The notes beneath the pieces were generated by a model, which had not been told where the DNA came from, made no database searches, and was given only the letters and a program-made list of their open reading frames with translations. From Apostichopus japonicus (Eukaryota > Echinodermata > Holothuroidea > Aspidochirotida > Stichopodidae): a stretch of 64,000 nucleotides of DNA. How positions within the stretch are numbered: the stretch's first letter is position 1; each line of letters begins with the position of its first letter. Shown here piece after piece: positions 1-64,000 of the stretch. The stretch is from the NCBI RefSeq assembly GCF_037975245.1, contig NC_092568.1, forward strand, positions 23,524,501 to 23,588,500, in the 5' to 3' direction. The translations under genes were made by a program, and so were the position numbers.

Positions 1-1348
1 GGACAACAAATCGATCCGCGAGTAGGCCTTATTCAGCGACACATTAGATCGATGGTCTGAAACACTTGAGTCGCAGGTGTTTCATTTATTAGGCAGAATG
101 ACTTGAACATGTTACTAGTGCCCCAGGGAATCACTGTTGCCATGGCTGGGAGGCCAATGACCGTCATGATACTTGTCATAAATCATGAGTTTACATTTAG
201 GTTCGAAATTAATCGTAATACGTGACGTGATAGACGATGAAAGAACAACCGAGTTCCATGTATGAAACATTGTGTGCGGTATACATTTCTATACAAATTT
301 TTACCTATACATTATACCATTAAAGCGGTAAAGCCCCTCCCCCACCCCCCTACCCAGCACTACTTCGTTTGATAGCGTCCTCACTTAATTGCTCCATCCA
401 GTACCAAACGCTAAACAATCCCTTGTGATTCAACATGAAAGGAATATTAGGATTCTGTCATTACTCTGTCCTCTTTTGCATTGAACAATAAGACATATAT
501 ATCATCATGAATAGTCTTAAGGATGGACTCATTTGTTTTTATTAAAGGAGGTGGGTGGGGGAGGGAGCTCTAGGGCGTGATGCAAAGTCTCGAAAAGTAC
601 AATATTTCAAATAAAACATTTGAACCTGCAAATTGAGAAAAGAATTATTTTGCACAAAAAGGAATGAGTTTATATCAGACAAAACAATCTATTTTGATAT
701 CATGTTATTATTGTTGTTGACTTATTTTTTTTTTTCTATTTTTTTTTTTTTTGGACGGAAAATATCACTGGAGAAATAGCCAATCAATAGATCTATTCTT
801 AATCGTTTGCGTCTATATTTATATTTTCTGACAAGTTTGACGATAACGTGACGCCGCTGTAATCTCCTTAAGGGCACTTCAAAAACATGATTGACAGCCG
901 TAGAACATGCTCGGAGTTGACAAATTTATTTCCATAGTTCAGCAAAGTATGTGATTGACATTGAGGCGTAAGATATAGTATAAGTATAGTTTTCTATGTT
1001 TTTAGACCTAGATCTTGATCTAGGTTCAGTGGCATGCTGCTTGTGAACTTGTTCAGTTAAAACCAAATTGGATTAGTATTACGACATTGCATGTGGTACA
1101 CACAGTAACCTTACGCCTTCATGCCTCCCGGATATGTAAGAGTGAACAATCTACCAATCGGTAAGAAAACCTGAAGAATTTGTCAAGTTTGTATGACGCT
1201 GAGTAAGTAATGTCTACATTTTACGAAAATATAAAAAGATAAAAAGAACCGTACATATGCCGCATGCTGTTAATAGCAAATAATCTAGTGGTACAGAACG
1301 TGTAAACGCATGCAGCTAGTGGTCGGTTTTCTCCAACCCTACCCCGCC
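1..1348. other. intergenic, no gene seen
   Basis: AT-rich sequence with short poly-T runs near 725-750. I see no coding region, RNA gene or clear repeat structure here. Confidence 0.5.
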
Positions 1349-2006
1349 CCCTTACCGAAATCCCAGATCTGGGCCAGATATAAAAATCCAGATCTGGCCC
1401 AGATCTGGAATTTCAATCTGGGCCAGATCTGCTCCAGATCTGGAATTTATATCTGGCCAGATAAAAAATTGGGCAGATATAACTTGAAATAAAATAAAGT
1501 TTCATATGGCCCATATAAAATTTTATCTATTTAAATTTTATTGCATCCATATCTGGGCCAGATAAAACTTTATCTGGTTGATATAAAGAAAATCCAGATA
1601 AACTTATATATGGCCCATATAAAATTGTATTTGGTTGAAGTTTATGGCTTCCATATCTGGGCCATGTAAAACTTTATCTGGTTGATATAAAGAAAATCCA
1701 GATAAACTTTTATATGGCCCATAATTGTTTTATCTGGCTCAATGTTTTTGCCATCCATATCTGGGCCAGATAAAACTTTATCTGGTTGATATAAAGAAAA
1801 TCCAGATAAACTGTTATATGGCCCATATAAAATGTTATCTGGCTCAATGTTTTGCCATCCATATCTGGGCCAGATTCAACTTTATCTGGCTGATATAAAG
1901 GAAATCCAGATAATCCAGTTATATCTGGCTTTATATGGCCAAATAAAACTTTATCTGGTCAGATTAAACCAGATATAAAGCCATATTTCTGGGATTTCGG
2001 TAAGGG
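1349..2006. mobile_element. MITE-like element with 19-bp terminal inverted repeats and internal repeats
   Basis: The left end CCCTTACCGAAATCCCAGA (1349-1367) is matched exactly in inverse orientation at 1988-2006. The interior consists of short palindromic words (CCAGATCTGG, GGCCAGATA) and about four tandem copies of a roughly 104-bp unit starting near 1545, 1650, 1752 and 1857. There is no coding capacity; the 60-residue frame at 1310-1492 is incidental. The structure fits a non-autonomous DNA transposon. The flanks are C-rich, so I could not define a target-site duplication or assign a superfamily. Confidence 0.75.
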
Positions 2007-3337
2007 CCCCCATCCACCCCGTAATCCCAACTCTCGTTTCTTTTCAAAACAACCTTATTTAGTCAGAAACTGTAGAAAACAAATTAATAAATATAATCTG
2101 CCAATGCATCAATCTATAAATACAAACATGTTTATTGCATTAAAGAGAGAACAGCCTTTCTCTTTATCTTAATTCCTTCTTATAGGCTTGACTTGTAAGC
2201 CATTTTAAGCTTGACTTATTCCAACAACAAAAACTTTGATAGTTTTGAAGGAAATTCAGTGATATGAATAACGTATGAGAATGTATAGAATATCATATCC
2301 CTGTCGATTTCCATGGTACTCATCAAACAATAAAACGCTTGGCTGTGTAAAATAAATTTGAGAGTGTGAATGATGATGATCCCTCTTTCGAGAAGTATTT
2401 TATCAGACTTTTCCTCAAAGTGAATTTTCTCGCAAATTTACCTCTGGCGTAAGTCGTCGTGGTCCAGGTTTGGGCCGGGGGCAATTATATCACCGCCCCA
2501 CCCCCTCTGTCACGCTCTTTATATTCTTTAAATAACTCATATGTTACGAAAACGAGAATATACTTTCCTTCATGCTGTATACATTTCCCCGAGACCATCC
2601 ATATTTCCCGTCAGGACTCGCTCGTCTTAGAGAGGAACCGACATCAAATTGCCATTTAATGATAAGAGTGAATGATTAGAGGGACAATAAAGTCCCCACC
2701 AAGGACGCTATTCAAAAATCATCTTCCTTTATCAGAAATCCTCACTTTATTAATCATTCGATCTGTTTCTCTTTCAAATCAATCAAAGAGGAGTAAAATG
2801 TTACTCTCTCTCTATCTCTCTGATATACAGAAATTTCTTCTAAGTATTTAAGGATTTAGCCTGACTTATGTATCACTGTTGGTTTTTTCCTTAAACATAA
2901 AAAGAAAATCATCTAGTTATCAGGCCGACTACTTATTGTGGTGTTCATTATATCTACGCTTGTATGTCGTTATGGTGTGAAATGGTCTTTGAACAGACTG
3001 CTGGCATTAAATCTTAGCTGATATTATTCTTTTTGTGATTTATCTTGCAAAAGACACAAAGAAAATGATATATATGTATTTATAACGTTAATGACTTTTT
3101 GAAAGCATAATGAAAAGTGTTACAAATAATTGTTAATTAATCGACTAGAAGGTTAGTGTCTGAAAGGGAATACATTTCTGTTGCAACTTGGAATATGTTA
3201 CTTTCATTTCTCTTTTAATTATTCATATTTCATTAACTGAATCACTGACTTCACTATATATATATATATTTTTATTTTTATCTTTTGCCCTTTTTTCAGC
3301 CCAAGGTAGACAGTTTATATCAATCAAGTTCCACATA
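2007..3337. other. intergenic, no gene seen
   Basis: AT-rich sequence with a short (TC)n stretch near 2803-2822 and no convincing coding region. Confidence 0.5.

Positions 3338-3413
<76 letters not shown>
3338..3413. repeat. (TA)n microsatellite
   Basis: An uninterrupted TA dinucleotide run. It creates the spurious IYIYIY reading frames on both strands. Confidence 0.95.
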
Positions 3414-3415
<2 letters not shown>

Positions 3416-3605
3416 AAAGACGAGTTTGACGGTCGTCGTATACCCAAAAATTTATTACAATTTTCGATTTGAAATTGAGTTTACTTCTTTTGGTGTTTTT
3501 ATCATTATTGGCAAATGACGTAGCGTCAATTCCCATCGTGTCTTCAGTTACTGAAATGCCGATCATATTCCAATAGAAGCAATAAAAGTGGAGTAATCTT
3601 TAAAG

Positions 3606-3680
3606 CAGGGCTTCCTAACTCGGGCGCATGAACCCCCAGGGGGTGCATGAGTCCATCACAGGGGGTTCGTGAGACGTTTC
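3606..3680. mobile_element. possible hAT-type transposon end
   Basis: CAGGGCTTCCTAACTCGGG followed by short G- and C-rich inverted words resembles the CAGGG-type termini of hAT elements. The matching right end was not found, so this is probably a fragment. Confidence 0.3.
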
Positions 3681-3823
3681 TGAAAGTCAAAACTAGAGTA
3701 CTTTTTGTTGAATTAAAACGTGATATATCATATAACTTTAGTAATGTACAACGGTCGTACCTATCGACACACTCTTTTCGCGTTCCATACGTATATGTTG
3801 CCATAGTAAGTACATGTACCGTG

Positions 3824-4732
3824 CGCGAAATTATTTTTCCCACTTCGACGCGGCCACATGGGCGTGGCTTATGAAATACGTCACAGGCCGGCAAGTTTGT
3901 GACTTCGACTTCGAGCTCTTACGTATAGCTCTTTAATAATATACTCAGCTAATATACTCAGGCCTAATATACTCAGACCTAAGACATGACTTCATGAGAT
4001 CCATGATGATGTGCGTCTGCTCCTCCCAGTCAATCGGGTCTTATGGAGCTCTTGAGGTAAATTCCATCACAAAATCAAACTGTGTTTGTTTATTAGATGT
4101 GTTATGAACCTCCCGTGTCTGGAAAAGTTTGGAAAAGAACCCCCCGTGACAGCAGGGTCTGGAAAAGTTATAAATGAACCTCCCGTGGTATTGATTATTA
4201 CACTTCATATTACACCAGGTAGGCCCACTGACCTTTCAATGCTAAAAACCTACAAAGATTCATGTATTGTATTGTGCCCCATATTGTTTTATCCATCATT
4301 CTAAATTATTTGTTCATTTATAAATGAACCCCCTTTTAAACGGCAGTAAGGAGCCTACGTGCTTTCATCATTAGTTTACGTACGCTACTGGGTATTGTTA
4401 CGGACTTGAAATATTCTGCCCATTTTATTAAGCAGTTGTCACTTGCGTCTGTATTAACTATAACCAGGGAGCTGTTACTGTTAGAGTAGCAGCTCCCTGC
4501 TATAACTATGCCTAAATAGCAATGTCCCTCTGTACTATACTATTTATTATACTGGTACGTGTACTAGAATCCCTGACATGTAACTTAATTGAGAACTTTC
4601 AGCACCCAAACAAACACCCGAGAGATATCACTGCATAGTCTGTGACGTGGACCAATAAGCCGTAACAACGACCGATAGTCCACGCCCATTATGCTAATGT
4701 AGCCGCGTCGAAGTGGGAAAAATAATTTCGCG
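3824..4732. mobile_element. inverted-repeat block, probable non-autonomous transposon
   Basis: A 31-bp sequence at 3824-3854 is repeated exactly in inverse orientation at 4702-4732, and similarity continues inward with small gaps on both sides (the GGGCGTGG word next to each arm). The interior has three copies of TAATATACTCAG near 3940-3980 and two CTCCCGTG/GGAAAAG words near 4110-4190. No coding region. The element type is unknown; a hAT-like MITE has inserted just beside the right arm. Confidence 0.6.
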
Positions 4733-4743
4733 TACCGTGCATG

Positions 4744-5185
4744 CAAGGGTTGAAATAAGCGGGCGTCCAGGCGCTATTCGCGCCCGCAAGCACTAAAATA
4801 GCGCCCCTGGACATGAAAATACAATACGCACGGGCGCTTCTTTGTCGGCAAATAAGCGCCCGCATACTCCTGTAAATATCAGCCTTATCATGAACTGCAC
4901 AGAAGCCTGAAACTACATTGTATGCTAGTGCTATATAGTAACTGCTAGCGATTTGATAAATCACTGATCGATCGAGTGCATGCACAATAGCACTGGTGCA
5001 CATGGTTTATATATCGCAAAACACCTGTTCTGATACGTACGTACATGCCGTACTTGAATTTTGTCTCTCCTTTTTAGCTCCTGGTAGTGAGAAAATAGCT
5101 CCTGGTCCTACTGAAATTGCCGCGAACCAGGAGCCACTTTTTTAGAAAGTGGCTCCTGGTCCACCAATCCTTATTTCAACCCTTG
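4744..5185. mobile_element. hAT-type MITE
   Basis: Terminal inverted repeats CAAGGGTTGAAATAAG (left) and CTTATTTCAACCCTTG (right) are exact. They are flanked by an 8-bp target-site duplication with one mismatch: CGTGCATG at 4736-4743 and CGTACATG at 5186-5193. The 8-bp duplication and CA-rich tips are hAT hallmarks. The interior holds repeated GCTCCTGGT words and no transposase. Confidence 0.85.
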
Positions 5186-5193
5186 CGTACATG

Positions 5194-6763
5194 TGATAAA
5201 TAGCTGAATTATGCAACAGACACAAGCCGCATGACTTTGGTGAAGTTGGTGTACGCATGACAGTATGTCGTGAAGATAAAGAGCTCAGAAAGTAACTGAA
5301 AGGTTGGCCAAAGTAATTATTATTATTTTGGAAATTCCAGATGACCTCCATTTTGCCCGACACAAAGCAAAGTTAGCATAAATTCATGCTTGAAAATTGT
5401 TGCTGAGTGACAACATGTAATCACTGGCCTGCTTTAACATGATATTCCAGTTCAATATTACACTTAATATATATTCAATATATATTCAGTGTGTAATATG
5501 TATATTCAATATTACACTTTTACGAAGCAATGTTATGCGTATTATAGTATAATATTGACTCAGATCGTGTCTCGAAAAGTTGGGGTTCCATCAGGATAGG
5601 ACGTGTCAGTTGAAATCGTCTATCTATGCTCTAACGGTCTTGGGAAGTGACGAGTTTAGTGTGTAAGTAAAGGGAGCATTAATGGTGAGACGACACATAT
5701 AATGACATAATAGCTCATAACCAAAGAAGTTTAAATATATAATCTTTTCCTCCAGGATTGGTACATATTTGCTTGCAACCATATTATAAATGTTTTACTG
5801 TTGTTTTTAGACTGATTTGACCTTTGAAAATAAGATCATTCGGCTTTTTCTAAAATTCTGATATATTTTCTTGGCTCTTGTGTTTTCCTACTTGTCTGCA
5901 TACAGTGTACTGTTGTTTCCGAAAATAAATGCCATTTTATGTCTAACTTTGTACAAAGCCCAACATTTTTGTAGCGAATTATACATTCAAAGTATATGCA
6001 ATATGTTCAACTTTGATACCATCATAAAAAGTGTAACTTCTTTGTTGGGGGATATTCAGTAGGCCTAAATCTGATGGCATCTTGTGTACGTTAGTAGCTG
6101 AATTCTTTCACAAATATATATTTTTTGTGCTGATTACAGTTTGGGCCTCATTTGGTAATTTTTTTCAAGTGATTTGGCTTTCAAAGCTTGCGACGATCTA
6201 CCAACCTTGAGTACCATAACTGTATGCTATCCTGCAGATCGCAGTCAATAGCACTGTAGCTGTTAATTGTCATAACAACCAAAATAAGAATGAACATCAC
6301 ATAAGACATACGCACGTCAGTTGTCATCCATTGGCTACTGCGGAAAACTGCTTCGCAAATAACCGTATGCAGTGTTTTCTTATCAATGGGCTACTTCAGT
6401 GATTCTTATCACATAATTTATACTTAGTCTTGTGCTGCAACCTCTATACTTTGCCACTGAACGTCAATTAGTAGCCTACTAGGAACGTAAATTACTAATG
6501 CACATCAAACGGCGACCTAAGCCGAGTTTGTCTTCAGTAGCCCAAAGGCTTGACTATCGGAATTCGCATGCAAAGATAGATCGTGTGGAATGGTTAGCCT
6601 ATATTTGACCTCATTTATCACACCGTAAAAGGGGGCATGAAAATGGCATGCCTGCGGTTATCCGATGTGTTTATCTTCAGACATCACGTTCTGCACATTA
6701 ACCGCAGAAGCTGCGTTAGAATAGCAAAATCGAAAGAGATCGAACAATGCAGTCTGAGAAGCG
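5194..6763. other. intergenic, no gene seen
   Basis: AT-rich. A small inverted cluster of AATATTACACTT and TATATTCA words lies at about 5452-5520. No supportable coding region. Confidence 0.45.
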
Positions 6764-6769
6764 TTCGAC

Positions 6770-7240
6770 TATGGCAAGCCATGTGGGACAAACACTGCAT
6801 ACTATATCCGCGTATTAATTCGAATATATACGCGTATTAATTCGAAAATACATGTGTTGTAGCCTACATGTGTAAAGTTTCGCTTTTTGAAGCGATCTCG
6901 CGAGCCCGCCAAAACATTTATCGTTGGTATATGTACACAGCAAGAGCGGAAATGTTTTTTCGTGTATATTCTAATTAATCCGTGCATATATTGGATTTAA
7001 TCCCCATATGTATTTTATTTAATACGTGTATATATTCGAATTAATACGTGTATATATTCGAATTAATACGTGTATATATTCGAATTAATACGTGTATATA
7101 TTCGAATTAATACGCGGATATATTTAAGCCATATGATTGGCTAATAATATATACGCGTATATATTCCAATTAATACGCGTATAAATTCCAATTAATACGC
7201 GGATATATTATGCAGTGTTTGTCCCACATGGCTTGCCATA
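6770..7240. mobile_element. non-autonomous DNA transposon with 6-bp target duplication
   Basis: Near-perfect terminal inverted repeats of about 70 bp begin TATGGCAAGCCATGTGGGAC and end with its complement. TTCGAC at 6764-6769 is repeated at 7241-7246, giving a 6-bp target-site duplication. The interior has four to five tandem copies of a 22-bp unit (TACGTGTATATATTCGAATT) at about 7018-7110 and related ACGCG/AATTAAT words. No transposase. A 6-bp duplication is unusual; IS3EU and Dada elements are among the few known families near that length, but I cannot assign it. Confidence 0.85.
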
Positions 7241-7246
7241 TTCGAC

Positions 7247-8173
7247 TGGTCTAAACGTCATAAAAACCTTACAATTCAAGACGGCCAAAAGTGACGCAAT
7301 CTACGTCACACAGAAAGATGGCGTCAGGTCACACACAAATTGTCGATAGGGTACAATACCCCATCCCTTCTACTGTATGTACGGAAGAGATTATGAACTG
7401 AAGTTCGCTTAAATATATTATCATTTGTGGCTATGCTTTCGAAGTAATCTTTTTAAACTTAGTGATCAATATTTGATTTCACTTGAACAAAATTACATGA
7501 CATTACAAATATCTGATAACAAAAAGGGAAAAAAATGAATAATGAACGCTTTAAGTTGCCAAAGCTTCTCTTCCAAAAAGACGACCCAATACAGTTGTGA
7601 AGAGCGTAATAACATTGACGCGTAACGAAAAATTAAAAGATAAACAACAAAAACTACAGCACAGAGTGCAATCCATGGAGTAATTGCAGATCTCATCTCC
7701 TCTATGACCTAACCACTAATGTTGTTTCATGCAATTCATCTAATTTGGGCCAATTTCACCTCTGACCTACATTAGTCCTTTCCAGCCTAACCCTCAACAT
7801 CCAAAAAAGAATATTGTAGTATTTTGTCTCATCGTTCTCTATATGTTGACAACTTATAGTAGAAAATGGCTAAAAACCAATCTTTAGGTTTTTGACCTTA
7901 GACCTCTGACGTTGTACTTATGACGTCATCAGTCACGTAGGCACAAGGCTATGTGGCCAGGTACCCACCCACTAATTGTGAACTTGATCGGACTTAAGGT
8001 GTAGGAGGAGGTCGCAACACACATTTTCGCACAATTTAGGCGAAATTGACCTTTGTCCTCGATCCTCGACACTAAAATCTACACTATTTTAAAATTTGTC
8101 TCATCATCCTCTACGTATCTTGTGGTTTAATCACTTTTCCAACATACTGACAAGCAGAGTGGCTAAACAAGAT
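7247..8173. other. intergenic, no gene seen
   Basis: No gene or repeat structure recognised. A few words recur between about 7740 and 8110 (GACCT, CCTCTACGT), suggesting old repeat debris. Confidence 0.4.
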
Positions 8174-8180
8174 TTTTGGC

Positions 8181-8632
8181 CAAGGGCGGCGGAACCGGAG
8201 GCGCGTGCCCCCCCCCCACTTTTCCTCAGGGTTAAAAATGTGCCTTTTTTCTACATAAAAATTGAGGTGTCTCAAGTTAGCAAGAGGCCAGGGAACCAGA
8301 ATGAACACTCGGGAAGGGCCGTTTCCGGCCATCTGAGGGGTTTGTAAAACCAAAGATTTTCTTGTACGCTCCGCGCCAACCGATGGTGGCGCTCCGCTCA
8401 GAATGTCGTGCATACAACTTTGGATATTGCAGTGCTAGTATGCATTTTTCCATGAAAGGGAGGGGGGGGGGGCGTTGATGGAGTGATGTGTATACGCGAA
8501 AAAGATAATACAATTAGAGTTATAAAGGTTACTAAATATAAGACTACATCAGTCCAATTGAATTTCTGCAAAGTGCCCTTTGATGTCGGTGCCCCCCCCC
8601 CCCCCAGATTAAAAGTGCTTCCGCCGCCCTTG
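8181..8632. mobile_element. hAT-type MITE, same family as the 18.3-19.8 kb elements
   Basis: Ends CAAGGGCGGCGGAA and TTCCGCCGCCCTTG are inverse complements. The flanks TTTTGGC (8174-8180) and TTTTGGCT (8633-8640) look like an 8-bp target duplication that lost one base on the left. The interior segment near 8306-8400 (CGGGAAGGGCC, GTACGCTCCGCGCCAACCGA) is closely repeated at 19628-19720 and more weakly near 19350, linking the three elements. Long poly-G/C runs lie inside. No transposase. Confidence 0.8.
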
Positions 8633-8640
8633 TTTTGGCT

Positions 8641-11600
8641 AATTGACCGTTGACCCCTGACCAATATTGACTGCTTAGATATTAATATATAACACATTGC
8701 ATAGGATAGAAACCATAAAAGAACACTGCGGAAGAATAGTATTTTAGTGAATACAAATAGAATCATAGTAGAAAAAGAACAGACTGATAACGGTTAATAC
8801 CAAAAAGGAACATAAACAATCAAGCTAACGGCAACAATCTGGCAATTTAACAGACGAAAGTAATCAAACACATTTTTAGCTAAAGAGCCAAGTTCTGAAA
8901 AAGTCCTAATTACTAGTATTGAACAGTTTCTTCCATTTTAAGAGTATTATGGTATTTGTAGTAAGTCACGATGACCTATAGGTCATGGACCAGTGTAGAA
9001 TATATGTTTATGCATACAGTTAATGTAAGCTTTATCCAACTAACTAACAAACCCTGACATAGTGACACAAATATTGACAGATATGCTGAACTGGTCACAA
9101 ACTTCAAAAACTTCAAAACAAGTCATTTTTTGGACAGATTTGCAATATCTAAGCATGAATATTCAATATTTAATGATATTTTTCACGTTTACATCGTGAC
9201 AAATACACTGGACAGGGCATTCATATCGCTAAAGTTTATATAAGATATATCAATGCTTGCATCCATATATCCATGCAGTGCGTATAGTCAGGTACATAGC
9301 CGTCTAAATGTACGGCTCTTGTCGAGTATAGTCTACACTGCCATCAAGCAGAGCCTGGTTATCAGCCAAGTGTATTTAGGGGCACACGCAAGGAATGGGC
9401 GTCAAGGCCAAGGGGCCTCCATGGGCTTCAAGGCCAAGGGCCATGAACACCTTCAGCTAAGACATAGAAACTTGTTATTTTTGGTTCTGGTAGGGTGGGG
9501 GGGGGGGGGGCGGGAGTTGTGAGTAGCATATTGTGCATTAGGGTGTTAATCCAGCACCCTATAGCTCGTGCACGTTCCTGGGTATAGCCTGTCCTCAGTG
9601 CTCTCTGATTTCAATTGCTCATTCATTCATGATTATTGCCAGACTGATGTATAATGTCTTGGGCCCGGGATAAATGTAGGCTATGATAGATAAGATTGTT
9701 AAAAACACATATAAACTCAAATTTATCACCGACGGATAGACCAAATTGGATTTTTTAATTATTCAATGACTGATATTCATTGTAGGCGAGAAAAATTCAC
9801 CTGGACAGGGGCGCCACTAAGGTAAGACGACTGGGACATGCATGGCGGAAAGGGGGGGGGGGTATTAAATCTTCACCAGAAAAAAGTCTAGAAGTTTGTC
9901 CCATGCAGCACAATTATCTTTCCAATTTCCCGACATAACCCCTAAAACGTCAACTGCCCGGGTTAAATGAACGCATGAAGCAAAAGCACTTTAAACAGTT
10001 GAAAAATGAACTTAATTATATCAGCCTATGCTCACTTTCATAAAACTCATAGTCTGTCGCAATTGGAATTACTATTTTGATATTTTGTCAGCAAGTCGAG
10101 ATTTGGACCACAAATAGAAATCAATTTCGAGATAATTAGAAGATGGTATTTCTGGATGAACCGTCGAAATTTTGGGATACGACTTCGAAATTTATAAAAT
10201 GGGGGAGGGGTATAGTTGAGCTTATCTTCAATGTCATTTTACCTCAGTTCTATGCAATTTCATTTGACTTTAGGTTTGGTGATGCTTTGAATTTCAGCGG
10301 ATTATTTGCGATATATACGAAAAACCTATTCTTTGAAGTTCTAAATGTTGAACATATATATACATTGTAATTTCCCAAAGTATAATATGATCAAATATAA
10401 GCATTAGTGTCACATACAAAGACCTGCAAGTCAATGGTCAATGCGGTTCGTCCTGCTTGACTTACATCCGGGGTTACGATCGTGCGTGTTCTATATGACT
10501 ACTGAAGCCTATACCTAATGGAAGGCGGGAATGTAAAAATCCCAAAAGATTTACAAGTAGCCATAGCGACTGTATCATGCGTATAATTATATACGCGTGA
10601 ATTCAATATCGTATTTATTTCAGCTATATACGCTATGTGGCTGAGCGTATGTATATATGGTGATTGTAAATCATAAAACGAAACGAACTTATTCAAGGTT
10701 GGACAATATATCCTTTATATTCTTTTATTTAAATGTGTTTGGTTGATCAATGAACCGTATAACATTATGAACTTGCTCTTTATTAACCTCTCCTGTGTGA
10801 CGAATTGCAATAACGTCTTATCAGCTCTGAGTTTTTTGCTATGCTATGTATCGTTGTACACGATAAAACGCTATAAATTAGTTGTAAAATTCCGTCCTAT
10901 TTTGGCGAAAAGCCCCCCAAGAAAGGAAGGAAGGATAATTTAAGACTTGTATCGTTTAAATGGGGCTAATTTCATATAATTACATGGCTTGCTTTACAAT
11001 CACCGGACGTAAATTTTTAACCCTTTAAGTTTATACGAAGTTGTAACTTTTTTTTCAAATTTTTGTATTTTAACAATTTGACAAAAATATCCTATCATCT
11101 CTAATATTTACAACAACAAGAAAGAAAAATCTCATTTTTCACTAGGTATTCAATGCCGCGAAAAATTCCTTAACAGTTTACAAGCGAATCAACACTTAAT
11201 CAACAATTCGAAATTAAATATGAAAAAAGTAGTAATAATCACAACCTTGCGTTGAAACCTAACTAAAAATCTAACTTATTGTGTTAATGTGCTTCAGCTT
11301 GCACCATCATAGGTCTAAAATGCTATCTTTTCCTCTCGGGGTGGGGGGGGGGGGGGAGGTGGCTTGGATGTAATCCAACTTTCGACAGCTTTTTAATTTA
11401 ATGCACTCGGGCGATGTATGCCCAAACTCACAGAATCATTTCGATCGATGACGGAAACTCTATCGAAGACAACAAATTTAACGGCAATGTTAGAGATTTA
11501 AGTTTGTGTCATTTCAGGGCGTGAACATTAACTCGATCTCAAATTGCTTAATTGGTGCAAATTCTCGATTTATAGGCGTTTATTCCAATTCCTCACATAA

Positions 11601-11766
11601 CAGTACAATACTGGAATGCAAACCAAAGCACTAAAAGGTTTCTTGGAAGCACCGTATGTGTGAAAACAACTTTTTAGATTGTCTTACTTATATTTATGCC
11701 TATGATCAATATATCTTACTTTCATAACACTAGGCAACTAGAAATGCATGATGTTGACAATATACA
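8641..11766. other. intergenic, no gene seen
   Basis: AT-rich with G homopolymer runs near 9497, 9851 and 11341. CAGGGGCGCCACTAAGG near 9808 resembles a hAT end, but no partner end was found. No supportable coding region. Confidence 0.45.
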
Positions 11767-13278
<1,512 letters not shown>

Positions 13279-13399
13279 ATCTTTATATACATATATATAT
13301 ATATTTATATATATAAATTAATATATATATAAATATAAAATATAAAAAATACATTTATTATATATTTATTATATATTTATATATAATTATAATTATATA

Positions 13400-13640
13400 C
13401 TTTCGTCATTTTATAACTCATAAGGCGAAGGTAGGAATCGAACCCCGAACCTTTCTGTCACAGACCGGAACTCCGTATCACTCGACCACAGTGTGTGAAT
13501 GCGTGTAAACTGGCTTTGTATAACTGTCGAGAGGGCGTGTTACCCAAGTGTTATGATTGTACAGAGTTCACCCCCTGGTGCTATGAATCTGACAATTTAC
13601 ACAGAATTACCACTTTTTATAGGCTAGCAATTTCTGTTTT
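13400..13640 (-). mobile_element. degenerate tRNA/hammerhead element, copy D
   Basis: This is homologous to the 42.5-43.1 kb dimer over most of its length (shared CGAACCCCG, TCACTCGACCACAGTG, GTTACCCAAGTGTTATGATT). On the minus strand there is a perfect B box GGTTCGATTCC (13434-13444) and an A box with one change (TGGTCGAGTGA). The hammerhead region is decayed: the core reads CTTATGA instead of CTGATGA, stem II is imperfect, and the ACCGGTC cleavage segment is replaced by AT-rich sequence. It is predicted to be inactive. Confidence 0.75.
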
Positions 13641-14903
13641 TGATTTTCATGGAGAATTTTGTCAACAGCACCGTTCTCAATTCCATAGTGAACGTTTTAT
13701 ACCGATATTGTTGTTACTTGTTATATGAAGAGGCTCGAGAAAGGTTTGGAAAAGATATTTCCCACACTTTCAATTATTAAATTTCTCTCCCCGGTGGTAT
13801 GAGCGATTCATTTCACCTACACCGTAGGGTATATTTACACTGCACACCAAACTTATATAATTGAGCAAAAAGCTTTCTGACATTTGCAAATGTGAAAGTA
13901 AAGAACTTGGGAAAAGTCAATTCATTTGTTGATCACTTCTCTTTAAAATATCTACAATGCCAATCCAAGACGGTTATGCTCCTTGAGCAATGTTTATTTC
14001 AAGCGGTTGTTTTTTCTTTCTTTTGTTTTTGAAAGCAGAGACTCCCATGCTTATTTAGTCGACTATATACTCAACGTACTGTTATGTATAAATGCTTGAG
14101 TCGACACTGCCCGGCTGTAATTTCCTGACGGTAAGAAAAGTACCAATTTAGATCCCTATATTCCAAAAAGAAGTAAAACACCCTCAAACTGTCTTTCTAC
14201 TGTTTCTAATTTCATGCCAAGTCCGATATTATCTGCCTACACTAAGAATCCTCTGTCGTTATTGAGGGTATAGACCTCATTCCCGCTGTCAATACACAAG
14301 CCCTTACGATGGATTCTCTATGGGATCGTGCGCTTGCTGAAGATCGCTGCTGGACCTATTAAGGGGCTTATATATACAACGTGTTGTGTTATAATTTGCA
14401 ATCATTTCAATTGGTTTTGTGACATTTCACGCAGTAAGTGTTAAGTCCCCCCGCAGCTACGAAAAACCTTTCTCTACCCAGAATTATGCATGAGGACTTT
14501 GGCAAATGAGAGTGGATGGAGGGGGGAGGGGGTGAGGGTGGCGTACGCACCTGTCATATCGCGTACCCCTTGCGTACGGGCCTGAGATACACTCAAACTC
14601 TCTTGTAACCCTTCTTGTAACATTGTTGCGTATGGCCTTTTTTCCAAACAACATGGATCCATTAAATTTTCCGCTCTACATAATTTACTATACTTAGCTA
14701 GACGTTTAATGTGGCGTACGCCAACAGAAGATAGGGAATAACCAGTGAGGTATAGTATGTAGCCTATATAAACATGTTTGGCGTAGGCCAATATGGATTA
14801 GGATGCGTGTTTTAAAAGTCTTCTTCGCTGAGAAATGAAACCACGACCACCCATGTTCTTGAATGTATTATAGTAACAACTTATATAACATAGTACCGTA
14901 TAT
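13641..14903. other. intergenic, no gene seen
   Basis: AT-rich. The 14474-14791 minus-strand frame has no recognisable domain and overlaps a G-rich tract. Confidence 0.45.
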
Positions 14904-15222
14904 GACGGTGATGGTAACGGTGTTGGTGACGGTAGGCGGTGACAGTAATGATGTTGGTGACGGTAGGCGGTGACGACGATGTTATTGCTGACGGGTGGTA
15001 GTGATGGTGTTGAGTTGATGATGATAATGAAGGTGATGGTGTTGATGGGGATGATGCTGATGGTGTTGGTGAATGTATTAGTGCTGGAGATAGGTAATGG
15101 TGATGCTTATGGTGACGATGTTGTTGACGGTGCTGGTGTTGATCAGGATATCGGAGACTCTGACAGTGGCGATATCAGTGACGGTGTTGGTGACGATGCT
15201 CGACAGTGGTGTTCATATTTAT
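14904..15222. repeat. GGTGAC/GATGGTGTT degenerate minisatellite
   Basis: Degenerate tandem repeats of GGTGATGGTGTTG-like words, including two near-identical GTTGGTGACGGTAGGCGGTGAC stretches at 14922 and 14954. The strand asymmetry (G on +) gives open Gly/Val/Met/Asp-rich frames that I do not regard as genes. Confidence 0.8.
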
Positions 15223-15599
15223 CGTATTGATGAAATATCGCTATCGCCATCTAACATTCCGATAAATCTAAACAATCCGATAAATTCTGATATATTCCAA
15301 TAAATCCGCGATAAAATGCCGCGGATATAGATTATGTTTGTTTCACACACACATTTAACGTAATGCATTTATCTTTCACTGGCAAAACGTTTTTGTCTAA
15401 TTTCGAGTCTTTTTCTATAAGTCTGTGGCAAATTCAGCACAATATACAACTTGAATTAAAGCGAAGGGGAGGGTTTTTTTTTTTTTTTTTGGCTTGTTGT
15501 TGTCGCGTTGATTAGTTGTAAGATTTCGACAGAATTCAGAAAAACTATATCCATGCGAATTTCATTGATTTATCTTTAGAGCCATATCATAATAATGAA

Positions 15600-15829
15600 A
15601 GTTTAATGACTTGAAATCGGTGTGCCGGTGCGCCGGTGCGTTCGCCGAGGCTCCAACATTCGCAGTCAAGTTGAGGTACCGAAGGTGCCGATTTCTCTCG
15701 TCCAAGGCAAAATTGTGACGTTTATTTCGCGTTCACAGCACCGCGTGTTGGATTACTCAGCCGGCATAGCAATTTCTGCACCAGTTCGTCTCTAAAATAG
15801 GTGTCGGAGTTATTATCAATGACAAGGTA
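15600..15829 (+). other. weak candidate for a first exon
   Basis: A locally GC- and CpG-richer segment ends in CAATGACAAG followed by the canonical donor GTAAGT at 15830, so an ATG (15823-15825) lies seven bases before a splice donor. This could be a 5' UTR exon with a short coding start. No downstream exon was identified on this strand, so the call is speculative. Confidence 0.15.
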
Positions 15830-18307
15830 AGTTTGAAAAATGTACAACTTCTTTTGGTTTGTTTTAATATTATTATTGTTGTCATATTACTCAATATACA
15901 GCCTGGGTGATTGTATGGCTACCTTTAAATTAGTTTGTTATTTGAAGAAGGATTACAAATAATAAATCATAAAAAATAGAAAAAAGTTTGAAATGTTTTC
16001 ATCGTGAAAGAATTGTGCAACCGGCCAATAACAACGACAGCATGTGTTTCATTCAAGAAATTTAATAAAGAAGCTAAATTTAACAATGTTCAAAAAGCGA
16101 GATATAATCTTTTTACTATAATGTTTAATGTTTGTACAACATTCGATAAATATTCAACAAATGGATTTTTTTTCTGTCACAAATAAAACAAAGAAGTAAG
16201 CAAAAAGACATGCTTGCTTCATGACAGAAAAAAGAAAATTAAGAAAATGGTAAAAACATAGATAAAAAGCAACTGTAATTGCGTGTATATGCATGGGCAA
16301 CAAATGGCAGTTTTACAAAGTTGACAAAATATTTAAAACGAACGAACTTAAGACTATACAACACATTTAGAAATGTCAAATTTATAATAGGTTTAAGGTT
16401 ATGTTTTCACTTTGACGTACACACATATCGCGTTAAGAAATGAAGACAACAAAATAGTAAGAGCAATAATAATGATTCATTTGTGGCATTGTCTAATTTT
16501 CAGAATAAGATATTAGCTAATGAAGGTTACTATGCGTATGCTCATAAAATCATGGAGTGGGTGGGATTGGGGCAGGGGGGAGGAGAGAAAAGTAACAACA
16601 TAAAGATCACAATTTCTTCGATGTACTTATTTACGTTTAGGCATAAGGTGAAGCGGCGTCAGCGTAGCCAACATTTGAAAACGTCTTGTGTTGCTGATTT
16701 CCATTGAGCAAGTCAAAAATACGTGACGGAAACGCAGGCATGCATGGGTCGAGAGACGCGTCGCCAGCCGCAGTTGTTTTTTTAAAAAAAAAATCAAAAG
16801 TGGACATTTCCATAATTTAAAGTGTTCCCTTTTTTTTGGGGGGGGGGGTAATTTCATTTGTCATATCCTTTCCCCACCTTTTGAATGAACAAAAAAGTAC
16901 GTTTTGTTGCTGATAAACAATCTTCAAATTCTGGAATTTGTGTTACAAAATGCATAAATTGCCCACGTTGTCGGTGATTTTATACCGACATATTTCAAGA
17001 GAAAATCAATAATTAATTCAAAAAAGTTATCACTATCCATTTTCATTACAGAATTTATTATACATGTGTCCCGCTCGGTTGCCTCGTGTTCAAGGACATT
17101 AAATAAGCCGATATTGTTGGGATATATGTATGCCTATTTATTTATATCTTTAAACAAATGCATATATGGAGGGGGGGGGGGTGGAGAGGATGTCTCAGAG
17201 ACTGTCGGAGTGAATATAATGATTAATAAATTTGAAATTCCCAAATTTTTGTCTCCGATTTCATCTGCAATATGACAAAACTATAAATATCGTCTGTTAG
17301 ATTTTAACAAAATAAATATTCATCTGATGAAGAAAGTAGATTACTATATATGAACATGTGCAGTTTGACAACAGTATAACAGTATAAATGTATCGTTTGT
17401 TTCATGAATAACATTGAACATTTAATAATCAATCGTGTTGTGATTATACGAAGTGTAGATTTTAGCCAATAAGTGAAACTATATATACTGTATTCACCCT
17501 CGGTGCTGAAAGATTCGAATACTTAAAATAACATTCGTGAGATTTTTAACTGGAATTTCATATTTATATAAGACCTGCCTCTATCTTGCGTAAGCAGTGA
17601 ATTTAAACTGGCTATTTATTAATTAGCTAATTTAGTCAACCTTCCAGGTCACCATTTCAATAGTAAGTCTTATTACTCAACCGATTCACACAGAGATTAC
17701 AACTAACTCTTGTAAATCTTACAGTTTTGTACCCAGAGGGAAAACTGGATCGTGCTGACAAATCTGATAAATCGGTATGCATGTGCAATTAGGATAACAG
17801 TTTAAGAACTGAGGATATGTGTAATCCCAATAAATGCATCAGTCTGGATTTGCTAGGATTATACCATACATACCCTCAGATCTTACCGTAATACAAATCA
17901 ACACGTGCTATCGATTTATAACACGATCCAGGTTTTACTGCATGTGGTACCTCTCGCAGGGGTTAAACTCCTTTAGTATTTGGAACAGACATACATTTGT
18001 GGTACAAAAGTATTTGAGATTTATAGTAATTGCCATGTTCTCTGTGTATATCGGGTTGCAGTATGTTCCATTTATAAGGAGGTCTTCCAGTTGCTGATGT
18101 AGATTGCTTAACAACAATGTGAGAAATTCTCCTGCCATGTTCTGTTTATGGAGAAGAGACAAATAATATTTCTACACAAAAAACAATTGTGTTTTGATGA
18201 AATTCTAAATATATGTACGGAATATCCATGAAGATGAAACACATAATTTTTAAGCGCTACACAAGATATCTATCTCATTCCTACTTCTTCTTTTTATACT
18301 TTTTCGG
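15830..18307. other. intergenic, no gene seen
   Basis: AT-rich sequence with G runs near 16845 and 17169-17180. No gene or bounded element recognised. Confidence 0.45.
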
Positions 18308-18682
18308 TTACGAATCAGTGGCGGCGGAACCGGGGGGGCTTGGGGGGGCTCAGCCCCCCCAATGAAAAAGTTGAGGGGGCAAATGCATGATAAGCCCCCC
18401 CAATATTTACCAAGGCTCCGAAACGTGCATCTGCCCATTTTTCAATGCATACTTGTCGATCTGTCCGATGCACACGTATACTATATAGGTGTAATAATTT
18501 TAGTAATTGCCGGGGGACTCTCGGCCCGTCCCATGGCTTTAGACCACATGTTCACCCCAACCGCGTCTTCACGCCCCGTGAAAAGTGGAAGCAGTGAATG
18601 TGAGTACCGGTAAGCGTAACACAACTTCGTCTTAGGCCAATGACTTGCCTCATTTCAGCCAGTTCTCCAACATCCCCTTACT

Positions 18683-19454
18683 TAGTGACGGAGCGTCCAT
18701 ATATACAGTCAGGGGGAGGATCCCCCCCCCCCCGACGGACTCAAATGGACTGCTGGCGCCCTTTTCAGCACTACTTTTTACTCAGTGGCGTAGGAAGGTA
18801 CTTTTGAGTGGGGGGGCTGAAGACTGATGGCCAGCCTGGGGGAGGGGTCTGAGGGGAGGGGGTGTCCCCCTCCCCTTTGGAATTTTTTTGCATTTCCAGG
18901 TGGCCTCAGATGCAATTTGGTGCAATTTCGCACACTTCAACACCCACTTCATTTTGTAAACTTAATTTTGTATTTTCACCTGGCCTTAGATGCAATTTGG
19001 TGCTCCAAATGAGATTTTTTTCTCATTTGGAAATGAAAAAGGGGTTTTCTGACTTGCGAACTGGGGGGGCGGAATGATACTTCCGCCCCTCCACATTTTT
19101 CACTGGGGGGGCTGGCGCCCCCCCCAGCCCCCCGGTTCCTACGCCCTTGTTTTTACTTATTCGCGATTATTGACTATTTTATTGCGCTCTCAAATACCTA
19201 CTGACATTTGTCATATTCTGTTGGTGTAATTTTTCGACAAAATGGAGACGACACCTATTTATTCACTGTTTATCTGCAAATTAGCAAGGCCCGGAAAGGG
19301 TCATTTCCTGCAATCTAGGGAGTATCTTTACTCAAAAAAATTCTGTACGCTCCGCGCCAACCTGTGGTGGCGCTCCTCTTAGATAGTGTCGAAAGCGCCC
19401 CTACAGACCATTCTTGCCCCCCCCCCCTGACCAATACCCCTAGCTCCGCCACTG
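18683..19454. mobile_element. middle hAT-type MITE
   Basis: Ends TAGTGACGGAGC and GCTCCGCCACTG are inverse repeats with two mismatches. The target duplication CCCTTACT is exact at 18675-18682 and 19455-19462. It inserted into the outer element and received the inner one. Confidence 0.88.
18783..19149. mobile_element. inner hAT-type MITE
   Basis: Ends CAGTGGCGTAGGAA and TTCCTACGCCCTTG are inverse repeats with two mismatches. The target duplication TTTTTACT is exact at 18775-18782 and 19150-19157. The interior contains GGCCT(C/T)AGATGCAATTTGGTG twice (near 18902 and 18983). It is the youngest insertion of the nest. The short frames across it are not genes. Confidence 0.9.
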
Positions 19455-20224
19455 CCCTTACTACACTCAAAAACGTCTTTGCGAGTACACTACGAGTATA
19501 ATAGCTACTCTCTTAAAACACCATCGAATATACAAATTACAATGTTTTTACAGACTTTTACGTGCAATCTGAGAAATTGCAGGCTTGAGACCCATATTTT
19601 AGGGCTAGGTATTCGCAGCATAAAACACTCGGGAAGTGCCGTTTCCGGCCATCTGGGGGTTTGAAAAACCCAAAATTTTCTTGTACGCTCCGCGCCAACC
19701 GATGGTGGCTCTCCGCTTAGATGGTCTCCACACATTAGCCCCCCCAATAATTTTTCCGTTCCGCCGCGCCTGTTACGAATTGGAGGAAAGTTTGATCGGA
19801 GTGACAAACAACTTAGAGAAAAGGAATGTAAACCATTTTGGATAACTAGGGTATTTGGGCGCTATTCCAGCCCCGATAATTTCCACAGGTTTCACAACTT
19901 GGAATTACATTAAACAAGTCGGGACGTTACACAAACAGAGTATAACCATACAATTATTCTAATGACTAAGATCATGTGTAGTACCTGTTCCCTTTCGAGG
20001 GGAATGGTGATACACACCCGGCGATGATAACACAGTCACATCCTCGATGCAAGGGGACTGGGGGTTGAGAGCGGATCAGTAGTTCGGTTGTTTGGTTTTT
20101 CGTGCCCAGGTTCTTTCCTGGGTGACTTTTCTTAAAAGTTATTAGATAAATAAACGAGGATAACTCCATGTCCCTTCGGTACCTTCTAGACCTGGAGAGT
20201 ACGACTGAACTATACTCAGCGGTA

Positions 20225-21115
20225 CATTCGGTTTCTATCGATACAAACATTACAGCTCCATGCATCATGCATCATGCGTTTATACACTTGTATAGCTGTT
20301 ATTATTGCGTCGCAGTGTTTCTTTGTATTTCAGTTATATTTCGTCATTCTTGCATTTTTTTTTACTTTTTATTCTGCCTCATTCTGTAATATTTATGTAA
20401 TATTCACACATTGTTATAGCAGTCAATGTATCTATAAATCTCTATGTCGTTACTGTACATCGCAACTGCCTGTATCGTATACGTTTACACACTTAAAGCG
20501 GTTATTTTGTGTCGGAACGTGGTTTCTTTATTTTTTCTTTTAATATTGCATCTTACTGTGATATTTATTTAAAAAATGTATACACATTGGATTACCCGTC
20601 AATGTAACTAAAAACTCTAATTGTTACAAACATACCAGCTACCTGCATCACCCTTGTATATACTTATAACTCTTATTGTGAATTTGTGTTTTAATTTTGC
20701 GTTGTGAAATAATTATGTAATAATCACACATTTTTAATACCCGTCAATGTAACTAAATCTCTATTGTTATACAAACACACCAGCTGCCTTCATATACGTG
20801 TATATACTTATAGCTCTTATTTAACATTATCAAGGATGTGTTTTTTCGTCATTCTGTAATATTCATGCAATATTTTAACAAACTGGAATACTAATTGAAC
20901 TAAATTTTTATCATTTAATACAACAGCTACCTTCGTCGTACTTTTATATACACTTAAAACTGTTATTTTGCGTTCCAAGGTGTTTTTTTCCTCATTCATT
21001 TTGCGTCAATCTGTAATGACAATATTTATGAAATATTCACACATTGGAATACCCGTCGATATATCTGAAGTATCTATCGTTACAAACATATAACGGCTCC
21101 CTGCATCATCTCAAG
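20225..21115. repeat. diverged satellite-like tandem repeat, about 150-170 bp unit
   Basis: The motif TGTAATATTTATGTAATATTCACACATTG...CCGTCAATGTA recurs, diverged, starting near 20387, 20556, 20707, 20854 and 21013. Between copies come TTACAAACA..CAGCT(A/G)CCTGCATCA and TATATACTTATA..TCTTATT in the same order. Five or more units, 147-169 bp apart. No coding potential. Confidence 0.7.
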
Positions 21116-21844
21116 GCAGACAGTGAATATATAAATATAATGAGTGTTTGGCCTTTACACAGAATATGCATTTATCCGGTTATAATCAGCAAACACAAAA
21201 CATATATATAGAAAGATGACGTCATATGACGCCTCTTTCAAACTATTTTAGGCACACTGTAAAACCAAAAATACGAGTGTTTTGCAATTGCTTTCATTAG
21301 TTAAAGCGACGTGTTATATTGTGAGCGTCACTTTTCAGGTTTCCATAAATATTTTTCGATAAACATTCTTATCAAGGTACACATCACGTAAACTGTCCAC
21401 TCACGTCAAGAATCTCTACTCTCTTCGCATTCTCCGTATTTGTAGCCATCTTCTTCAATGCTATTTTTTTAATGTTATCATCTCAACAATTACATGAATT
21501 TTGAATACATTTTGTAATATTATACATATTTTTTACATTACAAATAAGCTAAATTAATTAAAGTAAATTGATATTAGAACAACCATATTAATACCAGTTG
21601 ATTGCAGTTCACGCCTCACATACCGCTTCCTCTATGATTATTATATTTTGCGTGAGAAAATTACATAATAAATCATTCATGAAATATGTTCAGGTTTCCT
21701 ATTTTCGATTAGTCTTTACATGTATACCTTAGGATAAACAAAGAAAATCAAAGTATATTGCATGCTCTTAACTGCATTTATAGCCAAGACATAACCACAT
21801 CCGCCGCGGACGCAAAATTTCCCACTTTTGTCACCAAAACATCC
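21116..21844. other. intergenic, no gene seen
   Basis: AT-rich, no recognisable feature. Confidence 0.5.
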
Positions 21845-21985
21845 AGAACAGTGAACGACTTGCAGCCTCCACCGGGATTCGATTCCGGGCCTCGGTCTTT
21901 ATATAAGCGGACAACCAAACTAGGTAATGGATTGTCTGTGTAGAGGTTCGAAACCAGTAAGGAAGGTCGTCATTCCACTGTAGGC
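21845..21985 (-). mobile_element. tRNA-derived SINE, family S copy 3 (degenerate)
   Basis: Minus strand: CCTTCCTTACTGGTTTCGAACC, a degenerate A-box region (TACCTAGTTTGG), a B-box region with a changed first half (GGAATCGAATCC) and CACTGTTCTGGA follow in the same order as in the copy at 22.2 kb. Probably inactive. Confidence 0.6.
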
Positions 21986-22189
21986 TTTGCTACCTGTATC
22001 GAACAATGCTAGTCCTTTGTTGGTAAAATATTTTGCCTTAATCTAGAGATGAAACATGATGGTAACCAACTCAAAACCATTCATTAACCCATAAGCCGGG
22101 TCTCAAAGAGATACTTTGAACAGAACTCTGTTAAATGAAATGGATGTAAACGACTTAGGCAAATGGTTATGTATATATTTGAAATGGCA

Positions 22190-22340
22190 ATGAGTTAGAC
22201 AATTTCAGAACAGTACAAACACTTCCAGCTTCCACTGGGATTCGAACCCGGGCCTCCCGCTTTATATGCGGATACCCTAACCAACGAGGCTATGGACAGT
22301 GATTGTCTGTCCAGAGGTTCGAAACCAATAAGGAAGGTCT
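22190..22340 (-). mobile_element. tRNA-derived SINE, family S copy 2
   Basis: Minus strand: a perfect B box GGTTCGAATCC (22238-22248) and an A box with one key change (TAGCCTCGTTGG). The tail GAAGCTGGAAGT...ACTGTTCTG matches copy 1 at 11.8 kb. The upstream TTGGTTTCGAACCTC word is shared with copy 3 and looks like a second B box. A TCTA/TCTG-rich microsatellite (22339-22410) abuts its 5' side. Confidence 0.65.
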
Positions 22341-22410
22341 ATCTATCTGTCTATATAGCTATCTGTCTGTTTATCTATATATCTATCTATCTATATCTAT
22401 CTACATATAT
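22339..22410. repeat. imperfect TATC/TCTG microsatellite
   Basis: Imperfect tetranucleotide repeats between the SINE and the 3' end of the GPCR gene. Confidence 0.85.
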
Positions 22411-22424
22411 GTATATTGAACCAC

Positions 22425-23621
22425 TCAAAGATGCGTATCTTCTGAATTCACCTCGGTCGCAGCGTATACAGTTGACGATGTCCGTCTAGTGCTCGGCCTG
22501 TCGCTGGTCTTCACAATCCTCTTCTGACATAGTATCGCTTTATAAAGAGCTTTACGGTAAGTCCTATTGACCGCGTTATAAATGTAAGGATTCACAGCAG
22601 AATTTACGTACAATAAAAGCTGAACATACGGTTGGACAGGTTGAAGTTTAGTCTGCCAAAATTCTCTCGTCGCAGAATCACAGAAGAACACAATAACATA
22701 AATTAAGGACAACGTATGAAAAGGCATGTTACAGGTGAAAAACACGGAACCATTGAACACCAACATCTTAGCGACGGTATTGCGCATCTTCGTCCCGTTG
22801 CGCACAAACTGTGGAATGTTTCGTCCAATCAAACGATCGTTTAGCTTACGAATGATTTGAAAGTACATGAAAAAATTTGGAAATAAGGCGAAGAAAAACG
22901 GTAGCGTTTGCATTCCATTAACGACCATGACAATCCACCCGTTCACGGGCCAACAGTAACTGATAAGTTCCGGATGGTGCTCAGACGTGGCATCATTGTA
23001 AACCACGTATGAGGTAAAGTATTCACTCGACGCAGGAATGGTCATTGCGGCCAAGCAAAACGCAACAACCCAAGCAGCTAGTATAACGTACTTGGTGTGA
23101 GACCTACCTGGAGATGTGCGCACACGGTGTTCAATTGGTCTACATATGGCATCATACTTGTCCAGTGTAACCAACGTAACGAGAAACAGAGACGCAAATG
23201 CGCACGTTCTTACCATGGGGAAGATTGTCAGGCAAAATGCAACACCGAATGCGTGCACGTCACTGTGTACCGTGGAAGAATGAAGGCAGGCTAACTTCTC
23301 TCCGATTCCAATGGCTAGGTAACATACGTCTGCAAAGGCAAGACTAATAAGATAAAAATTAGTGATAGTTCGCATACTTTTGACCCGGAAGGTAACAAAC
23401 ATGAACAAGCCATTTCCCAAGAAGCCTAACGACAGAATAACAGGCATAACGATACCGATAACAACATGGTCCATGCGAGAGTAGAAAAACCATTCAATCT
23501 CTTCTCTGGTCTTATTCGAAAAATCGTGGACGTAGTAATTCATTTCACGCAAATTACGATGGTGGTCCGAATACGACGAATAAATCGTACCATTATCCTG
23601 TGAGGCAAGCATCGCACGCAT
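22425..23621 (-). CDS. class A (rhodopsin-like) peptide-type GPCR, intronless
   Basis: A seven-transmembrane G-protein-coupled receptor of 398 residues, counted from the first ATG of the open frame; ATGs at residues 4 and 27 are alternatives. The frame stays open upstream to 23765 without an ATG, so a 5' exon is possible. Seen: a long extracellular N-terminus with sequons NGT (10) and NKT (36); TM1 GN (N70); TM2 LAFAD (D98); Cys130 (3.25), which should bond with Cys223 in loop 2; TM4 Trp184; TM5 Pro248; and TM7 NPYIY (344-348). Two hallmarks deviate: DRY is DKY (154-156), and CWxP in TM6 is CNMP, with Asn298 at the usual Trp6.48 position. The tail is Ser/Thr-rich. The overall pattern resembles neuropeptide receptors (TRH/neuromedin/ghrelin-like), but the ligand cannot be deduced. 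Intronless receptors of this kind are common in expanded echinoderm GPCR families. Confidence 0.9.
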   Translation of the reverse strand: MRAMLASQDNGTIYSSYSDHHRNLREMNYYVHDFSNKTREEIEWFFYSRMDHVVIGIVMPVILSLGFLGNGLFMFVTFRVKSMRTITNFYLISLAFADVCYLAIGIGEKLACLHSSTVHSDVHAFGVAFCLTIFPMVRTCAFASLFLVTLVTLDKYDAICRPIEHRVRTSPGRSHTKYVILAAWVVAFCLAAMTIPASSEYFTSYVVYNDATSEHHPELISYCWPVNGWIVMVVNGMQTLPFFFALFPNFFMYFQIIRKLNDRLIGRNIPQFVRNGTKMRNTVAKMLVFNGSVFFTCNMPFHTLSLIYVIVFFCDSATREFWQTKLQPVQPYVQLLLYVNSAVNPYIYNAVNRTYRKALYKAILCQKRIVKTSDRPSTRRTSSTVYAATEVNSEDTHL

Positions 23622-26600
23622 CAAGACTGTGAAAAACTCAGTATCTCGAAAAACGTAGAAATAATTCTTATAAGGCGAATGGATATATTCTGCTACTGAA
23701 AAGTATATGAGTATGCGATGAACGATTGAAACGTATTGTTTGTCTGCTATAAACACCGGTATCACTCACACCTGGGATACTCCACCTGAAGTTTTACAGA
23801 AACTTGCACTGCAATCTTTCAAATATATACTTGCAAATAATCCATGATTTCACGAATTAAAAAGTAATCCATTAGAAAGAAATCGACTTGACTTAAGTCA
23901 AATCCAAGAAGTGAGTAAGTATATAGTGGTCAAATTCTCAAGTCAAGAATCTGACAAGAGCTGGTGGTTCAAGCTTATAATTTTGACATCCATTAGCTTA
24001 CTCTTTTCACAAAAGAGCTCAAATTGTGGGATATGACAATCCATTTTGAAATTAACAAATTTGTTTGATCGATCGAAGGATTAAGGTTATGCTAAAGCAG
24101 CTTAAGTGATGCTCAATTATACCGGAATCCCATCGCTTGCCCAAGTGTAATGCCTTGTATCCGCGAGACAATCAACATGCGAAGAATTTTTAGTCGTTGA
24201 CTCAAGTTTCTTACGGTTATCTCAGAAACCGAAGGCTACAACACCTATATAAGTAGTTATCTTTACGGGATCAAACCCAAAAATCAATAACCAGTGGGTA
24301 TTCTTCGTCAAGTATCCGTCCAATAGGAAACGTCGTTTTACAGAAGTTATGGACAAACCAATCAATAACTTTGTAAGAGCACAGAATTTTTGACAATGTT
24401 TAGTTGCTATGGAGAGGGCTCGCTTGTCGCGAGTACTTTTCCCTGTAAAAGTGAAAGGAGATGGACGGGGAATGAGGGGTGGGGCGGGAAGGGTGAACTA
24501 TATATGTCTCGCAATTCCACAGACTCAGGTAAATATTGACTCCATTATATAAAGGAAAATATATGAAGCAAGATATGAATGAAAGCATTCGACATAATTC
24601 GCGACGAATGCGGTCTATTATGTCGTAATGTTATGCTCTGTTGTTATTATTGTCCATCTTAGCTATATATTGAAACACACGAGTCACGTGGTGTCCGATA
24701 TTATTAAACGCGAATGTATAGAAATGCAACTAGTAACAGGCTGAACGGCGTCGTTTCCGATCTGGCAAAGTATGCCTCTTTGACGTAGACCACTTCGAAC
24801 TCGTCAACAAGATTTGTCTTTCCTTCTTTCTGTATTTATTTTTCACGTCACTCTACCTCTGTGTGCAGCGGTCAAGTGGTTTTCTAAAACAATCTATGAG
24901 GGGGGGGGGGGAGAAAGTACCGGGAATCTTCGTATTATCGTCTGATTATAGCGATATACACACAGTATAGTTTTGGGCGCCAAATCATTTTGGTCAACAA
25001 GTGTTATTTTATTCATATATGTGGCTCTTCACTTCAGTGTGTAGCAGCCAAGTGGTAATTTAAAAGCACTCGTGTTTCTGATGCAGTAATCTTTTAGATC
25101 CATCTATCGAATCCCACTCCCAAAACGGAACCTCAAATAAGATGCTAGCATGAGAAAAACCCGCATATATTTATCGATTTACCTTGCAAAATACACTGAT
25201 CTATGATATATTAATATAATGTACAGACATCGCTATATATTCGGTGTTTTGAACTTTTTGTTATCGAAACAGAACTTCATGAGCAAAAGCATGCATCTAT
25301 AAACTTACTTAACTACGATATAGACACACACTGTAATGACAATCTGAAAGCAGTTTGTTATATTTGTAGACAGTGTATCAAGTTTGGTATGAAAAAAGTT
25401 AGGAATGGGGTGGGAGGGGAGGAGAAGGGGGGTGGTTGACCCTCACATTATGGTCTAAGTAGCTGACATCCAAGATATTCTTACGCAAACTGCCACCCTA
25501 TATGGAATACACATATTATGTGTAGACTAGGACGACGTCCACTTATCGCACACGGTGGAGTCTGTAATTGTGTCACCCCTGGCGAGCCATGCAAACACAA
25601 CTCAGTCACTTCCATAAAGTTTTTACATGTGTAAGATGGGTAAGAGTTATAACAGACGGCCAAGAATAATTATGAGAAATTCACATTTGCGATAGAGGTA
25701 TCTAAAAGTAGGCTAGCCTATAATAATATTCAGAATCGTCTTTCGATACAAATTGGTCACACATTTTGCACGTCATACCGGGGTAATATTTACGTGTTCG
25801 TTCTGCCTCTAACATCACATATACTGGTACACATATTAGCGCAGATTTGCAATGACAAAAACAGTTAATACTGCAGGGTTAAACGTGATGTCAATACACC
25901 TCCCCCCCCCCCTCCCATCACCCTATACAGATACGCATACGAATACGCACGCGCACACCGACCATCACTGGCACATCACGATCGGCCTAACAATGCACTA
26001 GAAAGAAAAGAAAAAAATCAAACCCAAGATAAGATTCAAATAAGATTGCCGTCCAATCATAAGGTCTCCATTTCGAGTCACTTCAAGATTAATGTATGTC
26101 GTCCATTTACAGAGTTGTTGACAATTTACAATTTATAATCATGGACGTTAAATATGAATCCAAGCGGTTTTGATAAGCCCAATGAGGCTTCTTCGCGAGT
26201 TCCTGCTTGCAGGAGGATCTGACATACATACATACCTTTATTTTCACGTACATATCAGTTTGAAATCGTGTCTAGGACATTTCCGTGTTTCGAGTAAAAC
26301 TCCAGGAGAGAATATTTGTATTTGCATTATTCTTTATTTCTTTATTTACCTCGCATACACGTGGACAACCTTTTTCTCGATGAGAGGGCGACATTTTGAA
26401 ACAGATCTTTCTTTCATTTCAACCACGATAAGATATACGGCATTGCTTGTTGAGGTACAGGTTGCTCTAGGTATATGCTAAACTAGCCACACATAAAACA
26501 AGATAATGATAATTAAAAAAGGGTTTGATAGTATTTGAAGAACTAGTTACACTGTTTTAATCATTTTTTTGACAATGTTTTGTGGTCATAGAGTTTCATG

Positions 26601-28121
26601 GTGACAAGTACTAACTCCGATACACTGATGTTTATAAAATGAGGCAAATTTCCTCTTTGTAAGACTTAATAAATACTTTAATGCACTAGTTGGACTCACG
26701 ATTTTCTGTTATTGTTGATAACCATAGGATACCTAAGTAGAAGCATTACATTTTACATTTGTAACTTTTTTCGTTAAAAAGCGGTGAGTATTATTCTTAT
26801 CAAATTGGTGCAACTTGCCATAATGTGGTGTTATAGTTAACCCTATAGTGTTGCCCCTGCCGTCAAGTTGCAGTTAAAACCCTCAAACTGAATTATTGAG
26901 GGGAAATATTGAGGGGAATATGCTAAATCAAAAGTGTGGTACCAAATATATATATATAATATCCTCTCTTCTTTCAGCTCCGCACGTTTATTTTTTCTTT
27001 CTCTCTCTCCTTTGAAAAAAAAGTCTATATAAATATTGGTGCTAGTTTAGAAATGTCGACAATTGTCTATTGAATTTCAACAGTTGCCCAGGTGTCCTAC
27101 CAATGCAATTTATAACTTGCCCTAAAATTGCATTGCCTCTATCGATCCTTATAATGCCGAGCTTTGTCTGTAGGCCTAAAACTTCAGTGCTTCTAAAACT
27201 AGCTACAATAAGTAAGCGGTACCTTCTAGCGAGAATATCATTCGTGAAGAAATATATACTATTATTATGTATCATTACGTAACGCACAATATCGAGTTAT
27301 GAAAAACTAAGAAGTAAACATCTGCACTTGATTCACTCTTCGTAATATTTCGAGCATGAGCGTCCGGGCAACTGTGACCTAACCCCCCCCCCCTACCCAC
27401 CTCGGGAATACTAAATAAAAGAAACCAAAAAATTGCTCGCTCGTAAATATTGGATCAACCGGTTCCATTTTAACGGTTAGTAACGGCTCGATACTTTTCA
27501 TCCTTTCGACGGGTGACCGGTTTAAATACCCTGAAGTTTATTTGCCCCTCTCTGTAATTTTATTAATCGGCGGACGTCAACGATTCCGAGTGTGGATACC
27601 AATTTTTGCTTGATGCCCCCCCCCCCCATCAGAAGTATAAGTGTTTGAGTCCCTGGATATACGCTGTATTCTATTCTAAGTTGCCCTTAGTGGGGGAGTT
27701 CTTCCTCGTAAGAGTGCCTGTTCCTATTGAAGCCAATAGAAACATGTCGCTTAAAGACAAAGAAATTATTATTCCCGATTGGTGTAAGATAAACTTGCTA
27801 GCTGTTGCCCATTGACTTATTTCCATCATAAAGTCACTCTCTGTGGAGATATAGCAAGAAATATTATACTTTCTGTTCATTCTGTGTTGAAAGACATAGC
27901 ACAACAATGTATGAGCGTAACACATGAAGAGTTTTAAAGCAAAGGAGATAAATGTCTATCATTGAGAACCCACTCCAAGGGTATGTTATAGAATATGGGG
28001 AACTATAAAATAGTAACTTTCATTAGGTTTTTGACACTTTTGTTCCAAATGAAAGGTTCACTTTCTCCAAAGCCATATTCTATAAAGATGAGAAAATCGT
28101 GAGCGCCTTGAGCAGTTCATG

Positions 28122-28123
<2 letters not shown>
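23622..28123. other. intergenic, no gene seen
   Basis: Upstream of the GPCR. AT-rich, with poly-G/C runs near 24900, 25425 and 25905. No conserved domain is visible in any frame; the 26170-26481 frame is Ile/Leu-rich without recognisable motifs. Confidence 0.45.
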
Positions 28124-28185
<62 letters not shown>

Positions 28186-28203
28186 CATAAATATATATAT
28201 ATA

Positions 28204-28241
<38 letters not shown>

Positions 28242-28253
28242 AATACACATATA
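28124..28253. repeat. (AT)n microsatellite
   Basis: AT dinucleotide array with a few ACATACATAAAT interruptions. Confidence 0.95.
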
Positions 28254-28374
28254 ACTCACTAAACGGTACAGTTTCAAATATATACGTATAATATGTATAT
28301 AAATGAATTTTCTTCATTTTCTTTGCCTTGGATCACCATTAAAGGTTCCATCCATACTGCCGCAAGTTTTCAGG

Positions 28375-29655
28375 AAATTTCTTCCTCTATTAAATAAAGT
28401 CCAGTTTAGTCCAGCCCAGTCCTTTCTAAGCACGGATCCTTAAACCCATTAGCATTTCTTATAAAATCTCGCCCCAAGAAATGAATAAAATTCGAAAGTT
28501 GCTGTTGACAGTTCGTGTTATGACTAAAATTCCTTGGGTCCGAACCCCTCCAGTTGTTCATGTAAAGCCTGGACTTCAAGTACGTATGCTACTTTGCTAT
28601 TCAATATCGTCCGAATAAATGTGCAAGTGTCACAAAATGCATGAGAGATGTTCAAGGTTTATGATGACACTTTTAAGAGTCAAATAAAGTGCTGTCACAA
28701 AGCAAATGGTGCTTTTGATAAAGAATATCTGAATGTTTTCACAACTTTAGTATATATGTTAATAATTTAAATTCAAACATTAAATCTGAGGGAGGATAAA
28801 ATGATTATTATCAAAATGAAAGCAGACTGTATAGGAATTGAAGGTACATCTTGAACACATCTTCGAATTTTATGCATTACTTTTGACAGACTGACAGCGT
28901 GAAGTGACTAAAATGACGAAATTACAAGGATAGATCGAACAGAAAAATCAATATTTTTAAAATTTCTTATGAGGAAAGAGCCATTTTGAATAGAGAAATG
29001 AGAGATGAAAGCTTTGATGATAGTTAAAACTCGAATTAGAATTAAAAAAACAACAACACGGCTGTTGGTTTAGAACTCTCTCAATAAAAAATTACCTACT
29101 TTATTGTGACGGGGGCTCTATAGGTAACTGCATGGCTACAATAATTTCGAAGAATAATTTTTCAATAGACATGTTTTCGTATAGTTCATTATATATATAT
29201 ATAGCATAGCTCAAATACATCATTATTCTACCGCAAATAATGTTATATGACAAACCCACCCAGTTTGGGTCACCTATTTTACACTTCATCATGAAGTTTG
29301 AGTTCAAGGAATCCACTCCCTTTTGGGTCGGGGAGGGGGCATCGCTTGTCTGTAAGCCCTCTATCTCAGGTTCATCAAACCTTTGCGATTCTATTTGCTT
29401 GTACCTCTGTGCGTACCTCTGTATCGCTATGTTTGTATATTTTGTTCAGTCTTCAGGGGAATGCCAGTCTTGTCACAGCTTTTTCTGTAGCACTAAACCG
29501 TGAGCGTGCAGTACATACGTTAAGCAATTCCCCGTATAACCGTGCATATATACGCGTGGAATAGATTTATACCTAACAAATGATTTCTGGAGGGTAAACC
29601 GTGGCACACAAGACTCGGGTCTCAAGACTACAGGAATCAACATAAGAACTGATTA
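28375..29655. repeat. segmental duplication block A, unit 1
   Basis: Aligns collinearly with 40522-41803. Long near-identical tracts occur at about 28530-28635 and 28837-28970. No conserved reading frame: the short frames at 29240-29564 exist in both copies but are shifted by indels. Confidence 0.9.
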
Positions 29656-29839
29656 ATCATTTTATACGACCAGAAGTTTGATATGATCAATTTATACGTA
29701 ACAAAGAACCACCCTGCAATGCATATGTATATATTGCAGTCTTAAAGAAAAGAGTAATTCAAATAACTATGGTGTGATATGCCACTGGAACGAAATTTTT
29801 TGCTTTCCATGACCCGGTCTGTTCATGTATATATTTCAA

Positions 29840-31161
29840 TTTAATTAAGACTGATAAAATAATTAACTATATCTAATTAATTAACTTCTGGTACCTCTGT
29901 TTCTATCTAACATAAGTTATTTATTCTGTTAATTATAACTTGTCTGTATCTTCTACTATGTGTTTATGAATTACTTGATGTGTAATAGTAACCATGGAAG
30001 ATGGATATAAACTTTATACGACCAGTGTACTTTGCTTGAACGTGCGTACCCTGCATCCTGCACAAACCACACACGGTGGCGAAGCACTCCTCGTACAAAT
30101 TTTTGTCTACGCTCTGCTGACGTCGGATACTAAGGATTTAGATTCGTCAATGAAGCGTCACCTTAAAGTAGCCTTTCATGCAGCTCAGTCTGCGTTATGT
30201 AGTATTGTTCAATGCTGAGGGATTTGAGCTATTCAACCTCTGCTGTTAAACAGAGATTACTACCAACTCTCTGGGATAACTTGAAAGCTACTCTTAAGAG
30301 GCAACCGATTCACATAAAGGTACACAACTTTGAGATTAACGATTGTTGCTTTGTTATCTGTGTGTATCGGTAGTAATTAAGAGGATAATGATACAATTCC
30401 ATTGTCCATAGATCTTGAAGCCAGTTGGGAGCAGATTTCAAGGTAGTTTGCTTATCTCTTATTCACGTGTACCGCCGCGGGACCTACATTTCGTAATCAT
30501 TGACCCTGGGAGGTTCATCATGTCAGTGTTAAACTGACTAGGCATACCTCCGCGTATTGCTCATCTTATTCTACAACTCGTTAAACAATGAAAAGCTATT
30601 TCGTCTGATATCATCCCTTTGCGAAAGTCATGGTTCACGTTTTTCTAACCCTTCAGCTAAGTTTATTAAAGTTACAAACTGGGACAACTATACTCACCCT
30701 TAACAGATCTTCTCCGAAAACGTTTCTATCGAATGGAATGCAAATTTCACTAGGACCTAATAAGTTCACGAAGAACTTCCACGTAGACTGATCTCTCGTC
30801 TACTAATTTATATTTACTACATCAAAACAAGTCGGTAATTGCCTAAAACAAAGTTTCATGTTATCTGCTTCCGTGTTTTTGTTTTGTGTTTGTATATGAG
30901 AGTCCTTCATGATGTGATAAGCTAAGGGTTGACACAAGCGTACGTGTTACGATGCAAGATTACCTCAGTTGTATAAGACTCGCAGAGGATTGAACCTAAG
31001 CCTACATAGAACCAGAAGAATAGCCTTCTTTGTCAAGTAATCCTCAAAGGTACGTCACGTTGCACAGAGGAATTCGCGACACAAGGACACTTAAACTGAC
31101 TTCAAGCTGAACAGACTTAAGCTGACTTCAAGCTGAATATTGTGTCGACATCATTCAAGAA
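29840..31161 (+). promoter_or_regulatory. duplicated 5' flank (block B) of CYP copy 1
   Basis: Homologous to 43261-44231, which lacks about 350 bp corresponding to 30150-30495, and near the gene to 34490-34863. The last 70 bp carry a tandemly repeated CTGACTTCAAGCTGAA word, also doubled in copy 3 but single in copy 2. It presumably holds the promoter and 5' UTR. I found no clear TATA box or full aryl-hydrocarbon-receptor element (TNGCGTG) by eye. Confidence 0.6.
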
Positions 31162-32748
31162 ATGGAGACGCTGATAGACCAGAGTAACCGATCTGTTTTG
31201 TATTTGGGGTCGTGGATAGAAACTACATCCGCGAATCTCTCGTTCATTCTTTCCATTCTGGCTGTGTTTCTGATGGTGAAATCGATTATAGGTAGTAATA
31301 AAAGGAAACCGATTCCACTAGATGCACGAGAAGCACCTGGACCAATTGGTCTTCCGATCATTGGTAACATCATCCAACTTGGAACTGTACCTCACGTATC
31401 GTTCGTGGAGTTGGCTAAGAAGTACGGTGATGTCTTTCGAATTAGGATTGGAAGTCGTTCTGTCATCGTTCTTAATGGAAGACAGGCAATTCATCAAGCT
31501 TTAGTAAGGCAATCTGTTGATTTTGCTGGACGCCCTGAGTTAAATGGTTTCCAAACTACTGTTGCCCTTAACGGAGGATCAGTTGCATTTACGACTTACG
31601 ACGAAGGGTGGAAGTTGCATCGAAAAATAGCAGATAACGCATTACGTCACTTTACCTCAGGTAAACAATCAGTCCTTGTCGAACAACAAGTGAAACTTGA
31701 AGCGACTGAGTTTATCAGCTTTGTTATGAATAATAATAATGCCGCCGTCATTGACCCTTCTAAACTGCTTAAACTTTCTGTGAGCAACATCATGGCAAGT
31801 TTATTGTTTCAAGTGCGTCACGAACTTGACCACGAAGAACTGAAATCAATTGTCAACAACAGCGACCTATTCACAGATGCAATCTCAGGAAGTAATATGA
31901 TTGACTTCATGCCTTGGCTGGGAGTGATATTTCCTGGTAAAATGAAATCGTTTACAGAATTGGCGACGAAATTCAGAGACATACTTGGAGTTCACGTCAA
32001 AAATCATCGCGATAATTACCAACATGGGTTAGACAGCGACATTTTGTATTACCTCATGACACTGTCTGAGGGAATTGATCCAAAGCAAAGACAAGAACTT
32101 AGATTAACGGACGAACGAATACGGTCAGTGGTCTACGACTTTTTCGGGGCAGGATTTGAGACTGTAGCCTCTACTTTGATGTGGGCATTTCTCTATGCTA
32201 TTTATTTCCCAGATTTACAAAAACGGATGCAAGAAGAGATGGACGATGTGATAGGTCGTGACCGTCTGCCGTCCCTGGCTGACCGAGGTAGACTTCCCCT
32301 GACTGAAGCCTTTCTCGCGGAGGTTTCCCGCCATTCCTCTGTTGTGCCAACTACACTACCACACAGCACAGTACGAGATACAATACTGGAAGGCGGGTAT
32401 AATTTATATATTCCTAAGGACACAGTTGTTTTTGTGAATCTGTATTCAATTCACTGTGATCCCGAAGAATGGAGTGAACCTGGTAGGTTTGATCCGAAAA
32501 GATTCCTCTCACCAGATGGCCAAAAACTCGACAACGATAAAGTAGATTCGTTGATGCGATTTGGTGTTGGTCGAAGACGATGTATCGGGTCCGAGGTTGC
32601 ACAGATGGAGCTATTCCTGTACTTTACTGTAATTCTCCATCAGTGTTCATTGAGAAGTACCGAGGGCCAAAAACTTACTCTGAAAGGAGAAGGTTCCTTG
32701 CTGGTGGTAAGGCCACCTAAGTATGATATGGAGATGGTGCTTCGGTAG
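31162..32748 (+). CDS. CYP1-like cytochrome P450, copy 1
   Basis: A heme-thiolate monooxygenase, probably NADPH-reductase dependent and anchored in the endoplasmic reticulum membrane. 528 residues in a single exon, a normal microsomal P450 length. Visible: N-terminal hydrophobic anchor (about 24-43) and basic stop; hinge APGPIGLPIIGN (58-69); C-helix WKLHR (150-154); I-helix FGAGFETV (328-335), as in CYP1 rather than the usual AGTxT; K-helix ExxR E387-R390; HSSVVPTTLPHST (391-403), typical of CYP1; FDPKRF (443-448); and heme loop FGVGRRRCIG with Cys474. The start is set by an ATG conserved in all three copies. An AATAAA at 33251-33256 is conserved downstream of every copy. The I-helix/K-helix pattern supports clan 2, CYP1-like; the exact subfamily and substrate are unknown. 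Confidence 0.95.
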   Translation: METLIDQSNRSVLYLGSWIETTSANLSFILSILAVFLMVKSIIGSNKRKPIPLDAREAPGPIGLPIIGNIIQLGTVPHVSFVELAKKYGDVFRIRIGSRSVIVLNGRQAIHQALVRQSVDFAGRPELNGFQTTVALNGGSVAFTTYDEGWKLHRKIADNALRHFTSGKQSVLVEQQVKLEATEFISFVMNNNNAAVIDPSKLLKLSVSNIMASLLFQVRHELDHEELKSIVNNSDLFTDAISGSNMIDFMPWLGVIFPGKMKSFTELATKFRDILGVHVKNHRDNYQHGLDSDILYYLMTLSEGIDPKQRQELRLTDERIRSVVYDFFGAGFETVASTLMWAFLYAIYFPDLQKRMQEEMDDVIGRDRLPSLADRGRLPLTEAFLAEVSRHSSVVPTTLPHSTVRDTILEGGYNLYIPKDTVVFVNLYSIHCDPEEWSEPGRFDPKRFLSPDGQKLDNDKVDSLMRFGVGRRRCIGSEVAQMELFLYFTVILHQCSLRSTEGQKLTLKGEGSLLVVRPPKYDMEMVLR

Positions 32749-34434
32749 AAAATCTAATCTTGGTCATTTGAATTGTTTCAGTGCAAAAGAAAAACAAATC
32801 TTTGAACTATTAGCATAGGGAGTTGGGGTGATCTCCTCGTTTCCTAGTCACAGGAATTCAAGGGTATTACTAGTGCCCTAAGCTAAAGCCTTTTTGGTAA
32901 CAAATTTCAACGGTTAGTTTACTCGGGGGGTTAAACCTTTCCAATTAACTTTAATGCGTATTTAACTTCTCAACCAAAGTGATGAAAAAGAAAGATTTAC
33001 CGGTTTAAAATTGCTTATTAAGAGTTTGAACATGTAAATGGAGTGGCAGAAAATCATTGGAAGCATTCTGTTTCAAGCGTTGTCTTAGCTAGTCTCCTTC
33101 TTTATCGTTTTCATGGTTACAAAACGAGGCCGGTACATACTTTTGAACTTTTTTATTATTTCAAAACCCATTCTGGATTGACAAAAGACATGTATATAAT
33201 CGTAATTATTATTAACAGAAAACAATGTGATGATGCTATAAGACATATGAAATAAAAACAATAAAAAGGAAACACCTTTCCTATGTGGGGAGGGGATAAG
33301 GGGGGGGGGAGAAATCCCCATCTTTGATATCCTTCTGAACGTGTTCATGTAAGAGGTTGTAACATAATCAGTTATGGTACATCATCACTGATCGTCGTAA
33401 CTTGTTTAGTTAGTGATATAAATTCTCTCCCAAGGACCCAAGGTACTTTATCAGAAAGTACATGTGGTAAATATGTTTGTCATTGATTTGTGGACAATTT
33501 GCTTGTAATTGTCGATAATTTCTCTGTAATAATAGACCGACAGTCAGTTTGCAGTTCGTTTCCAAATAGGCCTATACATGAAGGACATCTCTTAACATCA
33601 TCTCTATTGAATGTACCCTGCTCGTCATATTTAAGTCATGATACAGTACAATGTCAATTGTTTCCTATACTTCACATATTACAGGAGCAGAGTTAATTCC
33701 TTTAATAATATAGTATTCAAAGCAATGGATTAATTCGAACAAATTACTTTCCACAGCGTATAGGCCTTCTATAAATGCAAGGGAGTGTATTGTTTAACAA
33801 TTGTAAGCCTTAGTGGAAGGCACATTGTGAACTCGTAGTCACTAGTCTTAGAGCTACTTGATGTCTTTGAATACATTTATATTATCTGTGGTATTATTGT
33901 TAACTGAAATGTTCCGATTTGCTCTATATATTTGGTGTGTGTAAAGATTCATTAGAATATAATTAGTACTAACAAAAGCTGTTGTTTCTTAATATAATTT
34001 GCAACATTTAATAGCAGGGAGGTATGTCACCTCCAGTATCTGCAAAATTGTTTGAACAGTTTTTCTTTTTGGTTCAACTTCATCTTTCTTTCCTGTTCTT
34101 GCTTTTTATGTTACTAGCCTAGATTTTCTGATATTCGTATTGGTTTATACTTTTCCAAGAGGTATGTTCCATGCATTCGCTACGGCTGAGATTACGTTAA
34201 CGAGTACACTTTGAATAAATGGAAATGCTCATAGACAAGATTATTCTTGTGTTGCTCTTTTTATTATTATTATTAATTCTCATATTTCCATCTCCCTAGC
34301 AATGATTCTCTTTACAAACTGCTTTAAGTTGAGCAGGCATTCATCTTTCTAATCGGTGATTTCCGGCTATATCCAGATCCGTTCTCCAACTGATAAACCA
34401 ACACGATACACAATGTCAATTCCAAACTGAGCAA
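32749..34434. repeat. 3' flank block C, unit 1
   Basis: Collinear with 36451-38087 and 45825-47540, diverged by scattered substitutions and small indels. It contains the AATAAA at 33251. The homology stops near 34434, where the unit 1/unit 2 junction lies. Confidence 0.85.
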
Positions 34435-34489
34435 TTCATAAAGCTACTGTACCCCATTAATGTGACTGTCGGGGGGGGGGGGGGGGCTA
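34435..34489. other. duplication junction with poly-G tract
   Basis: Short unique stretch containing a run of about 17 G between the end of block C of unit 1 and the truncated block B of unit 2. Confidence 0.6.
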
Positions 34490-34863
34490 ACCTCTCGTCT
34501 ACTAATTTACATTTACCACATCAAAACAAGTAGGTATATAATTGCATAAAAGGTGTTCATTTTATCTGCTCCCGGTTTGTTTGTTTTATCTGCTCCCGGT
34601 TTGTTTGTGTTTGTATATGAAAGTCCCATATGTTGTAATAGTAAGCTAAGGTCATAGCACAAGCGTTGGTGTTAGGATGCATGATTACCTCCGTTGTATA
34701 AGAATCGCTAGCAATTAACCTTAAAGCCTTCATAGAGCAATATAGCTTCCTTTGTCAAGTAATCTTCAAAGGTACACAACGTTGCACAGTGGAATTAAAA
34801 AGGCATGCACTTTATAGACACACTTAAATTGACTACAAGCTGAATGTCGACATCATTCAAAAA
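34490..34863 (+). promoter_or_regulatory. truncated 5' flank (block B) of CYP copy 2
   Basis: Only the proximal ~370 bp of block B is present, so copy 2 has lost or never received the distal upstream region and block A. It contains one tandem duplication of its own (TTTATCTGCTCCCGGTTTG twice, 34559-34605). The CTGACTTCAAGCTGAA word of the other copies occurs once, diverged (TTGACTACAAGCTGAA). Confidence 0.6.
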
Positions 34864-36450
34864 ATGGAGACGCTAATAGACCAGAGTTACCGATCTGTTT
34901 TGTACTTGGGATCGTGGATTGAAACTACTTCCGCGAGTCTCTCGTTCATTCTTACCATTTTGGCTGTGTTTATGATGGTGAAATCGATTATAGGTAGTCG
35001 TCAAAAGAAATCGATTCCACTAGATGCACGAGAAGTACCTGGACCCATTGGTCTTCCGATCATTGGTAATATCCTCCAACTTGGAACTGTGCCTCACGTA
35101 TCGTTCGTAGAGTTGGCTAAGAAGTACGGTGATGTCTTTCGAATTAGGATTGGAAGTCGTTCTGTGATCGTTCTTAATGGAAGACAGGCAATTCATCAAG
35201 CTTTAGTAAGGCAATCTGTTGATTTTGCTGGACGCCCTGGGTTGAATGCTTTCCAAACTTCTGTTGCCCTTAACGGAGGATCAGTTGCATTTACGACTTA
35301 CGACGAAGGGTGGAAGTTGCATCGAAAAATAGCAGATAACGCATTACATCACTTTACCTCAGGTAAACAATCAGTCCTTGTCGAACAACAAGTGACATTC
35401 GAAGCGACTGAGTTCATCAGGTTTGTTATGAATAAAAATAATGCCGTCATCATTGACCCCACTAAACTGCTTAAACTTTCTGTGAGCAACATTATGGCAA
35501 GCTTCTTGTTTCAAGTGCGTCACGAACTTGACCACGAAGAACTGAAGTCAATTGTCAACAACAACGACCTATTCGTAGATGCCTTTTCAGGAAATAACAT
35601 GATTGACTTCATGCCTTGGCTAGGAGTGATATTTCCTGGTAAAATGAAATCGTTTACAGAATTGGCGACGAAATTCAGAAACATACATAAAGTTTACATC
35701 AAAAATCATCTCGATAATTACGAACACGGGTTAGACAGCGACATAATGTACTACCTCATGACACTGTCGGAGGGAATTGATCCGAAGCAAAGACAAGAAC
35801 TTAAATTAACGGACGAACGAATACGGTCAGTGGTCTACGACTTTTTCGGGGCAGGATTTGAGACTGTAGCCTCTACTTTGATGTGGGCATTTCTCTATGC
35901 TATTTATTTCCCAGATTTACAAAAACGGATGCAAGAAGAGATGGACGATGTGATAGGTCGTGACCGTCTGCCGTCCCTGGCAGACCGAGGTAGACTTCCC
36001 CTGACTGAAGCCTTTCTCGCAGAGGTTTCCCGCCATTCCTCTGTTGTGTCAACTACACTACCACACAGCACAATACGAGATACAATACTGGAAGGCGGGT
36101 ATAATTTATACATTCCTAAGGATACAGTTGTTTTTGTGAATCTGTATTCAATTCACTGTGATCCCGAAGAATGGAGCGAACCTGGTAGGTTTGATCCGAA
36201 GAGATTCCTCTCACAAGATGGCAAAAAACTCGACAACGATAAAGTAGATTCGTTGATGCGATTTGGTGTTGGTCGAAGACGATGTATCGGGTCCGAGGTT
36301 GCACAAATGGAGCTATTCCTGTACTTTTCTGTAATTCTCCATCAGTGCTCCCTGAGAAGTACCGAGGGCCAAAAACTTACTCTGAAAGGAGAAGGTTCCT
36401 TGCTGGTGGTAAGGCCACCTAAGTATGATATGGAGATGGTGCTTCGATAG
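34864..36450 (+). CDS. CYP1-like cytochrome P450, copy 2
   Basis: 528 residues, one exon, same motifs and positions as copy 1: hinge VPGPIGLPIIGN, WKLHR, FGAGFETV, EVSR, FGVGRRRCIG. It is the most divergent of the three. Differences cluster in the membrane anchor/linker (SRQKKS at 45-50 in place of SNKRKP), around residues 191-201, and in the F-G region (about 235-296: NNNDLFVDAFSGNN, RNIHKVYIKNHLDNYEHG), which in the P450 fold borders the substrate entrance. From residue ~300 to the end it is nearly identical to the other copies, even at silent sites. AATAAA at 36918-36923. Function as for copy 1; possibly altered substrate access (inference). Confidence 0.95.
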   Translation: METLIDQSYRSVLYLGSWIETTSASLSFILTILAVFMMVKSIIGSRQKKSIPLDAREVPGPIGLPIIGNILQLGTVPHVSFVELAKKYGDVFRIRIGSRSVIVLNGRQAIHQALVRQSVDFAGRPGLNAFQTSVALNGGSVAFTTYDEGWKLHRKIADNALHHFTSGKQSVLVEQQVTFEATEFIRFVMNKNNAVIIDPTKLLKLSVSNIMASFLFQVRHELDHEELKSIVNNNDLFVDAFSGNNMIDFMPWLGVIFPGKMKSFTELATKFRNIHKVYIKNHLDNYEHGLDSDIMYYLMTLSEGIDPKQRQELKLTDERIRSVVYDFFGAGFETVASTLMWAFLYAIYFPDLQKRMQEEMDDVIGRDRLPSLADRGRLPLTEAFLAEVSRHSSVVSTTLPHSTIRDTILEGGYNLYIPKDTVVFVNLYSIHCDPEEWSEPGRFDPKRFLSQDGKKLDNDKVDSLMRFGVGRRRCIGSEVAQMELFLYFSVILHQCSLRSTEGQKLTLKGEGSLLVVRPPKYDMEMVLR

Positions 36451-38087
36451 AAAATCTAATCTTTGTAATGAAAAATGTTTTAGTGCAAACGAAAAACAAA
36501 TCTGTAACATCTAGTAACAGGAATTTAAGGGTATTACTTGCGCCCTAAACTAAAGCCTTTTTGGTAACAAATTTCAACAGTTAGTTTACTCGGGGGCTTA
36601 AATCTTTCCAATTAACTTTAGTGTGTATTTAACTACTCAACCAATGTGATGAAAAAGACAGATTTACCGGTTTTAAATTGCTTATATAGAAGCTTGAACA
36701 TATATGTGGCATGGCAGAGAGTCATTGGAAGCATTCTGTTTCAAGCCTGGTCTTAGCTAGTCTCCTTTTGATCGTTTCGATGGTTACAAACGAGGCCAAT
36801 ACATACTTTTGAATTTTTTCATTACTTCAACACCAATTCTGGATTGAAAAGAAGACATATATATAATCTTGATTATTATTAACACAACAAAATGTCACAA
36901 TGCTAAAAGACACAAGAAATAAAGACAATAAAAAGGAAAAACCTTTTCCTATTAGGGAAGGGAGGAAAGGGGGGGAGAAACCCCATCTTTGAAATCCTTC
37001 TGAACGTGTTCATGTAAGAGGTTGTAACATCATATGTTATGGTACATCATCAATGATCGTCGTAACTTGTTAAGTTAGTGAAATAAATTCTCTCTCGAGG
37101 CTCCACATGACTTCACCAAGGTATTTTATCAGAAAGTACATGTGGTAAATATGTTGGTCATTGATTTGTGGACAATTTGCTTGTAATTTTCGATTATTCT
37201 GATATAATAGACCGACAGTCAGTTTGCAGTTCGGTTCCAAATAGGCCTATACATGAAGGACATCTCTTTACATCATCTCTTTTAAACTACCCTGCTCGTT
37301 ATATTAAAGTATACAGTACAATGTCAATTGTTTCCTATACTTCACATAGAACAGGAGCAGAGTTAATGCCTTTAATAATATAGAATTCCAAACAATGGAT
37401 TTATTCCATAAATGCAAGGGAGTGTATTGTTTGACAAACTAAACCGTGGAAGGCACATTGTTGACTCATAGTGACAAGTCTTATAGCTACTTGATGTCTT
37501 TGTATACATTTATCTTATCTGTAGTTTTATTGTTAAATGACATGTTCCTGAATTATTTTTTGTCTGTAAAGATTCATTAGAATATAATTAGTATTAACAG
37601 AAGCTGTTGTTTCTTAATATAGTTTATCATGTGCAACATTCTAATAGCAGGGAGGTATGTAAGCCTTCCAGTATCTGCAAAATTGTTTGAACAGTTTTTG
37701 CTTTCTGGTTTCAACTTCATCTTTCTTTCTTTTTCTTGCTTTTTATGTTACTAGTCTTGATTTTCTGATATTCGTTTTGGTATATAATTTTCCAAGATGT
37801 AGTTCCATGCATTCGCTACGGTTGAGATTACGAAAATGAGTAGCCTACATTTCGAGTAAATTTCAAATAAATGGAAATGCTCATAGACAAGATTATTCTT
37901 GTGTTGCTTTTTTTTTGACTATTATTATTAATTCTCATATTTCCATCTCCCTGGCAATGATTCCCTTTACAAACTGCCTTAAGTTGAGCACACATTCATC
38001 TTTCTAATCGGTGATTTCCGGCTATATCCAGATCCGTTCTCCAACTGATAAACCAACACGATACACAATGTCAATTACAAACTAAGC
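36451..38087. repeat. 3' flank block C, unit 2
   Basis: Collinear with 32749-34434 and 45825-47540. Confidence 0.85.
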
Positions 38088-38312
38088 AAGGGGGTTGGGG
38101 GAGGGGGCATGCTATATAAAATTGATGATAATACTGACTCGATGACTGTTGAACTTTGTTCCAACATGAACCGACCCACCCACGATTTTGTTTTGTTTGA
38201 GAAATTAACTTAATTAGCCAAAACCTCAGCCAATATACGCCATTTTATACTTATCATGACAAAAAATCAGACAAATAAGATAGCGAAATGCTCATTTTGG
38301 AAGACGAAAGTG
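38088..38312. repeat. block D, unit 2
   Basis: Collinear with 47541-47766 (ATGCTATATAAAATTGATGATAATACTG and onward). Absent from unit 1. Confidence 0.8.
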
Positions 38313-39064
38313 AAAATCAATTCTAAAACTTCCGCTAAGAAATTCACCCTCTAAGTTAGCCTCATGATAAAGATGATAAGTTGCTCAGATATGTGTTCCG
38401 TTCTTACCGTTTTGTTGTTTTTCCTGCTGTTGTTCACAGATTTATCAAAGCAAGAGCGGGGTGAGGGGGGAGGGGGGGGGGGTAATGCAGACCAAGGCAT
38501 TATTGATGTCATGTGTCGCTCACAACCTTTAAAAGCGATGGAATGTACAAGTTATGAATATGCACTGACATACACAAAGATAAAAACATACAAACGCTAT
38601 GCGAAGGATCGGGCGACTCTGCATTTGTATTCACAATCAGACCGAAGCATAGAGAGCTAGCCTAGTGTAATTTTCTTCCCGAAATGCGACTTAGTATCAG
38701 TCATACATGCGCAGTTGCGCTTTTTCATGTGCAAATCGTATGATTGACAGGTCTTTTCATTGTCTCTTGAAATATGACTACTATTCCAAACGAAAGTTTG
38801 AAAGCTTTTAGTCTCGAATGATTTTGATTGATGAAAACCTTCAATAAGGACACGATATAAATAATATTTGGCTACTTTGGATTGACTTGCTTAGCTGACA
38901 ACCGCTTAAGCTGGCCTTTGAGATTAGTGTTGGTTGAATGGTTTTATATTATTAGGGGTCGCCATATTAAAGAGAATTAATGAAATGGTGCAAAAATTGG
39001 GAAAGTTAAGAAAAACCTCGGGCCCAAGTTGAATTATAACGCACGGCAACTGTTTACAGGTGAT
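38313..39064. other. segment present in unit 2, absent from unit 3
   Basis: About 750 bp between blocks D and E. In unit 3 the flanks join directly at GACGAAAGT|AAAGAGGCTTC (about 47766). No coding region recognised; the frame at 38364-38660 has a hydrophobic start, then a G-run-encoded Gly stretch, and no homology I recognise. Confidence 0.65.
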
Positions 39065-40524
39065 TAAAGAGGCTTCTTTAAAAACGAATATACTTAAATT
39101 GAGTCCTCATAGCTTAAAAACTAAACATGGTCATGACTCGGAAATTGAAGGTGCCATGACCAATATGTCAGCTATCCTGTGAGGGGTAGGGTTGACCTAG
39201 TGAGAACGTCTATAAGTACCTTGCGACCGCATACTTAATGATTTAGTGTGTCAATGGGGCATTTTGATGGTGTCTGCTACCACGCCTTTCTTTCAATGGG
39301 TCCAGACAATATGGAACGCGAAAAGGACCACAACATATGATGATGTTAATGATCATCTAATTTTATACGATCATGTACTGAAAACTTACGATCATGTACT
39401 AGAAATACACGATCATGTACTAAAAATTTACAATCATGTACCAAACATATACGATCTTGTACTTAAAGTATACGATCATGCTCTAAACATATACGATCAT
39501 GTACTACAAACGTACGATGTACATCGAAACAAATACGATCAAGTACTAATAATGTTATGTTAAAAAAAATGTGGCGTCTGCATAGGCGTATGTATATTCA
39601 TATGTGGCGTATGCATACGAGTATGAATATTCAGTGTAAACTCATTAAGAACCATTAGGGGCGGGGCTTCGGTATCAACTTTGATATTCCTAGGGACACT
39701 TTTATATGGATATCCATACGCGTATTCAAACGACAATAATGGATATTCATACGCCCCTTTTTATAACTTGCGCTTTTTCATCATCATCACAAGTTTTCAG
39801 TATATGATCGTATATGTTTTGATGTACATCTTATGTTTTTAGTACATCAACGCATGTTATGATATACATCTTAGTTTTTTAGTACATCATCGTATATGTT
39901 TAGTACATGATCGTAAGTTTTTTAGTACATGAACGTATAAAATTAGATCATCATTAACATCATCATATGTTGTGGTCCTTTCGCGTTCCATAAGAAAATA
40001 CCAATACAATAAGCACGGCAATGCGTCCCACCACAGTTTCAAGGGCAGATTAGGTTTGTTGTTTCTCCGTCTGGAACCAGGCCGGAGGAAAACGGGCAAT
40101 CAGAGGTCTACTGCCGTTGGACACAGGGTCGATTAGGAGGCCAGGGAAAATATGAGATAAAGAACGTATTGTCATTTTGAAATTTATGAACGTATGTCTG
40201 TATATCTAAAGCTCTTGGGGGTGCAGACGAAATGTCACAGTATACGATTACTGACAGAAATGTAACTTTGACGACAAACTGCAAATTTCCAAATTTCAGA
40301 AGGAAAAACCTTTCCCGTATACCACATTGGCTTGTAGTATTACCTTGAGTTATTTCATTGGTGTACACATTGTACCTCCTGTCATATAAATCCTTTTTAC
40401 CTTCTTGGAGGAAAAATGTCAAACAAAAACCAATAATTGACAAAAAGAAAAAAAAAATTATTTACAGTTGGACACCCTTACAGTGATTAATTATTATTAT
40501 GCTTTCTTTTGTGAAGAGGTGGGA
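39065..40524. repeat. block E, unit 2
   Basis: Collinear with 47767-48552 except for the inserted palindromic element at 39310-39992. Confidence 0.85.
39310..39992. mobile_element. long-TIR palindromic element with 21-bp repeats
   Basis: Ends TATGGAACGCGAAA... and ...TTTCGCGTTCCATA are inverse repeats that continue for about 55 bp with few mismatches. Next to each lie arrays of a 21-bp unit built on TACGATCATGTACTA (about nine units at left to 39545, inverted diverged units at right 39800-39940). The paralogous locus near 48005-48020 lacks the whole element, giving a natural empty site. No transposase; the 7-residue periodic frame (YDHVLKT...) is a by-product. The target duplication is not clear. 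Confidence 0.8.
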
Positions 40525-41803
40525 AATTTCTTCCTCTATTAAATACAGTCCAGGTTAGTCCAACCCAGTCCTTTCTAAGTGCGGATACTTAAACCCATTA
40601 GCTGTTCGTATAAAATCTCGCCCCCAGAAATGAATAATATTTGAAAGTTGCTGTTGACGGTTCGTGTTATGATTCAAATTCCTTGGGTCCGAACCCCTCC
40701 AGTTGTTCATGTAAAGCCTGGACTTCAAGTACGTATGCTACTTTGCTATTCAATATCGTCCGAATAAATGTGCAAGTGTCACAAGATGCATGAGAGGCGT
40801 TCAAGTTTTACGATGACAATTTGAAGAGTCAAATAAAGTGCTGTCACAAAGCAAATGGTGCTGTTGATATAGAAAATCTGAATGTGTTTACAAATTTAGT
40901 ACATATATCAATAATTTAAATTCAGACAATAAATCTGAGGGAGGATAGAATGATTATCATCAAAATGAAAGCAGATTGTATAGGAATTGAAGGTACATCT
41001 TGAACACATCTTCGAATTTTATGCATTACTTTTGACAGACTGACAGCGTGAAGTGACTAAAATGACGAAATTACAAGGATAGATCGAACAGAAAAATCAA
41101 TATTTTTAACATTTCTCTTTTGATGAAAGAGCCAATTTGAATAGAGATATGAGAGATGAATCTTTGATGGTATTTAAAACTCGAATTAGAACTAAAAAAC
41201 AACAACACGGCTGTTGGTTTAGAACTCAGTCAATAAAAAAAATTACCTACTTTATTGTGACGGGGGCTCTATAGGTAACTGGCTACAATACTTTCGAAGA
41301 ATAAATTTTCAATAGACATGTTTTCGAATATTAAATTATACAGCATGGCTCGAATACATCATTATTCTACCGCAAATAATGTTCTATATGACAAACACAC
41401 CCAGTTTGGGTCACCTTTGTTACTCTTTATCATGAATTTTCAGTTCAAGGAATCCACTCTTGGGTGGGGAAGGGGCCATCGCTTGTCTGTAAGCCCTCTA
41501 TCTCAGGTTCATCAAACCTTTGCGATTCTATTTGTTTGTACCCCTTTGCGTACATCTGTATCGCTATGTTTGTTTATTTGCTTCTTCTTTTTTTCTCAGT
41601 TCGTCAATCTTCATGGGGAATTTCAGTTTTATCACAGCTCTTTCTGTAGAACTGGTAAACCGTGAGCGTGCAGTACATGCGTTAAGAAATTCCCCATATA
41701 AACGTGCTTATATACACGTGGAAAAGATATATTCCTTACAAATGATCACTGGTGGGTAAACCCATTAAGTGGCAGAGTGATACAGGAACCAGCATAAGAA
41801 CTG
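40522..41803. repeat. segmental duplication block A, unit 3
   Basis: Collinear with 28375-29655. Confidence 0.9.
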
Positions 41804-42503
41804 ATTGCATATACTTGATCACAATAATATGGTACGGAAGCGCATATATAGCTTCTTTAAAAACTGTTTGTCTTTCGGTCTTAGGAGCGTACATGCCATA
41901 ATCTGGCATGCGGATTGATTTATCTGTACGCCTCCCATGAAAAAAATCAAGAAATCTGGCAATTCGGGTGTACACACATAAAACGAGAACTATGATTTAA
42001 CCGTAATCTAAAGTCCAATTTATGTTTCGATCTTAGCTTTCAATGCTGAAAGTGAAGACAACATAATGATATTCTAATTAAATTATACCAGATACTATTA
42101 ATCACGCTCTCGATTAATTAAACACACTGGCCACCAAACTCAACGATCACTTGTGGATTTAATTAGTTTGCTTAGTGTTCGATTATAACGGATGTATAAC
42201 CACGTGTGTAGGCGTAACCAGCTCTTTGAAACATCACGTGGATGTGGCAAAGTAGAACCAGTGGTCCTAAACGTTTTATTAAATCGTCAAAGCTAATAAT
42301 TTTCCATTCGGCATCCCATACAAATTGCTCTTTAAAGGCAACACAAACCCAACTATTATCATCACGTAGACCAATGATGATGGTTGGGTTTGTGTGACCA
42401 ACTTCCCAAAAAAGCTAAGTAAAACCTTATTTTGGAGATATTATAGATATCTATACCTTGGATATATATGGAAAAATATATATGGATAAATATATATATA
42501 TAA
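41804..42503. other. unit-3-specific insertion, left part
   Basis: No counterpart in unit 1. It holds no gene that I recognise and a hairpin at 42341-42397 (ACACAAACCCAAC with its exact inverse). Confidence 0.5.
42341..42397. repeat. 13-bp perfect-arm hairpin
   Basis: ACACAAACCCAAC and GTTGGGTTTGTGT flank a 31-bp loop that itself begins and ends with near-complementary ATCATC/GATGATG words. Function unknown; possibly a tiny MITE. Confidence 0.55.
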
Positions 42504-42576
42504 GAATTGAATGTGTAGCAAGTGGTATGACAGATATATAGTAATTCAATAAAGAATAACACACCAGAAAATTCCA

Positions 42577-42618
42577 CTTCACGACCGGTTTCGTCCTTTT
42601 GGGACTCATCAGGCGAAG
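42577..42618 (-). ncRNA. hammerhead ribozyme motif, copy A
   Basis: Minus strand, 5' to 3': stem I CUUCGC (42613-42618), core CUGAUGA (42606-42612), stem II GUCC-CAAAA-GGAC (42593-42605), core GAAA (42589-42592), palindromic stem III half ACCGGU (42584-42589, sharing the last A), C17 (42583), stem I partner GUGAAG (42577-42582). All invariant hammerhead core bases are present. Stem III cannot form within one copy, because ACCGGU is self-complementary without a loop. It would form between two copies (dimeric hammerhead), and cleavage is predicted after GGUC. Confidence 0.88.
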
Positions 42619-42621
42619 GTA

Positions 42622-42674
42622 GGAACGAACCCCGGATCTTCGTGTCACGAACCGAAGTCCGTACCACTCGACCA
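42622..42674 (-). promoter_or_regulatory. internal Pol III promoter, copy A
   Basis: Perfect A box TGGTCGAGTGG (42664-42674). The B box, GGTTCGTTCC (42622-42631), has lost one base relative to copy B. Confidence 0.7.
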
Positions 42675-42899
42675 CAGTGATTCTACTGGTGTGTTAAAGC
42701 GTATAAATTGGCTTTGAATAACTGTCATTAAGGGCGTATGATTGTACAGAGTGCACCCCTGGCGCTTTAAATCTGACAATTTTACACAGAATAACCACTC
42801 TTTAGGCAAGCCAAGCCGTAAAAAGGAATTGAATGTGTAGCAAGTGGTATGACAGATTTATAGTAATTCAATAAAAAATAACACACCAGAAAAATTCCA

Positions 42900-42940
42900 C
42901 TTTACGACCGGTTTCGTCCTTTGGGACTCATCAGGCAAAG
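42900..42940 (-). ncRNA. hammerhead ribozyme motif, copy B
   Basis: Same layout: stem I CUUUGC (42935-42940), CUGAUGA (42928-42934), stem II GUCC-CAAA-GGAC (42916-42927), GAAA (42912-42915), ACCGGU (42907-42912), C17 (42906), stem I partner GUAAAG (42900-42905). Relative to copy A, stem I has a C-to-U change on one strand and the matching G-to-A change on the other, so pairing is kept. A T5 run (42890-42894, minus strand) follows and could stop Pol III. Confidence 0.9.
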
Positions 42941-42943
42941 TTA

Positions 42944-42997
42944 GGAATTGAACCCCGGATCTTCGTGTCACGAACCGAAGCCCGTACCACTCGACCA
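42944..42997 (-). promoter_or_regulatory. internal Pol III promoter, copy B
   Basis: Perfect A box TGGTCGAGTGG (42987-42997) and consensus B box GGTTCAATTCC (42944-42954). A transcript starting just upstream and ending at the T5 run would be about 110-120 nt: a tRNA-like head plus the hammerhead. Confidence 0.75.
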
Positions 42998-43135
42998 CAG
43001 TGATTCTACTGGTGTGTTAAAGTTTATAAATTGGCTTTGAATAACTGTCATTAAGGGCGTATTACCCAAGTGTTATGATTGTACAGAGTGCACCCCTGGC
43101 GATTTAAATCTGACAATTTTACACAGAAAAACCAA

Positions 43136-43200
43136 GTCCCAAAAGGACGAAACCGGTCGTGAAGTGGAATTTTTCTGGTGTATTATTCTTTATTGAATTA
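43136..43200 (+). mobile_element. inverted, truncated hammerhead-element copy C
   Basis: Plus-strand sequence GTCCCAAAAGGACGAAACCGG and onward equals the 3' half of the element: stem II, GAAA, ACCGGTC, GTGAAG, T5 run, CTGGTGTATTATT. The CTGATGA core and the tRNA-like part are missing; the preceding bases are ACCAA. It faces the dimer and forms its right border, followed by a short (AT)n run. It cannot self-cleave alone. Confidence 0.8.
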
Positions 43201-43260
43201 CTATATATATATATATGTAAATTTATATATATGCACAAAATGTAAATGTATATGTTTGTA

Positions 43261-44231
43261 TTTAATTAAGACTTATAAAATAATTAACTAAATAATTAAT
43301 TAACTTCTGGTACCTCTGTTTCTATCTAACATAATTTATATATTCTACTATACGTTTTATTTATCTTTCTACTATGATCTGTGTTGATGAATTACTTTAT
43401 GTGTAATAGGACCCATGGAAGATGGATATAAACTTGATACTACGAAGACCAGTGTCCTTTGCTTTAACGTGCATACCATGTATCCTGCACACACGGTGAC
43501 GAAGCACTCCCCGTACAAATTTGTGTCTACGCTCTGGTGACATCGGACACTAACGATTTAAATTGCGTAATTGACCCTTGGAGGTTCATCATGTCAGTGT
43601 TATACCGACTGGGCATAACTCCGCGTATTGTTCATCTTATTCTACAGCTCGTTAAACACTGATAAAGCTATTTCATCTGATATTATCGCTTTGCGAAAGT
43701 CATGGTTCACGTTTTTCTAACCCTTCAGCTAAGTGTACCAAAGTTACAAACTGGGACAACTATACTCACCCTTAACAGATCTTCTCCGAAAACGTTTCTA
43801 TGGAATGGAAAGCAAACTTCACCAGGACCTATTTAGTTCAACAAGAACTTCCACATGGAATGATCTCTCGTCTACCAATTTATATTTACCACATCAAAAC
43901 AAGTCGCTAATTGCCTATGACAAGTTTCATGTAATCTGCTCCCGTTTTTTGTTTTGTGTTTGTATATGAGAGTCCTTCATGATGTTATAAGCTAAGGTCA
44001 TGACACAAGCGTACGTGTTACGATGCAAGATTACCTCAGTTGTATAAGACTCGCAAAGGATTGAACCTTAGCCTACATAGAACTAGCAAATAGCCTTCTT
44101 TGTCAAGTAATCCTCAAAGGTACGTCACGTTGCACAGAGGAATTCGCGATACAGAGACAGTTAAACTGACTTCAAGCTGAACAGACTTAACTGACTTCAA
44201 GCTGAATATTGTGGCGACATCATTCAAGAAA
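43261..44231 (+). promoter_or_regulatory. duplicated 5' flank (block B) of CYP copy 3
   Basis: Homologous to 29840-31161 with an internal deletion of about 350 bp. It keeps the doubled CTGACTTCAAGCTGAA word just before the start codon, as in copy 1. Confidence 0.6.
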
Positions 44232-45824
44232 ATGGAGACGCTGATAGACCAGAGTAACCGGCGATCTGTTTTGTATTTGGGATCGTGGATAGAAACTACT
44301 TCCGCGAGTAGTCTCTCGTTCATTCTTTCCATAGTGGCTGTGTTTCTGATGGTAAAATTGATTATAGGTAGTAATAAAAGGAAACCGATTCCACTAGATG
44401 CACGAGAAGTACCTGGACCAATTGGTTTTCCGATCATTGGTAATATCATCCAACTTGGAACTGTACCTCACGTATCGTTCGTGGAGTTGGCTAAGAAGTA
44501 CGGTGATGTCTTTCAAATTAGGATTGGAAGCCGTTCTGTCATCGTTCTTAATGGAAGACAGGCAATTTATCAAGCTTTAGTAAGGCAATCTGTTGATTTT
44601 GCTGGACGCCCTGAGTTGAATGGTTTCCAAACTTCTGTTGCCCTTAACGGAGGATCAGTTGCATTTACGACTTACGACGAAGGGTGGAAGTTGCATCGAA
44701 AAATAGCAGATAACGCATTACGCCACTTTACCTCAGGTAAACAATCAGTCCTTGTCGAACAACAAGTGACATTCGAAGCGACTGAGTTCATCAGGTTTGT
44801 TATGAATAATAATAACGCCGCCGTCATTGACACTTCTAAACTGCTTAAACTTTCTGTGAGCAACATTATGGCAAGTTTATTGTTTCAAGTGCGTCACGAA
44901 CTTGACCACGAAGAACTGAAATCAATTGTCAGCAACAGCGACCTATTCATAGATGCCATCTCAGGAAGTAATATGATTGACTTCATGCCTTGGCTAGGAG
45001 TGATATTTCCTGGTAAAATGAAATCGTTTACAGAATTGGCGACGAAATTCAGAGACATACTTGGAGTTCACGTCAAAAATCATCGCGATAATTACCAAAA
45101 TGGGTTAGACAGCGACATTTTGTATTACCTCATGACACTGTCGGAGGGAATTGATCCGAAGCAAAGACAAGAACTTAAATTAACGGACGAACGAATACGG
45201 TCAGTGGTCTACGACTTTTTCGGGGCAGGATTTGAGACTGTCGCCTCTACTTTGATGTGGGCATTTCTCTATGCTATTTATTTCCCAGATTTACAAAAAC
45301 GGATGCAAGAAGAGATGGACGATGTGATAGGTCGTGACCGTCTGCCGTCCCTGGCTGACCGAGGTAGACTACCACTGACTGAAGCCTTTCTCGCGGAGGT
45401 TTCCCGCCATTCTTCTGTTGTGCCAACTACACTACCACACAGCACAATACGAGATACCATACTGGAAGGCGGGTATAATTTATATATTCCTAAGGACACA
45501 GTTGTTTTTGTGAATCTGTATTCAATTCACTGTGATCCCGAAGAATGGAACGAACCTGGTAAGTTTGATCCGAAAAGATTCCTCTCACAAGATGGCAAAA
45601 AACTCGACAACGATAAAGTAGATTCGTTGATGCGATTTGGTGTTGGTCGGAGACGATGTATCGGGTCCGAGGTTGCACAAATGGAGCTATTCCTGTACTT
45701 TTCTGTAATTCTCCATCAGTGCTCCTTGAGAAGTACCGAGGGCCAAAAACTTACTCTGAAAGGAGAAGGTTCCTTGCTGGTTGTAAGGCCACCTAAGTAT
45801 GATATGGAGATGGTGCTTCGATAG
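44232..45824 (+). CDS. CYP1-like cytochrome P450, copy 3
   Basis: 530 residues, one exon. Two in-frame codon insertions relative to the others (RR at 10-11 and an extra Ser near 26) lie in the luminal/anchor segment. All P450 motifs are intact (hinge VPGPIGFPIIGN, WKLHR, FGAGFETV, EVSR, FGVGRRRCIG). The start is ATG 44232, homologous to the other copies; an in-frame GTG seven codons earlier is not a credible start. The F-G region and the 5' flank resemble copy 1 more than copy 2, so copies 1 and 3 look like the closer pair, although GKFDPKRF and several C-terminal changes are shared with copy 2 or private. AATAAA at 46325-46330. Predicted function as for copy 1. Confidence 0.95.
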   Translation: METLIDQSNRRSVLYLGSWIETTSASSLSFILSIVAVFLMVKLIIGSNKRKPIPLDAREVPGPIGFPIIGNIIQLGTVPHVSFVELAKKYGDVFQIRIGSRSVIVLNGRQAIYQALVRQSVDFAGRPELNGFQTSVALNGGSVAFTTYDEGWKLHRKIADNALRHFTSGKQSVLVEQQVTFEATEFIRFVMNNNNAAVIDTSKLLKLSVSNIMASLLFQVRHELDHEELKSIVSNSDLFIDAISGSNMIDFMPWLGVIFPGKMKSFTELATKFRDILGVHVKNHRDNYQNGLDSDILYYLMTLSEGIDPKQRQELKLTDERIRSVVYDFFGAGFETVASTLMWAFLYAIYFPDLQKRMQEEMDDVIGRDRLPSLADRGRLPLTEAFLAEVSRHSSVVPTTLPHSTIRDTILEGGYNLYIPKDTVVFVNLYSIHCDPEEWNEPGKFDPKRFLSQDGKKLDNDKVDSLMRFGVGRRRCIGSEVAQMELFLYFSVILHQCSLRSTEGQKLTLKGEGSLLVVRPPKYDMEMVLR

Positions 45825-47540
45825 AAAATCTAATCTTTGTAATGTGAATTGTTTACGTGTAAAAGAAAAACAAATCTTTGAACTATTAACATAGGGAGTT
45901 GGGGTGATCTCTTCGTTTCCTAGTCACAGGAATTCAAGGGTATTACTAGTGCCCTAAGCTAAAGCCTTTTTGGTAACAAATTTTGACGGTTAGTTTACTC
46001 GAGGGTTTAAACCTTTACAATTAAATTTAATGTGTATTTAACTACTCAACCAATGTGATGAAAAAGATAGATTTACCGGTTTTAAATTGCTTATATAGAA
46101 GTTTGAACATGTATGTGGCATGGCAGAGTCATTAGAAGGATTCTGTTTCAAGCCTGGTCTTAGCTAGTCTCGTTTTTGATCGTTTTGATGGTTACAAACG
46201 AGGCCAATACATACTTTTGAACTCTTTTATTATTTCAACACCAATTCTGGATTGAAAAAAGACATATATATAATCTTGATTATTATTAACACAACAAAAT
46301 GTCACAATGCTAAAAGACACAAGAAATAAAGACAATAAAAAGGAAAAACCTTTTCTTATGGGGGGAGGGAGGAAAGGGGGGGGGAGAAACCCCATCTTTG
46401 AAATCCTTCTGAACGTGTTCATGTAAGAGGTTGTAACATCAAGTTTTATTGTACATCATCACTGATAGTCGTAACTTGTTAAGTTAGTGAAATTAATTCT
46501 CTCTCAAGGCTCCACATGACTTCACCAAGGTACTTTATCAGAAAGTACATGTGGTATATATGTTGGTTTTTGATTTGTGGACAATTTGCTTGTAATTTTC
46601 GATTATTCTGATATGATAGCCCGACAGTCAGTTTGCAGTTCGGTTTTCAAATAGGCCTATACATGAAGGATATCTTAGCATCATCTCTATTGAATGATTA
46701 TGTACCCTGCTCGTCATATTAAAGTATACAGTACAATGTCAATTGTTTCCTATACTTCACATATTACAGGAGCAGAGTTATTGCCTTTAATAATATAGAA
46801 ATTCCAAACAATGGATTAAATCGAACAAATTACTTCCCACAGCGTATAGGCCTTCTATAAATGCAAGGAGTGTATTGTTTGACAATCTAAAGAGTGGAAG
46901 GTACATTGTTGGCTCGTAGTCGCTAGTCTTATAACTACTTGATGTCTTTCTATACATTTATATTATCTGTAGATTAATGTTAAATGAAATGTTCCGATTT
47001 GCTGTCTATATTTGTTGTGTGTAAAGATTTATTAGAATATAATTAGTATTAACAGAAGCTGTTGTTTCTTAATATAAATTATCCTGTGCAACATTCTAAT
47101 AGCAGGGAGGTATGTCACCCTTCCAGTATCTGCAAAATTGTTTGAACATTTTTTTCTCTTTCTGGTTCAACTTCATCTTTCTTTCCTTTTCTTGCTTTTT
47201 ATGTTACTAGCCTAGATTTTCTGATATTCGTTTTGGTATATAATTTTCCAAGATGTAGTTCCATGCATTCGCTACGGTTGAGATTACGATGATGAGTACA
47301 TTTCGAGTAAATTTCAAATAAATGGAAATGCTCATTGAAAAAATTATTCTTGTGTTGCTTTTTTTTTATTATTATTAAATCTCATATTTCCATCTCCCTG
47401 GCAATGATTCTCTTTGCAAACTGATTTAAGTTGAGCAGGCATTCATCTTCCTAGTCGGTGATTTCCGGCTATATCCAGATCCGTTCTCCAACTGATAAAC
47501 CAACACGATACACAATGTCAGTTACAAACTAAGCAAGGGG
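45825..47540. repeat. 3' flank block C, unit 3
   Basis: Collinear with 32749-34434 and 36451-38087. Confidence 0.85.
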
Positions 47541-48552
47541 AGGGGGTTTTTGGGAGGGGGCATGCATATAAAATTGATGATAATACTGACTCGATGACTG
47601 TTGAACTTTGTTCCAATATCAACCGACCCACCCACGATTTTGCTTTGTTTGAAAAATTAACTTAATTAGGCAAAACCTCGGCCAATATACGCCATTTGAT
47701 ACTTATAATGACAAAAAAATCAGACAAATAAGATAGCGAAATGCTCATTTTGGAAGACGAAAGTAAAGAGGCTTCTTTAAAAAACGAATATACTTTGAGC
47801 ACTCATAGCTTTAAAACTAAACATGGTCATGATTCGGGAACTGAAGGTGCCATGATCAATATGTCAGCTATCCTGTGAGGGGTAGGGTTGACCTAGTGAG
47901 AACTTCTATAAGTACCATGAGACCGCATACTTTAATGATTTAGTGTTCCAGTCAATGGGGCATTTTGATGGTGTCTGCTGGCATGCCTTTCTATCAATGG
48001 GTCCACACAACACAAAGACAGTAGGCACGTCAATGCGCCCCACCACAGCTTCAAAAGCTCAATCAAGTTTGTTGTTTCTCCGTCTGGAACCAGGCGGAAG
48101 GAGAACGGGCACTCAGAGGGCTACTACCATAGGACACAGGGTCGATTGGGAGACCAGGGAAAATATGAGATAAAGAACGTGTTGTCATTTTGAAATTTAT
48201 GAACGTATGTCTGTATATCTGAAGCTCTTGGGTTGCAGACGAAATGTCACAGCATACGTTTACTGACAGAAATATAACTTTGACAACAAACTGCAAATTT
48301 CCAAATTTCAAGAAGGAAAATCCTTTCCTGTATACCACATTGGCTTGTAGTAATACCTTCAGTTATTTCATTGGTTTATACATTTGACCTCTTGTCATAG
48401 AAATCCTTTTTACCTTCTTGGAAGAAAAATGACAAACAAAAACCAATAATTGACAAAAGGACCAAAAAAGAATTATTTACAGTTGGACACTCTTACAGTG
48501 ATTTATTATTATTATTATATTATTATACTATCTTTTGTGAAGAGGTGGGAAA
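47541..48552. repeat. blocks D and E, unit 3
   Basis: Collinear with 38088-38312 plus 39065-40524. It lacks the 750-bp segment and the palindromic element of unit 2, so it serves as the empty site for both. Homology ends at GAAGAGGTGGGAAA near 48552, which is the right edge of the tandem duplication. Confidence 0.85.
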
Positions 48553-50628
48553 CAGTGAACAAAATGATACTACAAGATGGTACTACCAAGGTGTATGGAA
48601 TCAAGGTGCGTTACAAGAGATAACAATCATATTATTACAAAACATGTATCTATGATAATAACTATTGGTTAATCTCAAAGTAGATATATAAACATTATTA
48701 TCTTAATTTTTTTTACACTACACAAATGAAGAAAAAAAAATTGCACCATCTTGAGACAACTTTTCAGAGGAATGCTTTGTCAGGAATAAAACTTAAATAA
48801 ATAAATAGATAGATAAAATGGAAAACACCCCGTAATTTAAATGAAAAATTGTACCACATGACAACACTATTATATAGCACTGAATGAACAGTTACTTCTG
48901 CAGACAATTGAGCATGTACAATGGTTTGGGTTGGTCACTATCAGCTCCTACTCCTCCCCAATTCCATCCCCTCCCTCCCCCACCCTCCATGTTGACCCGA
49001 TGATATGACAATTTTATACACCAAAATAGAAACATTTTTTATCTATTACTACAATAGATATAAAATTCTAAAATGAACATTTTTGCATGCAATAAATAAA
49101 TTGTTTGTCAAAGAAAGTACAAAAAACTGTATTATTCAATATGAAGGATGGGTGCAAACTCGAGGTAAAGACAATTAAAACTATGTAGTAGAAGGAGGCC
49201 ACAGAAATGCGCAAATGGAAACACTACACCAGTGGTAAGTGGCAGATAGTAGACAGACATATATCATTACATGTAAACATGGACTAAAGCAATGCAATTT
49301 GAGAACTCATTCAAACATTCTTCCCTTAGTTAGTACAAAATGCAGCCCCTGGATATTTCTTGCATAATAATTTTGCAGTATTTATTAACAGTTCCTAAAA
49401 TAATAATTCCATTATGAAGAAGATGAAGAGGAGGAGGTGAAGGAGGAGGAAGGAATGAAGGACAGCGATGATGAAAAAAGGATAAAGACATTCATAACAG
49501 GGGATGACAAAATATTCAAAGACTGACTGGCGAATGATTGAAAAACTGGCCATGTTGATGAAATACAAATAAATCTGATAGACTGGGCATAAGATAAGAT
49601 TACAGAAGATGACCTGATAAAAACAAAAGAAGGAAAGAGATACCATTAACGATGATGACGTCATTAGAAATATCTTTTGAAATATTTTGGGTGTTGTAAA
49701 ATTTCACACACTGGTATCATATCTGGATGTTTCATTTATAAAAAGTCTCCTCAAAATTAACATACCCAGACTCCTTTGGGCGGTCACAGAGAGGACAATG
49801 CTAAAAGGTTTATTTAATGCTCACATACTCTACAGAGGGACTGCAGTTGCTTTTGACAGGCACAAAAGAGAGGACTGAAGTTAAACAGCCCATACTTCGC
49901 AGCTGCTAGAAACCAATGACAAAATCCAAGAATGTGAGATTACAATTTTTCACGGCATGTTTTTCACTTTGAAGGAAATGTCATGAGTCCAAGGTCAACA
50001 AACATACAAAGCTATGATGAAAACTGCAAGGTTCCTCTGCTTTGGCATTTTGTTAATGCTGATGGCTTTTGACTTGAATTAGTTGCTCTTTGTTGATGAA
50101 GGGATGGTGAGTCTGCAATTGTTTGCTTGGCCTGCATAATAAACAACTCTACGTGGCTTAACTTCTTCCATTTCCCACATCCTTTAATCTAATAGCTGTC
50201 AAAGTTCCAATATACGAAAATTATCACTGAATAAGTAATACATCTGAATTTTTATGGAAATGTATTCTGTAGCTGTTATAGAAACACCTCTGACTGCTGC
50301 CTGCCCCTTATCACCAATTTCTGTTGACCAACCTTTTGTACATCTTCTGGTTAAAAAGGAACCTACTTTCTGGGAAAAGGTGGGAACCTGTCGGGTTGCA
50401 GCTGTCAAGTTTGACGGCCGTGCCTCATCTATTTCACGTCCACAATGATAATGAAACACCCATCTCAGTCAAGTATTGCCTCAATTAAAAAGATACCCTA
50501 TTTGACAAGAATTCATGGGTCTTGTCTGCATATTGAATACTAAGCCTACGATGTTGCACTTTTGTGTCACGACATGTTTGACTCTCTCCATCTCAAATGC
50601 AAGAATCTTCTTCAAACCTTGAATTCAT
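48553..50628. other. region downstream of the SPRY-TIR gene
   Basis: Probable 3' UTR and flank on the minus strand. AATAAA-complement words (TTTATT) occur near 49808 and 49387. A GAAGAAGATGAAGAGGAGG purine tract lies at about 49414-49460. No independent gene recognised. Confidence 0.4.
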
Positions 50629-50856
50629 TTACAAAATTACACAAGCCTTTGAGCTGCCTTGTGATGATTTGCTTTTGGCACTGCTTCTGCCGGACTTTGG
50701 ATGGTCAGCCTTCGTCTGCCGGGATATTTCTTTTGAACTGGACGGCCTGTCGTCCTCGCTCCCAAAGCCTTGCATTTGCTTCGTCTTATCAGCATCCTTT
50801 ACAGCTATCTTCAAAGCGTTTGGGTCACTTTTCTCATTTGTCGTCATTTGTCCTTT
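50629..50856 (-). CDS. SPRY-TIR gene, last coding exon (CAAX tail)
   Basis: Acceptor GGTTTTCAG, phase 0. 75 residues, hydrophilic and rich in Lys, Ser and Asp, ending KSKSSQGSSKACVIL and TAA. The basic Ser-rich stretch plus CVIL matches prenylated membrane-targeting tails of small GTPases. Confidence 0.82.
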   Translation of the reverse strand, partial: KGQMTTNEKSDPNALKIAVKDADKTKQMQGFGSEDDRPSSSKEISRQTKADHPKSGRSSAKSKSSQGSSKACVIL

Positions 50857-53800
50857 CTGAAAACCAAAAATGCTAAGATTATCACAAGAATCTGAAATAG
50901 CATTATAAATATTTAGTGGGTTGGTGTAAGAGAACATTTTCTGTAGGTTATGTTGACTGTTCAATTGAAGGAAACAAAACAAATCAGATCGAATTAATTA
51001 ATAATAATCATAATAATAGGAATTTATAAAGCACAAAATGCAAAAGCCTCTATTAAAGCGCTAGTTTAGCGCTAATTAGAGACATTTTCTACAGAGCCAC
51101 AACTCTCACTTACAGTAGCAATGTCTGATAGCTTAATACATCATCATGTAAATATTTTACATTATAGAATCTTGTAGTGAGTGTAACTTTAATGTCTCCT
51201 TCCACACAAACAATTTACATAACACTACATACATTTCTTCAAGTTTGTTGCATATGTGTTTCATATGTCTAATGAGATTGTCACTCTACTAACTGTCTCT
51301 GAGGGAACCATCTAAACTTCAAATATAACATATTTACCTACACTCGGTAAAGGCCTACATCAGTTTGTCTTTTACAGTGGATGTACTTGGGCCTACTCTA
51401 ATTTGGATTTAAGATTCCGGATATTGTTGTCACATGAGTACTTTCATTAAAATGCACCTTTTTGGCTAAGACTGCTTTAAAGAATTTGTAAAGCACACAT
51501 CAGTAGCTGATTTAATTTAAACAAAGCATGATCTATGACAAATGTAGAGAGAAGTAAGCTTTCCTTAAAGCGCCTTTTCAAGTACTTGTTAAATTTTGCT
51601 CTTGTTTCGCTATCTTCGGCCGTTTGTTCACAACATGATTGTAATATATCATACTTCAAGTCTCATAGTCCACTCTGAGTAATTTGCTCTGGACATTTTC
51701 ATTGACAGTAGAGTAGAGAACACTTTAATGTTAAACAAAATACTTATCTCACAGAACATTTCACCTTTTATGATACTCCCAGATTTAGGTCTCCTCTACT
51801 TTTATGCGTCGTCATAATAGCAATCTTTTTCATTACTTTTACCAACTTACCTGAGCATCTGTATAAAGCTGGGTAGCCCCTTTGCTGGTGTTCACCTTCA
51901 CTGCTTGCCCGTTGTAGCCTTTGTCGTTCAATCTCTGAATTAATTCTCCAATCTGATCACATCCCCAATAGAAGTCAGTTTGCATTTCTGTCAAATGAAA
52001 CAAGCAAGAAATGTTACATTTTTGGGGGTTTAGAAATACATAACTTGCTAACTTGCTGATGTTAATCAGAGATGCCACCAGCAGTTGGAGCAAAACATCT
52101 GAAATTGGCAGCGGGTCAACGTGATTTACACTGACCAAAAAGATACAGTGTTAGTACTTGGCTTTCAATATCCTTAGTTACATACATGTGCACACACACT
52201 AGGCTCTAACAGTAACACATCCTTCCATCCTACATTGATAATACCACTGTATCTGCATTATTTTCTTTAAGATTAATGAAAACCAAAGTTTGTTAAAACT
52301 AAACAGAAATGCGACATGGAAACCGATGAAAACAAATCGGAAATATACCAGGTAAAAAAAAAAAATTCCGACAGAAAAAGGAAAAGTGGCATATCTGATT
52401 GATGTGGACTCAATTAAACAACCCATTTTTGTCTTTCCAAAATACACTGACACAAAAATAGGTAATTCATATCTTCTGCTGCATGATCAATAGACAAAAT
52501 TGATATTAAAACCCTTACTACAGGAATGCAGTAAAGTGTGATTGTAAATACAGACCTATCCTATCCATGGTAAGCAGTGAGAGTTCCTTTTCCAAAGGTC
52601 CGGGAGGAGGCCATTGCATTGATTCAAGTATCACTGGTATCACAGGTGTTCCCCTCTCTCGGGCCTCCTCGATGGCATTCTGGATCCTGGCACTGCCAGC
52701 ACCCTCTGGTCCTATGCACACCACGAGGCACCCATGTGTCTGGATTGCGGGTTCCGGTATCGGATTATGCAACAGATCTTTGTCTGACAGAGTAGTGGTA
52801 AAACCTTTCGAGTTTAACCTGTTAAAGGAATGCAACACAGGTGAGTTTCTTTACTTCAACAAACTTATCAGTGTATAGATAAGGAATGAACAAGCAGACG
52901 AGAACGCCAATGATGTACAAGCTTAAATGGTCTTAAGATAATTCACCTTTGACCTCAAATTCCTGAATATTACACTAACTGACAGTTTTAAAGTTGCTTA
53001 GGGGGAAAAATGTGTAATGTCTATGGCCTTTGGCAAAATTTCAAACTACAACCATTGATGACACTTTAATAAAAAAACTAAGTTTTAAAATTTTGATATT
53101 AAATTTTGAAAAGCGGAAATGATTCATTATTCCACAATAATTAGCAGCAACTCTTATGTGCCATGGACTTCTGACACATTTTGATGCCAGTCCAAATGAC
53201 TTTCAAAACTAGACTTGACTTTATTGAAAGCTGTATTTGGTGACAATCTTCCATATCAAATCTGTTCTAATTTTGCATCTAGGATTTTGGACAGATCTGT
53301 CTGACCATCAGCGCACTATGCTAATATTTATTTGCAAAACCTGTCTATTTTTACAGGCAACAATATAAACTTGCTCCCCAAAATTGCTTCAAGCAGAAGG
53401 CACATTGATCTGATGGGTTTCTAAGTTAATACACTTGATCACAACCAGTATGGTACCTAACGTCTCAATATTGTAGTCTCACCTTGCTTGTATGTAAGTT
53501 GCTTCATTGTACCTCGTCACATCACAATGAATGTAGATTTTATATTGGTTCAAACTGTTCTCTTTTCTTGCTACAGATGAAGCCGGGCGATTTCTCCTTG
53601 AACTGGCTGTCTCTTTCTGGCCTGCATTGAAGAAGAAGTCAAAGTATCTCATCACATGCAGCTGCCACCAAATTGTGGCAATCAATCAGTGTTTATTGAT
53701 AAACCTTAAATGCTCCCATTAAGCTTACAAATATTTTGTCCCATGGATGTTTGTGCACACTAGTATTAATCACATAAAAAGGCAACCTAGAAAGTTTCAT

Positions 53801-56800
53801 AACATTCAACTTCTTTCCCCACTCTTTGACATTCTGCAGGTACTATTAGCTCCTAACTATAAACTATTAACTTAAAAAGAAAAAGGAAAGGAATTTAAAT
53901 TCTGGTAATGTTAATAATGCCAAAGGAACAAATGAATGAAAATATCGAGAAACAGTGCCTCTTCTCACCTCCATTCACAACTGCAAAAATGTATTCAGTG
54001 TTATTCTACTCATTAACCACATGGTTGGCAGATTTTGCCATATCTGTGTCGCATTTGTTTTGACTATATTTCAGTTTTTTCCTACTTCCAAGGTTGAGAG
54101 AAAGCTTCCAGTGGTTTAGTTCTACAAGCATTCCTTCGGTTAGTTGTAACACCTGTGTTAAAAGCAGCTACTAGCTAGTTGAGTTACCTGAGTGATTTCT
54201 TTGCTGTCCGATTGAAAAATGCAATTCCAAAGTATCATGTCAATTGACAAAGTCCTAGGTTTCATCAAAATCCACTTAAGGTGGTGAAGCAAAACTTAAA
54301 CTGTAGAAATTTTGACAATCTGTTTAAAATTTACATGTGTCTAAACTACTGTGAAAAGTGTGTGGGTGAGGGAAATCTTTAGGACTGGAATTAATCCACT
54401 AATAACCACTCATTAACCTTATTTTCCAAACAAAAAAATTAAAAAAATCTATTAGAGATTCTTAGTTAAATTGCATTAAAAAAACATTAAAATTTTTGGT
54501 GGGTTTGATAAAATTCCTAAACATCCTGAGCTAAGCATGTTTTAAGTTTTTCAATCAGAAGTAAACAACACTGTGACATTGATTTAAGTGTATTTTGGTC
54601 ATGAAGGCAGATCATGTGTAGTGTATACATGTAAAAAGGTTTCATAGAGAATTCTGACACTCTATTTGTCAACCTTATGAATGCTTTCAATCAATGATAA
54701 GCAGACAGCTAGATATCTCGATGCGGGACAAACAGATCAGCCAAATGAGAAGAACTGATAAAATATTCGGTTCAACGACACATATCACCTTATTTTTTGG
54801 GCATATTGTCTTACCTCCTTGCATTTTCTTTCTACGTTTCCACACCTTCATAGTATACATGCACCATGCCAGCTCTTCTGTTAACAGAATATTTACAAGT
54901 TTTATGCTAAGAAGATTTCAACTTACCCTAGATGTATTTCTCCTTGAGGTTCCAAGTACTTTTTTAGAACACTAACAAAATTCCAAATTTTAAGAACATA
55001 TATTTGTGGAGTTTCTAGCTCTCTGGCTTACTAGCAGAAATTGGCGATGACAGGTCAAATATAACAAATTTCAAATATTTTCAAATTTCAATGCACAAAA
55101 ATGTGGTTTGAGATTGGCAGTGAGGAGAGAGGTAAAACTTTGCTAGTAGATGACCAGTGGCAGTTGGACTATTCTTCTAGTACAGTTAGTGGCCATACAT
55201 GAATCACATTTAAAAAAAATGTAAATATTTCTCGGAAATAAACATTGAATCTGAAAGTAGGCCGACACCTAAGTAAAGTATTTTAACTTAGCAGAGATCC
55301 ACAAACAAACTTCCACTGAAATATGGTACTCATTTACATGATTGAGTAAAACATATTTGAATTTATTTAAGCATTACATACATTGGAGATGGATAGAAAG
55401 TAAGTGTTAATATGAAATCCATATTACTATAATTCACAGAATTTGTGGAAAGTAATCAAATAAAAATAATTCATGCATGTTAAAAATGAGTTATTTCTAT
55501 AGGTATGTTTAAGGAGCCTATAAAAAAATTAGATGTTGAAAATCTACTTTCCCTCAAGCTCCTTCATGTTTAGTTTTCTGGTAGGTGTTATGAACAGCAA
55601 CCTTCCCTGTAAAGGTATCCCCCCCCCCCTCCTTCAAATTTGGCATCCACCCAAGTAAAATGGTTCTTCTATGCCTCAATATGAGATATTCCAATACCAC
55701 ACATGAATCCATCTATTCTGCTCTTCTTGAGTTATCACTTTACAAAACATTGCAAACAGAATAGAGTTCACTCCACAGATATATAAGGTGACAAAGTAGA
55801 ACAAGATATGACACATTGATGGTGGCCTTGGATAAAGACTCTCTAAGTGCATTGAAGCAGCTCTTTGAGATGGTCTACGTCGGTAAATCTTCTCATGCTC
55901 AATTCCAATTTACAGAGTACTCCAATTGACTGGATGGGGCAACTTTTTTCATTTCAAAATAACGAATTGGAATCAAGATTTCATACGTGATTTAATACTA
56001 CAGTAAGATGAAGGAGTGTCCAAACGATGAAATCTTGGGGACCACATGGAATCATGCATCATGGTGACTCATTAACATGATTAATTTTGTGCAACAAATA
56101 GATATATATCTACAGTTTGACCAAGTGCAGTTTTTCTTTTAGTAATATTAACACTTGGTAGCTTTGTTAATTTTGCTGACTAAGTACAACAACAACAGAA
56201 ACAACAACAACAAAAGTTGCTTCGATACTAATGAAGCAGCAGTCACTAGTATTTTTAGATAAATAAACTAGGCTTAGTTATGGCAGTATTGTTATCATGG
56301 AAAAACACTACTCTTGATATCACATAGTTAAATGTTGTGCAAAATTGTGCCAAATGGCTATATAAATGGATAGATGTACATGCAGTTTTGGTCCACAGGA
56401 ATCATAGAATTATATGAGAGACAAACTTCAGAGCTGCTAAACAATATCTAAATACTTAAAAACTATTCTATGCTGGTCACTGTTCTTAACAATATCTTCC
56501 AGCTATATCACAAACATTATCCAGATTTTCTACTCTTTCATAATTTAAGCAATTAAACTTTTACTTGTTTTTGGAAATTTACATAATGAGATGAATTAAG
56601 AAACTATGGGTGTTTTGTAATACCTTCAATTCAGCATAAATTGGCCTATTTTGCCATTTGTACTTTGAAATTGTGTCTCTCCTTTGCCCTGAGTGTTTAT
56701 CTATACTTCAGGTAAATAGTAAACATCTGCTTTTTGGTTTCACAACATTTAAGAAACAGTTTTCCCTTTGCAATCCTTCCAACATACTTACACAACAGTG

Positions 56801-59800
56801 GACTTTTGTTTCCCCGAGATTTGATGGAATGACTTTTCTTCATGACCCAAGAAACACAAAACCACTCTGAGAGGTGTGTGACTATTAAGTTTCATCAAAT
56901 TGTGCAATTATGGCCAAACTAAGTGATGAGAGACTTAAAGGAGCATGCAGTAATTTGTTAAGCCTTAAATAGCACCAAGCCACCAGAGATACAAAGAGGA
57001 CACTTGACAACTGAATCAATTTAAACTTCCTACAACCGTATCTCCCAGTTGGATCTGAAATTTTAAAGGATGGAAACAGGCTAGTTAAACTATCCCTTTA
57101 ATTGCCTACTAATAAGATTCAAGTCTGTAAACTGATCTATAGATGTCAAAATAGATATGGCTTATATAGCCTACCCAAAGTCCCTCATTAATTAACGTCT
57201 TTAATACGGAAGACCACCCTGGTCATCGTCAAATTGATGGTTATGTACAAAACTCTCCGCGTATTGATTGCCAAAATAATAAAACAAAATTGAAAAGGGT
57301 TTTGAGATAAATATTAAACAGAGGGGCTAACGACAGGCCACCATACCACAATTTGCAGACTTTGGTCATTACTTTTCAATATCCTGAATTAACCTTTCAC
57401 CTGATTTGACTACAAATCATCAAACTTTTGGCAGAAGGATTTCTCTAAGGACTTAATTACAAAGCTACTTTTCAATACCCATCAAGTTTAGCATATTATA
57501 TTTATATATTTATTTTTATTATATTTATTTATATATTTAGTATATTCTGCAAAAGTTTAGTAAGAAGGCTACTGTACAAACTGCTTCTACCTGCCCAGAG
57601 AGTTTTAAATTACGACGGAAATTTGCATTTACTATTTTTTTTCATAACAAATTAAAACCTGTTCTCATTTCTTGAATGCATATTAAAGCTAGGGTGGGTA
57701 AATCTACAATGAAAGCGTTGTATGCCTAAGCTAGATAAGGTCACATTGAATATGAAACACTTTGTTTAGAGTTTTAGACGTACAATATTGGTTTCATCAG
57801 GCCGTCCACCATTCTCTGATTCAGCTTCTGAACTTTGGAACATACTTCCCGCTGACATAAAAAACAATTTCAAATTTCAACACTTTTAGAAGGAAACTTA
57901 AGATTGTAAGACTGTTCTCAAGAGTGTTTTCTTGACTCTAAGCACCACTAAACATCACTTGAATTTGGATACTAGGCGCTATATAAATATGTTTGGAATG
58001 ATTGATTGATGGAATAGCAGCTTGAAGTTTGCTAGGACCTAGCCTTCTTTGAATATAATAATCATTGTCATTAATTGGCATTAAGGCTTAACTACCATAT
58101 GGATTCTGGACTACTTCTGGGTCTGAAGAAGAAGAAAACCTTCTATTTCTGACAGGTCTTTAATAACGTCATATATATATACGAGAAGCAAGAAGGAACG
58201 AATCAATGATAAACGGGCAAATGATAAAACAAAAGACGAATACATACTCTACACAAAATTGCAGATCATATTTCATGTTAAAAGATTATACTTTGGGTGG
58301 AGACTGTGTTTGAAAATGAGCAAAAATTTCTACGAAAGTCTGTAAAATAGACTTTTCAGCAGGCACTACCAGGTGTGACTACTTTCTCTTTAAGTTAACT
58401 TTTGCATTATATACCTGTTTTGGAAATAATTATACCAAAAAAAATTTATCCCCACAAGGCACCACAAGGATGTTATACTAACTTTATGGCACATTAGTTA
58501 AGCAATCTTGATTCTGCAAACTAGATTTTCACATTAACATAATCTGACCTTTCTTTTCTTTCCTTTGCAAAAACAACCGCTGTGATTTCGCTAAGGTTAT
58601 CAATACCAATATCTACATCACATGCCATATTGTGCACCAAACAAGAGATCACAGCAATTTTTTTTTCAGAAATGATTCCCTGCTAAGGTTAAATGAAATA
58701 ATTTAAATTAAATGAAAACAACAACATCATTTTAAGAGAATTCAACCACTAAATCCCCTGAAAACTTTGGAAAAACAGGAAATGAGTAAGACAAATATTA
58801 TTCAAGATAAACTCTGCATGGATGAATTTCACAGGACGTTTCACTTCTATATTTAGGAATACTGTGCCATAAATACACATTCATGAGCATTGCTGACATT
58901 AAAGTCTACCACATGCAAAGTGAGAAGTGAATTCTTTATCTTTTTATCAACATCCCTTGAAATTGGAGGTGGCAAAGAAAGGGAAAATCCCAAAGAACTG
59001 CTGACGATTTGTCCGTCACATGACATTTAACCCAAATTTCAATCTTTTCCTTTTATCTGTTTTATTTTTAAAACTATGATGTCTGTGGAAGGCTGAAGAG
59101 ACGGATTGAAGAATGAAATAATACGTCCAAGAAAAATTAAACAGTTGAGTGCTAGTTATGTGTTTACAGCAATTAATACAAAATAAACCTATGGAATGTT
59201 CCTTCTAAGGCTACAATGCTGGTGGTGTCTCGGTGCAGGCCTAAAATGTTTAAGATAATCCATTGTTTTATAAATACTAATTAATGAATTAACCAAAACA
59301 TGTTCTTTTAACTTCATATGAACCAACAGAGCACCGATGTATGACAGACAACATCACTTACCCTTCACAATTTGAAGATGCATGGCAAGCTTGTTATTTG
59401 AGGCCATTAATAAGGGGTTAATCAACGGTCTAGCGTGCGTTACTCACAGGATTAATGCACAATTAGGGGATAATGCAAGCGATGCACGAGGGCGGAGCCC
59501 GAGTGCATCCAGCGATAGCATTAACACCTGGAGTGCATTAATCATGTGAGTAACGCACGCTAGACCGTTGATTAACCCTGTTCATTCGTACACTACCATT
59601 TGTGTGGGGGAAAAATCATAAAACAAAACATTTTTGGTTACATATAACCAAAGATTTATTAAAGTGATGCCCCGTAATTTTACCGTGCGTTACTCACAGG
59701 ATTAACCACGGTCAGCTGACCTGAATGGACCAATAGGATTTAGGAATCTTTACTAAGTATGAATGAATATATGTTTTCCTATTGACTATTGTGTTGGATC

Positions 59801-62800
59801 TGAGTAACTGATTTAATGGTCTCTGTGTTAGACTAAGTAGTCCAGCCACTTTAATTGATGAGCTCCAGGTGTATAAAGGGGCATTTCTTAAATATTATAA
59901 ATGGTATGGAAATACAACCTGGACAAACAGCAGGATTTCTGATGGCTTAGAAACAGTATTCAAATTTCTTTTGTGCCTAAGCCAATCTTTAATGGGAAAA
60001 CACAGTAGACGTTTGTCAAGCAATATCTCAGTCATAGGGAAACTTTTTGTTAAACAGCAAACATGAAACCATTACTTCTATGCTGTAAATGTACTTCAAA
60101 ACTAGTCTCACACTCCATCCACTCCTACCTCCCCCCGCCCCCCCCCCCCACCCAATGCCTCCTGAAATATATCAATTCTAATGATCCTAATAACAGAACA
60201 TACCGATGCCAAAAACTGCTCATAATAAACAATGATGCTTGCATACAGCAATTCCTGACTCCACACAGAGATTCTTTACAAGCTATCATTATTTTCCAAG
60301 AGTAGCATTTAACTTAACAAAAAGTAAACTGGATGATATTTGCTATATGAAATTTGTTGCATATGATGTGGTTGATTTAACAAGGATATGTTCTTAGATC
60401 AATAATATAATGGTAATGTTATAATGCAGGAATGTGCTCAGGAATATTTGAGTGCCAGGCAGATTTGTGCGATAGTGTGATCAATGTCCTGGAGGAGGGG
60501 TCTCAGGGGTGGGGGGGGTTCCCCCTTCCCTTTGGAAAGTATCTTTCCTATTCTGGAGCTAACGTCTGTGGCAAGTATTCCCCCCCCCCCATATTTTGGT
60601 AATGGTAAAATTTGTTAAATTAATCGCAAGAAAAAGTGCCGGCTGGGAATGTTTAAAATACTGTTTGTGTTGGGCATTTCAAAACTGCCAGGGCCAGCTG
60701 CGTTTCGTCGCCATGCGGCTTGAGCACCCCACCCCCCCCAATGACTTGCAATGACTAGTGTTGCCTTGTTTGTTTTTATTTCTTTACTTGTTTGGAGAGG
60801 CATTTTGTATCACCGACATGCGGCTAACTGCACAATTTGTGCGATTTGCAGCGACCAAAGTCGTTAGGAAAAGTTTGTTGGGCAAGAATAAATTACCCTT
60901 TCTCCACTTCCTAACATCTATGAACGAAAGGATACACTTACTCCTAATAATCCCAATTACATCATCAACACTTTTTATAGTCTGAGGTATTTAGCTCATC
61001 ATGTCATTTCAGAAATTCAGACTATTAACTAGATAATTCCGGTGGATTTCGCTGTTTGTGGGTGGAACGAAAAAGGTCACTTCGGCTGTTCTCACAAGCC
61101 TGTACAGTTTTATACCGATGTGCATTGTAATTCAGGAAAAATGCCAGTGGGAACTTAATTCTAGTCAGTAGAATTTTTAAAGCACTTACATCAAGTGGCT
61201 AAATTTGTGAAATTCTCGGCCTACTTGCTGTCGTTCATACTTCTTCATAGCTCTAATAATTATCAAGGTATTGGCCCTTACTCATGAATAAACATGAATG
61301 TTGCTGCTAAACACAAAGGGAGCAGAAGTCTGCTCATTTCAGCCCTAATGTCCCAATAAAAAGGGGGGGGGGTGGGAAGGTAGGAGGACTCGACTAACAT
61401 TTAATGTTACATCTTAGGTTCATATTAATCCAATTACCATAGGGGCAGATAAAAGAGACTACCATGTTCTGTCTGCCAAAACTTTTTCGAATCTCACAAC
61501 ACATTCAACGAATAGTATGTTTCAGTTCAAGTTATGGTTCCCAATGGATATTGTCCAAATAAATCACTCTCATATTGTAGTCATGGGGGTGATGTTTCAT
61601 AAACTTTACAATATGGGGAAATAGTTTTATGAAACAACAAAATGGTAAAATCAAGAGTCATTTCACCACATCTTGCCCAAAAAATAAACAGAGGGCAAAA
61701 TGAAGGAGAATTAACAAAAAAAACTGTCCTATGTAAGTTACACATTTATTCCAGTTTTAATAATTGCCACTCAACCATTTCTACAACGCATATCACTTAA
61801 CTGTCAGGAAAACTTGGTTATTTTGGCCCATGTCGCTTTACTTACCATTCCTCCCCCTCCCCCCCCCCCTACTCCCTGATACAAATTTCTTTCAGTAATG
61901 GTATCTGTCTCAGTGCTTGGAAGTTGGTAACTGTGACCATTTTTAGCTAGTTAAAGGTTTCATTTCATCTCTTATAAGTGCCATTTTTTGTTGCCACCTT
62001 CTTAGAACTGCTTACTTTCTCTTTTAACAAAACAAGCAAATAGTTATCTTCAAACAAACCTAGTTTCTTTTGCTCATGGAGTTTGTTCTTCAAAGCTTCT
62101 ACCTCAATCTCCCAGGCTTTGTGTTCCAAATCAGGAGGGGGACATTGATGAGATATGGTCACTACATCCCCTGAAGACAAGAAGAAAAAGAACCAGCAAA
62201 CTCCTCAAAAGATTGACGAGACGAGGTAATGTAAAGCATGACCATAAGCTATCTTCAAATCTTTAATCATTCTGAAAACGATTTTTAGTTTTAGATCTGA
62301 GTGAAATATTTGTAAAGGAGGCATATGAACAACCAGACCATCCTCTTATACTTAATGAAGGTAATGGTGGACCTTCAAACTTCTCAAGAAAACAAAAATA
62401 ATTTTTAAATTTTTAAGTGTAACTGCAAATTAGCAACAAAAAAAGAAAAGAAAAACACATCATGAGATCTGATGAAATATGCTTTCCATTTTTGTTTTGT
62501 TTAAAAGATATAAAACTTTTAATCTCACCGTATCTGTATAGACTGATGAACGGATAAAGTCCACCAGAGAGTTGATCAAAGGCCTGCCACCAGAAGCAGG
62601 TGCCATTAAGACAGATGTATGCCACAACCACCTGTTGCTTCCTTGCTTCTGATTGGCTGATGTCCTCTGGGTACCAAACACCAAATCCAAGCCTGTCTCC
62701 TTTCTTGACGTTGGTAAGTTGAAAATCAACTAAAGAGAAACAATTGCATCAAAACATTCAAGTTTCCATAATTTATATTTCAGTGACTTTTTACAAAGTA

Positions 62801-64000
62801 ATATGGATTAACATCATGAAAAAAGTTTGGTTACATATATTTTTTCTGTGGGCCAAATTTTGAAGATCTCTTCTGCTACATTAAGAAACAATTTCCCAAA
62901 ATTTCCTCATCAAAAACTAATGCTGCAAGGTGTTCAATTTACTGATCACTTTTTGTAACCTTTTTCTTAAAATAAATGTTTTAAACTCCTGAAGGAACTT
63001 TTTTGAGGGAAATATGACAGACAAACATCGATAAAAAAAAACATTCAAAATAGTAAATACACATCAACTTGTCCCAATTAGAAACTTAGAGAGAACCTTA
63101 GTCACTTAAGCAGATTTAAATTGACAGCGGCTGATTGACAAAAGCAGATGATTAAGCAACAGTAGTCTGAAGAGATCAGCATCTCATGCGTAGGCGTAGG
63201 TACATGGATAGGTGTGAGTTCATTCATGATGAACATACAGTATCCAGGAATGAGCCTGGGGTAACCAAAAAATCATGGAACTTTGCAAAAATTGCGGTAT
63301 AGGCTCCAATTTGCGTATGCTACAGTGTGTTAGGATAATAGGTTTTTGTCCCCGAGGTAGAAAAGAAATCACAGATATTCCGCGTATTCGCGGAAATAGC
63401 TCATGACTGAGTATCACATACAGTATTTACATAATTGCTGTGGTGAACGCCAACTGCCTGTGTTGACAGACTGAAGCCATTATCTTACATGAAATCAACC
63501 AAGGCAAGAATGATTATGTAACAACCAAGTTTTGACCATTTGACCAAAGAGGCCTTTCTTAGCAACTGGTTATGGGAAAGTACATGAAATGTTTGTATCA
63601 AACTCACTGTTTTGTTTGAAACTGTTGACAAAGGCGACTCCATTTAAATTGCATAGGTAGGAGGCAATCCTGGCATCTGGCCTTTTCCGTAATTTCTTGA
63701 ATCTGGGATGAGCCAGATTATTTGTGATGCCGATCCACGGAGCTTTGGGTACAATCTGGTTGGGCGTGGGTAATAACTCATTCTGAACTGTAACTTCAAA
63801 ATAACTCCAGTCTGAGGACCAAGGACATAAAACAAAAGAATCACAACAAAGAATAGACATTCAAATGCAGAGGGGAACCTAGAAGGTATACGTCCGAAAG
63901 GGAGCATTATCTCTGAACTCTGCCATGTGTACAAAATACTAAATGAAAGTATTAACATGAAGAGAGAATTAACCATAATTCTTTACCTAATAATAGTTTT
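50629..64000 (-). CDS. SPRY-TIR protein with C-terminal CAAX box, 3' part of a multi-exon gene
   Basis: Seven complete coding exons plus the tail of an eighth at the window edge, all with GT-AG introns and matching phases. Together they encode about 430 residues ending at a stop. Order: SPRY domain (63608-63811 and 62529-62729), charged helical linker (62060-62170), Ser/Arg-rich stretch then TIR-like domain (53483-53621, 52556-52818, 51851-51987), and a Lys/Ser-rich tail ending CVIL (50629-50856). SPRY modules bind proteins; TIR domains signal by self-association or cleave NAD+. A CAAX box with final Leu predicts geranylgeranylation and hence membrane attachment. An innate-immune or neuronal signalling role is plausible but inferred. 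The 8.4-kb intron (53622-62059) could hide an extra exon, but the joined frame is already consistent. The start lies beyond 64000. Confidence 0.82.
50990..51090 (-). mobile_element. LINE/SINE-type 3' tail fragment in the last intron
   Basis: Minus strand reads AGCGCTTTAATAGAGGC, then GCTTTATAAATTCC and ATTATTATGATTATTATT, typical of non-LTR element 3' ends in marine invertebrates. No coding part is left. Confidence 0.35.
51851..51987 (-). CDS. SPRY-TIR gene, exon for the end of the TIR domain
   Basis: Acceptor TTTGACAG, donor GTAAGT. Encodes EMQTDFYWGCDQIGELIQRL and an extension; the DQIGELIQRL part fits the last helix of a TIR domain. Confidence 0.82.
52556..52818 (-). CDS. SPRY-TIR gene, central TIR exon
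   Basis: Acceptor TTTAACAG, donor GTCTGT. Contains KGFTTTLSDKDLLHNPI (box-2-like loop), the strand CLVVCIGP, helix ARIQNAIEEARERG, strand TPVIPVIL, and MQWPPPGPL, matching the SARM1-type VPII..W.P region. By eye, the position of the catalytic Glu of NAD-cleaving TIRs (eight before the Gly of ERG) is Ala. Confidence 0.85.
53483..53621 (-). CDS. SPRY-TIR gene, exon with linker and first TIR strand
   Basis: Acceptor TCAATGCAG, donor GTGAGA. Basic Ser/Arg-rich linker (SSRRNRPASSVARK) followed by YKIYIHCDVTRYNEATYIQA, corresponding to the first strand and helix of the TIR fold. Confidence 0.8.
57770..58010 (+). pseudogene. LINE reverse transcriptase 3'-end fragment
   Basis: One frame reads RPPFSDSASELWNILPADIK, then NNFKFQHF and a stop. 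This matches the conserved C-terminal pattern of many metazoan LINE ORF2 proteins (FS..A..LWN.LP.DI...F.FK..LK). A GGCGCTATATAAAT word and GATTGATTGAT tail follow, as at LINE 3' ends. Truncated and with stops. Confidence 0.6.
59415..59578. repeat. 164-bp palindrome, 46-bp arms with one mismatch
   Basis: Left arm begins GGGTTAATCAACGGTCTAGC; the right arm 59533-59578 is its inverse complement at 45 of 46 positions. The 72-bp loop has a second, looser dyad (GATGCACGAGGGC / GAGTGCATCC). The inner word CGTGCGTTACTCACAGGATTAA recurs at 59684-59705. Probably a MITE; no target duplication seen. Confidence 0.8.
60470..60760. mobile_element. hAT-MITE remnant
   Basis: CTGGAGGAGGGGTCTCAGGGG and TTCCCTTTGGAA resemble the start of the inner nested element at 18836-18885. 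Ends are not recognisable. Confidence 0.35.
62060..62170 (-). CDS. SPRY-TIR gene, helical linker exon
   Basis: Acceptor TTGTCTTCAG, donor GTTTGT, phase 1 on both sides. It first completes the SPRY fold (GDVVTISHQCPPPD), then encodes LEHKAWEIEVEALKNKLHEQ, a charged amphipathic helix, possibly a short coiled coil. Confidence 0.78.
62529..62729 (-). CDS. SPRY-TIR gene, second SPRY exon
   Basis: Acceptor TTCTCTTTAG, donor GTGAGA, phase 1 both sides. Contains VKKGDRLGFGVWYPED and ICLNGTCFWWQAFDQLSGG followed by LYPFISL, the diagnostic GD.(I/L)G.G(V/I)...NG...AF......LYP.(I/V)(S/G)L pattern of SPRY domains. Confidence 0.85.
63608..63811 (-). CDS. SPRY-TIR gene, first SPRY exon
   Basis: Acceptor GGTCCTCAG, donor GTGAGT, phase 1 both sides. 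Encodes DWSYFEVTVQNELLPTP and on through APWIGITNN; the YFEV and (I)GI strands are those that open a SPRY domain. Confidence 0.82.
63987..64000 (-). CDS. SPRY-TIR gene, end of the preceding exon (cut by window edge)
   Basis: Donor GTAAAG at 63981-63986 on the minus strand. The visible bases read KLLL plus the first base of the Asp codon completed in the next exon; the frame and phase agree. Confidence 0.5.

Follow-up and report, generated by a model that had tools for sequence, protein, structure and literature searches.

A 64,000-nucleotide stretch of the genome of the sea cucumber Apostichopus japonicus (positions 23,524,501 to 23,588,500 of NC_092568.1; hereafter the window) holds an element which is a non-LTR retrozyme, with a unit of ~340 nt and hundreds of copies across the genome. 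As far as we have searched, this is a known kind of element that is new to A. japonicus, and its unusually clear insertion record ties the retrozyme to the type of reverse transcription known from Penelope-like elements (PLEs). Observed in the genomic copies are the anatomy of the insertions, two end sites, TA-rich junctions, inverted pieces, an end pattern that recurs in a resident PLE, and rare variants that units have in common in several insertions. Because the anatomy of the insertions matches both the published PLE pattern and the resident element PLE1, a PLE reverse transcriptase (RT) probably copies the retrozyme. We regard as likely the complete model, in which PLE-type insertion would follow transcription, cutting and circularization of the retrozyme RNA.

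The retrozyme insertion in the window

A search of the whole window with the Rfam model RF00163 found two type I hammerheads above the curated cut-off, both on the minus strand. As the first-pass annotation of this DNA had stated, they lie one unit apart, both retain CUGAUGA, stem II GUCC/GGAC and GAAA, and their stem I sequences differ. The features of the insertion are as follows, with unit coordinates (q) counted from q1, the first base after the cut site GUC^G.

42497..43134, minus strand: retrozyme insertion of ~1.9 units, defined by direct repeats and by a chain of unit coordinates from q111 to q87
43134-42906, 42905-42583 and 42582-42497, minus strand: its partial unit, full unit and 3' piece
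42583..42905, minus strand: complete unit from cut site to cut site, 323 nt, with a low GC content (0.421)
42900..42940, minus strand: type I hammerhead 1 (RF00163, 37.7 bits, E 6.7e-6), stem I CUUUGC/GUAAAG, predicted cut 42906/42905
42577..42618, minus strand: type I hammerhead 2 (RF00163, 38.8 bits, E 2.8e-6), stem I CUUCGC/GUGAAG, predicted cut 42583/42582
42497..42545, minus strand: 3' end region of the main piece, with site 1 (ATTACTATA) and a tail of ~30 nt to site 2 (ATTCAATTCTTA), the site used here
43135..43208, plus strand: 5' inverted piece of 74 nt, from q318 via the cut site to q50, its outer edge being site 1 and tail-less
42462..42502: flank rich in TA, next to the end at site 2
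43202..43232: flank rich in TA, next to the inverted end at site 1

Read along the minus strand, the insertion consists of the inverted piece (outer edge q50 to q318, with merely a partial hammerhead), a stretch from q111 to the end of the unit, one full unit and q1-q87. Both outer edges are start sites, one with the 30-nt tail and one without. The direct repeats are spaced by 322-323 nt, or by 337 nt for the part beyond a 15-nt deletion, and the window unit lacks the ~15 nt found in full units at two other loci (339 nt in L016, 341 nt in L025). The largest open frame overlapping the element, and the sole one of at least 100 aa, encodes 106 aa; there is no open reading frame (ORF) for an RT with a GIY-YIG endonuclease, and the retrozyme is a passenger, not itself a PLE. 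The two halves of the insertion diverge unequally from the family member L096 (16 vs 3 substitutions, p = 0.004), with 16 of the 19 substitutions in the half nearest the inverted piece, a pattern of sequence differences which suggests that the template may have been mixed and that the two halves may have different histories.

The surroundings of the insertion contain other features. Three tandem single-exon P450 (CYP1-like) ORFs occur at 31126-32748, 34828-36450 and 44181-45824, one of which matches an A. japonicus protein (98% over 72%), and the insertion sits between the second and the third. An inverted repeat with 22-nt arms, 91% complementary around an 11-nt spacer, lies close to the insertion at 42341-42395, and a 446-aa open frame at 22425-23765 on the minus strand appears by eye to be like a seven-helix receptor.

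A dispersed and recently active family

The hammerhead core pattern CTGANGAGTCCN{3,9}GGACGAAAC occurs at 343 places in the 671.6-Mb genome and the same pattern read backwards at none, so the window motif is far beyond chance; a pattern for the 5' half gave 453 places vs 0 for its reversal. A genome scan with the type I model RF00163, proposed at the outset as a check on the two motifs, gave at least 59 matches, at least 50 of them above the cut-off, among the 74 of 66307 candidates that were scored. The exact 30-nt motif was found in none of the viral contigs scanned. Two sets of loci were analyzed. The first contains 52 independent loci, being 59 RF00163 loci and the window minus eight duplicates (L007, L017, L018, L019, L034, L036, L044 and L055); the second contains 20 of the 40 main matches from a search with the window dimer, in which 40 of 1266 candidates were scored. 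Four further loci were added from the window-dimer matches for having an inverted piece.

Most insertions are short. About one unit or less is present at 44 of the 52 independent loci, the unit size is 323-341 nt, and the longest insertion among the 52 and 20 loci is 1017 nt, about 3 units. Lengths up to 1017 nt indicate that the template would be a circle or a multimer. One locus, L096, carries ~2.5 units, two of which differ at 1 of 336 positions, and its four hammerheads score 38.8 bits each by Rfam. The near identity of these units points to recent activity, in agreement with the recently active ribozyme family that the first-pass annotation had entertained. Of 40 unit pairs compared within insertions, several of which come from one locus, 33 are more alike than the median pair from different insertions, while seven do not fit, and rare variants are common to units of the same insertion in several loci. 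This closeness and these variants are as expected if one template had been traversed repeatedly.

Two individual cases deserve mention. L060 and L061 (C1:12.10-12.12 Mb) are repeated blocks with the same retrozyme dimer and represent a segmental duplication of one locus. At L041 a retrozyme piece lies at the end of, and on the opposite strand to, an ORF that looks by eye as if it contains RT motifs, with no Pfam RT match above the cut-off.

Two 3' end sites next to TA repeats

Most retrozyme copies have their 3' end at one of two sites, which lie ~50 and ~82 nt beyond the position cut by the ribozyme and adjoin (TA)n; the 5' ends are free. Alignments end at q42-58 (25 loci) or q77-92 (11 loci) in 36 of the 52 independent loci (p = 6.5e-25); of the 16 other ends, nine are in q6-36, a further three in q74-76 and the last four beyond q160. 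In the second set 16 of 20 ends fall within these two windows of coordinates, the one for L098 being the end of a small separate piece, and two multi-unit loci of the 20 (L103 and L107) end at q326-327, inside the ribozyme. The end sites were read off the first set, and the exact windows were fixed at the time of the test with both sets already seen. By comparison, 4 of 72 main pieces have their 5' start in the same windows, where ~7 are expected (departure of the 5' starts from uniform, p = 0.047). When scored by tail content, the 57 hammerhead copies in the 52 loci include 34 without the tail, counting some (e.g. L041 and L058) for which an end at site 1 is not clear, 16 with the tail, and 7 that run on. 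Because the commonest end points are located beyond the cut, the template would be an uncut or religated RNA and not a cut linear monomer.

The DNA beyond these ends is TA-rich, with a mean AT content in the next 30 nt of 0.85 for copies without the tail and 0.89 for those with it, in a window where 0.8% of 30-mers reach 0.9. Within (TA)n a junction can be placed only to within several bases, and the TA-rich flanks would hide any target duplication. An AT-rich target is one mark of PLE insertion and is present here, the TA repeat being either the target or sequence added at insertion.

Inverted 5' pieces and alternation of the tail

An inverted 5' piece is present at 26 loci (15 of the first set, 7 of the second and the 4 picked for having one). 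Before the last four were added, the outer edge of this piece coincided with a start site at 12 of 22 loci, where a fraction of 0.097 is expected (p = 1.7e-7); after realignment and addition of the four loci the count is 16 of 26, or 17 if L119 (q97) is included. The 10 other outer edges are at q35, q97 and q172-262.

The two outer edges of an insertion also tend to differ. At 13 of 16 retrozyme loci, the window among them, one outer edge has the tail and the other has none (p = 0.011 against one half), and L031, L104 and L119 do not alternate. L099, whose main end is at q58, was omitted from this count, and L031, which also has an edge at q58, was counted against alternation; the result is 13 of 15 without both loci and 14 of 17 with L099 taken as alternating.

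These pieces bear on the possibility that a LINE mobilizes the retrozyme by target-primed reverse transcription, with the inverted 5' pieces being products of LINE-type twin priming. Twin priming gives inverted pieces with edges near the start of the sense piece, and some outer edges do lie inside the unit near that start (L012, L048 and L052, and L039 with a longer template); 5' truncation is seen in LINEs and PLEs alike. On the other hand, the outer edge coincides with one or other of the 3' start sites at 16 of 26 loci, and two internal starts with an optional tail form a PLE pattern that recurs in the resident PLE1; from this comparison, which covered resident PLEs, we consider mobilization by a LINE unlikely. 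Plain satellite DNA, with tandem units formed by unequal crossing over and an incidental ribozyme, would account for tandem units of one sequence and for loci in segmental duplications (L016-L019), and is nonetheless very improbable since 44 of 52 loci are dispersed pieces no longer than about one unit, 36 of 52 have their ends at the two sites, and neither partial units nor inverted pieces are expected from crossing over.

A resident Penelope-like element with the same end pattern

PLE1 is a PLE in the same genome whose 910-aa ORF, at L064, contains RVT_1 and GIY-YIG domains; its other copies were assigned by eye, as was the reference point (CCCGAAACGTC) from which its ends are measured. PLE1 ends past CCCGAAACGT[CT] in 19 of 21 copies, the other 2 being without the region. 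Among these copies, 12 tail-less ends lie 44-52 nt past the corresponding GUC (9 at 52 and the rest at 44, 49 and 51), 7 copies hold a tail that reaches 81 nt past it, and L089 runs on without a TA repeat. A genome search with the PLE1 end gave 40 scored matches, of which 22 reach no further than the first site, 17 include the tail and 1 is different, the query itself stopping at the tail end so that copies ending there and copies running on count alike. In all four independent PLE1 copies with inverted pieces, just one of the outer edges carries the tail; for two of them (C16 and C22) two ends were read and taken to bound one insertion. When retrozyme and PLE1 loci are pooled, the tail alternates in 17 of 20 (p = 0.0013).

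Other PLE families end elsewhere, near 124 nt (L065, L077 and L078) or at 47 nt (L079), with the cut site placed by eye, and the end spacing of the retrozyme matches only one PLE family among those seen. This comparison of end patterns with resident elements covered PLE families.

The resemblance is one of geometry. The retrozyme end region has no significant similarity to PLE1, as 115 of 1000 shuffles score as high. Both ends contain TGCTAC[AG]CA, at 64 in the retrozyme and 63 in PLE1, a motif picked after the fact. An exact match of 13 nt (CTTGCCTATAAAG) with the PLE at L065 is reached by 7 of 1000 shuffles and was one of 12 tests; none of these 12 comparisons made a convincing case for a common origin of retrozyme and PLE, and we set this idea aside. 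Rfam found no hammerhead in the PLE loci L065, L070, L073, L077, L078 and L079, and at L032 it reports one in the retrozyme copy only. Hammerhead-like cores can be picked out by eye in PLE 3' ends (CTGAAGA...CGAAA in L077-L079, CTGACGA...AGAAA in L032).

A palindromic stem III predicted to favour dimers

The hexamer ACCGGU is self-complementary, and CCGGTC is present in 35 of 49 hammerhead copies. Within a single motif, ACCGGU provides one base pair and a CCGG loop in stem III. Folding predictions with ViennaRNA point in the same direction: for two strands of the family consensus, the structure of lowest energy (-40.1 kcal/mol) is a double hammerhead whose stem III is ACCGGU:ACCGGU, whereas a lone consensus strand is predicted to favour a fold without the hammerhead (-18.0 vs -14.2 kcal/mol). 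In these predicted folds stem I can carry an internal loop UAC/U, and the predicted circular fold of an L096 unit has -92.6 kcal/mol vs -76.7 (SD 5.8) for 50 mononucleotide shuffles. The two-strand and single-strand predictions suggest that the palindromic stem III favours dimers, as in newts.

It had been proposed that stem III can form only between adjacent copies, which would make the tandem dimer in the DNA the configuration needed for cleavage. The preference for a dimer agrees with the two-strand fold. The need for a genomic tandem is not supported: more than 350 nt of the element is present at only 8 of the 52 independent loci, which were chosen by their hammerhead, and since the palindrome of one copy can pair with that of any other, whether on the same RNA or on a second one, a tandem in the genome would be unnecessary.

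No sign of selection on stem I pairing

The U-A pair that distinguishes one window hammerhead had been read as a compensatory change, and the covariation as evidence for selection on RNA structure. This claim was evaluated across 63 distinct hammerheads, pre-filtered for a recognisable core and at least 4 of 6 stem I pairs, with identical sequences counted once, the eight duplicate loci excluded and one chance match (L024, 1815-1877) removed. Stem I pairing is 93.8% vs 93.5% in shuffles, and 93 of 500 shuffles reach the observed value. Two-sided changes occur at three stem I pairs, in one copy each, a count that 55 of 500 shuffles reach, and the three remaining measures are reached by 71, 51 and 64 of 500. 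Stem I differences that fail to pair, named beforehand as counter-evidence, are present in 18 of 378 cells. Looser counts agree, with a mismatch in stem I in 12 of 49 copies, and in 19 of 85 when the L024 chance match is included.

Since pairing does not exceed that in shuffles, there is no sign that it is being maintained in the dispersed copies, and the sequences are consistent with a stem inherited from an active parent. Selection on stem I pairing is therefore unsupported. The pair in question is CG in 55 of the 63 copies and UG in 5; the window has the sole UA, and 2 copies are unpaired here. That it was kept because the window locus needs a working ribozyme is highly doubtful: changes on both sides preserve the pair and U.G intermediates exist in 5 of 63 copies, but covariation is not above shuffles, the C to U step lies at a CpG and recurs in 5 of 61 copies, and other copies have mismatched stems.

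Promoter-like motifs within the unit

Just before the ribozyme, each unit in the window contains two motifs which we take to be similar to the A and B boxes of internal promoters:

42987..42997, minus strand: A-box-like TGGTCGAGTGG, first unit
42944..42954, minus strand: B-box-like GGTTCAATTCC, first unit, whose ATTCC can pair with GGAAT beyond stem I
42664..42674, minus strand: A-box-like TGGTCGAGTGG, second unit
42622..42631, minus strand: B-box-like GGTTCGTTCC, second unit, with one base fewer than the consensus of the family

In the consensus the boxes begin at positions 248 and 291, 43 nt from start to start, a tRNA-like spacing when judged by the box consensus that we assume. Over the 20 multi-unit loci together with 8 from the first set, identity is 0.962 in the A box and 0.956 in the B box, compared with 0.908 in q88-240, 0.924 in the stretch separating the boxes and 0.928 for the whole. 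Five consecutive T occur in the consensus at q12-16, shortly after the cut site, so a Pol III transcript of the whole unit would stop early. A TATAAAG motif lies near q102 in the consensus and is absent from L096.

Neither ARAGORN nor the Rfam tRNA model found a tRNA in the retrozyme element, in the window and eight loci. Separate tRNA-like sequences occur at 22226-22300 (minus strand) and 11766-11824 (plus strand) of the window and at 1997-2071 of L025, two of them called as tRNA-Tyr with anticodon ATA; they perhaps form a SINE family of their own, derived from a tRNA. Shortly after one of these sequences, at 11880-13278, TATC is repeated about 350 times.

Relationship to known systems

The published accounts below are cited for the portions of their text that were available. 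A link between PLEs and retrozymes was proposed in 2020, without insertion-site evidence (Cervera and de la Pena 2020, PMC7229834), when coexistence, tandem copies and hammerheads in common made PLEs strong candidates for mobilising metazoan non-LTR retrozymes. The sea cucumber family resembles those retrozymes in its type I hammerhead, a repeat within 170-400 nt, low GC, many copies, dimers to short multimers and PLEs in the same genome (PMC7229834), and is unlike them in that its insertions display PLE anatomy. Most invertebrate hammerheads in that account self-cut efficiently alone, whereas the sea cucumber one has the palindromic stem III of the amphibian type. Axolotl ribozymes have a stem III of one base pair and a cap, and their cleavage is far better in the dimeric form; the satellite hammerheads of newts and axolotl share with the present ones the one-base-pair stem III, the palindromic tetraloop, better function as dimers and a unit of ~330 nt (PMC7229834). 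Here the host is an echinoderm, and the likeness is one of description. The schistosome Sm-alpha/Sj-alpha elements are likewise dispersed and SINE-like with a hammerhead; they are tRNA-derived (PMC2770079), whereas in the sea cucumber element no tRNA was recognised in the window or the eight loci searched.

With regard to insertion, PLEs have two adjacent internal RT starts, cut and extend both strands, and use AT-rich targets (PMC11167929), and a 31-bp tail is optionally present at one of their inverted pLTRs (PMC3846280), so alternation of a tail was already known for PLEs. The retrozyme shares with them starts ~30 nt apart, an optional tail at one edge, an inverted 5' repeat, partial tandems and AT-rich targets (PMC11167929, PMC3846280). 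It differs in having neither an RT nor an endonuclease ORF and no significant similarity to PLE1.

In the available text, echinoderms are not named in the retrozyme account of PMC7229834, the word retrozyme is absent from PMC11167929, and the word echinoderm is absent from PMC7761336. A literature search that lay largely outside the subscription journals found no echinoderm retrozyme, no such insertion evidence and no demonstration of a link between PLEs and retrozymes.

How the retrozyme may be copied

For transcription, cutting, circularization and copying by a PLE enzyme, we infer the following series of events. The ~340-nt retrozyme RNA would be transcribed as a longer-than-unit RNA, perhaps from the internal A- and B-box motifs; hammerhead pairs joined through the palindromic ACCGGU stem III would cut it, and a host ligase would probably close the circles. 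A PLE protein, comprising RT and GIY-YIG endonuclease, would then cut both strands of AT-rich DNA, and reverse transcription would begin within the retrozyme RNA, ~50 or ~82 nt past the cut, with each DNA strand receiving one start. The sense units would come from whichever strand is copied further, in tandem when the copy exceeds a full unit, and the short inverted 5' piece from the other strand.

A more specific proposal, which in our judgement is evenly balanced between right and wrong, is that animal retrozymes are the SINEs of PLEs. A dimer of the PLE protein would load circular or multimeric hammerhead RNA and begin one cDNA on each target strand, from paired starts ~30 nt apart, usually one per strand; rolling round the circle would produce units in tandem together with an inverted piece. 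The minimal recognition cassette would be the ~90 nt that follow the cut, acting by shape and spacing and not by sequence.

How animal retrozymes re-enter DNA is an open question, and the dispersed copies in A. japonicus keep a readable record of this reaction, so that a single purified protein and a single RNA would suffice to test the link between retrozymes and PLEs directly. They also suggest that a PLE RT can use an RNA without clear similarity to its own, given the right geometry past the ribozyme.
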